From positions 1 through 50,013 of the forward strand of contig JALTZZ010000081.1 in NCBI GenBank assembly GCA_027051165.1: a DNA stretch of 50,013 nucleotides. Reading direction: 5' to 3'. Positions 1 to 50,013 of the stretch are shown here, piece by piece. Under the pieces are notes generated by a model. That model had not been told where the DNA came from. It made no database searches and was given only the letters and a program-made list of their open reading frames with translations. The first letter of the stretch is position 1. Each line of letters starts with the position of its first letter. The stretch comes from an archaeon. Its GTDB lineage: Archaea; Hydrothermarchaeota; Hydrothermarchaeia; JALTZZ01. A program made the translations under genes and the position numbers.

Positions 1-209
1 GTTATACAAGAGCAAGGGCAGAGCTTTTTATAGATAAGTGCGACGTCGGAATTGCTGAGAGAGCTGAAAGGTTAATAATTTTAATTTTTGGAACGCTACT
101 CGAAATCCTCGGCTTCAGCATTCTTTACTACACGGTTGTAGTTCTTGCGATACTCTCCCATTTAACGGCACTTCACAGAATTCTCTACACATACAAGAAG
201 CTTAAGTAG
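1..209 (+). CDS. Archaetidylinositol phosphate synthase-like CDP-alcohol phosphatidyltransferase, C-terminal end (partial)
   Basis: An open frame enters from the left edge (codons from base 3) and stops with TAG at 207-209, giving 68 residues. It starts YTRARAELF and continues with GIAERAERLIILIFG, followed by a hydrophobic helix and a basic tail ending YKKLK. The pattern of an RAR(A)E stretch, then G-x-AER-x-ER and a membrane helix, is what I expect at the C-terminal end of archaeal CDP-alcohol phosphatidyltransferases of the archaetidylinositol phosphate synthase type, which move an alcohol phosphate onto CDP-archaeol in the membrane. The catalytic DG-AR-G-D motif lies upstream of the window, so substrate specificity cannot be judged. 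A T-rich run follows the stop. Confidence 0.6.
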   Translation, partial: YTRARAELFIDKCDVGIAERAERLIILIFGTLLEILGFSILYYTVVVLAILSHLTALHRILYTYKKLK

Positions 210-314
210 TAGTTTTTTAACTTTAATATCCAAGAGTTTTTTCAATCTCTTCTTATTTATGAATCATAAAAAGGAAAAAAGAAACATTTCTACTTAAATT
301 TCAATTTTTTACGG

Positions 315-891
315 ATGGAGGCTCTTAAGAGGGAGATAAAGAAGTCCCTTGAGAGAGTCAACATAAAAGCTTTAATGGGAAGTTCTACAGAAGATTGTGA
401 TGAGACTCTTCGAGATAATATGCAGCGGCGAGCTTAATGGATGGCTTTCAAAATTTTCCATTCCTTTTGTCTTTAGGGATGAAAAGGTAAGCGAAGTATA
501 GATAGTTACGGGAAAAAGAAGAAAACTTGAGTTTGACGTTCCCATAAAGGGAACTTTTTATCCGTTCAACGTAATGGTGGATGGAGGGAGCTCGCTGGAC
601 ATAATAATGCCTTTCGGCAATTTTAAGAACGTGCTCCCGCTAATGATAGGTTTCAGCTGGAAGGATGAGGCGATGCACATAGCAAAAAGGCTGGGAATAA
701 TGACGCTTTACTTCTCTGCAATAGACAGGCTTTTGAGCGAGATGACGGGAAGAAAGTACAGGCACGAGGATGAGTGGAAGAGATTTAAGGAGATGCTGAA
801 TAAGGGAGAGATAACCGTGAAGGAGCTAAGGAAAAAGCTGAAGAAGGGCGAGTGGAGATTTATGTTTGAGGAGATGTTAATCAAATTATAA
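315..891 (+). pseudogene. Degraded gene of unknown function
   Basis: An ATG at 315 opens a 40-codon frame (MEALKREIKKSLERVN...) that dies at a TAA near 436. From ATG 400 another frame reads MRLFEIICSGELNGWL, meets an in-frame TAG at 499-501, and continues open (VTGKRRKLEFDVPIKG, MVDGGSSLDIIMPFG) to a TAA at 889-891. The good codon texture on both sides of the stop suggests one gene of about 185 residues broken by a frameshift and a nonsense mutation. I do not recognise the family. The intact part holds a glycine-rich VDGGSSLD segment and a basic, helical C-terminus. Its end overlaps the convergent restriction gene by six bases. Confidence 0.45.
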
Positions 892-2655
892 TAGTCTTTC
901 AGGAATATAAATCTTGAGAGCAAGATCCAACAGTTTTTTGTGTCTTTTCTCGAAAGAATCTTTGTCCCACTTATCATATTCCTCAAGCATGGCTGTAATG
1001 GCGAATGGATTTCGCTTTACTTCAAAATATTTCTCTTTTTTCTTTTTAAAGTCATAATTTGAGGCTCTTGAATTTCTGCGCTTATTGAGAAGTGCTAAGT
1101 TGCCAAGTTTATTGACAATTTCATTAATATCTTCTTCACTGAAAATTCTGAGCCATTCTCCTTGTGGTGAACGTGGAAGAATATGCTCTACAGTTATAGT
1201 ACTGATATTAGCATATCCTGGGAAGTGTTCTTCTTGCATTTCCATATCAAGCCGAAGAAGTACGTATTTTGCCATCTTTCCTCCTTTAAGAGAGTAAAAT
1301 TGAGGGTCATTGAGTTTTGATAGGAGTATGTTCCTCAGAGCATATCTATCAGTGAAATCAATTTTTCTCCTTTTCCTTCCTCGTCTAATCTCTTCTGAGT
1401 ATTCAAACATGCTAACTATGACATCTTCAGGTTTTTTTAGTTCTTTTATTAACTTTATTAGATTTATTGAGCTTGTAAGTCTTTCTGTAGCCGTGAAATC
1501 TGCACACCATTCTATGAAGAATTTTCTCTCAAGTCGAAATGCAAATTCATATAATGCATGCTCGTCTTTAAACTTTTTGTAAAAAAGCATTAATGGTGGA
1601 ACCCACTCGGAAAACGGTAAGAATCTGTTCATAAGATCCATTAAAGTCTGATAACTTACTTTTTCTTGTGGATTCAAGCTGTTTAGCTGAGGATCGAGAA
1701 TCTTATTCTTATAAATACGCCCATATTCTAAAACGGTATCAAAAAATTCGGCACCTTTCTGGATCTTGTTATTCTTAAAAAGCATTTCAAATTCATCTAC
1801 AAGTTCTCTTTTTGCCTTTTCTTCTGCGTATATCGTTCTTATATAGCTAATAATGCTTTCCAGTCTATCTCTACCAATGTCTTCCTCAATATCCCTCCAC
1901 TTCCTGAAATACTCTTCCCTCCTATCTTCGGGCACAAATTCCAAATTCATGCTTTTCAGAACATCGGCAGCCGATAAGGGAAGTCCACGTGTGTTGAGGA
2001 CATTGAAAAGTCTAAATGCCGAGCTTCGACTGTCAGTAATTATGCGTACAAGATATACCTTTGTAAGGAGATAATTCAAAAATTTCCTCAAATCTTTTTC
2101 ATTTAGTTTTTCTGCAAAATCTCTAAATGTCTTTATGGCTTCATAGAGATGGTATATTGGCGATTCTTTGTCTGGGCATGTTATCCTTTTTGAATTAAAA
2201 TCTTCTATAAATCTAACAGTTCCTTCATCCTCATAGATATACTTCTCGAAAATTGTCTCAAGATCTTTCCATACTCGAATTCTTTCTCGGGTAGGTATCC
2301 CACCAATCTCCGAACCTCTCTCAATCAAGTAGATTTTAATATCTTCTTTAATCTTTGGATCGTCTATGTAATCTCTGAAAACAGCCAATAAAATTAGCAA
2401 CGATGTTAATCTTTGTTGACCATCAATGATTTCATGTGTAATTCCATCTGCTCCTCTTTTCAGAATAATCGTTCCAAGAAAATAATTTTCCTCGCCACTT
2501 TCCATTGCATCTCTAATATCGTCCACAAGTGCTTGAAAATTCTCATCGTTCCAGCTAAATGGTCTCTGGTAGATGGGGATTTCAAAAAATCTATTCAGGA
2601 GAATATCTCTAATATTTCTCTCTTTTGCTTCTATTCTTGATTTCTCTTGTGACAT
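886..2655 (-). CDS. DUF262-DUF1524 (GmrSD-like) restriction/defence protein
   Basis: This 589-residue protein has the two-domain build of GmrSD-type (type IV) restriction enzymes. The N-terminal DUF262 domain shows the IPIYQRPFSW motif near residue 25 and the DGQQRLT nucleotide-sensing motif near residue 80. The middle is helical. The C-terminal DUF1524 domain carries an HNH-type nuclease core: VEHILPRSP near residue 490, then NKLGNLALLNKRRNSRASN. Known relatives (GmrSD, SspE, BrxU) use NTP-dependent cleavage against phage DNA with modified bases or sense phosphorothioate modification. No modification genes (dnd, ssp, brx) are visible here, so a stand-alone role is most likely. The start is about 45 bp from a relic IS end, which may have replaced its native promoter. 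Confidence 0.85.
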   Translation of the reverse strand: MSQEKSRIEAKERNIRDILLNRFFEIPIYQRPFSWNDENFQALVDDIRDAMESGEENYFLGTIILKRGADGITHEIIDGQQRLTSLLILLAVFRDYIDDPKIKEDIKIYLIERGSEIGGIPTRERIRVWKDLETIFEKYIYEDEGTVRFIEDFNSKRITCPDKESPIYHLYEAIKTFRDFAEKLNEKDLRKFLNYLLTKVYLVRIITDSRSSAFRLFNVLNTRGLPLSAADVLKSMNLEFVPEDRREEYFRKWRDIEEDIGRDRLESIISYIRTIYAEEKAKRELVDEFEMLFKNNKIQKGAEFFDTVLEYGRIYKNKILDPQLNSLNPQEKVSYQTLMDLMNRFLPFSEWVPPLMLFYKKFKDEHALYEFAFRLERKFFIEWCADFTATERLTSSINLIKLIKELKKPEDVIVSMFEYSEEIRRGRKRRKIDFTDRYALRNILLSKLNDPQFYSLKGGKMAKYVLLRLDMEMQEEHFPGYANISTITVEHILPRSPQGEWLRIFSEEDINEIVNKLGNLALLNKRRNSRASNYDFKKKKEKYFEVKRNPFAITAMLEEYDKWDKDSFEKRHKKLLDLALKIYIPERLL

Positions 2656-2702
2656 ATATATCTATTAATTAGTAATTAAATAAAAATTTTATCTGAGAGA
2701 GT

Positions 2703-2980
2703 GGTTTGTTGAGAAATCAAGATTTTGACACAAACATACACATAGATATTATGCCAGCTTGCAGAGCGGCGAGCTGGCGAGACAAAGATTTTAACTCTCA
2801 TATAGACCTTTAAGTTATAGGCGACGAGGAAGAGGAGGAAATCCTTTTCAGCATGCTTCCAGCATCTTGATCTTTTGCCGAATTTCCTCTTTAAGGCGCT
2901 AAATACACCTTCGCCAACGCCTCTCTGCCTGTATTTCTTTTCATCGAAGGGGGTAGAGTCTCTTGGGATAAGAAGTCTTT
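2703..2980 (-). mobile_element. Fragment of a DDE insertion sequence (transposase C-terminus plus one terminal repeat)
   Basis: On the minus strand about 2990-2790 encodes a transposase tail: FDEKKYRQRGVGEGVFSAL, then KRKFGKRSRCWKHAEK and LLFLVAYNLKVYM. The conserved Glu of GVGEGVFSALKRKFG matches the last catalytic acid of the IS5-like DDE group. Near 2703 the sequence reads GGTTTGTTGAGAAATCA, almost identical to the terminal repeats of the small element at 37,450-37,628, so the outer IS end is probably at or next to 2703. The rest of the transposase is missing: at about 2981 the sequence passes into another IS. The reading frame runs through the terminal repeat without a stop, so the native stop is lost. 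Confidence 0.65.
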
Positions 2981-4115
2981 TAACCCCCCTGTGGGATGAG
3001 TGATGCAGGGGGTTAGTTTTTCTATAAAAACTAATTTTCCAAGAGAAACTATTCATTCTTATAAAAGGACATTTGCATTAGAAACAAAGCAAAATTTTCC
3101 AGACGAAGCGCAGAAAGATTTATATAGAAGAAGGGGTATTAACCTCTTCTCCGGTGAAAGACATGAAACATCCCCTAATTCCATATTTAGCTCATCCTAC
3201 GTGGATAATCTTCAAACAAATCTTTTTGACAGAAGAGTTGTAAAGAAAGAGCTGGCTAAAGCTGGGATAAAACCTGAAGATGATGCTTAGAGTAACGATA
3301 ACAGCGATATTCTTTGAGAGAAGCATAACTGATAGAGGAGCTTAAAAGGGAATGAAGAGCTCAGATTAGAGCTGCAGAGATTCCATCTGCAGATGAGATA
3401 TACAGCTTCCTCAGCAAATTTAACGGAGATCAGTTCATAAAGCTTTTATCAGTTATAAACAGGTTTATTAAGAGGAGCTCGGTAAAGCTCCTCGATACTA
3501 CCGATGTAAAGCTGTTCAGAGAGCAAAAAATATAAATGGGGCTACGCTTTAGGCAAGGGGTTCTATAAAGGCTACAAGCTCGCTTTAGTCGTGGAGTGTT
3601 ATTCTTTAAAGCCCATAGGGATTTATCTATACGAAAGCTCGTCAAACGACTCCAAGCTCTTCCTTAAAATCACTGAAGACCTTAAGAGAAGGAGAGTTTT
3701 GAGAAAAGGAGACAGAATAATAGCTGATAAGAGTTTCTGTGCTCAAGAAAACTACTGGATTATGTGGTATAAAATTCTCCCTTTCATATTCCCGAGGAAG
3801 AATCTTAACGTTAAAAGGATTAAGGGGAGATTTACTTACCCCCTTAAATCCCTTAAGGATAAAGAGACTTTATGATAGATTCTTTTCCTCTTTCAAGAGC
3901 TTCTTGAGCTCTTGGAAGGAATTTAAGGCTGTCAGAAGCGTTATCGAAGATATGTTCAAGATTCTCAAACTCCTTAAGGAGTCTGCACAGATATTCTAAA
4001 CGTTCTGTTGCAAAGTTCATAGCTTTATGCGTCCTTTTATTAGGCATATCTATGGGATTTAATAAAAAGGAGAAGCTCCAAGCCTTTGCTGAGTCATGAC
4101 TCAGCAAGAGGGTTA
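2981..4115 (+). mobile_element. Degenerate insertion sequence, copy 1
   Basis: The left end at 2981 reads TAACCCCCCTG and the right end, read inwards from 4115, reads TAACCCTCTTG, an imperfect 11-bp terminal inverted repeat. Both ends can also fold on themselves: the left end returns as CAGGGGGTTA at 3007-3016, and the right end holds a perfect 22-bp palindrome at 4086-4107 (core GCTGAGTCATGACTCAGC). The body encodes a broken DDE transposase. A shorter, closely similar copy lies at 33,266-34,111. I see no clear target duplication. The insertion separates a relic IS on the left from a nucleotidyltransferase scrap on the right. Confidence 0.7.
3163..4099 (+). pseudogene. Broken DDE transposase (IS copy 1)
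   Basis: The N-terminus begins at ATG 3163 (MKHPLIPYLAHPTWIIF). The frame is then lost and regained several times: near 3235, at a TAG near 3288, in the 3330-3380 stretch, near 3530 (an extra A against copy 2), and again after 3860. Conserved pieces are LLDTTDVKLF, which supplies the first Asp, an ADKSFCAQENYW segment with the second Asp, and AVRSVIEDMFKIL with the Glu. These give an IS4/IS5-superfamily DDE triad. The TGA stop at 4097-4099 sits at the centre of the terminal palindrome. The protein cannot be made intact, so this copy is dead unless complemented. Confidence 0.75.
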
Positions 4116-4211
4116 TTAGAATATCTATATCACTATCTTTTCTCACCTCTTTCCTTGCAATCTTATTTTTTCATCAAGCTCCTTGAGTATCCCTTCTCTG
4201 AATTTCTTATA
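4114..4211 (-). pseudogene. Scrap of a minimal nucleotidyltransferase (MNT-like) gene
   Basis: On the minus strand one frame reads KKFREGILKELDEKI and, one frame over, ARKEVRKDSDIDILI. The RKDSDIDILI string is the hallmark of the DxD metal-binding strand of MNT-type nucleotidyltransferases, usually preceded by GSRARGE, here reduced to ARKE. The coding signal stops exactly at the right end of IS copy 1, so the gene was apparently cut by that insertion and then decayed by a frameshift and an internal deletion. MNT genes are usually paired with a HEPN partner, and none is visible. Confidence 0.4.
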
Positions 4212-4359
4212 AAAATTGTTAATTAAGCACAGGAGGCTGTAAAAAATCAAAAAAGAGCATTTATTAGCGATTTGCATGCTTCTGAAGGAAGCTTCTCAGC
4301 ACCAAACGTTAAATTTGCTGACGGTCATAATCTCTCCTCCCCTGAGGGGGGTGGTAAAT

Positions 4360-5424
4360 TTGCACTACCATTTGATACTAACATACAGATGCAACCTTAA
4401 GTGCAGATACTGCGGTGGAACAAGAGACGTTGAGCCCAAAGATTTAGCCTACAGCATAGAGGATTTAAAAAATTTCATTGAAAAAGATAGAAATCCGGTA
4501 ATAGCATTCTACGGCGGTGAGCCTTTGCTGAGAATTGATCTTATAGAGGAGATAATGGACAGTATAGAGGCTATATATGTTCTTCAGACAAATGGCATTC
4601 TCCTTCATAAGCTCGATGAAGAGTATCTGAGGAGGTTTCACACAATACTCGTATCTATAGACGGCGTGGAAGAAGTAACAGATGCACATAGAGGAAGAGG
4701 AGTTTATAGGAAGGTTGTGGAGAATGTAAGGAAGATAAGAGAAAGGGGCTTTTCTGGAGATTTAATAGCAAGAATGACTATATCATGGGACAACGATATA
4801 TATAGAGATGTTTTCCATTTGATAAATTTAAAACTTTTTGATCATATTCATTGGCAGCTTGATTTTGACATGTTTTGGGAAGAAAAAGAAGAAATTAAAG
4901 AATTTTTAGAAGAATATAAGAGAGGTGTTGAAGAACTCGTGGAGATGTGGATTGAGGAGATGAAGAATGGCAAGGTTTTGGGATTGGTTCCCTTTATCGG
5001 TGTTGTCAATACACTGCTTAAGAAAAGTCCAAAGCCTTATCTAAAATGCGGCTCAGGTATAGACTTCTTTGCAATCTCAACAAACGGTGAAATAGCGATT
5101 TGTCCGGTTATAACGGAATACGACTTCGCAAAGGTCGGGGATATCTTCACCTGCACGCCAGATAGCATAAAAAGAGTTCATGTAGGCGAACCATGCACAT
5201 CTTGCTTCGACTATCCCATATGCGGTGGGAGATGTTTGTTCTTAAACATAGTTAAGAGCTGGCTGGGCAGAAACTATGCACTTATATGCGATACCGTGCA
5301 CAGCCTGATATCAAATCTTAGAAGAGTTCTTCCAGAGATAAAAAAGCTTATAAATAATGGTATTATAAGTGAAAAGATGTTTGAATATCCAGAGATAAAC
5401 AATGGATGCGAAATTATACCTTAA
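4360..5424 (+). CDS. Radical SAM protein with C-terminal Cys cluster, AF0577-like (putative peptide-modifying)
   Basis: The radical SAM signature RCNLKCRYC (C-x3-C-x2-C) lies about 10-17 residues from the start and binds the 4Fe-4S/SAM cluster. FYGGEPLLR and QTNGILL follow, typical of anaerobic-maturase-like radical SAM enzymes. The C-terminal third carries a SPASM-like cysteine set (GEPCTSCFDYPICGGRC plus upstream ICPV and a later C). Length and layout fit the AF0577 family, annotated as putative peptide modification enzymes. The frame is open from 4276, but I prefer TTG 4360: family members begin directly with HYHLIL before the Cys motif, and a GGGGGTGG Shine-Dalgarno lies five bases upstream. 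No precursor peptide gene is evident next to it. The end overlaps convergent hypF by four bases. Confidence 0.75.
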   Translation: MHYHLILTYRCNLKCRYCGGTRDVEPKDLAYSIEDLKNFIEKDRNPVIAFYGGEPLLRIDLIEEIMDSIEAIYVLQTNGILLHKLDEEYLRRFHTILVSIDGVEEVTDAHRGRGVYRKVVENVRKIRERGFSGDLIARMTISWDNDIYRDVFHLINLKLFDHIHWQLDFDMFWEEKEEIKEFLEEYKRGVEELVEMWIEEMKNGKVLGLVPFIGVVNTLLKKSPKPYLKCGSGIDFFAISTNGEIAICPVITEYDFAKVGDIFTCTPDSIKRVHVGEPCTSCFDYPICGGRCLFLNIVKSWLGRNYALICDTVHSLISNLRRVLPEIKKLINNGIISEKMFEYPEINNGCEIIP

Positions 5425-7664
5425 AACAGGTTATAAACTGCAAATGCAGCCTGACCAAGGCTTATGCCTCCGTCTCCACATGGAACACTGCTGTTTATAT
5501 AAAATCTGCATCCTCTCCTTTCAACATAGCTCTTTATAAACGCTACAATTTCGTTGTTGTATGCTACACCTCCGCTTATCCCAACGTTCCTTATACCGTA
5601 TTCTTCCGCAGCCCTCAACGCAACCTTTGCCAACGCAAGTGCAATAGCCCTTTCTGCAGACATTGCTATATCAGCCTTTTTATATTTATCCCTATTTTCG
5701 TATATCCACCTCAGCATTTCTGTAGTCCTTATAGTCCTATCCTCTAATTCTACTGGGATGTTGATGCAAGCCTTGCCCCTTCTTGCAAAGGCTTCAAGCT
5801 TTATTGCTGGTTCTCCTTCATACGTCCTTTTTTCACAAACATCAAGCAGATATGCAACAGCATCAAGCACCCTTCCGCAGCTGCTCGTTTCTATAACATT
5901 TAAATTACTATTTAGTTGTTTTTCAATAATATCTTTATCGAAATTTCTCAGCACATCCTCGGGAACTTCTCCATAGGCTTTTTTAAGAACTCCAGCGACA
6001 AACCTCTCCGGGAACTCAACAGCCTTCTCTCCACCAGCTAAGGGCTGGTATTCAAGGTGTGCAAATCTTTCGTTTATGTGCTCCTTTGGGGAGCATACAA
6101 GAATCTCTCCTCCCCATATTTTTGAATCATATCCGTAGCCAACGCTGTCTGCAGCTATTACGATAGCCTCCTCAATCCTCTTTTCTGCAATAAGGCTGTA
6201 TGCATGTGCAAAATGGTGCTGAACTTCGAGCATCGTATCACTATACTTCCGTGCAATTTCTCTGCTTGCATAAAGCGGATGCATATCAACTACAACAGCA
6301 GAGAACTCCTTTACTCTCAGCATTTTTGCAAGTCTATCCACAGAATCTTCTAAGAATCTTAGAGTTTTTATATTTGAAAGGTTTCCTATATGCTGTGTTA
6401 AATAGGCTTTTCTCCCCTTTAAAATACATGCAGTTGTATTTTCTTGTGCACCAAGTGCTAATATTGCTTTATTTTTTTCATAAAAGTCTTCACGGAGCTC
6501 GATCGGAAGAGGGACGTATCCTCTCGATCTCCTTATAAATACAGGATTTTTAGCTACAACTTTAACAACGGAGTCGTCTACTCTGTTTACTATCCTTCTG
6601 TTGTGAACGAGGGAGTAGTCTTGAAACGATGATTTTAAAACTTCCTCTCTATCAATTATCATTGGTTCTCCAGCTGCGTTCATTGATGTAAGGACTATGG
6701 CGTAAGTTTTTAGATATTTAAAAAGTATATAATGAGTGCCACTGTATGGAAGCATTATTCCAACACTGTCGAGACCCGGTGCTACATTTTCTGCAACAGT
6801 TCCTCTGCTTTTTGAAACGAGGATTGGTCTTGAAAAGCTTTTTAAAATTTCTATCTCTTTTCTGCTTAAATATGCTGTTTTCTTGGCGGCATTTAAATCT
6901 CTCACCATTATTGCAAACGGCTTGTATCTTCTCTTTATCCTTTTTCTAAGCTCTTCAATAGCACTGAAGTTTCTCGCATCGCAAGCTAAGTGCGTTCCTC
7001 CCACACCCATTATTGCGACAATATATCCCTCATCTATAAGCCTTGCACATTCCTCTAAGGGATTTTCCACGCATATCTTTGTTAAACCTCTGTATAGCTC
7101 GTATTTTGGTCCGCAGTCTGCACAAGCTATTGGTTCTGCATGATATCTTCTGTTTAGAGGATCCCTATATTCCTCGCTGCATCTTTCGCACATCTTAAAT
7201 TCCTTCATCGAGGTTTTGCTTCTATCGTAGGGCATGTCTTCTATTATGCTGAATCTTGCACCGCAATCTGTGCACACTGTAAAAGGATATAGGAACCTTC
7301 TGTTTTTTGGGTCAAAAATCTCTTTTAAACACTCATCGCATATTGAAATATCCGGTGGTATAATTGATTCTTCAAAATTTGTGCTTTCTTCACTTTTTAA
7401 TATATAAAAATCATCGTAATATTTGTCGCTGTCAATCTCTTCAACTTTAATGGACTCTATTTTTGATAGAGGTGGGGAATTATTTTTTAAGGCATCAACA
7501 AACATTTTAAGCTTTTCACCGCTGCATTCCGCTACTATTTCAACGCAATCTCCAAAGTTCCTTACGTATCCTTTTATCCCCATCTTCTTTGCAGTTCTAT
7601 ATACAAAGGGTCTGAATCCAACCGCCTGAACAACTCCTCTAACAACTATTCTAATAAGGGTCAT
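5421..7664 (-). CDS. hypF: Carbamoyltransferase HypF, [NiFe]-hydrogenase maturation
   Basis: HypF makes carbamoyl-adenylate from carbamoyl phosphate and ATP and hands the carbamoyl group to HypE, the source of the CN ligands of [NiFe] hydrogenases. All four parts are present in 747 residues. The acylphosphatase domain covers residues 1-90 (RGVVQAVGFRPFVYR). Two zinc fingers follow at about 108-185 (CDECL, CTDCG, CERC, CADCG). A YrdC-like domain lies at 200-385. The Kae1-like carbamoyltransferase domain has VQHHFAHAYS and the GGVAYNNEI loop. Its start overlaps the stop of the GTPase upstream by four bases, so it is the last gene of a four-gene operon beginning at spoVG. No other hyp gene is in the window. 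Confidence 0.95.
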   Translation of the reverse strand: MTLIRIVVRGVVQAVGFRPFVYRTAKKMGIKGYVRNFGDCVEIVAECSGEKLKMFVDALKNNSPPLSKIESIKVEEIDSDKYYDDFYILKSEESTNFEESIIPPDISICDECLKEIFDPKNRRFLYPFTVCTDCGARFSIIEDMPYDRSKTSMKEFKMCERCSEEYRDPLNRRYHAEPIACADCGPKYELYRGLTKICVENPLEECARLIDEGYIVAIMGVGGTHLACDARNFSAIEELRKRIKRRYKPFAIMVRDLNAAKKTAYLSRKEIEILKSFSRPILVSKSRGTVAENVAPGLDSVGIMLPYSGTHYILFKYLKTYAIVLTSMNAAGEPMIIDREEVLKSSFQDYSLVHNRRIVNRVDDSVVKVVAKNPVFIRRSRGYVPLPIELREDFYEKNKAILALGAQENTTACILKGRKAYLTQHIGNLSNIKTLRFLEDSVDRLAKMLRVKEFSAVVVDMHPLYASREIARKYSDTMLEVQHHFAHAYSLIAEKRIEEAIVIAADSVGYGYDSKIWGGEILVCSPKEHINERFAHLEYQPLAGGEKAVEFPERFVAGVLKKAYGEVPEDVLRNFDKDIIEKQLNSNLNVIETSSCGRVLDAVAYLLDVCEKRTYEGEPAIKLEAFARRGKACINIPVELEDRTIRTTEMLRWIYENRDKYKKADIAMSAERAIALALAKVALRAAEEYGIRNVGISGGVAYNNEIVAFIKSYVERRGCRFYINSSVPCGDGGISLGQAAFAVYNLF

Positions 7665-8851
7665 TTTTTAAACTGTATTTTTACTATGCTTCCATCCTTT
7701 AGCGGTTCGTCGCTTGGAAGCTTCTTCTTGGTTAATGCATCTATAGCTGCTATAAATCCTTTGCCTATATCGCTATGTATCTTAAAGGCTAAATCCCTCG
7801 CTGTAGAGTCGCTGTCCATTAAAAATGCATCTGGCAAAACGTTCCCATCCTTATCCGTAAACTTGTTTTCGTCCTCAACTGGATAAACAACTATCTTCTT
7901 TAAAATTTTAAAGACTGCAGTATCTATACACTCCTGCACACCCGTAGACCCATATTTTTTCAAAACACCTTCTATTATCTCAAGAGCTTTCTTTTCCTTG
8001 CTGTTGAGCTTCGTCTCGTCAACTATCTCAAATCTGCTATCGCCGGGTATATACTTTATTGCTCCTCTGTTGCTAAGCTTTTTAAGCACGAGCTCAGCCA
8101 TGGCACTTGTAGGGATAACGTTTTCATATTTTTCTTTTAATCTATCTACATTCTTCTTAGTTCCATCTATATCAATCTTATTTGCAGCAATAATTATAGG
8201 TTTTGATATTTTTCTTAATGCTCTTGTAAAGCTGAATAGGTCTTCTTTGCTCCAGCTATAAACATCTGAATTAAGTCCACTTGCGTGGAGTGCAAGTGTA
8301 ACATCTCTTTCTTTAAATCCAAGTCCAGAGAAGTGCTCGGCAAAATACTTTACAAAATCTTTTCCCTCACTCTTCACCCTTCTCACGAGCTTGTCCCAGT
8401 GCCTCTCGAATATCTTGTAGAACCACATCTCAATCTCATCTTCCAAGAATTTGGCATCCTCCAATACATCGTGCTTAAACAATCCTACAAAGTTTCCTTC
8501 GCTATCCGTAGCTCCGCTTGCATCTAAGACGTGTATCAGCACGTTTGCCTGCCTTAAATCGTCTAAAAACTTATTCCCAAGTCCTCTTCCTTCGTGTGCT
8601 TTTGGAACCAAGCCAGCAACGTCTATAACCTCCACCGGTATAAATCTGTAGCCGTCTATACAGAAGCCCTGCCTTGGTTTGCACCTTAATCCGAGCTTCG
8701 AGCACATGCACCTCGTTTTAACGTATGCAACACCTTTATTTGCCTCTATTGTTGTAAAGGGATAGTTTGCAACCTGTGCGTTTGCCAAGGTTAGCGCATT
8801 AAAAAAAGTGCTTTTACCAGCATTCGGCTTGCCAACGATTCCTATAAGCAT
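7661..8851 (-). CDS. Obg-family GTPase of the Ygr210 type with TGS domain
   Basis: This 396-residue protein has the P-loop GKPNAGKST at residues 7-15, a DVAGLVPKAHEGRG switch II (G3) and NKID (G4). The G4 motif is the standard guanine-specific form, unlike the NxxE of YchF, which places it with the Ygr210 subfamily of archaea and fungi. A cysteine cluster (CMCSKLGLRC) lies before switch II, and a TGS domain closes the protein (KKKLPSDEPLKDGSIVKIQF). Relatives are thought to act on ribosomes, but no precise role is known. The gene lies three bases after the DHH gene and overlaps hypF by four. Confidence 0.85.
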   Translation of the reverse strand: MLIGIVGKPNAGKSTFFNALTLANAQVANYPFTTIEANKGVAYVKTRCMCSKLGLRCKPRQGFCIDGYRFIPVEVIDVAGLVPKAHEGRGLGNKFLDDLRQANVLIHVLDASGATDSEGNFVGLFKHDVLEDAKFLEDEIEMWFYKIFERHWDKLVRRVKSEGKDFVKYFAEHFSGLGFKERDVTLALHASGLNSDVYSWSKEDLFSFTRALRKISKPIIIAANKIDIDGTKKNVDRLKEKYENVIPTSAMAELVLKKLSNRGAIKYIPGDSRFEIVDETKLNSKEKKALEIIEGVLKKYGSTGVQECIDTAVFKILKKIVVYPVEDENKFTDKDGNVLPDAFLMDSDSTARDLAFKIHSDIGKGFIAAIDALTKKKLPSDEPLKDGSIVKIQFKK

Positions 8852-8854
8852 GTT

Positions 8855-9796
8855 CTATTCTTTGTCTTTAGCGTTTAAAACTTTTATTGTTTCTAAGATA
8901 TTCTTTATTTTTTCCGATATTTTATCAAAAATTTCCTCAAAATTGTCTTCATTTATTGTTATGTCAATTTTTGCACCGGCAGCTTCCTCTCTTCCCCCAC
9001 CGTTAAAATTCTTTGCTATTTCTTTCAAGTTTATTTTTTTATTTTTTCTTCTAAAGCTCATTTTTCCATTTTTCCAAAGACAAACTACAAAATCAACATC
9101 GTATTTTTCAAGAAGGTAGCTCGTTGCTATTGTTGAGCTTAGGTAGTCTTTCGAAAGAGCTAAAACGAATTTATATCTGTTTTTATACACCTTTACATGT
9201 TCATCGAGGAACTTAAACCCCTTCTCCTTAGCCTTCTGATATTTTATGTAGGCGTTTTCAAATTCCTCGTTCCAGAATATTCCCTTTGATAGGTAGTCAA
9301 CAATTTTTTCTTTATCAAAGCCGGATGATATAACCTCGTATATCTTATCTGCAAGCTCGCTTCTCTCATTTTTTAATCTAAAGTCGTGGGTTCTCGCTAA
9401 ATATGCCAACTCCTTCGATACTTCATCGTCCTTCATAAACGTTCTGTAAACGAGCTCAGCTGCACAGTATTTCATATCAATTATGAACTTTATATCTGTG
9501 TTTAGCTTTGAATCGCTCCAATCATGGTGATCTATCCATAAAAATTCATTTTTCTCCGCAAGCTTCTTTAAAATTTCTGATACCTCCATAAAGTTCTTGT
9601 TGTATCCAATATCGGCAACAACTATAAGCTTGCCTACATAATCTGATATCTCCCTTATAGCATCGTTAAAATCTCCATAGTTAACAAAAAAGTGCTTAAT
9701 GCTGTAGCCATTTATAAGGGCATACCTTCTCAATATTGCATGAGAGGCTAAACCGTCAACATCCTTTCTGTGAGCTAAACATAATATATCGGTCAT
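8855..9796 (-). CDS. DHH-family phosphoesterase
   Basis: The protein has 313 residues. An N-terminal AHRKDVDGLAS segment supplies the first Asp motif, VVADIGYNK the second, and LWIDHHDW is the DHH motif that names the family. The C-terminal half contains LSKDYLSSTIAT and the glycine-rich FNGGGREEAAGAKID element of the DHHA1 substrate domain. Members hydrolyse phosphodiester bonds of nanoRNA, cyclic dinucleotides or single-stranded DNA through a two-metal site. Which of these applies cannot be told from sequence. It sits nine bases after the spoVG-like gene and is co-transcribed with the GTPase and hypF. Confidence 0.85.
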   Translation of the reverse strand: MTDILCLAHRKDVDGLASHAILRRYALINGYSIKHFFVNYGDFNDAIREISDYVGKLIVVADIGYNKNFMEVSEILKKLAEKNEFLWIDHHDWSDSKLNTDIKFIIDMKYCAAELVYRTFMKDDEVSKELAYLARTHDFRLKNERSELADKIYEVISSGFDKEKIVDYLSKGIFWNEEFENAYIKYQKAKEKGFKFLDEHVKVYKNRYKFVLALSKDYLSSTIATSYLLEKYDVDFVVCLWKNGKMSFRRKNKKINLKEIAKNFNGGGREEAAGAKIDITINEDNFEEIFDKISEKIKNILETIKVLNAKDKE

Positions 9797-9805
9797 CTCC
9801 GCTTC

Positions 9806-10057
9806 TTACGCAACTTTTTTGTATTCTTCGAGAACTGCATTTATAAGATTATCTCTTGCTTCCTTTGTTATTGGATGAAAGATATCTCTGTATCCAGATT
9901 TCGTCTTTGAAGATGGCATGCTTACCCAGAGCTGTCCTCTGTTTTCTAAGACCTTTATTCCGTGAACCACATACTCGTTGTCGAACGTAACGCTAACAAA
10001 GGCTTTTATATTTCCTATATTTACCTTTTTTATCCTTATGTCTGTTATCTCAGCCAT
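9806..10057 (-). CDS. spoVG: SpoVG-family nucleic-acid-binding regulator
   Basis: This 83-residue protein matches SpoVG almost end to end: EITDIRIKKVN, then KAFVSVTFDNEYVVHGIKV, then WVSMPSSKTKSGYRDIFHP and ITKEARDNLINAVLEEYKK. The MPS-K-(x)-G-x-x-RDI-HP core is the family signature. SpoVG was described in Bacteria as a site-specific DNA/RNA-binding regulator, so its presence at the head of an archaeal operon is unusual. ATG 10,057 is preceded by GAGGTTGGAAG, a workable Shine-Dalgarno. It is the first gene of the operon continuing to hypF, and shares an upstream region with the divergent CBS genes. Confidence 0.85.
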   Translation of the reverse strand: MAEITDIRIKKVNIGNIKAFVSVTFDNEYVVHGIKVLENRGQLWVSMPSSKTKSGYRDIFHPITKEARDNLINAVLEEYKKVA

Positions 10058-10177
10058 TCTTCCAACCTCTCAAGCTGATTGAATAACGCCAATAATTATC
10101 GTTTTAAAGGATTTTAGATAGCTAAAAATTTTTATAGTAGGTTAATTTTTATAGTGCAGTAGGAAGGGGTGTTAGCC
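10058..10177. promoter_or_regulatory. Divergent promoter region between spoVG-like and CBS-domain genes
   Basis: The spacer is AT-rich with two TATA-like boxes reading rightwards, AAATTTTTATAG near 10,128-10,139 and TTAATTTTTATAG near 10,142-10,154. The second is about 25 bases before the likely CBS leader. GGAAGGGGTG at 10,162-10,171 is the ribosome site for the CBS gene. On the other strand a TTTAAAAC or AATAATTATT box can serve spoVG. Boxes were assigned by eye. Confidence 0.45.
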
Positions 10178-10744
10178 TTGCACGTTGACATAAAAGTTCG
10201 AGAAGTAATGACAAGAAACGTTATAACGATTTCCCCAGAAAAAACAGCTCTTGATGCGGCTAAGGTAATGAAGGAGAACAATATAGGGTCAATAGTTGTT
10301 ATAGAAAACAGCAAACCCGTAGGAATTGTTACGGAAAGAGATTTGTGCTTTAGAGTTGTTGCAGAAAACAACGTTCCCTCAGATGTGAAGGTCAAGGATA
10401 TAATGACATCTCCCCTTATAACAATAGAACCAGACAAAACTCTCGAAGAAGCTGCAAGAAAGATGAATAAGAATAAAATAAGGAGGCTACCGGTTGTAGA
10501 TAGAAATAACAATCTCATCGGTTTTATAACATATAGGGATATTCTCTCAATAGCTCCGGAGGTTATAGAGATTCTCAAGGAGTATAATAAGATAAATGAG
10601 AGTGAAAAAGAGATTTCAAAAGAAGTTCCAGAAAGAGGAACGTGTGAAATCTGCGGAGATCACGGAGTAGAGCTTTACGAGGTAAACGGTGTTTACGTCT
10701 GCGAGAGCTGTAAGGAGGATTTAACGCTTGGAAAGGAGGAGTAG
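10178..10744 (+). CDS. Tandem CBS-domain protein with C-terminal zinc ribbon
   Basis: Two CBS domains (Bateman pair) start with VREVMTRNVITISPEKTALDAAK and VKDIMTSPLITIEPDKTLEEA (each shown only in its opening part). A short linker leads to a treble-clef or ribbon-like unit: CEICGDHG and CESCKEDL (two CxxC pairs 20 residues apart). CBS pairs bind adenosyl ligands such as AMP, ATP or SAM and act as energy sensors. The zinc unit suggests contact with nucleic acid or protein. The frame is open from GTG 10,169, but TTG 10,178 is better placed behind GGAAGGGGTG. The 3' end overlaps the next CBS gene by 17 bases, so the two are translationally coupled. Confidence 0.8.
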   Translation: MHVDIKVREVMTRNVITISPEKTALDAAKVMKENNIGSIVVIENSKPVGIVTERDLCFRVVAENNVPSDVKVKDIMTSPLITIEPDKTLEEAARKMNKNKIRRLPVVDRNNNLIGFITYRDILSIAPEVIEILKEYNKINESEKEISKEVPERGTCEICGDHGVELYEVNGVYVCESCKEDLTLGKEE

Positions 10745-11525
10745 TATTAAAGTTGAAGATGTAATGAGCAGAAACGTTGTCTATGTTCATGAGGAAGATT
10801 TTGCAACAAAGGCGAGGGCACTTTTGAGAGAGTATGGATTTAGAAGCCTTCCAGTTGTTGATGATGAAAAGAAGCTTGTTGGCATTGTTACAAGAAGCGA
10901 TGTTTTAGCCATAACTTCTACGAGGTCGAACATTCCAGTTAAGGGCATAATGTCATCTCCAACGATCTTTGCAACGCCTGATGAGGACGTTTTAGAGGTT
11001 GCAGAAAAGCTTATAGAGGCAAACGTCGGAAGGGCACCGGTAGTTAAATCTAAAGAAAACATGGAGCTCGTAGGAATAATAACGATGCACGATATAATTA
11101 GGGTTCTTCTTGAAAAGAATATAAAACCAAAGAAGAAATACATTGAGGAGATAATGACGAGAGATGTTGTAACATGCGATGCCAGCGATAGAGTTAACAA
11201 GGTCTTGGACATGATGAGAGATTCCGGATACAGCGGCCTACCTGTTTTAAAGAATGGAAAGCTTGTCGGTGTAATAACAAGAAAGGATATTATAAAGGCT
11301 GGTTATGCGAGACTTGAGAGAGAAGATGAAAAAGGTGCCAAAAAGAAGGCTCCAAAGGTAGAAGCCTTAATGTCAACACCTCCCATAACGGTATCGCCGA
11401 GTGATGAAATAAGAAAAGCTATGGAGATAATAGTTGAAAGGAATATAGGTAGGCTTCCAGTTGTTGAAAATGGAAGGCTTGTTGGTATTGTAAGCAGAGA
11501 TGATATTGTAAAAGCCTTTTTCTAA
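10728..11525 (+). CDS. Four-CBS-domain protein
   Basis: 265 residues are made of four successive CBS repeats: VEDVMSRNVVYV, VKGIMSSPTIFA, IEEIMTRDVVTC and VEALMSTPPITV begin them, and each ends with a GIV/GVI-(T/S)-R-x-D-(I/V) turn. The two Bateman modules probably stack as a disc binding adenosine nucleotides. There is no catalytic domain, so a regulatory subunit role is likely. The start is uncertain: TTG 10,728 begins the frame, but the strong AAGGAGGAG at 10,732-10,742 lies downstream of it and would better serve an ATT at 10,746 or ATG 10,764. Its end overlaps convergent priS by four bases. Confidence 0.8.
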   Translation: MERRSSIKVEDVMSRNVVYVHEEDFATKARALLREYGFRSLPVVDDEKKLVGIVTRSDVLAITSTRSNIPVKGIMSSPTIFATPDEDVLEVAEKLIEANVGRAPVVKSKENMELVGIITMHDIIRVLLEKNIKPKKKYIEEIMTRDVVTCDASDRVNKVLDMMRDSGYSGLPVLKNGKLVGVITRKDIIKAGYARLEREDEKGAKKKAPKVEALMSTPPITVSPSDEIRKAMEIIVERNIGRLPVVENGRLVGIVSRDDIVKAFF

Positions 11526-12442
11526 ATTCCCCTTCTTTCATATACAAACTTTGGCACCGCATGCTTAAATGGATCAAATTTATTTAAATCTTTTATTGCC
11601 ACACACTTCATGCTGACCTTTGAGTGCAGAGTGCTTGGAAGTCTTAGAATTCTTTTTACATCAACAGTTACCCTTGCATCAACGGTGCTTGCATTTATTT
11701 TTGCCACTTCTTCAAGGAATTTATCAAAATCTACGAGAGATCTGAGAGTATCAAAATTGTTTTCTTCAATCTCATTGGCAATTTTTCTCTTTTTTTTCAG
11801 AACTTCTCCTACATCTATGCTGAACTCATCACCTTTTGCAAGCTGTATTACCTTTATAAGCCTCTTTTTAAAAACCCTTGCATATCCTATATTTCTATCT
11901 AATCTTCTTGGCTTTATACTTGCAGAGACGTATTCAAGGATTTTTGCACGGGATTTTGAATCGAGCTTCATAAAATCTTCGTCGAGGATTCTTATGTGAT
12001 ATCCTCTACCAGAGTATACATAGTTTATATTTTTAACTCCAAGATCACTTAGTGCATCTTTTATGAGAAAAACAAATTCCTTTGCATCAAGCAGACATTT
12101 TTCACAGACTTCACCGCTTTTACAGCTGCAGCTTCTAACAGGAAGATCTTTTGCATCTATATCAAAAACAAGCTCAGCTTTTATCCAATTTTCTCTTTTT
12201 CTTGGATTTTCGTAGAAGGCTACGCTTGCATATACCGCGTATGGATATCTTGCTTTTAAAATCTTTTTAAGTGCTTCTGGAGTTGGTATTTTATTGTATC
12301 TGTCGTTTGGACCCTCTCCACGATAGTCAAAACCAAATTCTCGATATTCAAGAGACTCAACTATGTAGTCTGGAAGATCTTTTTTGTTCCACTCTTCTTC
12401 ATAGAAAACCTTTCTTTCCTCTGGAGAAGCTTCTCTGAACAC
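11522..12442 (-). CDS. priS: DNA primase small (catalytic) subunit PriS
   Basis: PriS makes RNA/DNA primers for replication together with PriL. FREASPEERKVFYEEEW opens the protein as in other archaeal PriS. The catalytic acids are in ELVFDIDAKDLP (DxD), the zinc knuckle is CSCKSGEVCEKC, and SGRGYHIRIL is the SxRG-x-H nucleotide motif. A further Asp lies in the C-terminal VDARVTVDVKRILRLP. The frame is open to 12,502, but GTG 12,442 is preferred because the family begins at this point and a TTTAAATA box lies at the right distance for a leaderless message. PriL is not in the window. Confidence 0.92.
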   Translation of the reverse strand: MFREASPEERKVFYEEEWNKKDLPDYIVESLEYREFGFDYRGEGPNDRYNKIPTPEALKKILKARYPYAVYASVAFYENPRKRENWIKAELVFDIDAKDLPVRSCSCKSGEVCEKCLLDAKEFVFLIKDALSDLGVKNINYVYSGRGYHIRILDEDFMKLDSKSRAKILEYVSASIKPRRLDRNIGYARVFKKRLIKVIQLAKGDEFSIDVGEVLKKKRKIANEIEENNFDTLRSLVDFDKFLEEVAKINASTVDARVTVDVKRILRLPSTLHSKVSMKCVAIKDLNKFDPFKHAVPKFVYERRGI

Positions 12443-12481
12443 AAAAAAATAAAAACCTTTAACGATATTTAAAGAAATGAG
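12443..12481. promoter_or_regulatory. Compact divergent promoter priS / PfkB
   Basis: Only 39 bases separate the two start codons. The minus strand carries TTTAAATATCG about 20-30 bases before GTG 12,442, a TATA box for a leaderless priS message. The PfkB gene must use a promoter that overlaps the 5' coding end of priS. Confidence 0.45.
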
Positions 12482-13399
12482 ATGATAGTAACAATAGGGC
12501 ATGCAAGCATTGATAGGGTAATAATCGGGAAAAACGAAAGAATACAGCTTGGTGGAGCAGCTATATACAGTGCATTTGCGAGCAAAATATTCGAGAAAAC
12601 CGGAATAGTAACAAGAGTAGGGAAGGATTTCCCAATAGAATACATAAATATGCTTAGAAGATACGGAATAGATACTTTAGGTCTTAGAAGGGTTAGAGGA
12701 AAAAGCACAAGCTTTGTTATAGAATATAAAGAAAATATTGCAAATTATCTTGAATATAAAATAAATGTAGGGGTTTTTTTAAAGCCAGAAGACATTCCGA
12801 AGCTCTACCTTGATGCACAGGGATTCCACTTAGCTCCGATGGCAGCAACAAAGCAGATGAAATTTGTTGAATATATAAGGAGCAAGAGTTATGGTGTTAT
12901 ATCACTAAATACGCATGAAAACTACTTTAAAAGATACAGAAAAGAAATACTAAAGCTTATTGATAAAGTTAACATATTTACGATGAACGATGAAGAAGCT
13001 AAGAAACTTACCAATAGCAGAAGTTTAGAGCATGCTGTAAATGTTTTAAAGAGAAAAAAGCACAATATTATTGTTGTTACTATGGGTGTATTTGGAAGCA
13101 TTGTAATTGAAAACGGAGAGATAAACTATTCTCCATCACTATTTCAACCTAAAATTGTAGATCTAACGGGATGCGGAGATGCATACGCTGGTGCGTTCTT
13201 AGCATGCTATATAAAAACGGAAGATGCGGTAAAATCTGCAAACATAGCAAATACTGTTGCAAGCTTAGTAGCTACAGACTGGAGCTTTGAGGCAATAAAA
13301 AATCTTAAGTTTAAAAGTATAGAAGAATTTCAGGAGCATGTGGTTTCGAGGCAAAGAAAAATAAGCAAAAACCAGCTTTCGCTTGAACACTTTCTTTAA
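12482..13399 (+). CDS. PfkB-family sugar/nucleoside kinase
   Basis: This 305-residue protein has the ribokinase fold markers: GHASIDRVI at the N-terminus, the LGGAAIYSA glycine pair, NDEEA in the middle, VTMGVFGS, and the C-terminal LTGCGDAYAGAFLA signature, whose Asp is the catalytic base and whose GCGD forms the anion hole. It phosphorylates a hydroxymethyl group of a sugar or nucleoside with ATP. The substrate cannot be assigned. The N-terminal part is shorter than ribokinase, as is common in archaeal members. It is transcribed alone, divergent from priS and convergent with rhomboid. Confidence 0.85.
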   Translation: MIVTIGHASIDRVIIGKNERIQLGGAAIYSAFASKIFEKTGIVTRVGKDFPIEYINMLRRYGIDTLGLRRVRGKSTSFVIEYKENIANYLEYKINVGVFLKPEDIPKLYLDAQGFHLAPMAATKQMKFVEYIRSKSYGVISLNTHENYFKRYRKEILKLIDKVNIFTMNDEEAKKLTNSRSLEHAVNVLKRKKHNIIVVTMGVFGSIVIENGEINYSPSLFQPKIVDLTGCGDAYAGAFLACYIKTEDAVKSANIANTVASLVATDWSFEAIKNLKFKSIEEFQEHVVSRQRKISKNQLSLEHFL

Positions 13400-13956
13400 A
13401 CATCTTCTTCTAAAAACTCATCTTCCTCTTCTTTATACCAGTTCATAGTCATTATGTAACCAAAAACAAATCCGAAAATCAAGCCGAATAAATGTGCAAG
13501 CACTCCAGTGGCTAATGTCAAAAAGAAGAAAATCAATCCATAAACAATAGAGGTATATACACCGCCCTTGTATATTCCACGCTGTGCTATCAGTGCTGTT
13601 CCGAGCATACCAAATATTGCACCAGAAGATCCAGCTGAAATTGTATTTTCAAAGAAGAATGCTGATATATCTGCAAAGAATCCTGATAGAAAGTATATGA
13701 TTAATGTTTTAAATGAACCAAAAAGCTTTTCGCATTTTGATCCAAATATAGCTAAAAATATCATGTTGTATCCTAAGTGAGGGAGATCAAAGTGAAAAAA
13801 TAGAGAAGTAAGCAGCTGATAAGCGTGCAGATCGGCAGTATTTATTCCAAAAATTTCTGCAAACTTTTCATCTATTTCAAGTGGATTTTGACTGTGAAGA
13901 GCGAAATATAAATAAACAACGACATTAATAAAAATTAGAAAGGAAGTAACGATCAT
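13396..13956 (-). CDS. Rhomboid-family intramembrane serine protease
   Basis: 186 residues with about six hydrophobic helices. The catalytic serine is in [11 protein letters not shown] (GxSG, near residue 109). The catalytic histidine is in [14 protein letters not shown] near residue 160, and a [15 protein letters not shown] segment before helix 2 matches the rhomboid H-x-x-x-N element. It cleaves membrane proteins within the lipid bilayer. The acidic cytoplasmic tail [10 protein letters not shown] is unusual in its charge. Its start overlaps the stop of cdc48 by four bases, so the two are one operon, which suggests Cdc48 may handle cleaved membrane substrates (inference). Confidence 0.85.
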
Positions 13957-16136
13957 ACCATGTATGTAAGTTTTTCTAATTCTCTTGTCTCAACTCTCTT
14001 CTGGAACCTCTCATAGAACTGCATTATATCCTTATTTACGCTTGGCTTTATCTTCCTAAGGGCTTGATAGAAGTGCTCCATTTCAACGAGCTTTTCATTT
14101 ACATCTTCTCCATTCTCTATAGCCTCCCTTAAGGCAAGCATTGCAGCCTCTCTGCATACAGCCTCTATATCAGCACCTACGTATCCATCTGTAAGGCTTA
14201 CAAGCTTTTCAAGATCAACATCGCTTGATAGGGGCATGTTTCTCGTATGAACCTTAAATATCTCAAGCCTCGCCTCCGCATCTGGTATCGGTATTAATAG
14301 TAGCTTGTCGAATCTTCCCGGTCTTAGCAGAGCTGGATCTATTAAATCAGGTCTGTTCGTTGCAGCTATAACTACGACGTTGTGTAGCTCCTCCAAGCCG
14401 TCCATTTCCGTAAGCAGCTGGTTCAGAACCCTTTCGCCAACCCTTGATCCCGCTTCATAACCCCTTACACTTGCAATTGCATCGATTTCATCGAAGAATA
14501 TTATACAAGGAGCGACTTGCTTAGCACGCTTGAATATCTGTCTTATTGCTTTTTCGCTCTCTCCAACCCATTTGCTTAGAATTTCTGGACCTTTTACACT
14601 TATAAAGTTTGCTTCGCTCTCATTTGCTACCGCCTTAGCTAAAAGCGTTTTCCCAGTTCCGGGTGGACCATAGAGCAGTATTCCCTTTGTCGGTTTTATT
14701 CCAAACCTTTTGAATGCGTGAGGATACTTTAGGGGCCACTCAACCGCCTCTCTCAGCTCCCTCTTTACATCGTGCAAGCCACCTATATCGCTCCACCTTA
14801 CGTTTGGTATTTCTACAAAGACTTCCCTTAGAGCACTTGGCTCAACAACTTTTAATGCATCTAAGAAGTCTTGTCTCGTAACCTCAAGACTCTCAAGAAC
14901 TTCTGGCGGCAGAGTATCGCTCTCAAGATCTATCTTTGGAAGAACCCTACGCAAAGCGTTCATTGCTGCTTCTTTGCAGAGAGCTTCTAAATCCGCTCCA
15001 ACGAATCCATGAGTTACATCTGCTATTTCGTCCAAATCCACATCTTTAGCCAAGGGCATTCCCCTTGTATGGATCTGGAGTATTTCCTTTCTTCCATTTC
15101 TATCTGGCACGCCAATCTGTATCTCTCTGTCAAATCTACCCGGTCTCCTTAGGGCTGGATCCAGAGCTTCTGGTCTGTTGGTAGCTCCTATAACGATTAC
15201 CCTGCCTCTCGACTTTAAGCCGTCCATTAAAGCGAGGAGCTGTGCAACCACCCTTCGTTCAACTTCACCGTGAACTTCTTCTCTCTTAGGAGCTATGGCA
15301 TCTATTTCATCAATAAATATTATACTTGGAGCATTTTCTTCAGCTTCTTTGAAAACCTTTCTAAGATTTTCCTCACTCTCTCCATAGAACTTGCTCATTA
15401 TCTCCGGACCGTTCAAGCTTATAAAGTATGCGTTTGTCTCGTTGGCAACAGCCTTGGCTATAAGAGTCTTACCCGTTCCCGGCGGTCCATACAGTAGCAC
15501 ACCTTTTGGAGGCTCTATTCCAAGCCTCTCAAAGAGTTCTGGATACTTCAGCGGAAGCTCTATCATTTCTCTGATCTTTTGAATTTCCTCCTTAAGTCCG
15601 CCTATATCTTCATAAGTAACGGCTGGAATCCCTGCTTTTCCTTTCATTGGCTCGTCTCTAACGATTACCTCCGTAAAATCCTCTATACGCACGATTCCTC
15701 TTGGAAGGGTCTGGACAACCGTAAAAGGCAGTGTTGTGCCAAGCACACCTACAACAAGCTTGTCTCCAGCTATAACGGGTCTACCGAGCAATCTGCGTTT
15801 TATAAATTCACCAAATCCTGGAGAAAATTTTACGTGCTGGAGAGGGGCTAAAATGACTCTTTTTGCATCTTTAACTCTTGCCTTTCTAACCTTTACCTTA
15901 TCTCCCAAGGAAACTCTTGCATTTTGTCTTAAAATACCATCCATTCTTATAATACCTAAGCCTTCATCCTCGGCGTATGCACGCCAGACTATAGCGGCTG
16001 TAATACGCTTACCAATTATTTCAACAATATCTCCTGTTGCAACTCCAAGAATTTCTCTTGTTCTTGTGTCTATTCTAACAATTCCTCTGCCAACGTCGTT
16101 TTGCATTGCCTCTGCAACTTTTAGCTCAACCTCCAT
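13953..16136 (-). CDS. cdc48: Cdc48/VCP-type AAA+ ATPase
   Basis: A segregase/unfoldase that extracts and unfolds proteins, often for the proteasome. The N-terminal double-psi barrel and CDC48_2 domains cover residues 1-165, followed by two AAA+ domains. Each has a Walker A ([13 protein letters not shown] near 219, [13 protein letters not shown] near 495), a Walker B ([14 protein letters not shown] and [12 protein letters not shown]) and arginine-finger segments ([20 protein letters not shown]). Both ATPase sites look intact. The C-terminus ends LTYMV, not a strict HbYX proteasome-docking tail. ATG 16,136 is chosen over TTG 16,142 because AGGTGA sits seven bases before it. That ribosome site lies in a leader hairpin. 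Confidence 0.96.
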
Positions 16137-16144
16137 TGCCAATT

Positions 16145-16165
16145 CACCTATTTAGCTAATAGGTG
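16145..16165 (-). promoter_or_regulatory. Inverted repeat covering the cdc48 ribosome-binding site
   Basis: CACCTATT at 16,145-16,152 and AATAGGTG at 16,158-16,165 form perfect 8-bp arms around a five-base loop. In the cdc48 mRNA the 3' arm contains the AGGTG of the Shine-Dalgarno, so folding would hide it. A TATA-like TTTAATAA near 16,190 would start a leader of about 30 bases that contains the whole hairpin. A DNA operator is an alternative reading. Confidence 0.5.
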
Positions 16166-16208
16166 GATTCTCATTAATAAAATTTATTAAACGGGAATAA
16201 TAATAACT

Positions 16209-17198
16209 ATGGAAACCTCGATTATAGGCTTAGCGCTTTGTATACTGGGGTTGGCATACTCCCTCTATACAGATTTAAAGTATAGAGAAATAAACAACAA
16301 AGCGGTAGCACTGCTGATATTAGCGGGAGTAATTTTAAACAGATTTGAAGCCCTGAAGAACCTTTTAATAGTTTTCCTAATAACGTTTATTCTGTGGAAT
16401 TTCGGCGTAATAAGTGCTGGGGATTCAAAGGTTTTTCTCTTTATATCATCTTTAGTTCCAAGCGCAACCAAAACATATCTCTACTCGTTTCCGACCGCGG
16501 TTATAATAAACTCTATACTGCTCTCATTTCCCATATTCCTTATCTATGGAATTTTAAAGTCTTCAGAACTTTTGACGAAAAAATTTTTATTTAGAGAAAT
16601 AAGAACAAAAATTATTTCAACGGCTAAAGCACTTATGATAATATCCTCGGCATACATAATTTCAAAGCATCTGGAAGTTAGCATGCTGCTCTCTATACTT
16701 CTGATCACAGCGATAACAATAGTTGCGGAAAAAAGATTTAAGGAAATATACATCGTCTATACACCAGCACTTCTCTTCGCAGCATTTACAGAGACAAGAA
16801 CAATAATTTTAATATTTATCGCAATTTTTCTTATAAATCTAATAATATTTTTGCTTAAGCTATCTTCACTCGGATTAAAAAGAGAAAAAAATATAGATGA
16901 ACTTAAGGAAGGAGAGATATTGGCTGGGGCTGTATATGGAGATGGTAGATTTGTTGAATCAATTAAAGAAAGAATAAAAATAAAAGAAAAACCATTAATT
17001 GCTCCTATGGCGAGAGGTTTAACAAGAGAAGAAATAGAAATACTTAAAAAATTAAAAAGAGAAGGAAAAATTAATAAAGTAAAGATAAGGGATTCTGTTC
17101 CCTTTGTCCCGTCGATATTCGCTGGCTTTCTTTTTGCATATTTCATAGGAGATTTATCGCTGATATTTAGAGACCTTCTCAAAGCCCTTCTTTATTAA
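16209..17198 (+). CDS. Archaeal type IV prepilin/preflagellin peptidase (A24 family)
   Basis: This 329-residue polytopic membrane protein carries the two A24 catalytic aspartates: D22 in TDLKYREINN and D72 in SAGDSKVF (the GxGD-type motif). It cleaves class III signal peptides of pilins and archaellins at the cytoplasmic membrane face. Several helices follow, then a soluble region with a TREEIEILKKLKREGK stretch and RDSVPFVPSIFAGF before the last helix, as in the longer archaeal EppA/FlaK-like members. It stands alone, with no pilin genes adjacent, and converges with the next gene with a four-base overlap. Confidence 0.85.
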   Translation: METSIIGLALCILGLAYSLYTDLKYREINNKAVALLILAGVILNRFEALKNLLIVFLITFILWNFGVISAGDSKVFLFISSLVPSATKTYLYSFPTAVIINSILLSFPIFLIYGILKSSELLTKKFLFREIRTKIISTAKALMIISSAYIISKHLEVSMLLSILLITAITIVAEKRFKEIYIVYTPALLFAAFTETRTIILIFIAIFLINLIIFLLKLSSLGLKREKNIDELKEGEILAGAVYGDGRFVESIKERIKIKEKPLIAPMARGLTREEIEILKKLKREGKINKVKIRDSVPFVPSIFAGFLFAYFIGDLSLIFRDLLKALLY

Positions 17199-18376
17199 AA
17201 GGTAAAGGATATTATTGTTGGTATTATTAAAACGGATACAAGTATATTTTTCTGAACACCGAGCATCTGAGCTAAAATGCCGAGTGATGTGGATGTTAAG
17301 AACAGAACGGCAGCATAAAATCCGTTAAATAAGACTATTGAAGATATAAATAACAGAACAAGAATGTTCAGCTTTTTATAGTTAATCCTCGATATTATGG
17401 AGATGATCTTTTTTGAAAGAAGTATTGTTAGAACTCCAGCAAAGGGCAGTGAAAAATACGCTACTGCAATGCACAAGTTTGCATTAGAGAAATCAAGCTT
17501 CTCCACAGCAACGCTTGCACCTGATCTCGGATTTCCAAGATAAAAGAGAGATATAAAGCTTAAAATAATATCCGCTGTGGTTAATCCGCCGAGAGCTACT
17601 AAAAAAGATTCCAATCCTTTCTTAAACATGCTCTGCGTTATTATTACAGCCTGAGAGGGGCTCAAGGATGGAAAGAATATTATTAAAAAAGCTGATAAAA
17701 ATCCGAGGAATCCATCAAAAAAGTAGAATCCCTTTACATCTTTAAAGCTCTGCTTAGGAAGCTTTGACTCGGTAAATATTGATACAACTATAGCAGAAGC
17801 TCCAAATAAACCAGAGAATATTGACAGTAGCTTTACCTGAGGGTCTACAGTATACGTGTTCAGTGAAATGTAGCCAAGCGTTCCGCTTGCAAGTGCTATT
17901 AAAAAAGCAAGAATTTTATTTCTATCTATCATTATCATATAAATTAAGACTGCGGTTAAAACAAGCGGAAGAACTTTAAGTGAAATCCTGTAGAACTCAG
18001 AAATTCCCTTGATAAAATCTTCAATTAAAATTATGGGTGCAATAAAGATTGCAGAAGATATGCCGCCAATTACCGTTAAATATACAGCTCTATATGCTTC
18101 ACCCTTCATTGAAAGCCTGTGTGCAGGATTTACTGAAAGTGCGTTTTCTTCCTCAGGAACCCCGAGAACTGCTGCAGAGATAAACGAAGTAAACGTGTGC
18201 GTTACTGATAGGGATACTATAAAAATAACAATGTTCTCTACGGTAGTAAAGCTTAAAGCTATTGGTAGGTATAATGTTATTAGAAAAATAACCGTATTTG
18301 GATGAATACCCGGTATAATCCCGGTGAATATTCCGCAGATTATCCCGAGAAAAAAGAAGGCTACCTCATCGAGCAT
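17195..18376 (-). CDS. TctA/DUF112-like polytopic membrane permease
   Basis: 393 residues with roughly 10-11 hydrophobic segments. The N-terminal GIICGIFTGIIPGIHPNTV contains the G-x3-G-x2-PG-x2-P motif of the TctA (tripartite tricarboxylate transporter large membrane subunit) family, repeated weakly as LSPSQAVIITQSMF in the second half, as expected for the internal duplication of that fold. It also has the PRSGASVAVEKL loop. No TctB or TctC partner is visible, which is usual for archaeal members, and the substrate is unknown. It overlaps the downstream end of the OB-fold gene by 16 bases and probably forms an operon with it. Confidence 0.65.
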   Translation of the reverse strand: MLDEVAFFFLGIICGIFTGIIPGIHPNTVIFLITLYLPIALSFTTVENIVIFIVSLSVTHTFTSFISAAVLGVPEEENALSVNPAHRLSMKGEAYRAVYLTVIGGISSAIFIAPIILIEDFIKGISEFYRISLKVLPLVLTAVLIYMIMIDRNKILAFLIALASGTLGYISLNTYTVDPQVKLLSIFSGLFGASAIVVSIFTESKLPKQSFKDVKGFYFFDGFLGFLSAFLIIFFPSLSPSQAVIITQSMFKKGLESFLVALGGLTTADIILSFISLFYLGNPRSGASVAVEKLDFSNANLCIAVAYFSLPFAGVLTILLSKKIISIISRINYKKLNILVLLFISSIVLFNGFYAAVLFLTSTSLGILAQMLGVQKNILVSVLIIPTIISFTF

Positions 18377-18723
18377 CTTAAAACGTCACTGATCCTATAA
18401 ACGTGAACATAATATTTTCCTCTAAATTCGGAAACTTTTCCTCTTACCTTAATTTTTTTGCAGTATATCTGTTCCTTTACTACAATATAGAAGCATCCCG
18501 TATCATCGCACACGAACAATTTTGTTTTGCCACTTCTCGTCTTTCCAACGTCAACCACCTCCCCTTCAACAATCGCAAAACTGTTCTCATACCTCGCAAG
18601 CTTATCGGCACTTACGGGCTTTCCTTCTGAATATTCTTTAAATAAAAATGCCATGCCGAGTATAAATACGAACAGCGATAGTATTATGACGTTTTTCATG
18701 CAACAGAATATGAAAAGCTTCAT
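18361..18723 (-). CDS. Membrane-anchored small OB-fold protein
   Basis: About 120 residues. An N-terminal signal anchor (KNVIILSLFVFILGMAFLF) is followed by an OB-fold-like domain: FAIVEGEVVDVGKTRSGKTK, a CDDTGCFYIVV strand pair and KIKVRGKVSEFRGKYYVHV. This layout resembles small tRNA_anti-like OB-fold proteins found outside the membrane in archaea. The function is unknown. Start ATG 18,723 is preferred because a TTATAAAG box at 18,744-18,751 puts the transcript start at or next to it. ATG 18,699 is the alternative. The two cysteines of CDDTGC could form a disulphide. Confidence 0.6.
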   Translation of the reverse strand: MKLFIFCCMKNVIILSLFVFILGMAFLFKEYSEGKPVSADKLARYENSFAIVEGEVVDVGKTRSGKTKLFVCDDTGCFYIVVKEQIYCKKIKVRGKVSEFRGKYYVHVYRISDVLRCSMR

Positions 18724-18743
18724 GTATAAAAATTTTGTGCATC

Positions 18744-18751
18744 CTTTATAA
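18744..18751 (-). promoter_or_regulatory. TATA box of the OB-fold/TctA-like operon
   Basis: On the minus strand TTATAAAG lies about 24 bases before ATG 18,723, the spacing expected for a leaderless archaeal message. Confidence 0.4.
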
Positions 18752-18908
18752 GGTATTGGCATAACTACGCAACATTTAGCAAGCAGAATTAAAGCTTATT
18801 TAAAAACCAAAAATAAAAAAGTGCTGATATCTTATTGGAAGCAGACGACAGCTAAAAAATTTACAAAATTTTTCAAGGTTAATTTTTCTTCTCTGCTCAA
18901 CGATCGAA

Positions 18909-19188
18909 TTGAAAAAATTCGTGGAAATGCTTGAGAAGGACTATGGGGCGAGGCAAGAATTGCTGATATCTTAGCTACTGAGATTGCTTTGAGATCGAGA
19001 AAAATTATCGTCGAAGCCGTTCTAAAAGAAGTGAACTTAAAAATGAGATTAGAGAGACTGAGAAGAGGTTGAAGAAGGATTTAAATGAATACATTGATAT
19101 TAAGATTACAAGCTTGGAGAAGAGACTTTTGAAACTTTTATAGGAATATTTTTAACCCTTGTCTTCGTAATCTTGACGAAGCTGCTGT
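18909..19188 (+). pseudogene. Decayed coiled-coil protein with C-terminal membrane helix
   Basis: In three frames in turn the sequence gives LKKFVEMLEKDYGARQ, then ARIADILATEIALRSRKIIV, then ELKNEIRETEKRLKKDLNEY and ITSLEKRLLKLL, then IGIFLTLVFVILTKLL. Joined, these make a small heptad-repeat protein with one C-terminal transmembrane helix, the plan of the DUF1640-like coiled-coil proteins common in thermophiles. At least three frame changes prevent translation. The wider gap 18,763-19,590 holds no intact gene. After 19,190 I see only short hydrophobic scraps (SFLCSSLFFLAGV near 19,320-19,360). Confidence 0.5.
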
Positions 19189-19572
19189 AGGAATAACTTT
19201 TCTGGCTGATAGCTGAAGATTGCCCAAATTAGGAATATTGGCACAAAAGAGTTATAAAAGTGATGAAAAATAAGGATGATGTAGAGGAGATAAATGATGA
19301 TCCCGGAAAGGGCTATGAAGCCAGCTTCTTATGCTCCTCTTTGTTCTTCTTGGCTGGGGTATAGAGGCAATGAACATGTTTGCAAAATTCCGATACCCCT
19401 ACACCTATACACGCTTTGCTCATGACAATATAAGAATATATAGATGTTTAGGAGTTTTTATTTTAGTTTTGGAGCTGAAATAAAGTTAAGGGTAAGCTGT
19501 GCATGTTTACATTGAGATTACCCTTATATTTAACTATATTCAAAAAATAATGATATACGTTATCTTCTGATA

Positions 19573-19585
19573 CACCTAAAAGGTG
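19573..19585 (+). promoter_or_regulatory. Short hairpin covering the ribosome-binding site of the 19,591 gene
   Basis: CACCT (19,573-19,577), AAA and AGGTG (19,581-19,585) form a 5-bp hairpin whose 3' arm is the Shine-Dalgarno AGGTGAT used by ATG 19,591. A TATA-like TTATATTTAA lies near 19,530. The stem is short, so its effect at high temperature is doubtful. Confidence 0.3.
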
Positions 19586-19590
19586 ATTGA

Positions 19591-19815
19591 ATGAGTAATG
19601 AGAGGAGTGATAAAAAAGCTGTTTATATTTCAAAGGAAATTTACAGTAAAATCGAGGAAAGGGTTAAAGAGCATAGCGACGAGTTTAGCAGTGTTGATGA
19701 GTATGTTGAGTTTGTTTTAAGAGAACTTCTTGAAGAAGATGAAGAGGAGTATGAGCTTAGCGAGGAAGATGAGGAAAAGATAAAGGAGAGACTGAGGGGC
19801 TTAGGATACCTTTAG
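19591..19815 (+). CDS. Small acidic CopG-like protein with C-terminal LGYL tail
   Basis: This 74-residue protein starts KKAVYISKEIYSKIEERVKE, which resembles the beta strand and first helix of ribbon-helix-helix (CopG-like) proteins. A helix VDEYVEFVLRELLEE follows, then a run of acidic residues. It ends ERLRGLGYL. That tail recurs as RRLRELGYM at the end of the PP-loop gene two places downstream. It leads the operon of 19,591-22,264, 13 bases before the AlkP-like gene. It may be a regulator or an accessory subunit, and the exact role is unknown. Confidence 0.6.
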   Translation: MSNERSDKKAVYISKEIYSKIEERVKEHSDEFSSVDEYVEFVLRELLEEDEEEYELSEEDEEKIKERLRGLGYL

Positions 19816-19828
19816 ATGGTGATAAGCA

Positions 19829-20590
19829 ATGCTTGTAATCGGCGTGGATGCAGCTACTTGGGACGTTATAAAGCCAAATTTGGATAGACTTAAAACGTTC
19901 AAAAAGCTTATGCAAGAGGGTGTTCACAAAACGATACGCTTAAAGCAGAAGCCGTGGTCTCCCGAAGTATGGTGCAGCATGTTTACCGGCTTAAAGCCAG
20001 AGGAACACGGACACCACGACTATGTTGTTGACGGCAAGATTGTTAAGAGGGAGGATATAAAAGCAGAATTTATATGGGATATTCTCGATAAAGCTGGATT
20101 TAAGGTAAGAGCCCTAAACGTTCCCTTCGTCGTTCCGCCATATAACTTTAAGGTAAGCTTCACTCCCCCGGGAAACGGCGTGCCCGTTGAAATACACGAA
20201 CTTATAGAAGAGATAAAAGCGGTAACAGATAAAGCCTTGGAAATTCTTGTGAATGATAAACCGGATTTATTTATAGTTGTATATACAGCCTTAGATAAGC
20301 TCTCACATTTTTATTGGGGAGATCCTCTGCTCGTAAAATTTTATGAAATGATTGACAATGCAATATCAAAGCTAATTCCTTACGATAACGAAATAATAAT
20401 TATATCGGATCACGGTTTCTGCGACTATGACAAAGCCCCTATAAGAACACTGCCAAAAAAAACGCCGAAAGGTGAGATAAAAGGAGATCATCATCCAGAT
20501 GCAATTTTAATTATGAAAAATGTTGATTGTGATATAAATCAGCCTACGGATCTATTTTACTGTATAAAGAGGAGATTTTTGGGAGAGTGA
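19829..20590 (+). CDS. Alkaline-phosphatase-superfamily phosphodiesterase/nucleotide pyrophosphatase-like
   Basis: 253 residues, shorter than typical members. VIGVDAATWDV supplies the first metal-binding Asp. PWSPEVWCSMFTGLKPEEHG matches the segment around the nucleophile, where the usual Thr/Ser before SLFTG is replaced in context by Cys-Ser (which residue attacks is unclear). DKLSHFYWGD, IIISDHGFCDYD and GEIKGDHHPDA give the remaining metal ligands. Members split phosphate or sulfate esters or nucleotide pyrophosphates. Context with a PAPS-reductase-like enzyme and a nucleotide-sugar enzyme suggests adenylyl-sulfate or nucleotide-sugar chemistry. It ends four bases before the next gene. Confidence 0.75.
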   Translation: MLVIGVDAATWDVIKPNLDRLKTFKKLMQEGVHKTIRLKQKPWSPEVWCSMFTGLKPEEHGHHDYVVDGKIVKREDIKAEFIWDILDKAGFKVRALNVPFVVPPYNFKVSFTPPGNGVPVEIHELIEEIKAVTDKALEILVNDKPDLFIVVYTALDKLSHFYWGDPLLVKFYEMIDNAISKLIPYDNEIIIISDHGFCDYDKAPIRTLPKKTPKGEIKGDHHPDAILIMKNVDCDINQPTDLFYCIKRRFLGE

Positions 20591-20594
20591 AAAA

Positions 20595-21407
20595 ATGGAT
20601 GAAAAGCTTATGAACTTAAGTTTAGAGGAAAAGGTTAAGAAGAGTAAGGAGATTATAATGCAGGCATTAGAGCTCTTTGGCAATGAAAAGCTTGTTGTAG
20701 CATTTACTGGTGGAAAGGACAGCACCCTTCTCGTATGGCTTTTTAGAGAAGTATGTAGAGAGATGAATATAAAAATGCCGAGGTTAATGTTTATAAACGA
20801 GGGTGCTGTTTTTGAAGAGGTTCTTGAGTTTGTAGATTACGTTAAAAATCTCTGGAATCTTGAGATAGTTGAAGTCAAAAACGACGATGTTTTGAGCAAG
20901 GTTAAAAAGCTTGGAGATAAAATTAAAGTATCTGAGCTTAACGAGAGAAATAGAAAAGAGCTCGAAAGGATAGGATTTAAAGGGGAATATTTTATATTTA
21001 ATCCAGAGAGCTTTGAAGGTAATCATTTAATGAAAACGGTTCCAATGAATATTTTTATAGAGGAAAACGGGATAGAGGCTGTTGCAACTGGGATAAGGTG
21101 GGATGAGCAAGAAGCGAGAGCTGATGAGGTCTATTTCTCGCCGAGAGAAAATCCAAAGCACATGAGGGTTCACCCCATACTGCATTTTCGAGAGAGAGAT
21201 GTCTGGGATGCAATATTCAAGTATAAGATACCTTTCAACAAGCTATATGCACAAGGATACAGAAGCTTGGGAGCAAAATATACGACAAAGAAGGTTGACA
21301 ACAAGCCAGCATGGGAGCAGGATATGGAGAAGATCCCGGAGAGAGCAGGAAGAGCTCAGGATAAGGAGAACATAATGAGGAGGCTTAGAGAGCTCGGATA
21401 TATGTAG
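20595..21407 (+). CDS. PAPS reductase / sulfate adenylyltransferase subunit 2-like PP-loop enzyme
   Basis: 270 residues with the PP-loop FTGGKDSTLLVWLF (SGGxDS variant) near residue 36 and the C-terminal block VHPILHFRERDVWDAI, IPFNKLYAQGYRSLGAKYTT characteristic of the CysH/CysD family. That family activates or reduces sulfate through AMP or PAP intermediates. The Cys commonly found in RSLGC of CysD/CysH is Ala here, so an iron-sulfur or thioredoxin-type reductase reaction is unlikely and an adenylyltransferase-like reaction is more plausible. It ends RRLRELGYM, like the small protein at the head of the operon. No CysN GTPase subunit is nearby. Confidence 0.75.
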   Translation: MDEKLMNLSLEEKVKKSKEIIMQALELFGNEKLVVAFTGGKDSTLLVWLFREVCREMNIKMPRLMFINEGAVFEEVLEFVDYVKNLWNLEIVEVKNDDVLSKVKKLGDKIKVSELNERNRKELERIGFKGEYFIFNPESFEGNHLMKTVPMNIFIEENGIEAVATGIRWDEQEARADEVYFSPRENPKHMRVHPILHFRERDVWDAIFKYKIPFNKLYAQGYRSLGAKYTTKKVDNKPAWEQDMEKIPERAGRAQDKENIMRRLRELGYM

Positions 21408-21427
21408 GTATATAAAGGGTGTTTGTC

Positions 21428-22264
21428 ATGATAAGAAAGGCTGTTATTCCTGCTGCAGGCTTAGGAACGAGAATGCTACCAATAACGAAAGCCCAGCCAA
21501 AGGAGATGGTTCCAGTAGTTCATAAACCAGTAATACAGTATGTTGTTGAAGAAGCATATTATGCTGGAATAAGAGAAATTCTAATAATAACTGGAAAGCA
21601 CAAAAGAGCTATTGAGGATCACTTTGACAGATCTGATGTTAAAAAAGAAAATAAATTTTTAGATGAGCTTGATAAAATCTTAGAGGAAGTAGATATATTT
21701 TTTGTTAGACAGAAAGAGCAAAGAGGTTTGGGAGATGCTGTTAGATATGCAAAAGGTTTTGTTGATAACGAGCCTTTTGCACTCCTTTTAGGAGATGTAA
21801 TAACGATCCCAAACTGCACAAGAGAGCTTATGGAGGTCTATAAGAGGTATAAAACTTCCATAGTAGCTGTGGAGGAAGTTCCAAAAGAAAAGGTAAGTTT
21901 GTATGGAGTAGTTTCGGTTAAAGAGATAGAGGACAGGGTTTTTGTTGTAGAGGATTTGGTAGAAAAGCCAAGCATAGAGGAAGCACCTTCAAACTTGGCA
22001 ATACTCGGAAGATACATACTTTCTCCAGAGGTTTTTGAGTGCATAGAAAAAACTGAAGCTGGCGTAGGTGGTGAAATACAGCTTACGGATGCTTTAAGAA
22101 TACTTAATAAAAGGGAGAGGATATATGCTTATCTGTTTAAAGGAAAGAGATATGATATAGGGAATAAAGCGGATTGGCTTCTTGCAAACATTGAGCTTGC
22201 ATTAGATGATGATGACCTTGGAAAGCATGTTAGGGAATACATAAAATCCATGATTGATCGCTGA
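21428..22264 (+). CDS. galU: UTP-glucose-1-phosphate uridylyltransferase
   Basis: It makes UDP-glucose from UTP and glucose-1-phosphate. The N-terminal AVIPAAGLGTRMLPITKAQP is the nucleotide-binding signature. EMVPVVHKPVIQYVVEEA, LLGDVI and VEKPS follow, with GKRYDIGNKADWL near the C-terminus as in GalU. Length (about 279) fits the family. ATG 21,428 is chosen because GGGTG lies seven bases before it, and the frame is open from GTG 21,419. It is the last gene of the 19,591 operon, 20 bases after the PP-loop gene, and suggests that the operon serves glycan or glycolipid modification. Confidence 0.9.
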   Translation: MIRKAVIPAAGLGTRMLPITKAQPKEMVPVVHKPVIQYVVEEAYYAGIREILIITGKHKRAIEDHFDRSDVKKENKFLDELDKILEEVDIFFVRQKEQRGLGDAVRYAKGFVDNEPFALLLGDVITIPNCTRELMEVYKRYKTSIVAVEEVPKEKVSLYGVVSVKEIEDRVFVVEDLVEKPSIEEAPSNLAILGRYILSPEVFECIEKTEAGVGGEIQLTDALRILNKRERIYAYLFKGKRYDIGNKADWLLANIELALDDDDLGKHVREYIKSMIDR

Positions 22265-22270
22265 TTTTCG

Positions 22271-23672
22271 TTATTGTTCTATCCTTATAGAAACGCTCTT
22301 TAAAACCCCCATTTCAAGCATGCTGTATATAATTCCCTCTCTGCCCAAGCCAGATTTATCAACACCACCAAATGGAAACAATCCTTGTCCGTGTTTTGGT
22401 GCCATGTTAATATAGAAGGCTCCGCACTTAACAAGCTTCGCAGCTTTTAAAGCTTTTTTAATATTCTCCGTAAATATACATGCATCTAATCCATACTTTA
22501 CATCATTAGCGATCTTTATCGCTTCATCGAAGTCCTTAGCCCTTACAACTGGTATAACAGGACCAAAAATCTCTTCTTTGGCTATGAGCATTTCATTATT
22601 AACGTAGTCGAGGAGCGTGGGCTCAAAATATAGACCATTTATTTTAAATCCCCTAACAAGCTTAGCACCCTTATTTATTGCATCCTCAACGAGCATTTTA
22701 ACTTTTTCAACAGCTTTTCTGTTCAGTTAAAATATTCTCAACAAGTTCATCTGCAATTTCAGATAAAACAATGACTCTGCTTATGGCGTTGCATCTCTGC
22801 CCAGAATATCCCAAAGCTCCTTTAACGATCTCTTTTGCAGCGAGTTCGATATCAGCATCTTCTAAGACTATAGCCGGAGCTTTTCCGCCAAGCTCAAGCT
22901 GTAGCTTCTTTAGTCCAGCAACACTCGCAACTTTTTCTCCAGTTTTTGTATTTCCCGTTAGAGATATCATGCTAACTTTATCGCTTCTTACGAGAATTTC
23001 TCCCACCTCTTTTCCTCTACCAGTTACAACGTTTATAGCACCTTTAGGCAGTCCAGCATTTTCAAGGGCTTTTGCTATTATTAAGCCTGATATAGGGGTA
23101 TCGCTTGCTGGCTTAAGAATTACGCTGTTTCCAATAGCTATAGCTGGTGCAATCTTCGATATAGGTGTAAAGAATGGATAGTTGAAAGGTGTTATGGCGA
23201 GAACTGTGCCTATAGGCGATATATATGTAAAGCCTATTCTGTTGCTTGTTTCTTTCAAAACACTACCATCTATAAATTCTCCTCTGATATACTTTATTTC
23301 TTCACTTGCAAGGAACAATCTCTCTATACCAGCTTTAACTTCACCTTTTGCATCTTTTATAGGTTTGCCAGCCTCAAGAATAAGAATTTCAACAATATCA
23401 TCAAAGTTCTCCTCGAGGATTTCTCCAGCATTATGAAGAATAACTGCTCTTTCATAAGCCTTCATGCTTGAAATTTTCTTTCTTGCTAAATACGCACTGC
23501 TTAAAGCCTCTTCAATATCATTTTTATTTGCCTTCGGAACATAACCAATTACTTTTTCATCTATAGGACTAAAAACCTCAAAGAACTCTTCAGAAAATCT
23601 CCAAACCCCATTTATAAAAAACTTATATTTATTACCTTCTCTTATTTCATCGAGTATAGACATTTCAAGCAC
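22271..23672 (-). pseudogene. Broken aldehyde dehydrogenase (archaeal GAPN-like)
   Basis: The first 314 codons (from 23,672) are a good aldehyde dehydrogenase: FINGVWR, SPIGTVLAITPFNYPFF, LTGNTKTGEKV, the catalytic Glu in LQLELGGKAPAIVLED and the catalytic Cys in GYSGQRCNAIS. After LVENIL the frame runs into a TGA near 22,707. In another frame it resumes as RKAVEKVKMLVEDAINKG, continues through EEIFGPVIPVVRA and ends with FPFGGVDKSGLGREG. Compared with relatives, about 20-25 codons including the usual GPLI segment are missing at the joint. A deletion plus frame change is seen, so the gene is probably dead. The N-terminus and the YIN-PKHG segment resemble archaeal non-phosphorylating glyceraldehyde-3-phosphate dehydrogenase. 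A lactaldehyde dehydrogenase is the alternative. Confidence 0.8.
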
Positions 23673-23675
23673 CTT

Positions 23676-24605
23676 TTATTTAATTCTCCTACTCACAACC
23701 TCCCTTAGTTCATCGCTACTTTCTATTTTTTCGAGCTCCTCTTTTTTAACAACTGGAATTCCGTTAATGCATTCTTTAAAACTTTTCCTGTAAGAAACAA
23801 AAAAAGCCTGAGAGAGTGATATCTTTGATATGCTCTTTATAATATCTACCTCCTTCTTTTCAATTTTTCTGCTTATAAGCTTTGTTATCATAATATCATC
23901 TTTTTTCTCATCTTCTTCTTTAACAACAGCACTAAATGGTGCTTTTTTTGTAGGATAAACCTCGAATCCTATACTGTTTAGCTTCGAATAAACACCTTCA
24001 AGATTCCTCTTTTCAACCTCAACGTTTTCTGGAACTTTAAAGATATCTATAGGCTTTGCAATTGGTGCATTTAAAAATCTTTCAAGTTTAACCGCATTTT
24101 CGAGCGTAGCTTTTGCTTCATTTTTTTCATACATGAGAACTATTCTTCTTGAAACACCTATTCTCTCGGCGATGTCTCCTAAGGATATTCCTCTCTCCCT
24201 TCTTATCTTTCTCAGAACCTCACCGTCTATCTCTACATAGTAGCCTCCTCTGTATGCATGAACGAGTGGATATCTTCCAGATGTAGCCTCGTCAAGAGTC
24301 TCTGGATTTACTGTGGGTATGCTGTATCTCTCATAGACAACACCATCCTCCAAGTAGTAGTTCTTAGTCCTTATTCCTACCAAAAGGGGGGAGGCGTTTA
24401 AGAATCCTGCAAGAAATCTAAGTTCTCTTGCATGCTCTTCGCTAAATGTATCCACGTTTATCAACGTCTTTATTATAAGGAGAAGAGTCTCTCTTCTTGC
24501 AAGTATATCAAAACAGCTCCTTATATCACATTTTTCTGAGATTTCAAAGCCGTTCTTTTTGAGTATTTTGTGCACAGCTTGTAGCAACATCTCTTTAGCA
24601 AACAT
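23676..24605 (-). CDS. Cro/C1-type HTH transcriptional regulator (archaeal AF1787/MJ0568-like family)
   Basis: 309 residues. The N-terminal part (LLQAVHKILKKNGFEIS, then a REIL/ARRETLLLIIKTL region) resembles a nuclease-like fold used for ligand or protein binding in this family. The helix-turn-helix is near residues 130-165: IRRERGISLGDIAERIGVSR with a following RRIVLMYEKNEAK. The C-terminal third is of unknown fold. Such regulators occur singly in most euryarchaea. A palindrome just upstream could be its own operator. The start could also be ATG 24,593 (MLLQAV). Confidence 0.8.
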   Translation of the reverse strand: MFAKEMLLQAVHKILKKNGFEISEKCDIRSCFDILARRETLLLIIKTLINVDTFSEEHARELRFLAGFLNASPLLVGIRTKNYYLEDGVVYERYSIPTVNPETLDEATSGRYPLVHAYRGGYYVEIDGEVLRKIRRERGISLGDIAERIGVSRRIVLMYEKNEAKATLENAVKLERFLNAPIAKPIDIFKVPENVEVEKRNLEGVYSKLNSIGFEVYPTKKAPFSAVVKEEDEKKDDIMITKLISRKIEKKEVDIIKSISKISLSQAFFVSYRKSFKECINGIPVVKKEELEKIESSDELREVVSRRIK

Positions 24606-24624
24606 GTTACATACATACTGCTTA

Positions 24625-24639
24625 ATTAACGTGGTTAAT
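24625..24639. promoter_or_regulatory. Palindromic operator candidate between HTH regulator and histidine kinase
   Basis: ATTAAC-GTG-GTTAAT is a perfect inverted repeat with 6-bp arms. It lies directly downstream of a CTTTTATTAA TATA-like box reading towards the HTH gene, between that box and the expected transcript start, a position from which a bound repressor would block transcription. It also lies upstream of the kinase promoter. Confidence 0.4.
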
Positions 24640-24706
24640 AAAAGAGATTATGTCGAATATCGAACAAATAATTATTTATATGCATTCTACAAGACGAAAA
24701 GATATC

Positions 24707-26755
24707 ATGAAAAAAATGAATATTTCCGTACTTCAGAGATACATTCTTGTTATGTCTCTTGTATTCCTCTTTACAACAATTTTATACATATACGCCTACA
24801 AGCAAAGTATTTTTTATTTAGAAAAGGAGATTCAAAATGATTTTTTGATTGTATATAATAGTATTGCAGAGGAGATACGCTCTATATTTTTAAAACAAGA
24901 AAGATATATAAATGAACTGTCAAAAGAAATTAAAGAGCTTTTAAATGAAAATAGAACTGATGATGTTAAAATGATAATTGAGTTCGAAGTTCTGAAGAGA
25001 AAGCATCTAAAAGGACTTTTTCTTCTTGATAAAAATGGAAATGTTATTGCTGGTAAAGGAGATGTATCGGAAGATTTGAAGAAAAATATATACCTAAATA
25101 ACTGGATTTTTAGCAACGGTAAGCTATACTACGCAAGCCGTGCTGATGGCTACACGCTCTTAGCAGTTTATTCCGTGGAGATGTTCAACACTCCTCTGAT
25201 AGAGCATGTGAAAGATGAGATGATGTTTGATATAGCAATATTCATTGACAATGAAACGTTGTTTACAACGGATGAAACGATAAAAAAAGATCTATCTTGC
25301 AACAATATTGTTAAAGAAAAACAATATATAAAAAGTCTGTATTGCTTTGATAGATATGCGGTTTTTTTAAGATCAAACATAGAAGAGTCTTATCCGCTTT
25401 TAATATATCTAAAGAAGATAGCATTTATCCACATTCTGGTTGTTCTAATAATTCTTCTCGCATTTGGATGTGGACTGTATTTTGATGTAATAAGACCGAT
25501 AAGAAAAATAAGCAACAATCTTATGCGTGTAAATAGAGGGGAATACACGATATCAAGGATAAAACACCTATTTGACGATGAGATAAGGAATCTCGAGCTT
25601 TCGGCAAACCTTCTCTCAAGCTTTATTGAAATAGATAGGACAATGATTACAGAAAAAGATTTAAAAAAGGCTTCTAAGAGGATTATAGAAGTTATATGTG
25701 CATTTACAGATTCCGACTACGGATTTATAGAGATATATCCAAAAAGAGATAATCCTTTATTTGTTTTTTATGCTAAGAATAAAGATGCATGTAAAATTAG
25801 TTTTGAGCATAAACCTATGATATCAAAATTAAGAAAAATGAAGGAAGATTTTATTGTTATAAAGGAGCCCAAGATACCTGCTGAGCATGTAAAAATAAGA
25901 GAAGCTCTTATAATAAAGCTCAAAAATGACACTGGAATCTTGGGCGTGGGAAAGATGCACGGTTGCTATAGCAGCAAGGAAATAGATGCCATGAAGTTTA
26001 TATCCGTTCAGCTTTCAATTGCTATAGAGAGGTTTTTAAGCAGAATAGAGCTTGAAAAAGCTTATAAAAGAATTTCTGAGCTTGATGCCCTAAAGACTGC
26101 AATAATATCGAATATCAGCCATGAGCTCAAGACTCCGATAACGAACATAAAGGGTATTATAGACCTTGCCATAAAGGAGAACGATATTGAAACTATAAGA
26201 GAAGATCTAAAAGTTGCTAAGAGGAATGTATTGAGATTATTGAATTTGATAGATGATATCATCTCGTTTGCAAACTTGTTTAGGGGTGTTGTCAAAAAAT
26301 TTAAGGAGGTGAGCTTGAGAGACTTAGCGGAAGAGGCGGTGAAGGAAAAAGAAAAGTTTGCTAAAGAGAAAAATGTAAAAGTTGTGCTTAAGGTTCTTGA
26401 TGATGTCTATATAAGAGGTGATAGAGAACTTCTTAAAAGAGCTTTTCTTAATCTTATTGATAACGGAATAAAGTTTAATAGAGAAAACGGCATTCTTGAA
26501 ATTATCATAAAGAAGGAGAATGGAAATGCAATAATAACATTTAAAGATACTGGAATAGGAATTCCAGAAGATAAAATAGATGATATTTTTGAACCATTTA
26601 TGCAGCTCGACTATACTGCAAGAAGGAAATATGGCGGAACGGGGATAGGCTTAGCCCTTGTTAAAGCTGTTGTTGACGTTCACAGAGGAAAAGTAAAGGT
26701 AAAAAGCAAAGTAGGCGAGGGAACAGAATTTACGCTTGTATTTCCCTATCAGTGA
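24707..26755 (+). CDS. Membrane sensor histidine kinase with extracytoplasmic sensor and GAF-like domain
   Basis: About 682 residues. Transmembrane helix 1 is at 9-31, an extracytoplasmic sensor at about 32-235, and transmembrane helix 2 near 238-262. A HAMP-like segment is followed by a GAF-like domain (about 320-445). The HisKA box NISHELKTPITNIKG has the phospho-accepting His near residue 472, and the HATPase domain has NLIDNGIKFN, KDTGIGIPEDK and GGTGIGLALV. All catalytic boxes are intact. No response regulator is adjacent, so the output partner is unknown. ATG 24,707 is chosen because a TTTATATG box near 24,670 predicts a leaderless message there. The frame is open from 24,650. Confidence 0.88.
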   Translation: MKKMNISVLQRYILVMSLVFLFTTILYIYAYKQSIFYLEKEIQNDFLIVYNSIAEEIRSIFLKQERYINELSKEIKELLNENRTDDVKMIIEFEVLKRKHLKGLFLLDKNGNVIAGKGDVSEDLKKNIYLNNWIFSNGKLYYASRADGYTLLAVYSVEMFNTPLIEHVKDEMMFDIAIFIDNETLFTTDETIKKDLSCNNIVKEKQYIKSLYCFDRYAVFLRSNIEESYPLLIYLKKIAFIHILVVLIILLAFGCGLYFDVIRPIRKISNNLMRVNRGEYTISRIKHLFDDEIRNLELSANLLSSFIEIDRTMITEKDLKKASKRIIEVICAFTDSDYGFIEIYPKRDNPLFVFYAKNKDACKISFEHKPMISKLRKMKEDFIVIKEPKIPAEHVKIREALIIKLKNDTGILGVGKMHGCYSSKEIDAMKFISVQLSIAIERFLSRIELEKAYKRISELDALKTAIISNISHELKTPITNIKGIIDLAIKENDIETIREDLKVAKRNVLRLLNLIDDIISFANLFRGVVKKFKEVSLRDLAEEAVKEKEKFAKEKNVKVVLKVLDDVYIRGDRELLKRAFLNLIDNGIKFNRENGILEIIIKKENGNAIITFKDTGIGIPEDKIDDIFEPFMQLDYTARRKYGGTGIGLALVKAVVDVHRGKVKVKSKVGEGTEFTLVFPYQ

Positions 26756-27774
26756 GTTGAAAATGCTTTTCTAATGCTCTCTTCATATGGCTTTTTTAAA
26801 ACTCCTTTTTCGGTAATAATCCCGTCTATATATTTATTTGGCGTTACATCGAAAGCTGGGTTGATTATATCTGCACCTTCTGCAACAATCCTCTTTCCGT
26901 TGAAGAATTTCAGCTCCTCTCTACTTCTAAACTCTATTGGAATCTCATCTCCGCTCTTAATGTTTGTATCTATTGTTGATAGTGGTGCAGCAACGTAAAA
27001 CTCAACGTTGTGCTCTTTTGATACTATTGCAAGGTTGTATGTTCCTATTTTGTTCGCTGTATCTCCGTTGCTCGCAATTCTGTCAGCACCAACAATAGCT
27101 TTTGTTACTCCATATTTTTTCATAATAAATCCGCTTGCACCGTCGGGTATTACATAAACCGGGATTTTGTGATAAACGAGCTCAAAAGAAGTAAGCCTTG
27201 CTCCTTGAAGAAGAGGTCTTGTCTCGTCAGCGAAAACTTTTATACTCTTTCCCTCTTTAAATGCCTGAATTATTACACCCAAAGCGGTGCCGTAGTAGCC
27301 AGCGGTAGCTAAAACACCAGTGTTGCAGTGCGTAATTATGACATCACCATCTTCTATAAGCTTAGCACCTTCTAAGGCAATTTTTTTGTCAACTTCCCTA
27401 TTCTCCTCATAAACCTTGCTTGCTTCTTCAATTGCAGCTTTTGCCGGATTTCTCGATTTTTTAGCCCTCTCCAAGACTCTATCTATTGCCCAAAAAAGAT
27501 TAACTGCAGTGGGTCTTGTTGACTTGAGAATGTTTCCTGCTTTTTCAAGCTCCTTCAATACTTCACTGCTGTCTTTTTCAATATTCTTTTTTGCCACAAG
27601 GGCTAAGCCGAATGCAGCTGCCACACCTAAGGCTGGTGCGCCTCTTATGCTCAAATTTTTTATTGCTTTAGCTAAGCATTCTATATCATAGCACCTTAAA
27701 TATTCAAGAGCCTCAGGAAGCTTAGTTTGATCAATAAGTTCTATATAATCTTCTTTTAATTCAATAACCTTCAT
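26749..27774 (-). CDS. mtnA: S-methyl-5-thioribose-1-phosphate isomerase
   Basis: An eIF2B-like isomerase that turns methylthioribose-1-phosphate into the ribulose form in methionine salvage. The signature pieces are NLSIRGAPALGVAAAFG, THCNTGVLATAGYYGTALG with the catalytic Cys, DETRPLLQGARLTSFEL and VGADRIASNGDTANKIGTYN with the catalytic Asp. Length (341) fits MtnA rather than the shorter ribose-1,5-bisphosphate isomerase, though archaeal members can overlap in substrate. ATG 27,774 is preferred because AGGTGA lies five bases before it, and a GTG nine bases upstream falls inside that ribosome site. The 3' end overlaps the histidine kinase by seven bases. Confidence 0.9.
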   Translation of the reverse strand: MKVIELKEDYIELIDQTKLPEALEYLRCYDIECLAKAIKNLSIRGAPALGVAAAFGLALVAKKNIEKDSSEVLKELEKAGNILKSTRPTAVNLFWAIDRVLERAKKSRNPAKAAIEEASKVYEENREVDKKIALEGAKLIEDGDVIITHCNTGVLATAGYYGTALGVIIQAFKEGKSIKVFADETRPLLQGARLTSFELVYHKIPVYVIPDGASGFIMKKYGVTKAIVGADRIASNGDTANKIGTYNLAIVSKEHNVEFYVAAPLSTIDTNIKSGDEIPIEFRSREELKFFNGKRIVAEGADIINPAFDVTPNKYIDGIITEKGVLKKPYEESIRKAFSTH

Positions 27775-27828
27775 AACTTTCACCTTTTAAAAACGGTCCA
27801 TATACTAAATATAAAAAAATAAAAGAAG

Positions 27829-28665
27829 TTATTCAAATGCCGGACAGCTCCTAACTATAAATACGTTTGTCTCTGCGTGTGCTACCACGGCTAAGGATAC
27901 ATGCCCCATTAGCAGCCTCTGAAGCTTGCTTAAACCACGGGAACCTAAGAGCACTAAGTCGTAGTTCTTGGATTCTTCTATTATAGTATCTCTCACGCTT
28001 CCCACTTTTATAAGCTTTTCAGCAGAAATTCCATATTCTTCTGCAATTTTTACACCATTTTCAACGTTTTTCTCAGCTATTTCTTTAAGCTCTTCTTCTC
28101 TTGCAACAGACATTACTGTAAGCTTTGCGTTTAAATTCTTTGCTACATACGCACCTATTTTAACAGCACACTCTGCAAGCTTTGATCCGTCTGTGCATAC
28201 GAGAATGTTCTTTATATCTGTTTTCTTCTTGACTATAAGAACTGGAATTTTGGAATATTCTGCAACCTTACCGGAGACGCTTCCCAATATTGCACGCTGT
28301 ATTCCAGTAGCACCCGAGGTTCCTACTACTGCGAAGTCGTAATTTCCTTCATCTATCTCATTTAATATCTCCCTTGCAGGATCCCCAACAACGGACTTCG
28401 TTTCTACTTTTATACCTTCTAACGCCTTTTTTACCTTTTCAAAGACCTTTTCAGCAACCCATTCTACACCGAACATCTTGGCAATCGTTTCCCCACTTGG
28501 ACCAGCTGGAATGTTGAGAAGTGAATAGTATCTCTTTGGAACTTCCGGCGCAACATACATCGCTGTCACTTCACCGTTCAACGCCTTTATAACTTGTCTT
28601 GAGACTACGAGAAGATTATCAAGGTGTTCAGCAGGAAATACCCCAAGAAGGAATTTTGTTTTCAT
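27829..28665 (-). CDS. Tandem universal stress protein (two UspA domains)
   Basis: 278 residues with two UspA folds in a row. Each has the ATP-binding G-2x-G-9x-G-(S/T) motif: VGTSGATGIQRAILGSVS in the first and LGSRGLSKLQRLLMGHVS in the second. VCTDGSKLAECAVKIG begins the second domain. ATP-binding Usp proteins often regulate the transporter encoded beside them. Here the gene follows the SLC13 transporter by 17 bases in the same direction and probably shares its message. Confidence 0.88.
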   Translation of the reverse strand: MKTKFLLGVFPAEHLDNLLVVSRQVIKALNGEVTAMYVAPEVPKRYYSLLNIPAGPSGETIAKMFGVEWVAEKVFEKVKKALEGIKVETKSVVGDPAREILNEIDEGNYDFAVVGTSGATGIQRAILGSVSGKVAEYSKIPVLIVKKKTDIKNILVCTDGSKLAECAVKIGAYVAKNLNAKLTVMSVAREEELKEIAEKNVENGVKIAEEYGISAEKLIKVGSVRDTIIEESKNYDLVLLGSRGLSKLQRLLMGHVSLAVVAHAETNVFIVRSCPAFE

Positions 28666-28682
28666 TTTTCTACCACCTCATA

Positions 28683-30485
28683 TTATTCCATCGCTTTCAT
28701 AGCCTCTGATGCTGTGGCTAAGAGTTCCTCTGGGAATCCTACTACACTGAATACTATGACAAATGTAACAATCCACATTATTGCTAAGCTCAGTATGAAG
28801 ATCCCTATTCCGTATTTTATGAAATCTGTGGAGCTGAGTATTCTCTCTCCCGTATCTGGATATCTACCCAGTGCGTAAACAATGACGTTGTTTGGTGTTC
28901 CTATTACAAGCACGTGAGCAAAGCTTGTTGCAAATGCTGTTGCCAATCCTACAGCCCAAGGTTCTGCTGGATTTCCGCTTAGTATTCCCATTGGGAGTGT
29001 TATTGGACCGAGAAGTGCTGTTGTTGCCGCATCACTCATGAAGTTTGTTATTGTTGCACTTAAAAGGCTTGCAAATACCCATAATGCCAAGCCCTTTGGC
29101 TCAACGAACGTTGATATGAAGTTCATGAACCCCTGTGCGATCCAGAGGGCAGCACCGGTCTCTTTCATGAAAGCACCCAAGCCGAGTGCTCCTACGTAGA
29201 CGAACCATGCATCCCATGCAATTCCCTTGAGCATTTTCTCCCAGTTGACTATTCGTAGGAAAACTGGTGCAAGCATTGCGAAGAGCGAAGCAGCTCCTAA
29301 ACCACCTAATTCAAAGTGCTCACCGAATATCCAAAGGGCAAGCGTTATTGTAAGTATGGCTGCGACAAGCTTTTCCTCCCTTGTCATTGGTCCTCTCTTC
29401 TTTATTTCCTCTTTTATAGCTTCTATACCGGGAGTCAAATCTTTAACTCTTGGCTTGAATATCGTCATCGCATAGAGTGCTACTGCCAATCCCAAGACTG
29501 GAACCATGGGTAAGCCATAAACCATCCATTGTCCAAAGCTCATCGGAACACCATACTCTTCGAAATACTGAAGCATTATAGCGTTTCTTGCACCAGCGGC
29601 TGGAGAACCGGGTCCACCAACGTTCATTGCCCATGTGAGCGTTAAAAGGAGCATCTTAGCCAGAACTGGATCGTGCTGAACCTTACCTCCTCTGCTTGCA
29701 GCTTTTACCGCACCGTAGTAAATGCTTGCCATAACTGGGGCTAAGAACGCTGCCAACGCGTGTGCAGATATGAAAGCTCCTACGATGGGCATTATTATTG
29801 CAATTGCAAATATTGGACCTCTAAATCCGTGTGCCCATCCCAATATAGAAGCCGCTATCCTGCTGTGCAAGCCAACCTCCGTAACGATGTATCCAAGAGC
29901 CAAGACACCGAGTATGAAGAATACTGCATCTCCCATGAAGTTCTTTGCTATATCGCTTGCACTTGGTCCGTCGAGCCTGAATATATATCCTATAAGCGGT
30001 ATAAGCATTGCAGCTGCTCCTATGGGCACAGCCTCCGTTGCAAAGAAGAGTATCGCCATTACTACGAGTGCAACTACCACCTTGGCTTTGAACGCTGCCT
30101 CTTTAGATATTACTTTTATCCACTCTTCACTCTGTGCTATCTTCTCTCTCCACTCCTTCTTTGAGAATATCTTTTCCTCTATTATTTTTATTTTCTCTTC
30201 TTTGTTGTTTGCCTTGGATAATAGTTCATCGAGCTTCTTTTGATCTTCCTCTGATAGCTTTATTTTCCCTGCCTGATATAAGTATAGAAAATCCTCCGGC
30301 TTGCCGACGATATTCTTCTCTACAAACATCTTTTCCGCATAGCCGTTATCCTTCACAACATTATACAAGCTCTGAGGCGTTGGAGCAGCAACAATTGCAA
30401 TAAAAAGCAAAAAACCAAGAGCTGTCCATAACTTTTTGTGTGCAAGCAATCCCTTATGTTCAATCGCATGCTCCTCTTCTACCAT
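28683..30485 (-). CDS. SLC13/DASS-family anion:Na+ symporter-like permease
   Basis: 600 residues. After a short N-terminal tail and one helix there is a hydrophilic insert (residues about 45-130, rich in Lys and Glu), then the transporter core. Its SLC13 features include AILFFATEAVPIGAAAMLIP, a MNVGGPGSPAAGARNAI loop that replaces the usual SNT substrate motif in the first half, and SATITNFMSDAATTALLGPI (a second-half TNFMSDAA motif). VIGTPNNVIVYALG follows. The family imports sulfate, dicarboxylates or related anions with sodium. The large insert after helix 1 is unusual. A GGGGTGA ribosome site precedes ATG 30,485. Confidence 0.85.
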   Translation of the reverse strand: MVEEEHAIEHKGLLAHKKLWTALGFLLFIAIVAAPTPQSLYNVVKDNGYAEKMFVEKNIVGKPEDFLYLYQAGKIKLSEEDQKKLDELLSKANNKEEKIKIIEEKIFSKKEWREKIAQSEEWIKVISKEAAFKAKVVVALVVMAILFFATEAVPIGAAAMLIPLIGYIFRLDGPSASDIAKNFMGDAVFFILGVLALGYIVTEVGLHSRIAASILGWAHGFRGPIFAIAIIMPIVGAFISAHALAAFLAPVMASIYYGAVKAASRGGKVQHDPVLAKMLLLTLTWAMNVGGPGSPAAGARNAIMLQYFEEYGVPMSFGQWMVYGLPMVPVLGLAVALYAMTIFKPRVKDLTPGIEAIKEEIKKRGPMTREEKLVAAILTITLALWIFGEHFELGGLGAASLFAMLAPVFLRIVNWEKMLKGIAWDAWFVYVGALGLGAFMKETGAALWIAQGFMNFISTFVEPKGLALWVFASLLSATITNFMSDAATTALLGPITLPMGILSGNPAEPWAVGLATAFATSFAHVLVIGTPNNVIVYALGRYPDTGERILSSTDFIKYGIGIFILSLAIMWIVTFVIVFSVVGFPEELLATASEAMKAME

Positions 30486-30604
30486 CTACTCACCCCATTT
30501 TTAATTTCTTGACAATTAATAATTACAAAACCACAAACTCTTTCATAAACAAGATAACTATTTAAAATTTATTTGAAGTAGATGTTTAGAGAGGGTTATG
30601 AGCT

Positions 30605-31225
30605 ATGAAAAAAAAGGAGCTTGAGATGATACTGGAGAAATGCAGAGGATATATTGAACCTAAGGTGGAGCTTGAGCAGTATGTAACACCGAGCAATATA
30701 GCTGCTGAAGTTATCTACTTAGCCTATATGAAGGGTGATATAGAAGGTCTCAAAGTAGCGGATTTTGGATGCGGAACAGCGAAGCTGAGCATTGGCATTG
30801 CATTTTTTAATCCAGAGCTTGTTGTAGGATTAGAAATTGATAAGCATGCACTCAGCGTTGCAAAAGAGAACTACTCAATGTTTAAGAGAGAACATGAGAT
30901 GAGCGAAATATACTTCCTTTTATCAGATGTTAGGAAGCCGTGTATAAAAAAAGTAGATACCGTTGTTCAGAATCCGCCCTTTGGCGTTCACAACAGAGGT
31001 TTGGATATTGTTTTTCTTAAAAGAGCCTTGGAAGTGGCTGATGTTGTATATTCAATTCACAAACTTGAAACAAAAGAATATATTTTTAGATATGTTAATA
31101 AAAATAAATTGGGATATATAACAGACTATATGGAGAGGACAATAGCACTGCCAAGAATGTATAAATTTCACAGAAAAGAGAGAAAAAATGTCAGGATCAT
31201 CATTCTAAGGATAGAAAAGAGGTGA
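30605..31225 (+). CDS. METTL5-like RNA adenine-N6 methyltransferase
   Basis: 206 residues with a Rossmann SAM-binding fold: VADFGCGTAKLSIGI (motif I), LEIDKHAL (motif II) and VVQNPPFGVH, the NPPF catalytic motif of N6-adenine methyltransferases. The YVTPSNIAAEVIYLA opening is typical of the archaeal METTL5-like family, whose eukaryotic member modifies small-subunit rRNA. It starts the RNA-metabolism operon, and its end is four bases before or at the ribosome site of csl4. Confidence 0.88.
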   Translation: MKKKELEMILEKCRGYIEPKVELEQYVTPSNIAAEVIYLAYMKGDIEGLKVADFGCGTAKLSIGIAFFNPELVVGLEIDKHALSVAKENYSMFKREHEMSEIYFLLSDVRKPCIKKVDTVVQNPPFGVHNRGLDIVFLKRALEVADVVYSIHKLETKEYIFRYVNKNKLGYITDYMERTIALPRMYKFHRKERKNVRIIILRIEKR

Positions 31226-31230
31226 TAACA

Positions 31231-31791
31231 ATGAAAAAAGTTGTTTTTATAGGGGAAGAAATAGCAAATCTTGAAGAATTTTTACCGGGCAAAAACACGT
31301 ATGAAGACAACGGAAAAATTTATGCAAGCACTATAGGGACAATTTCAATTGATATGAAAGAAAGAAAGATAAATGTTATTCCCAAGAACGATATACCCGA
31401 AATTAAGGAAAACGACATTGTGATTGGCGTTGTTGAGGAGGTTAAGGAAAAGTTTATAATAGTAAATATACTGAAGAAGAAGGGAGCAAAAAGAAGTTTT
31501 CCAAAAAAGATTACCGGATTGCTACACATATCAAAAATAAAAAATGGTTTCGTAAGCGACATTGCAATGGAATTCAACTTGGGAGATATAATTTTGGCTA
31601 AGGTTGTTAATTCTAAGAGAACACCGGTGCTCCTCTCTACGATGGAGGATGATTTTGGTGTTATAAAGGCTTTTTGCTATGCATGCAACACACCTTTAAC
31701 TCTCAACGAAAACAAGCTTAAGTGCGAGAGATGCGGAAGGGTGGAGGTTAGAAAGATATCCAAGAATTATGGGAAAGGAATAAACTGGTAG
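31231..31791 (+). CDS. csl4: Exosome complex RNA-binding protein Csl4
   Basis: 186 residues in three parts. The N-terminal strand domain begins KKVVFIGEEIANLEEF. The S1 RNA-binding domain includes ENDIVIGVVEEV, GLLHISKIKNG and GDIILAKVVN. The C-terminal zinc ribbon has CYACNTPL and CERCGRVE. Csl4 caps the archaeal exosome and recruits RNA substrates and DnaG. ATG 31,231 follows AGGTGATAAC, and a GTG at 31,222 is part of that ribosome site. Twelve bases separate it from rpo11. Confidence 0.92.
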   Translation: MKKVVFIGEEIANLEEFLPGKNTYEDNGKIYASTIGTISIDMKERKINVIPKNDIPEIKENDIVIGVVEEVKEKFIIVNILKKKGAKRSFPKKITGLLHISKIKNGFVSDIAMEFNLGDIILAKVVNSKRTPVLLSTMEDDFGVIKAFCYACNTPLTLNENKLKCERCGRVEVRKISKNYGKGINW

Positions 31792-31802
31792 ATGGTGGTG
31801 AT

Positions 31803-32249
31803 ATGGAGATAAAAGTATTAAGGGAGAGAATCGATGAAATAGAATTTGAAATAAAGGGGGAAGACCATACCCTCTGCAATCCTCTAAGAAAGGTTTTGGA
31901 CAAAAACGAAAAAGTTGAGTTCGCAACTTATAGAATAGAGCATCCTCTGCTAAGCAGTCCAGTCTTCTATGTTAAAATAAAGACAAGGAAGAAGGAGCCA
32001 AAGCTCAGCAGCATAGTTAAGAATAAGGATGATTTGGAGAAACTAAAGGAATATGGGATAGAAAGTGTCTATGAACTTGCAAATGCAAATCCGGATGATA
32101 TCACCGATATCGAGAAAATAGGAGAATATATAAAGAAGGCAAAGAAGTATGAAAGTGAGGTGAGGAAGGTAATAAGAGAGTCTCTTAAAGATTTTCAGAA
32201 GATATTTGAAGAGATAAAAAATGAATTTAAAAAGCAAGTTAAACATTGA
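31803..32249 (+). CDS. rpo11: RNA polymerase subunit Rpo11 (RpoL) with an HhH-like insertion
   Basis: The N-terminal two thirds of a normal Rpo11 are clear: GEDHTLCNPLRKVL, VEFATYRIEHPLLSSP and FYVKIKTRKKEPKL. This subunit pairs with Rpo3 in the assembly platform of RNA polymerase. It is 148 residues against the usual 90-100. About 50 residues (roughly 66-118) sit before the final helix, including LKEYGIESVYELANANPDD and IEKIGEYIKKAKKYES, which read like a helix-hairpin-helix element as in RadA or NusA-type proteins. The last helix (IRESLKDFQKIFEEIKNEF) matches the usual Rpo11 C-terminus. It overlaps the next gene by 29 bases. Confidence 0.88.
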   Translation: MEIKVLRERIDEIEFEIKGEDHTLCNPLRKVLDKNEKVEFATYRIEHPLLSSPVFYVKIKTRKKEPKLSSIVKNKDDLEKLKEYGIESVYELANANPDDITDIEKIGEYIKKAKKYESEVRKVIRESLKDFQKIFEEIKNEFKKQVKH

Positions 32250-32616
32250 AAGTATTCTTTATTTTTCTCCACTTGGGGACAGCTTTGTAAACTTTATATA
32301 TTCCTTAGCTCTATCAAAGGTTATAGAAAAGCCCGTGAGCAAGAGGGTAAGCAACGAGACCCTCTATCAAGCCTTCAACACTACTCCTTTAAAGGAGTTA
32401 AAAATAAGAGGCAAGCACAAAATAGCAGATTTTGTAGAATCATTTATATTTTATGCATGGCACAAAAAATTCATCTCTATACATGAATGCGTAGATGTGC
32501 TGGAAAAAAACTTAATAAAAGAAAAACTTAAAGAAAGTTCAATAAGGGCTTTTACAGAGCTAATTAATGTTATAATTGAGAGAATACTAAAGGAAGGTTG
32601 TATAAATGAAAGCTAA
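32221..32616 (+). CDS. Archaeal RNase III-like family protein
   Basis: 131 residues, helical. FSPLGDSFVNFIYSLALSK resembles the RNase III signature with its acidic metal ligand, and ETLYQAFNTT, GKHKIADFVESFIFYAWH and IIERILKEG follow. This fits the small archaeal family related to the RNase III fold without a dsRNA-binding domain. Whether it cuts RNA is unknown: the usual double acidic signature is reduced. It lies in the operon of RNA-processing genes between rpo11 and DUF531, with overlaps on both sides. Confidence 0.5.
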   Translation: MNLKSKLNIESILYFSPLGDSFVNFIYSLALSKVIEKPVSKRVSNETLYQAFNTTPLKELKIRGKHKIADFVESFIFYAWHKKFISIHECVDVLEKNLIKEKLKESSIRAFTELINVIIERILKEGCINES

Positions 32617-33154
32617 GAGAAAAATTGGTAGAGTTACGATAGGGCTTTACAACACTTACGATAGGAGCAGGATTCACGATATACATATAAGAACAATTGC
32701 AAGAGCTTCTCCAATATGCTATGCATTTGATATGAACTTGGCACTCTTCGGATTTCCATTTAAGGATAAGCAGAGTAGCATTGTAGAGGAGCTGTCAAGC
32801 TCAACAACGATTTCTGATGGAGTTTATATAAAAAAGCTTTACGATGAAGGAAGGTTGCTATTTTTTGATTTCGTAGAAAGGGGATTTCCGCCTCAGCTTG
32901 GAATTATTGTTGCAACAACATCAAAACCAGATGAAAAGAAATCTATAAAATTTTCAGAGCTTGTAGATATTTGTCTTGGCGGAAAAAGCATTGCACTTAT
33001 TATAGGACTTGGGAGGAAAGGTTTGCCAAGCAATGTAAAGCAGATAGCAGACTATCATCTCGATATAACGTCAAAGAGAATCTCTCTCGAAACATGCACG
33101 GCTATAGGTGCGATTCCTGCAATGCTTTATACAGCACTCTTCATGCAAAAATAG
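32606..33154 (+). CDS. DUF531 family protein (SPOUT-like)
   Basis: 182 residues. The conserved archaeal DUF531 pattern is clear: GRVTIGLYNTYDRSRIHDIH, ARASPICYAFDMNLALFGFP, IIVATTSKPDEKKSI, LIIGLGRKGLP and ISLETCTAIGAIPAMLYTAL. The last two blocks look like the SAM-binding trefoil knot of SPOUT RNA methyltransferases, so an RNA methyltransferase role is plausible but unproven. It ends 37 bases before tRNA-Pro and overlaps the RNase III-like gene by 11 bases. Confidence 0.8.
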   Translation: MKAKRKIGRVTIGLYNTYDRSRIHDIHIRTIARASPICYAFDMNLALFGFPFKDKQSSIVEELSSSTTISDGVYIKKLYDEGRLLFFDFVERGFPPQLGIIVATTSKPDEKKSIKFSELVDICLGGKSIALIIGLGRKGLPSNVKQIADYHLDITSKRISLETCTAIGAIPAMLYTALFMQK

Positions 33155-33191
33155 TTAATGATGTCATGTATAAGCTTTTCTTGGGGAATTT

Positions 33192-33265
33192 GGGGCCATA
33201 GGGTAGCTTGGTGATCCTTCGGGCTTTGGGAGCCCGAGACCCCGGTTCAAATCCGGGTGGCCCCA
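33192..33265 (+). tRNA. tRNA-Pro (anticodon UGG)
   Basis: A complete 74-base cloverleaf. The acceptor GGGGCCA pairs with TGGCCCC, with discriminator A. The anticodon arm CGGGC-TTTGGGA-GCCCG places TGG at the anticodon. The T arm is CCGGG-TTCAAAT-CCCGG. No CCA is encoded and no intron is seen. Its 3' end is the exact border of a truncated IS, so the region beyond it is foreign. Confidence 0.95.
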
Positions 33266-34111
33266 TTGAACCCTATTACTAATACAGTCATATTTTTCGA
33301 AAAAGATATAACGGAAGTAGTAGAGGAGCTTAAAAGGAATGAAGAGCTTAGAGGAGTCGTTAGAGTTGCAGAAGTCCCTTCTGCAGACGAAATATACAGC
33401 TTCCTCAGCAAATTTAGCGGAGATCAGTTCATAAAGCTTTTATCAGTTATAAACAGGTTTATTAAGAGGAACTCGATAAAGCTCCTCGATACTACCGATA
33501 TAAATCTGTTCAGAGAGCAAAAATATAAATGGGGCTATGCTTTAGGCAAGGGGTTCTATAGGGGCTACAAGCTCGCTTTAGTCGTAGAATATTCTCCTTT
33601 AAAGCCCATAGGGATTTATTTGCACGAAGGCTCACCGAACGACTCAAAACTCTTCCTTAAAATCATTGAAGACCTTAAGAGAAGGAGAGTTTTGAGAAAA
33701 AGTGATAAAATAGATATAGATTTCTGTGCTCAGAAAAACTACTGGAAAAGCATTATACACTATAAAGTCTTGCCTTTCCTAAGAGAAATCTTAACGTTAA
33801 AAGGATTAAGGAAAGATTTACTTATCCCTTTAAAGCCCTTAAGGATAAAGAGGTAAAGAGATTTTATGATAGACTCTTTTCCTCTTTCAAGAGCTTTTTG
33901 TGCTCTTGGGAGAATTTAAAGCTGTCAGAAGCGTTGTCGAAGATTTATTCAAGGTTCTCAAAGTCCTTAAAGAGTCTGCACAGATATTCTAAACGTTCTG
34001 TTACAAAGTTCACAGCTATGCTAAGCTTTTATTAGAAATGCTCATATCTATGGGATTTAATAAAAAAGAGAAGCTCCAAGCCCTTGCTGAGTCATGACTC
34101 TGCAGGGGGTT
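33266..34111 (+). mobile_element. Truncated insertion sequence, copy 2 (broken DDE transposase)
   Basis: This is closely similar to IS copy 1 from about the IFFEKDIT stretch on. It lacks the first 100 or so bases and the left end, which are cut off at the tRNA-Pro border. The open part covers residues through LLDTTDINLF (first Asp), a damaged DIDFCAQKNYWK region where copy 1 has ADKSFCAQENYW, and then frame changes near 33,850 and 33,910. The VRSVVEDLFKVL Glu region is still readable. The TGA stop at 34,095-34,097 sits in an imperfect version of the terminal palindrome, and the right end reads CTGCAGGGGGTTA. The right end interrupts the integrase gene. Confidence 0.75.
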
Positions 34112-34779
34112 ATTTCCCTTTATCTCAAGATTTTTTGGATCATACGAGGAGAGCATTCTTATACCCTCTACAACCCTTATTCCAGAGAAGAAGAGCAGTT
34201 TGTAAAGGACTCTGTATTTCTCCTCGGAAATCCTCTTATAGTTCTTCAAAATTTCATCCAAGCTCGGAACATACATATCTATACCAGTTTTTGGTATTTT
34301 TAGAACTTCCCTGTATATAGCAACTGAAATTTCATCGAGTATCTTTAAAGCTCTCCTTTTAAGTATTTATCAAGATAGTTTATCATGCACCTTGCATGTC
34401 TCTTGCAGCTTCTACTTTTCATCCACACTATAAAGCCTTCCCTGTGCATGTCGTAGTTGATTGGCTCTACATCCATCAACAGATACTTCAAGCTTATAAA
34501 GTCACTCCTATACTAGTGTATGAACTCGTTGATAACTCTGTCCCGATGCAGAAAGCCTCCTAAGCTGCAGGTCGCGGGTTCAAATCCCGGCGAGCCCGCT
34601 ATTTTTTCTGAAATTTTGCCTTTTTCAGAAGTCGTTGGTAACTCGTTGGTAACCTTGCCGATATACTTCCAAACATGTTTACCGTTTTCATGCCTAACTT
34701 CGTAAAGATACACCTTGCTCCTTAACCTACTTCCTAACCAAATCATGAATAAGCTTTGTATAGTGATAAATTTTCTCAT
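34112..34779 (-). pseudogene. SSV-type tyrosine integrase, N-terminal remnant carrying its own att site
   Basis: Read leftwards from about 34,779 the frame gives SKVYLYEVRHENGKHVWKYI, then AGSPGFEPATCSLGG (the antisense of a tRNA 3' half), RDRVINEFIH, an in-frame TAG near 34,513, YRSDFISLKYLLMDVEPINY and KSRSCKRHARCMINYLDKYL. A frameshift follows, then GIDMYVPSLDEILKNYKRI and YKLLFFSGIRVVEGIRML, where SGIRVVEG holds the first catalytic Arg. Coding is cut at 34,111 by the right end of IS copy 2, and the HxxR and Tyr part is lost. An att inside the integrase gene is the hallmark of SSV/TKV4-type archaeal elements. The stop, frameshift and truncation make it inactive. Confidence 0.75.
34555..34598 (+). 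other. Attachment site: 3' half of tRNA-Arg(CCU)
   Basis: From the anticodon stem onward the sequence matches a tRNA: AGC, loop CTCCTAA (anticodon CCT), GCTGC, variable AGGTC, T loop TTCAAAT, and acceptor strand CGAGCCC with discriminator G. No 5' half (GGGCTCG) precedes it, so it is not a tRNA gene. Its place inside the integrase frame marks it as the integration core, with the chromosomal tRNA-Arg(CCU), not in this window, as the original target. Confidence 0.75.
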
Positions 34780-34787
34780 AAAGCTTT

Positions 34788-35135
34788 TTGAATGTTAACA
34801 AAAAGATTTATTTTGTGAACGATTTAAAAGAAATAGTATTGCTCTTAAGAAAAATCCTTGATGTGCTCGAAAGAATTGAAAAGAAGATCAGTAAAAATGA
34901 TAAAAAGGAAGAGATAAGTATAAATCCTCTTATTTTATTGGAGCTTCCAGATAACCTTAGAGAAACTATTATGGCTCTTATAAAGCTCAAAAAAGCGACC
35001 GCAAGTGATGTGGCAAAAATTACCGGGAGGGGTAGGGCTATCGAAAGTCACTACCTAAACACTCTCGTAAAGATGGGGTATGTGAGGAAGAGGAGGGAGG
35101 GAAGGAGGGTAATATATGAAGTTCTTGAGAAGTGA
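34788..35135 (+). CDS. Winged-helix transcriptional regulator
   Basis: 115 residues. An N-terminal heptad helix (EIVLLLRKILDVLERIEKKI) probably dimerises. The C-terminal winged helix is ETIMALIKLKKATASDVAK, ITGRGRAIESHYLNTLVKMG, YVRKRREGRRVIYEVLEK, with recognition helix and wing evident. The start is TTG 34,788, close to a predicted transcript start. GTG 34,815 is also possible. It overlaps the MFS gene by 20 bases, so it likely controls this operon. Confidence 0.7.
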   Translation: MNVNKKIYFVNDLKEIVLLLRKILDVLERIEKKISKNDKKEEISINPLILLELPDNLRETIMALIKLKKATASDVAKITGRGRAIESHYLNTLVKMGYVRKRREGRRVIYEVLEK

Positions 35136-36177
35136 TGTCACAGCATTCATTCTCCTATTCTCGTATGGTTGTTTTTTGCTATCCTTTCCAAATTTTGGTC
35201 CGATTTCTCTCAAAATTATTGAAGCAAATGAAATAAATCCTTATGCTTTTTTTTCGCTGTTCTACATTTTTCATATAGCCGGAATAATATTCTCTGCTGT
35301 ATTGCTTGATGGAATAAAAGAAAGAATAAAATTAATAAAAATTATCGTTATGCTTCTTATCTTATCATCTTTCCTCATTTTAAAAGTTTACTATATAATC
35401 TCCCTAATAGGGTTCCTTATGGGCGTAGTCGTTGTGAGCATGGGAAGTTTTTTAGCAAGGTTCGTAGAGCCTTGGAAGAGAGGAAAGATTTTCGCCCTCG
35501 CAGCTTCTTTGGCAAATATATATCTCTACTGCTTCTTTATCCGTGGATCTTTCGAAAGCATTAAGCTCCTAATTTCACTGTCGCTGGCACCCTTTTTTCT
35601 TATATTCCTTTTATCAAATGTAAGCTTTGAGATAAAGGCTTCCCGGATAAATAGAAATTTCGCTTATTTTTCAATTCCAGTTTTTGTCTTCTATCTGCTT
35701 GGAGGAATTATGTATGGTGCCATGGAACCTGTTTTTAGGAGAGAAGGTATAAGCGTTCACGTCCTATTCTATGCCGCTGCTATTGTTCTTGCCGGATATT
35801 TATACGATGCTATAGGAAGAAGAATAGTTTCTATTTTCGGCTTGCTGACTCTATCGCTCTCTTTTCTTATGTTTCCAGAGAATCTCTCCCTCTCTGCATA
35901 CCTAATTCAGCTCTCCTATGCATTTATAGATGTATTTGCAATGTTGATATGGGCTGACATAAGCAACTTTGGAAGCGAGGCAAGACAATACGGCATTGGA
36001 ATGCTCTTTATAACCCTACCTATATTCTTGGGCTTTACAATTACGCAGTTCTTTACTTTTCAAATAAATACCATACTTGCCGTTTCTCTTTTAATAATTT
36101 CTGCATTTTTAATAGGAACAACAAAAGAACCTTTAATATCACCTAAGGATTATATAAGATGGATAAGCAGAAGATGA
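35116..36177 (+). CDS. Major facilitator superfamily-like transporter
   Basis: 353 residues with 10-12 hydrophobic helices in two halves. RFVEPWKRGKIFALAASLA resembles the MFS loop between helices 4 and 5, and GYLYDAIGRRIVSIFGLL matches the equivalent loop at helices 8 and 9 (the D-x-x-GRR motif). It is shorter than the usual 400 residues. The substrate is unknown. ATG 35,116 has GGAGGGTAATAT before it. The gene is coupled to the upstream regulator and sits nine bases before a MinD-like ATPase. Confidence 0.7.
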   Translation: MKFLRSDVTAFILLFSYGCFLLSFPNFGPISLKIIEANEINPYAFFSLFYIFHIAGIIFSAVLLDGIKERIKLIKIIVMLLILSSFLILKVYYIISLIGFLMGVVVVSMGSFLARFVEPWKRGKIFALAASLANIYLYCFFIRGSFESIKLLISLSLAPFFLIFLLSNVSFEIKASRINRNFAYFSIPVFVFYLLGGIMYGAMEPVFRREGISVHVLFYAAAIVLAGYLYDAIGRRIVSIFGLLTLSLSFLMFPENLSLSAYLIQLSYAFIDVFAMLIWADISNFGSEARQYGIGMLFITLPIFLGFTITQFFTFQINTILAVSLLIISAFLIGTTKEPLISPKDYIRWISRR

Positions 36178-36186
36178 GGTGTTCAA

Positions 36187-36882
36187 ATGATAGTAGGCTT
36201 GCACTCGTTTAAGGGCGGTAGTGGCAAAACGTTTATAGCATTAAACCTTGGTCATCTAATTTCAAGCAAGAAGAAGGTTTGCTTAATCGAGATGGATCTC
36301 AGAGCACCAAGCTTCCATACGTTTTTTAAGTGCAAAAGATACATAAACGATCTCCTCAGAAAAAAAGATGATGTCAGAAAATACTTGGTGGAGGTTAAAA
36401 GAAATCTGTTCATAATTCCTGCTTCTCCAATGTTAAGGGATATAAGAGGAGATATTATAAGAAGGGATTCCGAAAGTATAAGAATACTGAAGAGACTTGT
36501 GGATATCGTTTCGGAGATTAAATCCCTCGGCTTCGATTATGTATTCATAGATAACCCTCCGGGACTGAGCTATACGAGCATAAATTCGATGATAGTAAGC
36601 GATGTTATTATCCTTGTTTCAAGACCAGAGAAGGCAGAGATCAAGGGGCTTGAGCTTCTTCTTGAGATATCTGAAAATGTCGAAAAACCCAAGTATATAG
36701 TTTTAAATAGGGTTGCTAAAGATATCAGCATAAATTTGCCTGTTGTTGCAAAAATACCGTGTAGCTGCGATGTTAACATGGATTATCCGTTTTTTGTTGA
36801 GCTAAACAAAGATCATAAAGTAACAAAGGCTCTGAAGGAGCTTTCAGAGTTCATATTAAAGTTAAATTTAACCTCCTTGTAG
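36187..36882 (+). CDS. MinD/ParA-family ATPase
   Basis: 231 residues. The deviant Walker A FKGGSGKTFIALNLG near residue 8 (KGGxGKT), EMDLRAPSFHTFF (switch I region), and FDYVFIDNPPGLSYTSI (Walker B, DxPPG) place it among the MinD/ParA proteins, which switch between monomer and dimer with ATP. A C-terminal cysteine pattern like that of Mrp/NBP35 is absent. A single Cys pair-like IPCSCDVN occurs. Following a regulator and a transporter, it may position or regulate that transporter (inference). No parS or ParB gene is seen. Confidence 0.8.
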   Translation: MIVGLHSFKGGSGKTFIALNLGHLISSKKKVCLIEMDLRAPSFHTFFKCKRYINDLLRKKDDVRKYLVEVKRNLFIIPASPMLRDIRGDIIRRDSESIRILKRLVDIVSEIKSLGFDYVFIDNPPGLSYTSINSMIVSDVIILVSRPEKAEIKGLELLLEISENVEKPKYIVLNRVAKDISINLPVVAKIPCSCDVNMDYPFFVELNKDHKVTKALKELSEFILKLNLTSL

Positions 36883-37259
36883 AATACAGCATATAAACAA
36901 TGAAATTTGCTCATATATTTGCGAGCTGAGCTATATACAATCTTTTCCAATAAATGAACATGAAATTTTTAATTACTAAAAAATAACTAAGATTTTTCTT
37001 TAAATTATTAGAAAAACAGCAAATCTTTCTTAAACAGTAGCTAAAATTAGCTGAGCCGCTTTATCCTTTTTTAAAATTTTAAGCTTAAGTTGTTCTTTTC
37101 AATTTTTCAGCAAAGCTGTAGAATTTTTTTCACATTTTTAACAATATAATTTGAAAACATCTGTTATTTATCAGTATATACAAAAATCTAATGTCCTTTT
37201 ATTGGAAAAACTAATTATCAAAATAAAAACTAAAATAAAGGAAAAACACTCTTGATAAA
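36883..37259. other. AT-rich gap without a gene
   Basis: I find no open frame, RNA or repeat here that I can support. The sequence is very AT-rich, with runs of A and T typical of decayed DNA between element fragments. Confidence 0.5.
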
Positions 37260-37440
37260 TTATTGCCGCCTTTAAGGGGGTTATATGAAATAGAAAACGG
37301 AAAGGAGAAAATAACATATAAACCGACGGTTAAAAAGCCGGTCAAGGAATACTTAAAGGAACAGAAGAGGTTTAAACATCTCTCAAAGGAAATCATTGAC
37401 AGAATTCAGGAAAACATTGACAGAAGGTGGAAAGAGATTT

Positions 37441-37449
37441 TTGGTGAAG
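37441..37449. repeat. Target-site duplication, left copy
   Basis: TTTGGTGAA, identical to 37,629-37,637 on the other side of the MITE. Confidence 0.8.
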
Positions 37450-37628
37450 GGTTTGTTGAGAAATCATGATTATGACATGACAATTAACAATCTTAATTTT
37501 CAAATAACTATAAAGCTACTCTTTAACTTTTCATTAATAGTAGAGATTAGGGAAAAACAAAAAGAAGGAAAACATTCCCTTATTTTATATGTTTGGTTAT
37601 GACACAACCATGATTTCTCAACAAACCC
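37450..37628. mobile_element. 179-bp MITE with 22-bp terminal inverted repeats
   Basis: The left end GGGTTTGTTGAGAAATCATG is repeated exactly in inverse at the right end (37,609-37,628), and similarity continues inward (ATTATGACAT against GTTGTGTCAT). The flanks carry a 9-bp direct repeat TTTGGTGAA at 37,441-37,449 and 37,629-37,637, which is the target-site duplication. The inside has no transposase coding. The terminal repeat matches the outer end of the IS fragment at 2703, so that IS family (or a full copy elsewhere) probably mobilised it. Confidence 0.85.
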
Positions 37629-37637
37629 TTTGGTGAA
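37629..37637. repeat. Target-site duplication, right copy
   Basis: TTTGGTGAA, followed directly by the TAA stop of the interrupted porB fragment. Confidence 0.8.
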
Positions 37638-37674
37638 TAATTTTTTTATTTATGTTTTTCTAATATTATTAACT

Positions 37675-38793
37675 ATGCTAAAAAGGTTTAGAATTGAAAA
37701 TTTTAGAGGGATAAAAAAGGGGGAGCTAAAGGATCTAAAGAAGATAAATATCCTTGTAGGAAAAAACAATTCTGGGAAATCTACAGTTCTTGAGGCTATT
37801 CATTTATGTTCTGCTTTTCTTCATGAAAAAGATGTTTTTGGTAGGGATATTTTTAGATACATTCTAACAAGGAGAACGAAAAGAGGTGGAGAATACTACC
37901 CTTCACTCTGGTATAGATATGATATAAATTCGCAAATTACTTTTACGATAAATGATTATATTAGCTTTAAACTCGAATATCCAGATATATTAAGACTTAT
38001 CTTTACAGATATGGATAATTACGATCATATAGTATCCATAAATTTAAGTAAAAGAGAAAATTATTTATACGAAGTTTTTTATGATATAAATAAATTAAAA
38101 GAGCATAAGTATGATATTAAATCGTTTTTAACAAAATTTTTAAATGATCTTACAAAAGATAGAGTGTTTATTTTGGACGGTGATCTCGAAGAAGTTTTAG
38201 AACAATTACAAAGCATCTATATTGATGACGATGCTATAAGAAATTTTCATTCAATAGAAAAAAATCTTTGGGGAAGAATGCTCCCAAAAAGAATAGATAA
38301 AAAGCTGAAAGATATTTTAAACAGTATATACGACGACAACATTGAAGGATTTACGTATGCACCTTTTGATGGAGAAAATGCGTTAGTTTTTCTTTATGAA
38401 GACAAATCAATAAGAGTAGATGAAATGGGAGATGGAATCAAATATGCGTTAGTTCTTCTTGGACTTATACTTTCAGAAGATATTCCAATTGTGCTTTTAG
38501 AAGAACCAGAAAACCACCAACACCCAGGAGTATTCAACGATCTTGCAAAGAATCTTGTAGATGTTGTAAAAGAGAAAGATATCCAAATATTTATTACTAC
38601 CCACAGTATAGAGCTTATAGATGCCTTTGTAGAAGCTGTAAAAAATAAAAAAGTTAGAAAAGTTAGCATGAACATCTATCACCTCAGTCTTAACAAAGAT
38701 GGTATTCTTCAAGTAAGAAAAATGAAAAAGCCTGATGTTGAGGTTCTAAGGGACTTAGGGATAGATATAAGGATGCTTGATAACTATGCCTGA
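37675..38793 (+). CDS. AAA (ABC-type) ATPase, OLD/AAA_15-like; first gene of a candidate defence pair
   Basis: About 372 residues from ATG 37,675 (MLKRFRIENFRGIKKG). The frame is open further upstream only because it runs into the porB scrap. Walker A is ILVGKNNSGKSTVLEAIH, the ABC-type signature region is DEMGDGIKYALVLLGLI, Walker B is IPIVLLEEPENHQHPGVF, and the switch His is in ITTHSIELIDAF. The FRGIKKGELKDLKKINILVG opening is typical of OLD-family and AAA_15/AAA_21 ATPases. The usual C-terminal TOPRIM nuclease is not fused. It is encoded by the next gene, which overlaps by eight bases. Confidence 0.85.
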   Translation: MLKRFRIENFRGIKKGELKDLKKINILVGKNNSGKSTVLEAIHLCSAFLHEKDVFGRDIFRYILTRRTKRGGEYYPSLWYRYDINSQITFTINDYISFKLEYPDILRLIFTDMDNYDHIVSINLSKRENYLYEVFYDINKLKEHKYDIKSFLTKFLNDLTKDRVFILDGDLEEVLEQLQSIYIDDDAIRNFHSIEKNLWGRMLPKRIDKKLKDILNSIYDDNIEGFTYAPFDGENALVFLYEDKSIRVDEMGDGIKYALVLLGLILSEDIPIVLLEEPENHQHPGVFNDLAKNLVDVVKEKDIQIFITTHSIELIDAFVEAVKNKKVRKVSMNIYHLSLNKDGILQVRKMKKPDVEVLRDLGIDIRMLDNYA

Positions 38794-39442
38794 GAGGATA
38801 ATATTCCTCGTTGAAGGGGATACTGATGATGCTTTTTTTAATGAACTTTTTAGAAAGCTTGAGATTAAAGAGTCTTTTGAGATAAAATCTGTTGGTGGAA
38901 AACCAAATTTTGGTAAGCATATTTCTACATTAATAGCTATAGAAAGGAGAAAACTTTTTGTTGCAACAGATATTGACAAGAGAGAACCAAAGGATGTCAT
39001 TAATAGCATCAAAAATTCTATAAAAAGAACAACAAGAGCAAATATAAAGATTGAAGGAAATAAGATAGTTTGTAAGAAATCTAAAATTTATGTGATTCCA
39101 TTAGGCTTAAAGAACTACAGCATGCTTAAAAAGTTTGGAATAGAAAAGCATTCCTTAGAGGATTATGTTCTGAAAATTCTTTTTGAAGACGATGATATAA
39201 TTAAAAAACTTTCTAAATCTAAAATTAAAAATAAAAATGATCTTATAAATTGCTTAAAAATTGCAAAATCTTCTTTGGAGAAAAATTGCAGGAAAATTGA
39301 TAGTAGTAAATCTTTACTCGACCTTGTGATGGTTATAATGGATTTTCGTGCAAGTCCAGCGACTTTTATAAGAGAATGTGTTAAAAACTGTAAAATTGAT
39401 TTAATTAAAGAAATTTTTAAATCATTAAAAATAAAAGGATGA
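38786..39442 (+). CDS. TOPRIM-like (DUF3226-like) nuclease candidate; partner of the AAA ATPase
   Basis: 219 residues. RIIFLVEGDTDDAFFNELF contains the TOPRIM Glu (VEG), and RKLFVATDIDKREPKDVI the DxD metal site. KIYVIPLGL and the acidic DYVLKILFEDDDIIKKL helix follow, as in the DUF3226/DUF4435-like proteins found beside AAA ATPases. In OLD and PARIS-type systems the ATPase holds or activates such a TOPRIM effector on sensing phage. ATG 38,786 lies inside the end of the ATPase gene, so translation is coupled. Confidence 0.75.
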   Translation: MPERIIFLVEGDTDDAFFNELFRKLEIKESFEIKSVGGKPNFGKHISTLIAIERRKLFVATDIDKREPKDVINSIKNSIKRTTRANIKIEGNKIVCKKSKIYVIPLGLKNYSMLKKFGIEKHSLEDYVLKILFEDDDIIKKLSKSKIKNKNDLINCLKIAKSSLEKNCRKIDSSKSLLDLVMVIMDFRASPATFIRECVKNCKIDLIKEIFKSLKIKG

Positions 39443-39451
39443 TGTATGAAA

Positions 39452-39469
39452 TACTACTCAAAAGTAGTA
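39452..39469 (+). terminator. Hairpin after the AAA/TOPRIM pair
   Basis: TACTACT-CAAA-AGTAGTA forms a 7-bp stem nine bases after the TOPRIM gene stop. It may end or stabilise the message. There is no U-tract after it. Confidence 0.35.
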
Positions 39470-39547
39470 GACCTCACTGTGTTGTATGGTTAGGGAGTCA
39501 ACTGATAGATGATGTCGAAAAAATAATTTGAAGTTATAGATTATTTG

Positions 39548-39715
39548 ACCTCCTCCCCGCCCTAAAGGGCTTATGGGAAGGTTTGTGCTTCTAAGGACTT
39601 TCCTGACTACATCGGCTCTCTACCTCAGCCCTTAGAAGCACAGCTTGGCAAAGACCCCCTTAAACCCTCGTTCTCTGCAAGGAGAAGAGGGTTATCTATT
39701 TATAACTACCAAACA
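39548..39715 (-). ncRNA. Orphan IS200/IS605-type structured end (omega-RNA-like), no tnpB
   Basis: Read on the minus strand there are three successive stems. CCCTC...GAGGG near 39,690-39,664 is the first. GTGCTTCTAAGG pairs with CCTTAGAAGCAC (12 bp) over 39,643-39,585, and GCCC-TTTA-GGGC lies at 39,570-39,559. The sequence then ends GGGGAGGAGGTCA. A GCCC-GGGC hairpin followed by a G-rich GAGGTCA end resembles the right end of archaeal IS605-family elements, which encodes the 3' part of the TnpB guide RNA. A TATA-like ATTTATATAG near 39,727 could drive it. No TnpB or TnpA coding is visible in 39,470-40,018, and the rest of that gap shows no gene. Confidence 0.45.
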
Positions 39716-39943
39716 ACCGCTATATAAATGTTTCACTTGCCACTACTCCACCCACCTCCACTAATTCATCCCCACTTTGAAAAACGGAGATTGCTTAGCG
39801 ACATTTTGTAAAAAAAGTGTTATGTTTTTAACAAACAATTCTACGCTCTCAAGGGGTCTATGTGCAAATAAGCTTAGAAAATTTGGAATTAATACTATGA
39901 AAAAATAATGTAAGCTAAACTTTAAAATTTTCTAATTTTATTA

Positions 39944-39981
39944 TAGTTTTATTGTTGAACACCGAAACGCTTTTATATATC
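39944..39981 (+). promoter_or_regulatory. Promoter block of the lipoprotein gene (shared motif, copy 1)
   Basis: TAGTTTTATTGTT, a variable triplet, CACCGAAACGC (BRE-like) and TTTTATATATC (TATA). Thirty-four of 38 bases match the block at 41,711-41,748. GGAGG at 40,005-40,009 is the ribosome site for ATG 40,019. Confidence 0.65.
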
Positions 39982-40018
39982 CTGAACTACAGATAATAAT
40001 GGAATGGAGGTTTAAACT

Positions 40019-41668
40019 ATGGCGTGTCTGTTGAGAATTGCGGCTCTGTTCTTATTAATATCATTGCTGATGGGTTGCTCCCAAGGAGAGAAAGAAGTGG
40101 GTGAAAAAGGTGCAAAGGAGTTTTCTACACCAAAAATCGGGTCAAAAGATTATTCTCTACAAAAACCTGAGGGATACTATGAAATAGTTGATAAAGTTCA
40201 TGGTATAAAATTCTATCTACCAGAGGGATGGATATACAGAGTAGACGAAGGTGTTGCATCGTTCTATGAACCTTCATATTCTAAAGGTATTATAATTATA
40301 CCTTTATCAGATGCCACCAAAGGTGTTGAAGAAATATTAAAACATTTTAATAAAAAAACAGCCTATGTAAAGGGTGATAAAAAGAGCATCTCTGTATCAT
40401 TTGAGGCTGATCTTTCTTCAGTGGTTTCCCTTACAATGCCGGGTAGAGCTGGTGAACTTATTGAGCTCAGAAGTCCCAAAGAGGTTAGGGTAGTTTTATC
40501 TGCCTTCAAGGATAAAAAAGCTGGTGTTGCATACGTATTCTTTTTCGATGGGAGCAAAATTCCAGAGGAGCTCAAAACTATTGCAAAGAGTTTGAGGTTT
40601 ATTAAGGAGAGGGAGGAGCTTTCAGAAGTAGATGTTGGAAACTTTGCCACTGCAAAGCTTCCAAAGGGATATACAGCTGAAGGAAGGAGTGTTCAATCAC
40701 GCAGCTGTCCCGGCTACTATTCTGGAATTTATGGGAAAATAAAAGGAGAGCGTGGTGGAAGCTACGAGATTATATATGCTGAATACAGCTATGCATTTTA
40801 TACGAGCCTTGATCTTGGATATCCATGGCTTGAGGAATATTTCAAGCAGCAAAGAGGGTGTCTCTACGAATACATAGATTTAGAATCCTTCCAGACCGTT
40901 GTTGGAAAAGGAAACATTGATATGTGCTATAAGAGCATAGAAGAATATACAGAAAGCTTAATATCCCTCTTTAAGGAGAAGTATCCGGATATACATGTAA
41001 AAAGTCTTGATATCGTTTTCAAAAATGTCAACGTTCCAGAGAATCTGAATTCCAAGCTTTATATTCTCACATCGGATACAAATCCTATGTTTATAGCTTA
41101 CGTCGTTGTTCAGGGTCTTGAGATGGAAAGCAGCATGCCCACACCATATGGATCGCTTGGAATGAAAATGATCGGCGGCAACGTGCTGATAAATACAATA
41201 GATGCGAAATCACCGGAAGAATTTTCCGTATTTATGAACGTAAAGGACACCATTAAGCTTAAAGACGAATGGCTCGAGAGAAACATGAAAGCTGCAAGAG
41301 AATGCTACGAATACTATATGAGAGAGGCAAGGAGGGAGATACAGCACAGCAGAGAGATAACAAACATGATAACTGAGACTATGAGAGAAATATCTGCTAT
41401 GCACTGGGATTCTTGGGAGAAGGAGAGAGAGTTTCAGGAAAGAATGGCAGAATCCGTGACGAGGATACTGAGCGACTACACCGCTCTGAGGGATCCAGAA
41501 ACAAATGAGATTTACGAGGTTGAGAGCTTTGCCCAGAGATACTGGATAAACGACGAAGGGCATATTCTCGGCACGGACTGGGATGTTTCTGAGAGCGATC
41601 TCTTAGCCGAGGGATGGAGACCTCTCGAAGAGAATCCAGCTGGATTTGTCAGAGATATGTGGGGGTGA
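40019..41668 (+). CDS. Secreted lipoprotein of unknown function
   Basis: 549 residues. The signal peptide ends in LLMGCS, a lipobox whose Cys20 would be lipidated. Residues about 45-200 hold a strand-rich domain (HGIKFYLPEGWIYRVDEG... IAKSLRFIKE) of the type seen in PsbP-like or DUF1795-like exported proteins. The middle contains cysteines (SRSCPGYY, QRGCLYEY, DMCYKS). The C-terminal quarter is a long charged helix (REARREIQHSREITNM, WEKEREFQERMAESVTRIL) followed by DPETNEIYEVESFAQRYWIN. I do not recognise the function. It has its own promoter and shares an upstream motif with the following surface operon. Confidence 0.75.
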   Translation: MACLLRIAALFLLISLLMGCSQGEKEVGEKGAKEFSTPKIGSKDYSLQKPEGYYEIVDKVHGIKFYLPEGWIYRVDEGVASFYEPSYSKGIIIIPLSDATKGVEEILKHFNKKTAYVKGDKKSISVSFEADLSSVVSLTMPGRAGELIELRSPKEVRVVLSAFKDKKAGVAYVFFFDGSKIPEELKTIAKSLRFIKEREELSEVDVGNFATAKLPKGYTAEGRSVQSRSCPGYYSGIYGKIKGERGGSYEIIYAEYSYAFYTSLDLGYPWLEEYFKQQRGCLYEYIDLESFQTVVGKGNIDMCYKSIEEYTESLISLFKEKYPDIHVKSLDIVFKNVNVPENLNSKLYILTSDTNPMFIAYVVVQGLEMESSMPTPYGSLGMKMIGGNVLINTIDAKSPEEFSVFMNVKDTIKLKDEWLERNMKAARECYEYYMREARREIQHSREITNMITETMREISAMHWDSWEKEREFQERMAESVTRILSDYTALRDPETNEIYEVESFAQRYWINDEGHILGTDWDVSESDLLAEGWRPLEENPAGFVRDMWG

Positions 41669-41710
41669 CTTTTATTATTTTTTAATGATTTTTAAATTTT
41701 AAAATATGAA

Positions 41711-41748
41711 TAGTTTTATTGTTAATCACCAAAACACTTTTATATATC
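41711..41748 (+). promoter_or_regulatory. Promoter block of the membrane/giant protein operon (shared motif, copy 2)
   Basis: The block differs from 39,944-39,981 at four positions only. It again has TAGTTTTATTGTT, CACCAAAACAC and TTTTATATATC. Transcription should start near 41,770, leaving a leader of about 100 bases that includes the long hairpin. Confidence 0.65.
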
Positions 41749-41787
41749 AAATTATCAAAATTTAATTATATCATGGTATAAGGCTGA

Positions 41788-41862
41788 ACCTCAAAGACTG
41801 CAGAAGAAGGATGTGAGCAGCTTTGCCTGCTGCTTGCTCCTTCTTCTGCAGGTTTTGGAGGT
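41788..41862 (+). promoter_or_regulatory. Leader hairpin that pairs with the Shine-Dalgarno of the 41,869 gene
   Basis: CTGCAGAAGAAGGA (41,798-41,811) pairs perfectly with TCCTTCTTCTGCAG (41,838-41,851). Inside it AGCAGC and GCTGCT form a second stem. Outside it ACCTC (41,788-41,792) pairs with GAGGT of the ribosome site GGAGGT (41,857-41,862), with AAA/TTT pairing between. When folded, the ribosome site for GTG 41,869 is buried in a stem of over 20 pairs. Confidence 0.7.
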
Positions 41863-41868
41863 TTGGCT

Positions 41869-42456
41869 GTGGGATCTGAATCAGGGAGTGGAGAAGGGAA
41901 TAAAAATAAAAATAATAAAGATAATGAAAATAAAAAAGATAATAAAAACGCAAAAATAATGAAAATAATAATATTGCTGATAGTGCTCTCAATAGCTTCA
42001 GCGGTTCTTATGATATTTAATAAACATGCGTTATCCATGGCTCTCTTTTTCTCAGCAATATTTCTTTTAGTCCTATACATAATGGATGCCATGACAAAAA
42101 AAGCGAGAGAAGATTTTATTAAAAATAAGAATATTGTAGAGGAGCTTAAGAGCATTTCCGAAAAGCTTGATAAAAAGGTGGATGAAGATACTATAAGAAG
42201 ACTTAATTTAATTCTCCTCTACTTGGAGGATTCCTTAGATACCTTCAGCAAGAGGGAGATAAGAAGGGCTTTAGCCTTTTCCATAACAATGTTCTATTTT
42301 ACCGTAATTTCTTTAGCTATTTTTGGAAACGTCCCTGATACCGTTGTATCAAACGTTTCGCTCGTATTTCTCGTTGTGATTGCATTTTACTTCGGCTCTC
42401 GTGCCGTTGAGGATGGAATAAAACTTTATAAAGCGTTGAGGGGTGGTGGGAGATGA
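41869..42456 (+). CDS. Small membrane protein with low-complexity Asn/Lys N-terminus
   Basis: About 195 residues. An N-terminal low-complexity stretch (SGSGEGNKNKNNKDNENKKD) leads to two hydrophobic helices (IIILLIVLSIASAVLMIF and SMALFFSAIFLLVLYIMD). A soluble coiled segment follows (FIKNKNIVEELKSISEKLDK), then two more helices (FSITMFYFTVISLAIFG, NVSLVFLVVIAFYFGSR) and a basic tail. I do not recognise the family. GTG 41,869 is chosen over TTG 41,863 because GGAGGT ends six bases before it. It overlaps the giant surface-protein gene by four bases, so the two are translated together, perhaps as a membrane partner of that protein. Confidence 0.65.
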   Translation: MGSESGSGEGNKNKNNKDNENKKDNKNAKIMKIIILLIVLSIASAVLMIFNKHALSMALFFSAIFLLVLYIMDAMTKKAREDFIKNKNIVEELKSISEKLDKKVDEDTIRRLNLILLYLEDSLDTFSKREIRRALAFSITMFYFTVISLAIFGNVPDTVVSNVSLVFLVVIAFYFGSRAVEDGIKLYKALRGGGR

Positions 42457-45400
42457 GGATTTTGATAATTGCTTTAGCGTTTTTAATCGCAGTGCTTAAT
42501 GTTGGTTTTGGAGCAACACAAATAAGTAACTGTTCTGTTATAGATACCCCCGGTGTATACCACCTAACTCAGGACATTGTAGGAAGCGGTGCGGATGTCT
42601 GTATAAAAATCTCTGCAAGCAATGTTACGCTTGATGGAAGAGGTTATAAGATAAACGGGACAGGAAGAATAGCTATACAGATATACAACGGCAGTATCAG
42701 GCTCTCAAACGTGACGATAAGGAACGTTAGCATAGAAGGTTGGGGTAAAGGTATAGAGCTTAAAAACGCTGATAACTGCAGTGTTTATAATGTTGGAATA
42801 GCAAAAATAAGCTACTATGCTGTATATCTTTACGGTTCTGGAAATGTTCTCTACGGAATAAATGCAGTAGATGGCAGAACTGTATATATAGGATCAAACT
42901 ATGATGCAAACAACATAATAAGAAATTCTGTATTTGTGAATACAAGAGTTCTATCTTATAGTAAAAATACTGTTTTTAGTAACATAACCATAAAGAATTT
43001 TGCGGGAACATATTATACATATGCAATGGAAATAAGAGGCTCGAACACGACAATAAAGAACTGCAGTATAACAAACAACTCTGGCTCTGGAATATCTCTT
43101 GCTGCAGAAAATTCAACGATAGAAAGTTGCAATATCAGCTACAACGGTGGAGATGGTGTAAAAATTGGAGATAGCAATAAGATTATAAACAGCACAATAA
43201 GCTACAACAAAGGTTACGGAATTATTCTCTCTGGATCAAAAAACACTCTTAAAGGGAACAAAATCTTTAAGAATAAGTATAATTTTTATGCAACGTGCTA
43301 CTATTATGGCGGCTTTTCTGATCCTATAATAAAATGTAGAAATGATGTAGATACAAGTAACAGTGTGGATGGAAAGCCCATCTATTATTTAATAGGAGTA
43401 GAAAACTATTCCGTGCCAAGAGATGCTGGTGTTGTTTACTGCATAAGCTGCAACAACGTAACTATAAAGGATGTTTATTTGAAAAACAACTACTATGGCT
43501 TGGTTCTTATAAATACGACAAATTCTATAATAAATAATGTTACTGCTGCTGAAAATGTATACGGACTGTTTATTGATTACTCGTTCAACAATACAATAAA
43601 GAATTCAAACTTTTCATTTAACGATGAAAATGGAATCTTGTTTGGCGGGGAAAGGAAATATACGGGCAACTTCTTTGATTATGCAAGCAGAGGCAACGTT
43701 ATAGATAATGTTGTTGTCAAAGGGAACGGAAAAAATGGAATACGTTTCACATTTCAAGGAGACAACATAATAAGGAACGCTGCCGTATTATGGAATTCAA
43801 GAAAAGGAGTCTATTCCGGAATAGATATTGAAGGTTCGGAAAACGTTACTGTTGAAGACAGCTACATATGCGGAAATCCATACGGTATTAAGATCCGCAG
43901 ACATCACCGTTTCTATTTTATAGAATCATTCAACATCACGATAAGGCACAGCAGGATATGCAACAGCTCCTACTACGGTATATATTTTGATCATTCATAC
44001 AATAACTCAGTATATGAGAACGAGATTATTTACAATAAAAGAGGTGTTTATACTCAAAGCGAAAATAAAATCTACAGCAACACTATAAACTTCAGCAACG
44101 TGCATGGAATAGAGATTTCCGGAAGCATGAATAACATATCATACAACAAGCTCTACGGAAACGGTCTTGGTTTTTACTTCTACGGTTTGCCTATGAATCC
44201 CACATCCCTATACAACATCATGCAAAATAATATTGTTGACGGAGATATCTACTATCACTTATTTAACGAAAACGGAACTGTTTTAAGAAATATTGTTTTA
44301 GAGTCGGCAGATAAAGTTAGCAACGCTGGAAAGATAACCATAGTAAACTCAACAAATGTTGTCTTAGAAAATATAACTGTAGCAAATACTACGGAGCAAT
44401 ACTCTGATTCATATGCTGAAGCTGGTATTTATTTATATGAAACGAATGCATCTAAAATAATAAATGTCACGCTGTTCTCTAATGATATAGGCATCTATTT
44501 ATACAGATCATACAACAATATTGTTAGCAATTCGCACATATACAGCAACAAAAAGTTCGGAATATATGCTGAAAAATCCAAAAATATATCTATAATATAC
44601 AGCAATATAAGCTCAAGCGGTAGCGGAATCTTGTTTAGATATTCAGACAACAACACGGTAGCAGAAAACAGTATGAGCAGCAATCGTGCTTGCATATCCC
44701 TATATTATTCAAATAAAAACAGAATTTCCAACAACTTCATGGAATCAAGCGATTATGGAGCTTCTCTCACGTATTCAAACAACAACACTCTTATAAACAA
44801 CAGGATAATTTCCTTTAAAGGCGGAACTTATATTAAAAGCGGAATTCGCATTATCAGAAGCAACTACAACGCTTTAATCGGAAACGCTCTTGCATTTAAC
44901 ACATATGGAATTTATTTAAGCACTTCGAAGGGGAACGTGATAGCAAACAACACTCTTGAATCTAACGGTTATGGAATTTATATTCATTTTTCTAATGATA
45001 ACATGTTGGTCAACAACACTCTAACAAAAAACAACTACGGAATTTATATTTACCGCTCAAGCACCAACGTTTTAAGAAGCAATTTAATGGCTGACAACTA
45101 CAGCTTCTACGTTGAAGGTGGAGAAAAGGTATCAAATTATATTAACGATGTAGATGAAAGCAATAAAATTTATGGAAATCCTATATACTATTTGATAAAC
45201 AGAAGCAACGTTGAAGTTCCCAAGGATGCTGGATGTGTTATACTTATAAACTCTAAAAACATAACCGTTAGGGATGTAAAAATTTCGAATAGTGGAATAG
45301 GCATACTCTTAGTTTCTACAAACGAAACAGAAATCTCAAATATAACGCTTATAAACAACAGTATTGGTTTAAAAATATTGATGTCTTCAAATAACAAAAT

Positions 45401-48400
45401 TTTAAACAACTACATAGCAGAGAATAGTTTCTATGGAATCTACATGTATTATTCCAATTATAATAGAATAGAGAACAACACCCTTCTTAAAAACAACTTT
45501 ATATGTGTTATCTGCGGAGGTTCTGTAATAATTAAATCAAACTACAACACCATAACCAAAAATACGATTGCTGAGTCTGGATGCACGGGCTTATACGTAA
45601 GCTCCTCAAATGCAAACTTAATATATCTAAACAACATCTTTAACACAACATGCTCATTCTGCGGTGCATACTGCAGAGGAAATGGTTACTCCGTAGGATC
45701 TGTGAACACTTGGCACTCTCCAACCATTCTGAAATATGTATATAACGGCTCGGAATTTCTCGGATACCTCGGCAACTACTGGGGAGACTATAGAGGAGTA
45801 GATAGCGATGGAAACGGGGTTGGCGATACACCATATGTTATCAGAACGTTGTTTACACAAGACTACAGTGAGGAAGACTACTATCCTCTTATGAAGCCCT
45901 TTGAAAGCTACTTAGAAATTCCCATATCTACAACATCTAAAGCTGAAGAGGTTGTGTCAAACAAGACTGAAATGCTTGAGAATATTACGGTCTATACAGC
46001 AAACATTGAAACAAAACTGTCTGGAAATTATTCTGGAGAGATGAATTTTACCCAGATAAGGATGATATATATAGCTTCAGGAGAATTTAAAGGCAAAGGA
46101 TTTCTCATAGGAAACTGGTCCTCCGTTCTTGATGGCAGAGAATATACGGGAACTTTGCATGGAATTTTGGTTGAAAAGTTTGAAGAAGGAAGAATATATA
46201 TAAAAGGAGTGCTCGGTGGAGAAGCTGAGGGTATAATTAACGGCTATGTTATAAAAAATTCGAGCAAGTTTTATGCTGAAGCTATTTTAAGCAATGTTGG
46301 AAACAATACGGTGTATGCCAGCGTTTACTTAAACGGAAGCGTGGAGCAAATTTCTGAAGAAAATTTCACATCTAAGCTCTATACGCTGCAGGTTCTGCTT
46401 AAGGGAAGCTTATCTGGACAATACAACGGTTCGATAAACGTCTTTATTACCCACGTAAGGATTGATAATTCAACGAGCCAATATCACGGCAGAGGCATGA
46501 CAATAATTTCCTACTCCTCTGCTTACGGCACAGGCAGTGGCTGGGCGTATTGTGAGATGTCTAAAAACATTACAAATCTTATCGGCTTCTTTAAAAAGCC
46601 CTTGGAAGGCATAATATCCGGCACCTTAGACGAAACTGGTGTCAAGAAAAAGATTTCAATATTTCTGAAGAGAATAGACTTGGGAAGACCACCACTAGCA
46701 GAGATAAATTTAATTCTCTGGGGTCCAATAAGAGTAAGCCCCGGAGAAACCGTTGATTACAACATAGAATATAGAAACGATGGATTAAAGGATGCGGAAA
46801 ACGTTGTTATCGCTGCACAGCTTCCATATCCGGTAGAATACGTTTCAAGCACAAACGGCGGAGTTTATCATGCAAGTCTTCATCAAGTGTTTTGGAAGCT
46901 CGGCACTATCAAGAGCGGAGAAAGGGGAATTCTAAGCTTTAGAGTTAGATACCACTGGGGGCTACGTGCCGGCGAAGTATACGAAATATATCCTCTATTC
47001 GGAACAACGAGTCCAGCATCATATACAACGATCTGCAACATTGATAAATATCTAAAATATAAGCCAACCAAGGTAACATATGCTGAAGTTGTTCCGACAG
47101 AAAATTTGAGCGATGAGCTGAGAATTGAGCTGTCCAACGAGCAAGTATATGAACTATACAACTATTCAAAAGAGCTTGGATATAACTATACAAAGACAAT
47201 AATAAGAATGAGGTTCAGCAACAATGTAACAATTGTTAGGATATTAATGCTTAATGAATCCAACTATCCGTTGCTAATCACAAACTACAACAACAGCGTT
47301 TATTTCATAGAACAGTATTTGAACGACAGCATAAGAATATTTAACAGAAGCGGAGGTATGGTATACTACTTCTTAAACAACTCGTATAGCGGTTGGGGAA
47401 CATGGAACATAACGAGAAGCCCAAGCGTATGGCAGTGCATAGTGAACGGCATTATTCAGAGCGTTCCGTCTTGGGCACTATCCAGAGCTGCAGATCTCCT
47501 AACTGGTGGGGCAAAGATAGCAGTAAAAGTTGCTCTTGCACTTCCTGATTGTGGAGGTTGTATTTCAACGATCTTTGATAAAAAATTACCCATAGATACC
47601 TCATGTGCAAATTGCCTCTCAAACGGCGTGCAAAGCATACCCTTTATTGGTGAAGCTGTTGGTGCAGCTGGAATTGTTGCGGACTGTATAGGAGATCCAG
47701 AGAAATATGCGTGCACACCGGGTTCTACAAAGACTGCTTGTGCAAAGGACTTGGGATTGTATTACAGGCTCTTTGACTTTCCAAATAAGCTTATTATATT
47801 TAAATGCTCATCCTTTGGCTTTTGGAAGAAGTCCGATTATATAATATGTGATGCACCTCCAGAGTTCGGAGGATACGGCTCTGGAACAAAGTGCACAGAT
47901 GGTGCGTGTGTGACAAAAGATAAAATAAGAGGAGCTCACGTATCAAGAATTATTGTTGCTCACGATCCTAATATAAAGTATGGTCCAGAAGGATTCGTTA
48001 AACCCGGGCAGTTGCTGAATTATACGGTAGAATTTGAAAATGAAGGAAATGGTAGTGCTTTTGGAGTTTACTTTGTTGATTTCCTCGATGAAGATTTAAA
48101 CGAGAGCACTCTTGAAATAAGCCCGGTCTATGATAAAAATGGAAGTATAATCGCACCAAAAGGAATATATGATAAGAATACAAGAACAATAACGTGGTTC
48201 GTTGGTAAAGTAGGACCAAAGGAGGGTGGGTATGCAAACATCAGCGTGAGAGTTCGAGAGGATGCTGAAGAGGGAACAGAAATAATAAATTATGCTATTG
48301 TATATTTCCCATCTGTGCCGGAGGAGACAAGAACGAACAGTATAGTGTCCGTTGTGGATATAAACGCTCCAAGATACTACAACGTATCCCAAAACAAGGA

Positions 48401-49832
48401 TCGTGTAAATGTTGGCGATTTTATAACATTGAAAGCTTATTGGAAGGACGGAACGCAACTAAACTGGGCTTGGTTGGAAATTAATGAAAGTGGAAAATGG
48501 GAAAATATAAGCTATGCTAAGCTTTTGAGCTCTGAAGAATGGAGTATTTTTGAGATTAAAGTAAATAAAGAAGGAGATATATGCTGGAGAATATATGTAA
48601 ACGATACCGCTGGAAACGTGAATTCTACAGAAATCTACTGCTTTACCGCAGAAAAAATGGGAGCACCCGCTATAAAGATAATAGTTCCAGCTAACAACAG
48701 CTATATGGAATTTCTTCAGTTATATGTTGTATCAGATAAACCTCTAAGAGAAGCTGTAGCAGAAGTATGGGGACACGAGACAAAAAATATAACTTTGAAG
48801 GGTAACGGAACGAAGTGGTATGGAAACCTTTCGTTAAGCGAGGGAGAATATTTTGTAAGAGTGTGGGGAACAGATTACGAAAACAATACAGGTATAAGCG
48901 ATGTTTATAAATTTACAATAGTATCAATGTATAGAAACATTTCAACGACAATCACCTCAAATGAATCTAAGGTTATCTTAAATACGAGTCATGTGACTAT
49001 AGAAGCGACTGCAACTACCAATACTACGCTAAACATTTCAGTGGTGCTTTCGTATAGACCTTTAACTAAGGAACTTAACAGAACAACAAGCTATGGAAAG
49101 GCTGAAAATGCAGTTAAATATGTAAAAATAGATAGCTTTACTCCTCAGCAAAACATAAGCAGAATAAATGTAACTCTATACTTTGTAAGAAACGAAGTAA
49201 CAAGCTTTGATACAGATACATTAGCGCTTTTCTACTGGAACAATACTGCATGGGTAAGCACGATAGATAGCATAAACAAGACAATACCAGATACCTCAGG
49301 CGGGCTCTATGTATATCATGCTGGTAAGCATTACGATCAAACCACGGGAAAGGGTTATGTATATGCTGTAGTTAACCATACAAGCGTTTTTGCGATAGGT
49401 GGTGAAGTAAAACAAGTTGCCGTAGTGCCAACACCTTCTGCCGGTGGAGAATACTCGCCAGAAGTCGTGATTCTTGCAAACAGCATAGATTTAAGCTTAG
49501 CTAAAGAGCTCGTTGAGAAGCTTAAGAAAAACAGAATAAAGGTCTACATAGCAAATGCAAGCAACTTCAGCGAGTATAAGACGAAACTCTACATAATCGT
49601 TCTTGGCGGACATGAAGCCTACGAAGGTATTGGTGATATTGTTGCAGAGATAACAACATCTGAAGAAAGAGCTAACATAAGTAAAGGAAAAGTATTTATC
49701 AAGAAAAAGTCCGTATTCAGAAGCGGTCAAACAGTCTATATATTCGCGGGTGCCAACAGATTTCTTACCGCTGAAGCTTGGAAGAACAATATTAACAGTG
49801 TTATAAAGGAAATTAAATATAACATAAATTAA
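42453..49832 (+). CDS. Giant secreted right-handed beta-helix surface protein (NosD-like repeats, DUF11 and Ig-like domains)
   Basis: 2459 residues. Signal peptide at 1-21. From about 30 to 1110 there is a long right-handed beta-helix of NosD/PbH1 repeats (recurring N-x-I-x-N and Y-G-I-Y-L turns), closed by NYWGDYRGVDSDGNGVGDTP near 1105. A module with GKPIYYLI and VPRDAG near residue 310 recurs as GNPIYYLI and VPKDAG near 910, so part of the helix is a duplication. Strand repeats follow at 1150-1410, then a DUF11 domain at about 1417-1523, a cysteine-rich insert at 1666-1823, a second DUF11-like domain at 1828-1970, Ig-like domains to 2160, a PGF-pre-PGF-like region to 2320, and a C-terminal unit (VVILANSIDLSLAKELVEKL... 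VLGGHEAYEG) resembling S-layer or cell-wall-binding ends. N-glycosylation sequons are numerous. It is probably a sheath or adhesin. Confidence 0.88.
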   Translation: MRILIIALAFLIAVLNVGFGATQISNCSVIDTPGVYHLTQDIVGSGADVCIKISASNVTLDGRGYKINGTGRIAIQIYNGSIRLSNVTIRNVSIEGWGKGIELKNADNCSVYNVGIAKISYYAVYLYGSGNVLYGINAVDGRTVYIGSNYDANNIIRNSVFVNTRVLSYSKNTVFSNITIKNFAGTYYTYAMEIRGSNTTIKNCSITNNSGSGISLAAENSTIESCNISYNGGDGVKIGDSNKIINSTISYNKGYGIILSGSKNTLKGNKIFKNKYNFYATCYYYGGFSDPIIKCRNDVDTSNSVDGKPIYYLIGVENYSVPRDAGVVYCISCNNVTIKDVYLKNNYYGLVLINTTNSIINNVTAAENVYGLFIDYSFNNTIKNSNFSFNDENGILFGGERKYTGNFFDYASRGNVIDNVVVKGNGKNGIRFTFQGDNIIRNAAVLWNSRKGVYSGIDIEGSENVTVEDSYICGNPYGIKIRRHHRFYFIESFNITIRHSRICNSSYYGIYFDHSYNNSVYENEIIYNKRGVYTQSENKIYSNTINFSNVHGIEISGSMNNISYNKLYGNGLGFYFYGLPMNPTSLYNIMQNNIVDGDIYYHLFNENGTVLRNIVLESADKVSNAGKITIVNSTNVVLENITVANTTEQYSDSYAEAGIYLYETNASKIINVTLFSNDIGIYLYRSYNNIVSNSHIYSNKKFGIYAEKSKNISIIYSNISSSGSGILFRYSDNNTVAENSMSSNRACISLYYSNKNRISNNFMESSDYGASLTYSNNNTLINNRIISFKGGTYIKSGIRIIRSNYNALIGNALAFNTYGIYLSTSKGNVIANNTLESNGYGIYIHFSNDNMLVNNTLTKNNYGIYIYRSSTNVLRSNLMADNYSFYVEGGEKVSNYINDVDESNKIYGNPIYYLINRSNVEVPKDAGCVILINSKNITVRDVKISNSGIGILLVSTNETEISNITLINNSIGLKILMSSNNKILNNYIAENSFYGIYMYYSNYNRIENNTLLKNNFICVICGGSVIIKSNYNTITKNTIAESGCTGLYVSSSNANLIYLNNIFNTTCSFCGAYCRGNGYSVGSVNTWHSPTILKYVYNGSEFLGYLGNYWGDYRGVDSDGNGVGDTPYVIRTLFTQDYSEEDYYPLMKPFESYLEIPISTTSKAEEVVSNKTEMLENITVYTANIETKLSGNYSGEMNFTQIRMIYIASGEFKGKGFLIGNWSSVLDGREYTGTLHGILVEKFEEGRIYIKGVLGGEAEGIINGYVIKNSSKFYAEAILSNVGNNTVYASVYLNGSVEQISEENFTSKLYTLQVLLKGSLSGQYNGSINVFITHVRIDNSTSQYHGRGMTIISYSSAYGTGSGWAYCEMSKNITNLIGFFKKPLEGIISGTLDETGVKKKISIFLKRIDLGRPPLAEINLILWGPIRVSPGETVDYNIEYRNDGLKDAENVVIAAQLPYPVEYVSSTNGGVYHASLHQVFWKLGTIKSGERGILSFRVRYHWGLRAGEVYEIYPLFGTTSPASYTTICNIDKYLKYKPTKVTYAEVVPTENLSDELRIELSNEQVYELYNYSKELGYNYTKTIIRMRFSNNVTIVRILMLNESNYPLLITNYNNSVYFIEQYLNDSIRIFNRSGGMVYYFLNNSYSGWGTWNITRSPSVWQCIVNGIIQSVPSWALSRAADLLTGGAKIAVKVALALPDCGGCISTIFDKKLPIDTSCANCLSNGVQSIPFIGEAVGAAGIVADCIGDPEKYACTPGSTKTACAKDLGLYYRLFDFPNKLIIFKCSSFGFWKKSDYIICDAPPEFGGYGSGTKCTDGACVTKDKIRGAHVSRIIVAHDPNIKYGPEGFVKPGQLLNYTVEFENEGNGSAFGVYFVDFLDEDLNESTLEISPVYDKNGSIIAPKGIYDKNTRTITWFVGKVGPKEGGYANISVRVREDAEEGTEIINYAIVYFPSVPEETRTNSIVSVVDINAPRYYNVSQNKDRVNVGDFITLKAYWKDGTQLNWAWLEINESGKWENISYAKLLSSEEWSIFEIKVNKEGDICWRIYVNDTAGNVNSTEIYCFTAEKMGAPAIKIIVPANNSYMEFLQLYVVSDKPLREAVAEVWGHETKNITLKGNGTKWYGNLSLSEGEYFVRVWGTDYENNTGISDVYKFTIVSMYRNISTTITSNESKVILNTSHVTIEATATTNTTLNISVVLSYRPLTKELNRTTSYGKAENAVKYVKIDSFTPQQNISRINVTLYFVRNEVTSFDTDTLALFYWNNTAWVSTIDSINKTIPDTSGGLYVYHAGKHYDQTTGKGYVYAVVNHTSVFAIGGEVKQVAVVPTPSAGGEYSPEVVILANSIDLSLAKELVEKLKKNRIKVYIANASNFSEYKTKLYIIVLGGHEAYEGIGDIVAEITTSEERANISKGKVFIKKKSVFRSGQTVYIFAGANRFLTAEAWKNNINSVIKEIKYNIN

Positions 49833-50013
49833 TTATTTTTCAGTAATTCTTTTTTGTTGGAGCAACTTGGCAATTTATACGAGATAAAAGAATAATAATT
49901 TGATAACTTTTCTGCAAAAGGTATCGGCTAAGCATATACATTTTTCCTTATCCTTAATATATTGGATTTTTTCATATTGTTAAAAAACATGCAAAAAATC
50001 TGCAGCCTTGATT

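What the first reader, a model, noticed from the sequence alone, without database searches (positions are those of the whole stretch)
41711..41871. Long leader hairpin buries the ribosome site of the surface-protein operon
A stem of 14 perfect pairs plus flanking pairs ACCTC/GAGGT hides GGAGGT. Translation of a 195-residue membrane protein and, by overlap, a 2459-residue protein would depend on opening it. The presence of a second inner stem (AGCAGC/GCTGCT) allows alternative folds, as in an RNA switch or thermosensor.
Basis: partly seen in the sequence, partly recalled or inferred. Interest (0 to 1): 0.68.

Follow-up and report, generated by a model that had tools for sequence, protein, structure and literature searches.

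The report
Conserved leader hairpin of archaeal surface-protein mRNAs
In a heat-loving archaeon, messages for several giant cell-surface proteins begin with the same kind of long RNA hairpin right in front of the ribosome-landing site, kept by matching mutations in a relative, which suggests an undescribed RNA control element for the cell coat.

Summary
The hairpin is real and sits where described. It is the strongest leader structure in a 0.81-Mb sample of its genome. The conserved part is the 23-bp core (41798-41851), not the SD-hiding stem. In a sister family (G021) the orthologous operon has a homologous core with 21 of 23 pairs kept, five through compensatory changes, while the SD-hiding outer stem is lost (8/14 pairs). 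A covariance model built without it found a third instance in the window's own genome. That one lies between TATA box and SD of an unrelated giant transglutaminase-domain secreted protein. A 97%-identical paralogous operon carries a fourth. The shared layout is TATA, ~19-32 nt leader, core hairpin, 1-9 nt, SD, start. The same promoter occurs without a hairpin (549-aa gene at 40019) and the hairpin occurs with another promoter, so they are separate modules. There is no Rfam match. Best reading: a new leader RNA element of surface-protein mRNAs in a Hydrothermarchaeota order. In this operon and its copy it has gained an outer stem predicted to close the SD. Thermosensing and an alternative-fold switch are not supported. 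Direct function (translational operator versus mRNA protection) is inferred, not shown.

The parts
41721..41748 (+). Promoter: GTTAATCACCAAAACACTTTTATATATC, upstream element plus TATA box (TTTATATA 41739-41746)
   Evidence: Pattern occurs 3 times in the whole genome: here, 39954 and the C153 copy; 0 in the reversed control. Similar element in relatives G009, G010 and G021 (by eye)
41766..41772 (+). Predicted transcript start (about 41769)
   Evidence: Inferred from the usual 23-nt distance downstream of an archaeal TATA box; not measured
41782..41795 (+). 5' arm of outer stem, contains anti-SD ACCUC 41788-41792
   Evidence: Pairs listed; only 8 of 14 pairs kept in G021
41798..41811 (+). 5' arm of conserved core stem (14 bp)
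   Evidence: kept with compensatory changes in G021 and G000 C39
41813..41821 (+). 5' arm of tip stem (9 bp) of the core
41822..41828 (+). Apical loop, variable in length and sequence between homologs
   Evidence: 7 nt here, 8 nt in G021; in C39 a longer tip stem-loop replaces it
41829..41851 (+). 3' arms of tip stem (41829-41837) and core stem (41838-41851)
41854..41868 (+). 3' arm of outer stem, overlaps the SD
41857..41862 (+). Shine-Dalgarno sequence GGAGGT
   Evidence: 6 nt before GTG 41869; AGAGGT in the second copy
41869..42456 (+). 195-aa small membrane protein, GTG start
   Evidence: paralog lacks the downstream Met near residue 31, supporting an upstream GTG start; Pfam DUF4870 match below cutoff
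42453..49832 (+). 2459-aa secreted beta-helix surface protein
   Evidence: NosD/Beta_helix/DUF11 domains; ATGA overlap with the preceding gene
39954..40018 (+). Same promoter element in front of the 549-aa gene, short leader with no hairpin (internal control)
   Evidence: fold z = -0.42

Best explanation
The hairpin is a structured RNA leader element carried by mRNAs of giant secreted or surface proteins in one Hydrothermarchaeota order. SHOWN by computation: the core hairpin (41798-41851) recurs at four loci in two genomes of different families, in front of different kinds of surface gene, between promoter and SD, with compensatory changes and a bias to G-U over A-C mismatches that points to the sense RNA strand. 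INFERRED: it acts after transcription as a translational operator. A hairpin abutting the SD by 1-9 nt sits where the small ribosomal subunit docks, so a stem-binding regulator could block or help ribosome loading and set surface-protein output jointly. In this operon and its duplicate an added outer stem also pairs the SD, so translation would start low and need the outer stem to be opened; the downstream 2459-aa gene could follow by translational coupling through the ATGA overlap.
For: Strongest leader structures of the sampled genome. Orthologous leader in G021 ranks 1 of 97 and 1 of 76, in G007 joint 1 of 94. Sequence-only alignment G000/G021: 21 of 23 core pairs kept, 5 double changes; with C39 added, 93.6% of cells paired, 8 pairs with double changes, 0 of 500 shuffles as good, slid controls 38-56%. 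Model R1, built without C39, found it at 32.8 bits, E 3e-5 for the whole genome; its sense strand scores 38.3 bits. Similarity beyond pair-preserving shuffles: window vs C39 p <= 0.00025, G021 vs C39 p 0.0015-0.011, window vs G021 p 0.01-0.03. Eight G-U versus one A-C among wobble-type pairs of three divergent copies, p = 0.02. Promoter and hairpin occur separately.
Against: Only four instances, two of them near-identical paralogs, so covariation rests on three divergent sequences. Wider relatives G009 and G010 lack a strong leader hairpin (z -0.97, -0.26); G007 and G008 have strong ones without detectable sequence homology. Transcript starts are predicted only. No regulator, ligand or expression data. 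Sense and antisense similarity are nearly equal because the hairpin is almost palindromic. Ranks use a mechanical gene finder on about a third of the genome.
Confidence: 0.5

Rival explanations
1. mRNA protector: the stable hairpin near the 5' end slows 5'-to-3' decay of very long surface-protein mRNAs, like the ompA 5' stem-loop in E. coli; SD pairing in this copy is incidental.
For: Predicted hairpin starts are 5'-proximal: +13 (outer stem) to +32 from predicted TSS in G000/G021, about +1 in G007 (with TATA rule). Strong leader hairpins without sequence homology in G007 and G008 fit a role needing only stability. Targets are giant surface proteins.
Against: About 66% stem identity is kept between otherwise unrelated loci, more than mere stability needs. 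ompA-type protection is most effective when the hairpin is close to the very 5' end (own knowledge). An SD-hiding outer stem is odd for a high-expression device.
Confidence: 0.25
2. One reading: an SD-sequestering switch or thermosensor specific to this operon; the hidden SD opens with heat or a ligand.
For: Outer 11-bp stem hides the SD and spacer in both copies; SD opening probability rises from 1e-5 at 65 C to 0.1 at 90 C.
Against: Outer stem not conserved in G021 and absent at C39, where the SD is essentially free. No competing fold. No Rfam thermometer or riboswitch match. The two copies are too similar to test the outer stem.
Confidence: 0.15
3. A small mobile hairpin (MITE or REP-like) that happens to lie in leaders, or a DNA dyad acting as a transcription-factor operator downstream of the promoter.
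For: Near-palindrome; homologs align almost equally well in either orientation; the C153 copy lies next to an IS607-like element; surface loci are mosaic.
Against: Only 3 true copies in the genome, all between promoter and SD; compensatory changes and G-U bias; arm spacing varies, unlike a dimer operator.
Confidence: 0.1

Closest known systems
Archaeal L7Ae autoregulatory 5'-leader (PMC6298567)
   Same: Archaeal mRNA leader stem-loop that can occlude the ribosome site; control by an RNA-binding protein
   Different: There the leader is unfolded until L7Ae binds a k-turn; here the hairpin is pre-formed and no k-turn was seen by eye
E. coli ompA 5' stem-loop (mRNA stabiliser; own knowledge, reviewed e.g. 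in PMC7509114)
   Same: Strong 5'-proximal hairpin in the mRNA of an abundant surface protein
   Different: Here the stem sequence is also partly conserved, the hairpin abuts the SD, and this is an archaeon; stability untested
thrS / rpsO-type translational operators (own knowledge)
   Same: Hairpin just upstream of the SD, where a protein competes with or traps the 30S subunit
   Different: No regulator identified; longer near-perfect stem, no tRNA-like mimicry looked for
SD-sequestering RNA thermometers (ROSE, fourU)
   Same: SD paired within a leader hairpin in this copy
   Different: Core is far too stable, SD pairing is perfect rather than U-rich or mismatched, and the SD-hiding part is not conserved
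Archaeal fluoride riboswitch (T. kodakarensis, cited in PMC8241225)
   Same: Archaeal cis-acting leader RNA presumed to control translation
   Different: No aptamer-like fold; no Rfam match; loop hypervariable

Membership tests
RNA thermometer (ROSE/fourU type) | SD paired in the leader | tested here: met
   for this locus and its duplicate only
RNA thermometer (ROSE/fourU type) | Weak or mismatched SD pairing that melts in the physiological range | tested here: inconclusive
   Perfect pairing; computed opening 1e-5 at 65 C, 0.006 at 80 C, 0.1 at 90 C; growth temperature of this organism unknown
RNA thermometer (ROSE/fourU type) | Match to a known family | tested here: not met
   Rfam
Riboswitch | Conserved aptamer with ligand-binding nucleotides and two alternative folds | tested here: not met
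   Single hairpin with hypervariable loop; pair probabilities 0.91-0.97 at 65 C, no competing fold; no Rfam match
L7Ae k-turn leader | k-turn internal loop with tandem sheared G-A pairs | tested here: not met
   Internal loops read by eye are A-G plus G-U, U-U or A-C, without a 3-nt bulge; no k-turn search program was run
ompA-like 5' stabiliser | Stable hairpin close to the mRNA 5' end | tested here: inconclusive
   +13 to +32 from predicted starts; starts not mapped
ompA-like 5' stabiliser | Prolongs mRNA half-life | not testable with these tools
   No expression data
Conserved structured leader RNA | Covariation supporting the stem in independent homologs | tested here: met
   8 pairs with double changes, 0 of 500 shuffles as good; but few sequences
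Conserved structured leader RNA | Recurs before different, functionally related genes | tested here: met
   C39 transglutaminase-domain secreted protein and two beta-helix operons in G000, one beta-helix operon in G021
MITE / REP repeat | Multiple copies at random intergenic places | tested here: not met
   three copies, all leaders; weaker hits are TTATAA arrays

The most novel reading that the evidence does not exclude
A previously undescribed archaeal cis-regulatory RNA family: a stem recognised by a dedicated RNA-binding regulator that coordinates synthesis of giant cell-surface proteins at the ribosome-loading step, in a lineage with no cultured member.
Probability: 0.33. Interest if true: 0.7.

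Novelty: new variant of a known kind. Interest (0 to 1): 0.5.

Why it matters
Very few natural leader-RNA controls are established in archaea, and how archaea coordinate production of their huge surface proteins is largely open. A covarying leader hairpin shared by several surface-protein mRNAs gives a concrete, testable candidate for post-transcriptional control of the cell coat, together with a covariance model to look for more.

Tried and rejected
Small-protein search against named genome contigs found no relative with one protein and two with an alignment. Rfam at permissive E-values gave only miRNA-like chance hits below gathering scores. G007 and G008 leader hairpins were considered homologs: G008 reached 19.3 bits with R1 but neither passes the pair-preserving similarity test nor matches R2, so they count only as strong hairpins in the same position. 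R2 hits at C146 and C162 of G000 (20-30 bits) were rejected as TTATAA-palindrome arrays. An ORF through the hairpin was considered: the frame is open for 25 codons, but no ATG/GTG/TTG lies in frame and chance openness is likely. K-turn/L7Ae rejected on inspection. One fold window for G021 was misplaced and was redone (z -7.9).

Full report
WHAT WAS CHECKED. The window is contig C81 of a 2.38-Mb draft genome. The class searched for relatives holds 23 genomes, and its named members are Hydrothermarchaeota (Ca. Pyrohabitans JdFR-17 and isolate S141_67). The leader at 41782-41868 folds into one long hairpin. It has an outer stem 41782-41795 x 41854-41868, a 14-bp core 41798-41811 x 41838-41851, and a 9-bp tip 41813-41821 x 41829-41837 with a 7-nt loop. 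The energy is -58.9 kcal/mol for 106 nt, z = -8.2. The SD GGAGGT 41857-41862 and the spacer to GTG 41869 lie in the outer stem.

IS IT MORE THAN CHANCE. I fetched 0.81 Mb of the same genome. Among 396 predicted genes with at least 60 nt of upstream non-coding sequence, this leader and its paralog on C153 rank 1 and 2 by 100-nt leader energy (-58.7 and -56.6, median -14.2). They also rank 1 and 2 of 300 by best local 80-nt hairpin. Perfect 14-bp inverted repeats with loops up to 60 nt occur about 11 times per Mb.

THE PROMOTER. GTTnAnCACCnAAACnCTTTTATA occurs three times in the genome: at 41721, at the C153 copy, and at 39954 in front of the 549-aa gene. The reversed control has none. The TATA box predicts a start near 41769, so the hairpin is inside the transcript (inference). 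The 549-aa gene has the same promoter but a short SD leader without a hairpin, so the promoter does not explain the hairpin.

THE SECOND COPY. C153 carries a paralogous operon (small protein 88% identical, 1707-aa beta-helix protein) with a leader 96-97% identical. Its two hairpin changes are not compensatory: A41811 to T breaks one pair, and G41857 to A weakens the SD. It is too recent a copy to test structure.

RELATIVES. A profile of the small membrane protein finds homologs in G007, G010, G021, G008 and G009. G010 and G009 share the upstream MFS-ATPase gene order. In G021, of the same order but a different family, the orthologous operon also has the strongest leader of its sampled genome (1 of 97; 1 of 76). 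A sequence-only alignment from the TATA box onward puts the two hairpins in register. In the core and tip, 21 of 23 pairs are kept, five by double change (UA to CG, GC to AU, GC to AU, AU to UA, CG to UA). In the SD-hiding outer stem only 8 of 14 are kept. The SD (GGTGA) and GTG start of G021 lie 9 nt and 18 nt downstream of the core, and the start region is easy to open (3.6 kcal/mol at 37 C, against 19.0 in the window).

A THIRD LOCUS. A covariance model (R1) from these three sequences, searched against 23 genomes, found a further instance in the window's genome at C39:47705-47778, E 3e-5 for the whole genome. On the sense strand it scores 38.3 bits. It folds to -51.7 kcal/mol, z = -9.4. It lies between a TATA box and GGAGGT/TTG of an unrelated secreted protein of at least 1402 aa with a transglutaminase domain. 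Its promoter lacks the shared upstream element. With it added, 93.6% of cells pair and eight pairs show double changes; none of 500 shuffles does as well, and slid registers give 38-56%. The homologs keep about 66% identity in the stems. Pair-preserving shuffles give p <= 0.00025 for window against C39, 0.0015-0.011 for G021 against C39, and 0.01-0.03 for window against G021. Wobble-type pairs are eight G-U against one A-C, as expected if the sense RNA is what is selected (p = 0.02).

WHERE IT STOPS. In G007 and G008 (another family) the same operon has strong leader hairpins (z -4.95 and -4.46; G007 joint first of 94), but no sequence homology is demonstrable. G009 and G010 have only weak folds. 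The element as a family is therefore shown only within the window's order.

HOW IT MOST LIKELY WORKS. Shown: the layout promoter, short leader, core hairpin, 1-9 nt, SD, start at all four loci, with selection on pairing. Inferred: function after transcription. A stem of conserved sequence and variable loop, set against the SD, fits a translational operator. Protection of long surface-protein mRNAs is the main rival. In this operon the extra outer stem should lower initiation (SD opening costs 7.5 kcal/mol at 65 C), and the ATGA overlap would carry this to the 2459-aa gene. A heat switch is not excluded at 80-90 C but has no positive support. A two-fold switch is not supported, because the tip stem belongs to the same hairpin.

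LITERATURE. The nearest archaeal precedent is the L7Ae leader (PMC6298567), where a protein stabilises a stem-loop that occludes the ribosome site. A 2021 paper names the fluoride riboswitch as the only experimentally determined natural riboswitch in archaea at that date (PMC8241225). Fluids sampled for Hydrothermarchaeota reached 62 C (PMC6775978). My searches of the open-access library found no description of this element; subscription papers were not searchable.

Noticed in passing
42453-49832; L098 (G021 C34:15091-15483): The C-terminal 131 aa of the 2459-aa protein is 95% identical to a surface protein of G021, of another family, but only 75% identical to the genome's own second copy: mosaic exchange of surface-protein ends.
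   Followed up: partly
L016:1600-2431 (C153): An IS607-like pair (104-aa serine recombinase plus truncated TnpB-like ORF) lies inside the remnant of the 549-aa gene next to the second surface operon.
   Followed up: no
L246:1260-1720 and L247:1290-1670 (C146, C162): Arrays of TTATAA-containing palindromes with TCACAGCTGTGA dyads; on C146 next to a sliding-clamp-like gene. Possibly a virus or plasmid replication region.
   Followed up: no
L127, L128 (G007 C6, G008 C27): Other surface genes in relatives have an SD (GGTGA) predicted to pair with TCACC at the start of the coding region; the outer pairs differ between the two species in a matching way.
   Followed up: partly
35116-36882: MFS-type transporter and ParA/MinD-like ATPase genes are syntenic with the surface operon in G009 and G010; in the window about 5 kb (37 to 41.7 kb) with an AAA/OLD-like pair and the 549-aa lipoprotein-like gene lies between.
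   Followed up: no
39584-39642: A further inverted repeat with a 13-bp perfect arm (TGTGCTTCTAAGG, arms 33-34 nt apart) in the gap before the 549-aa gene.
   Followed up: no
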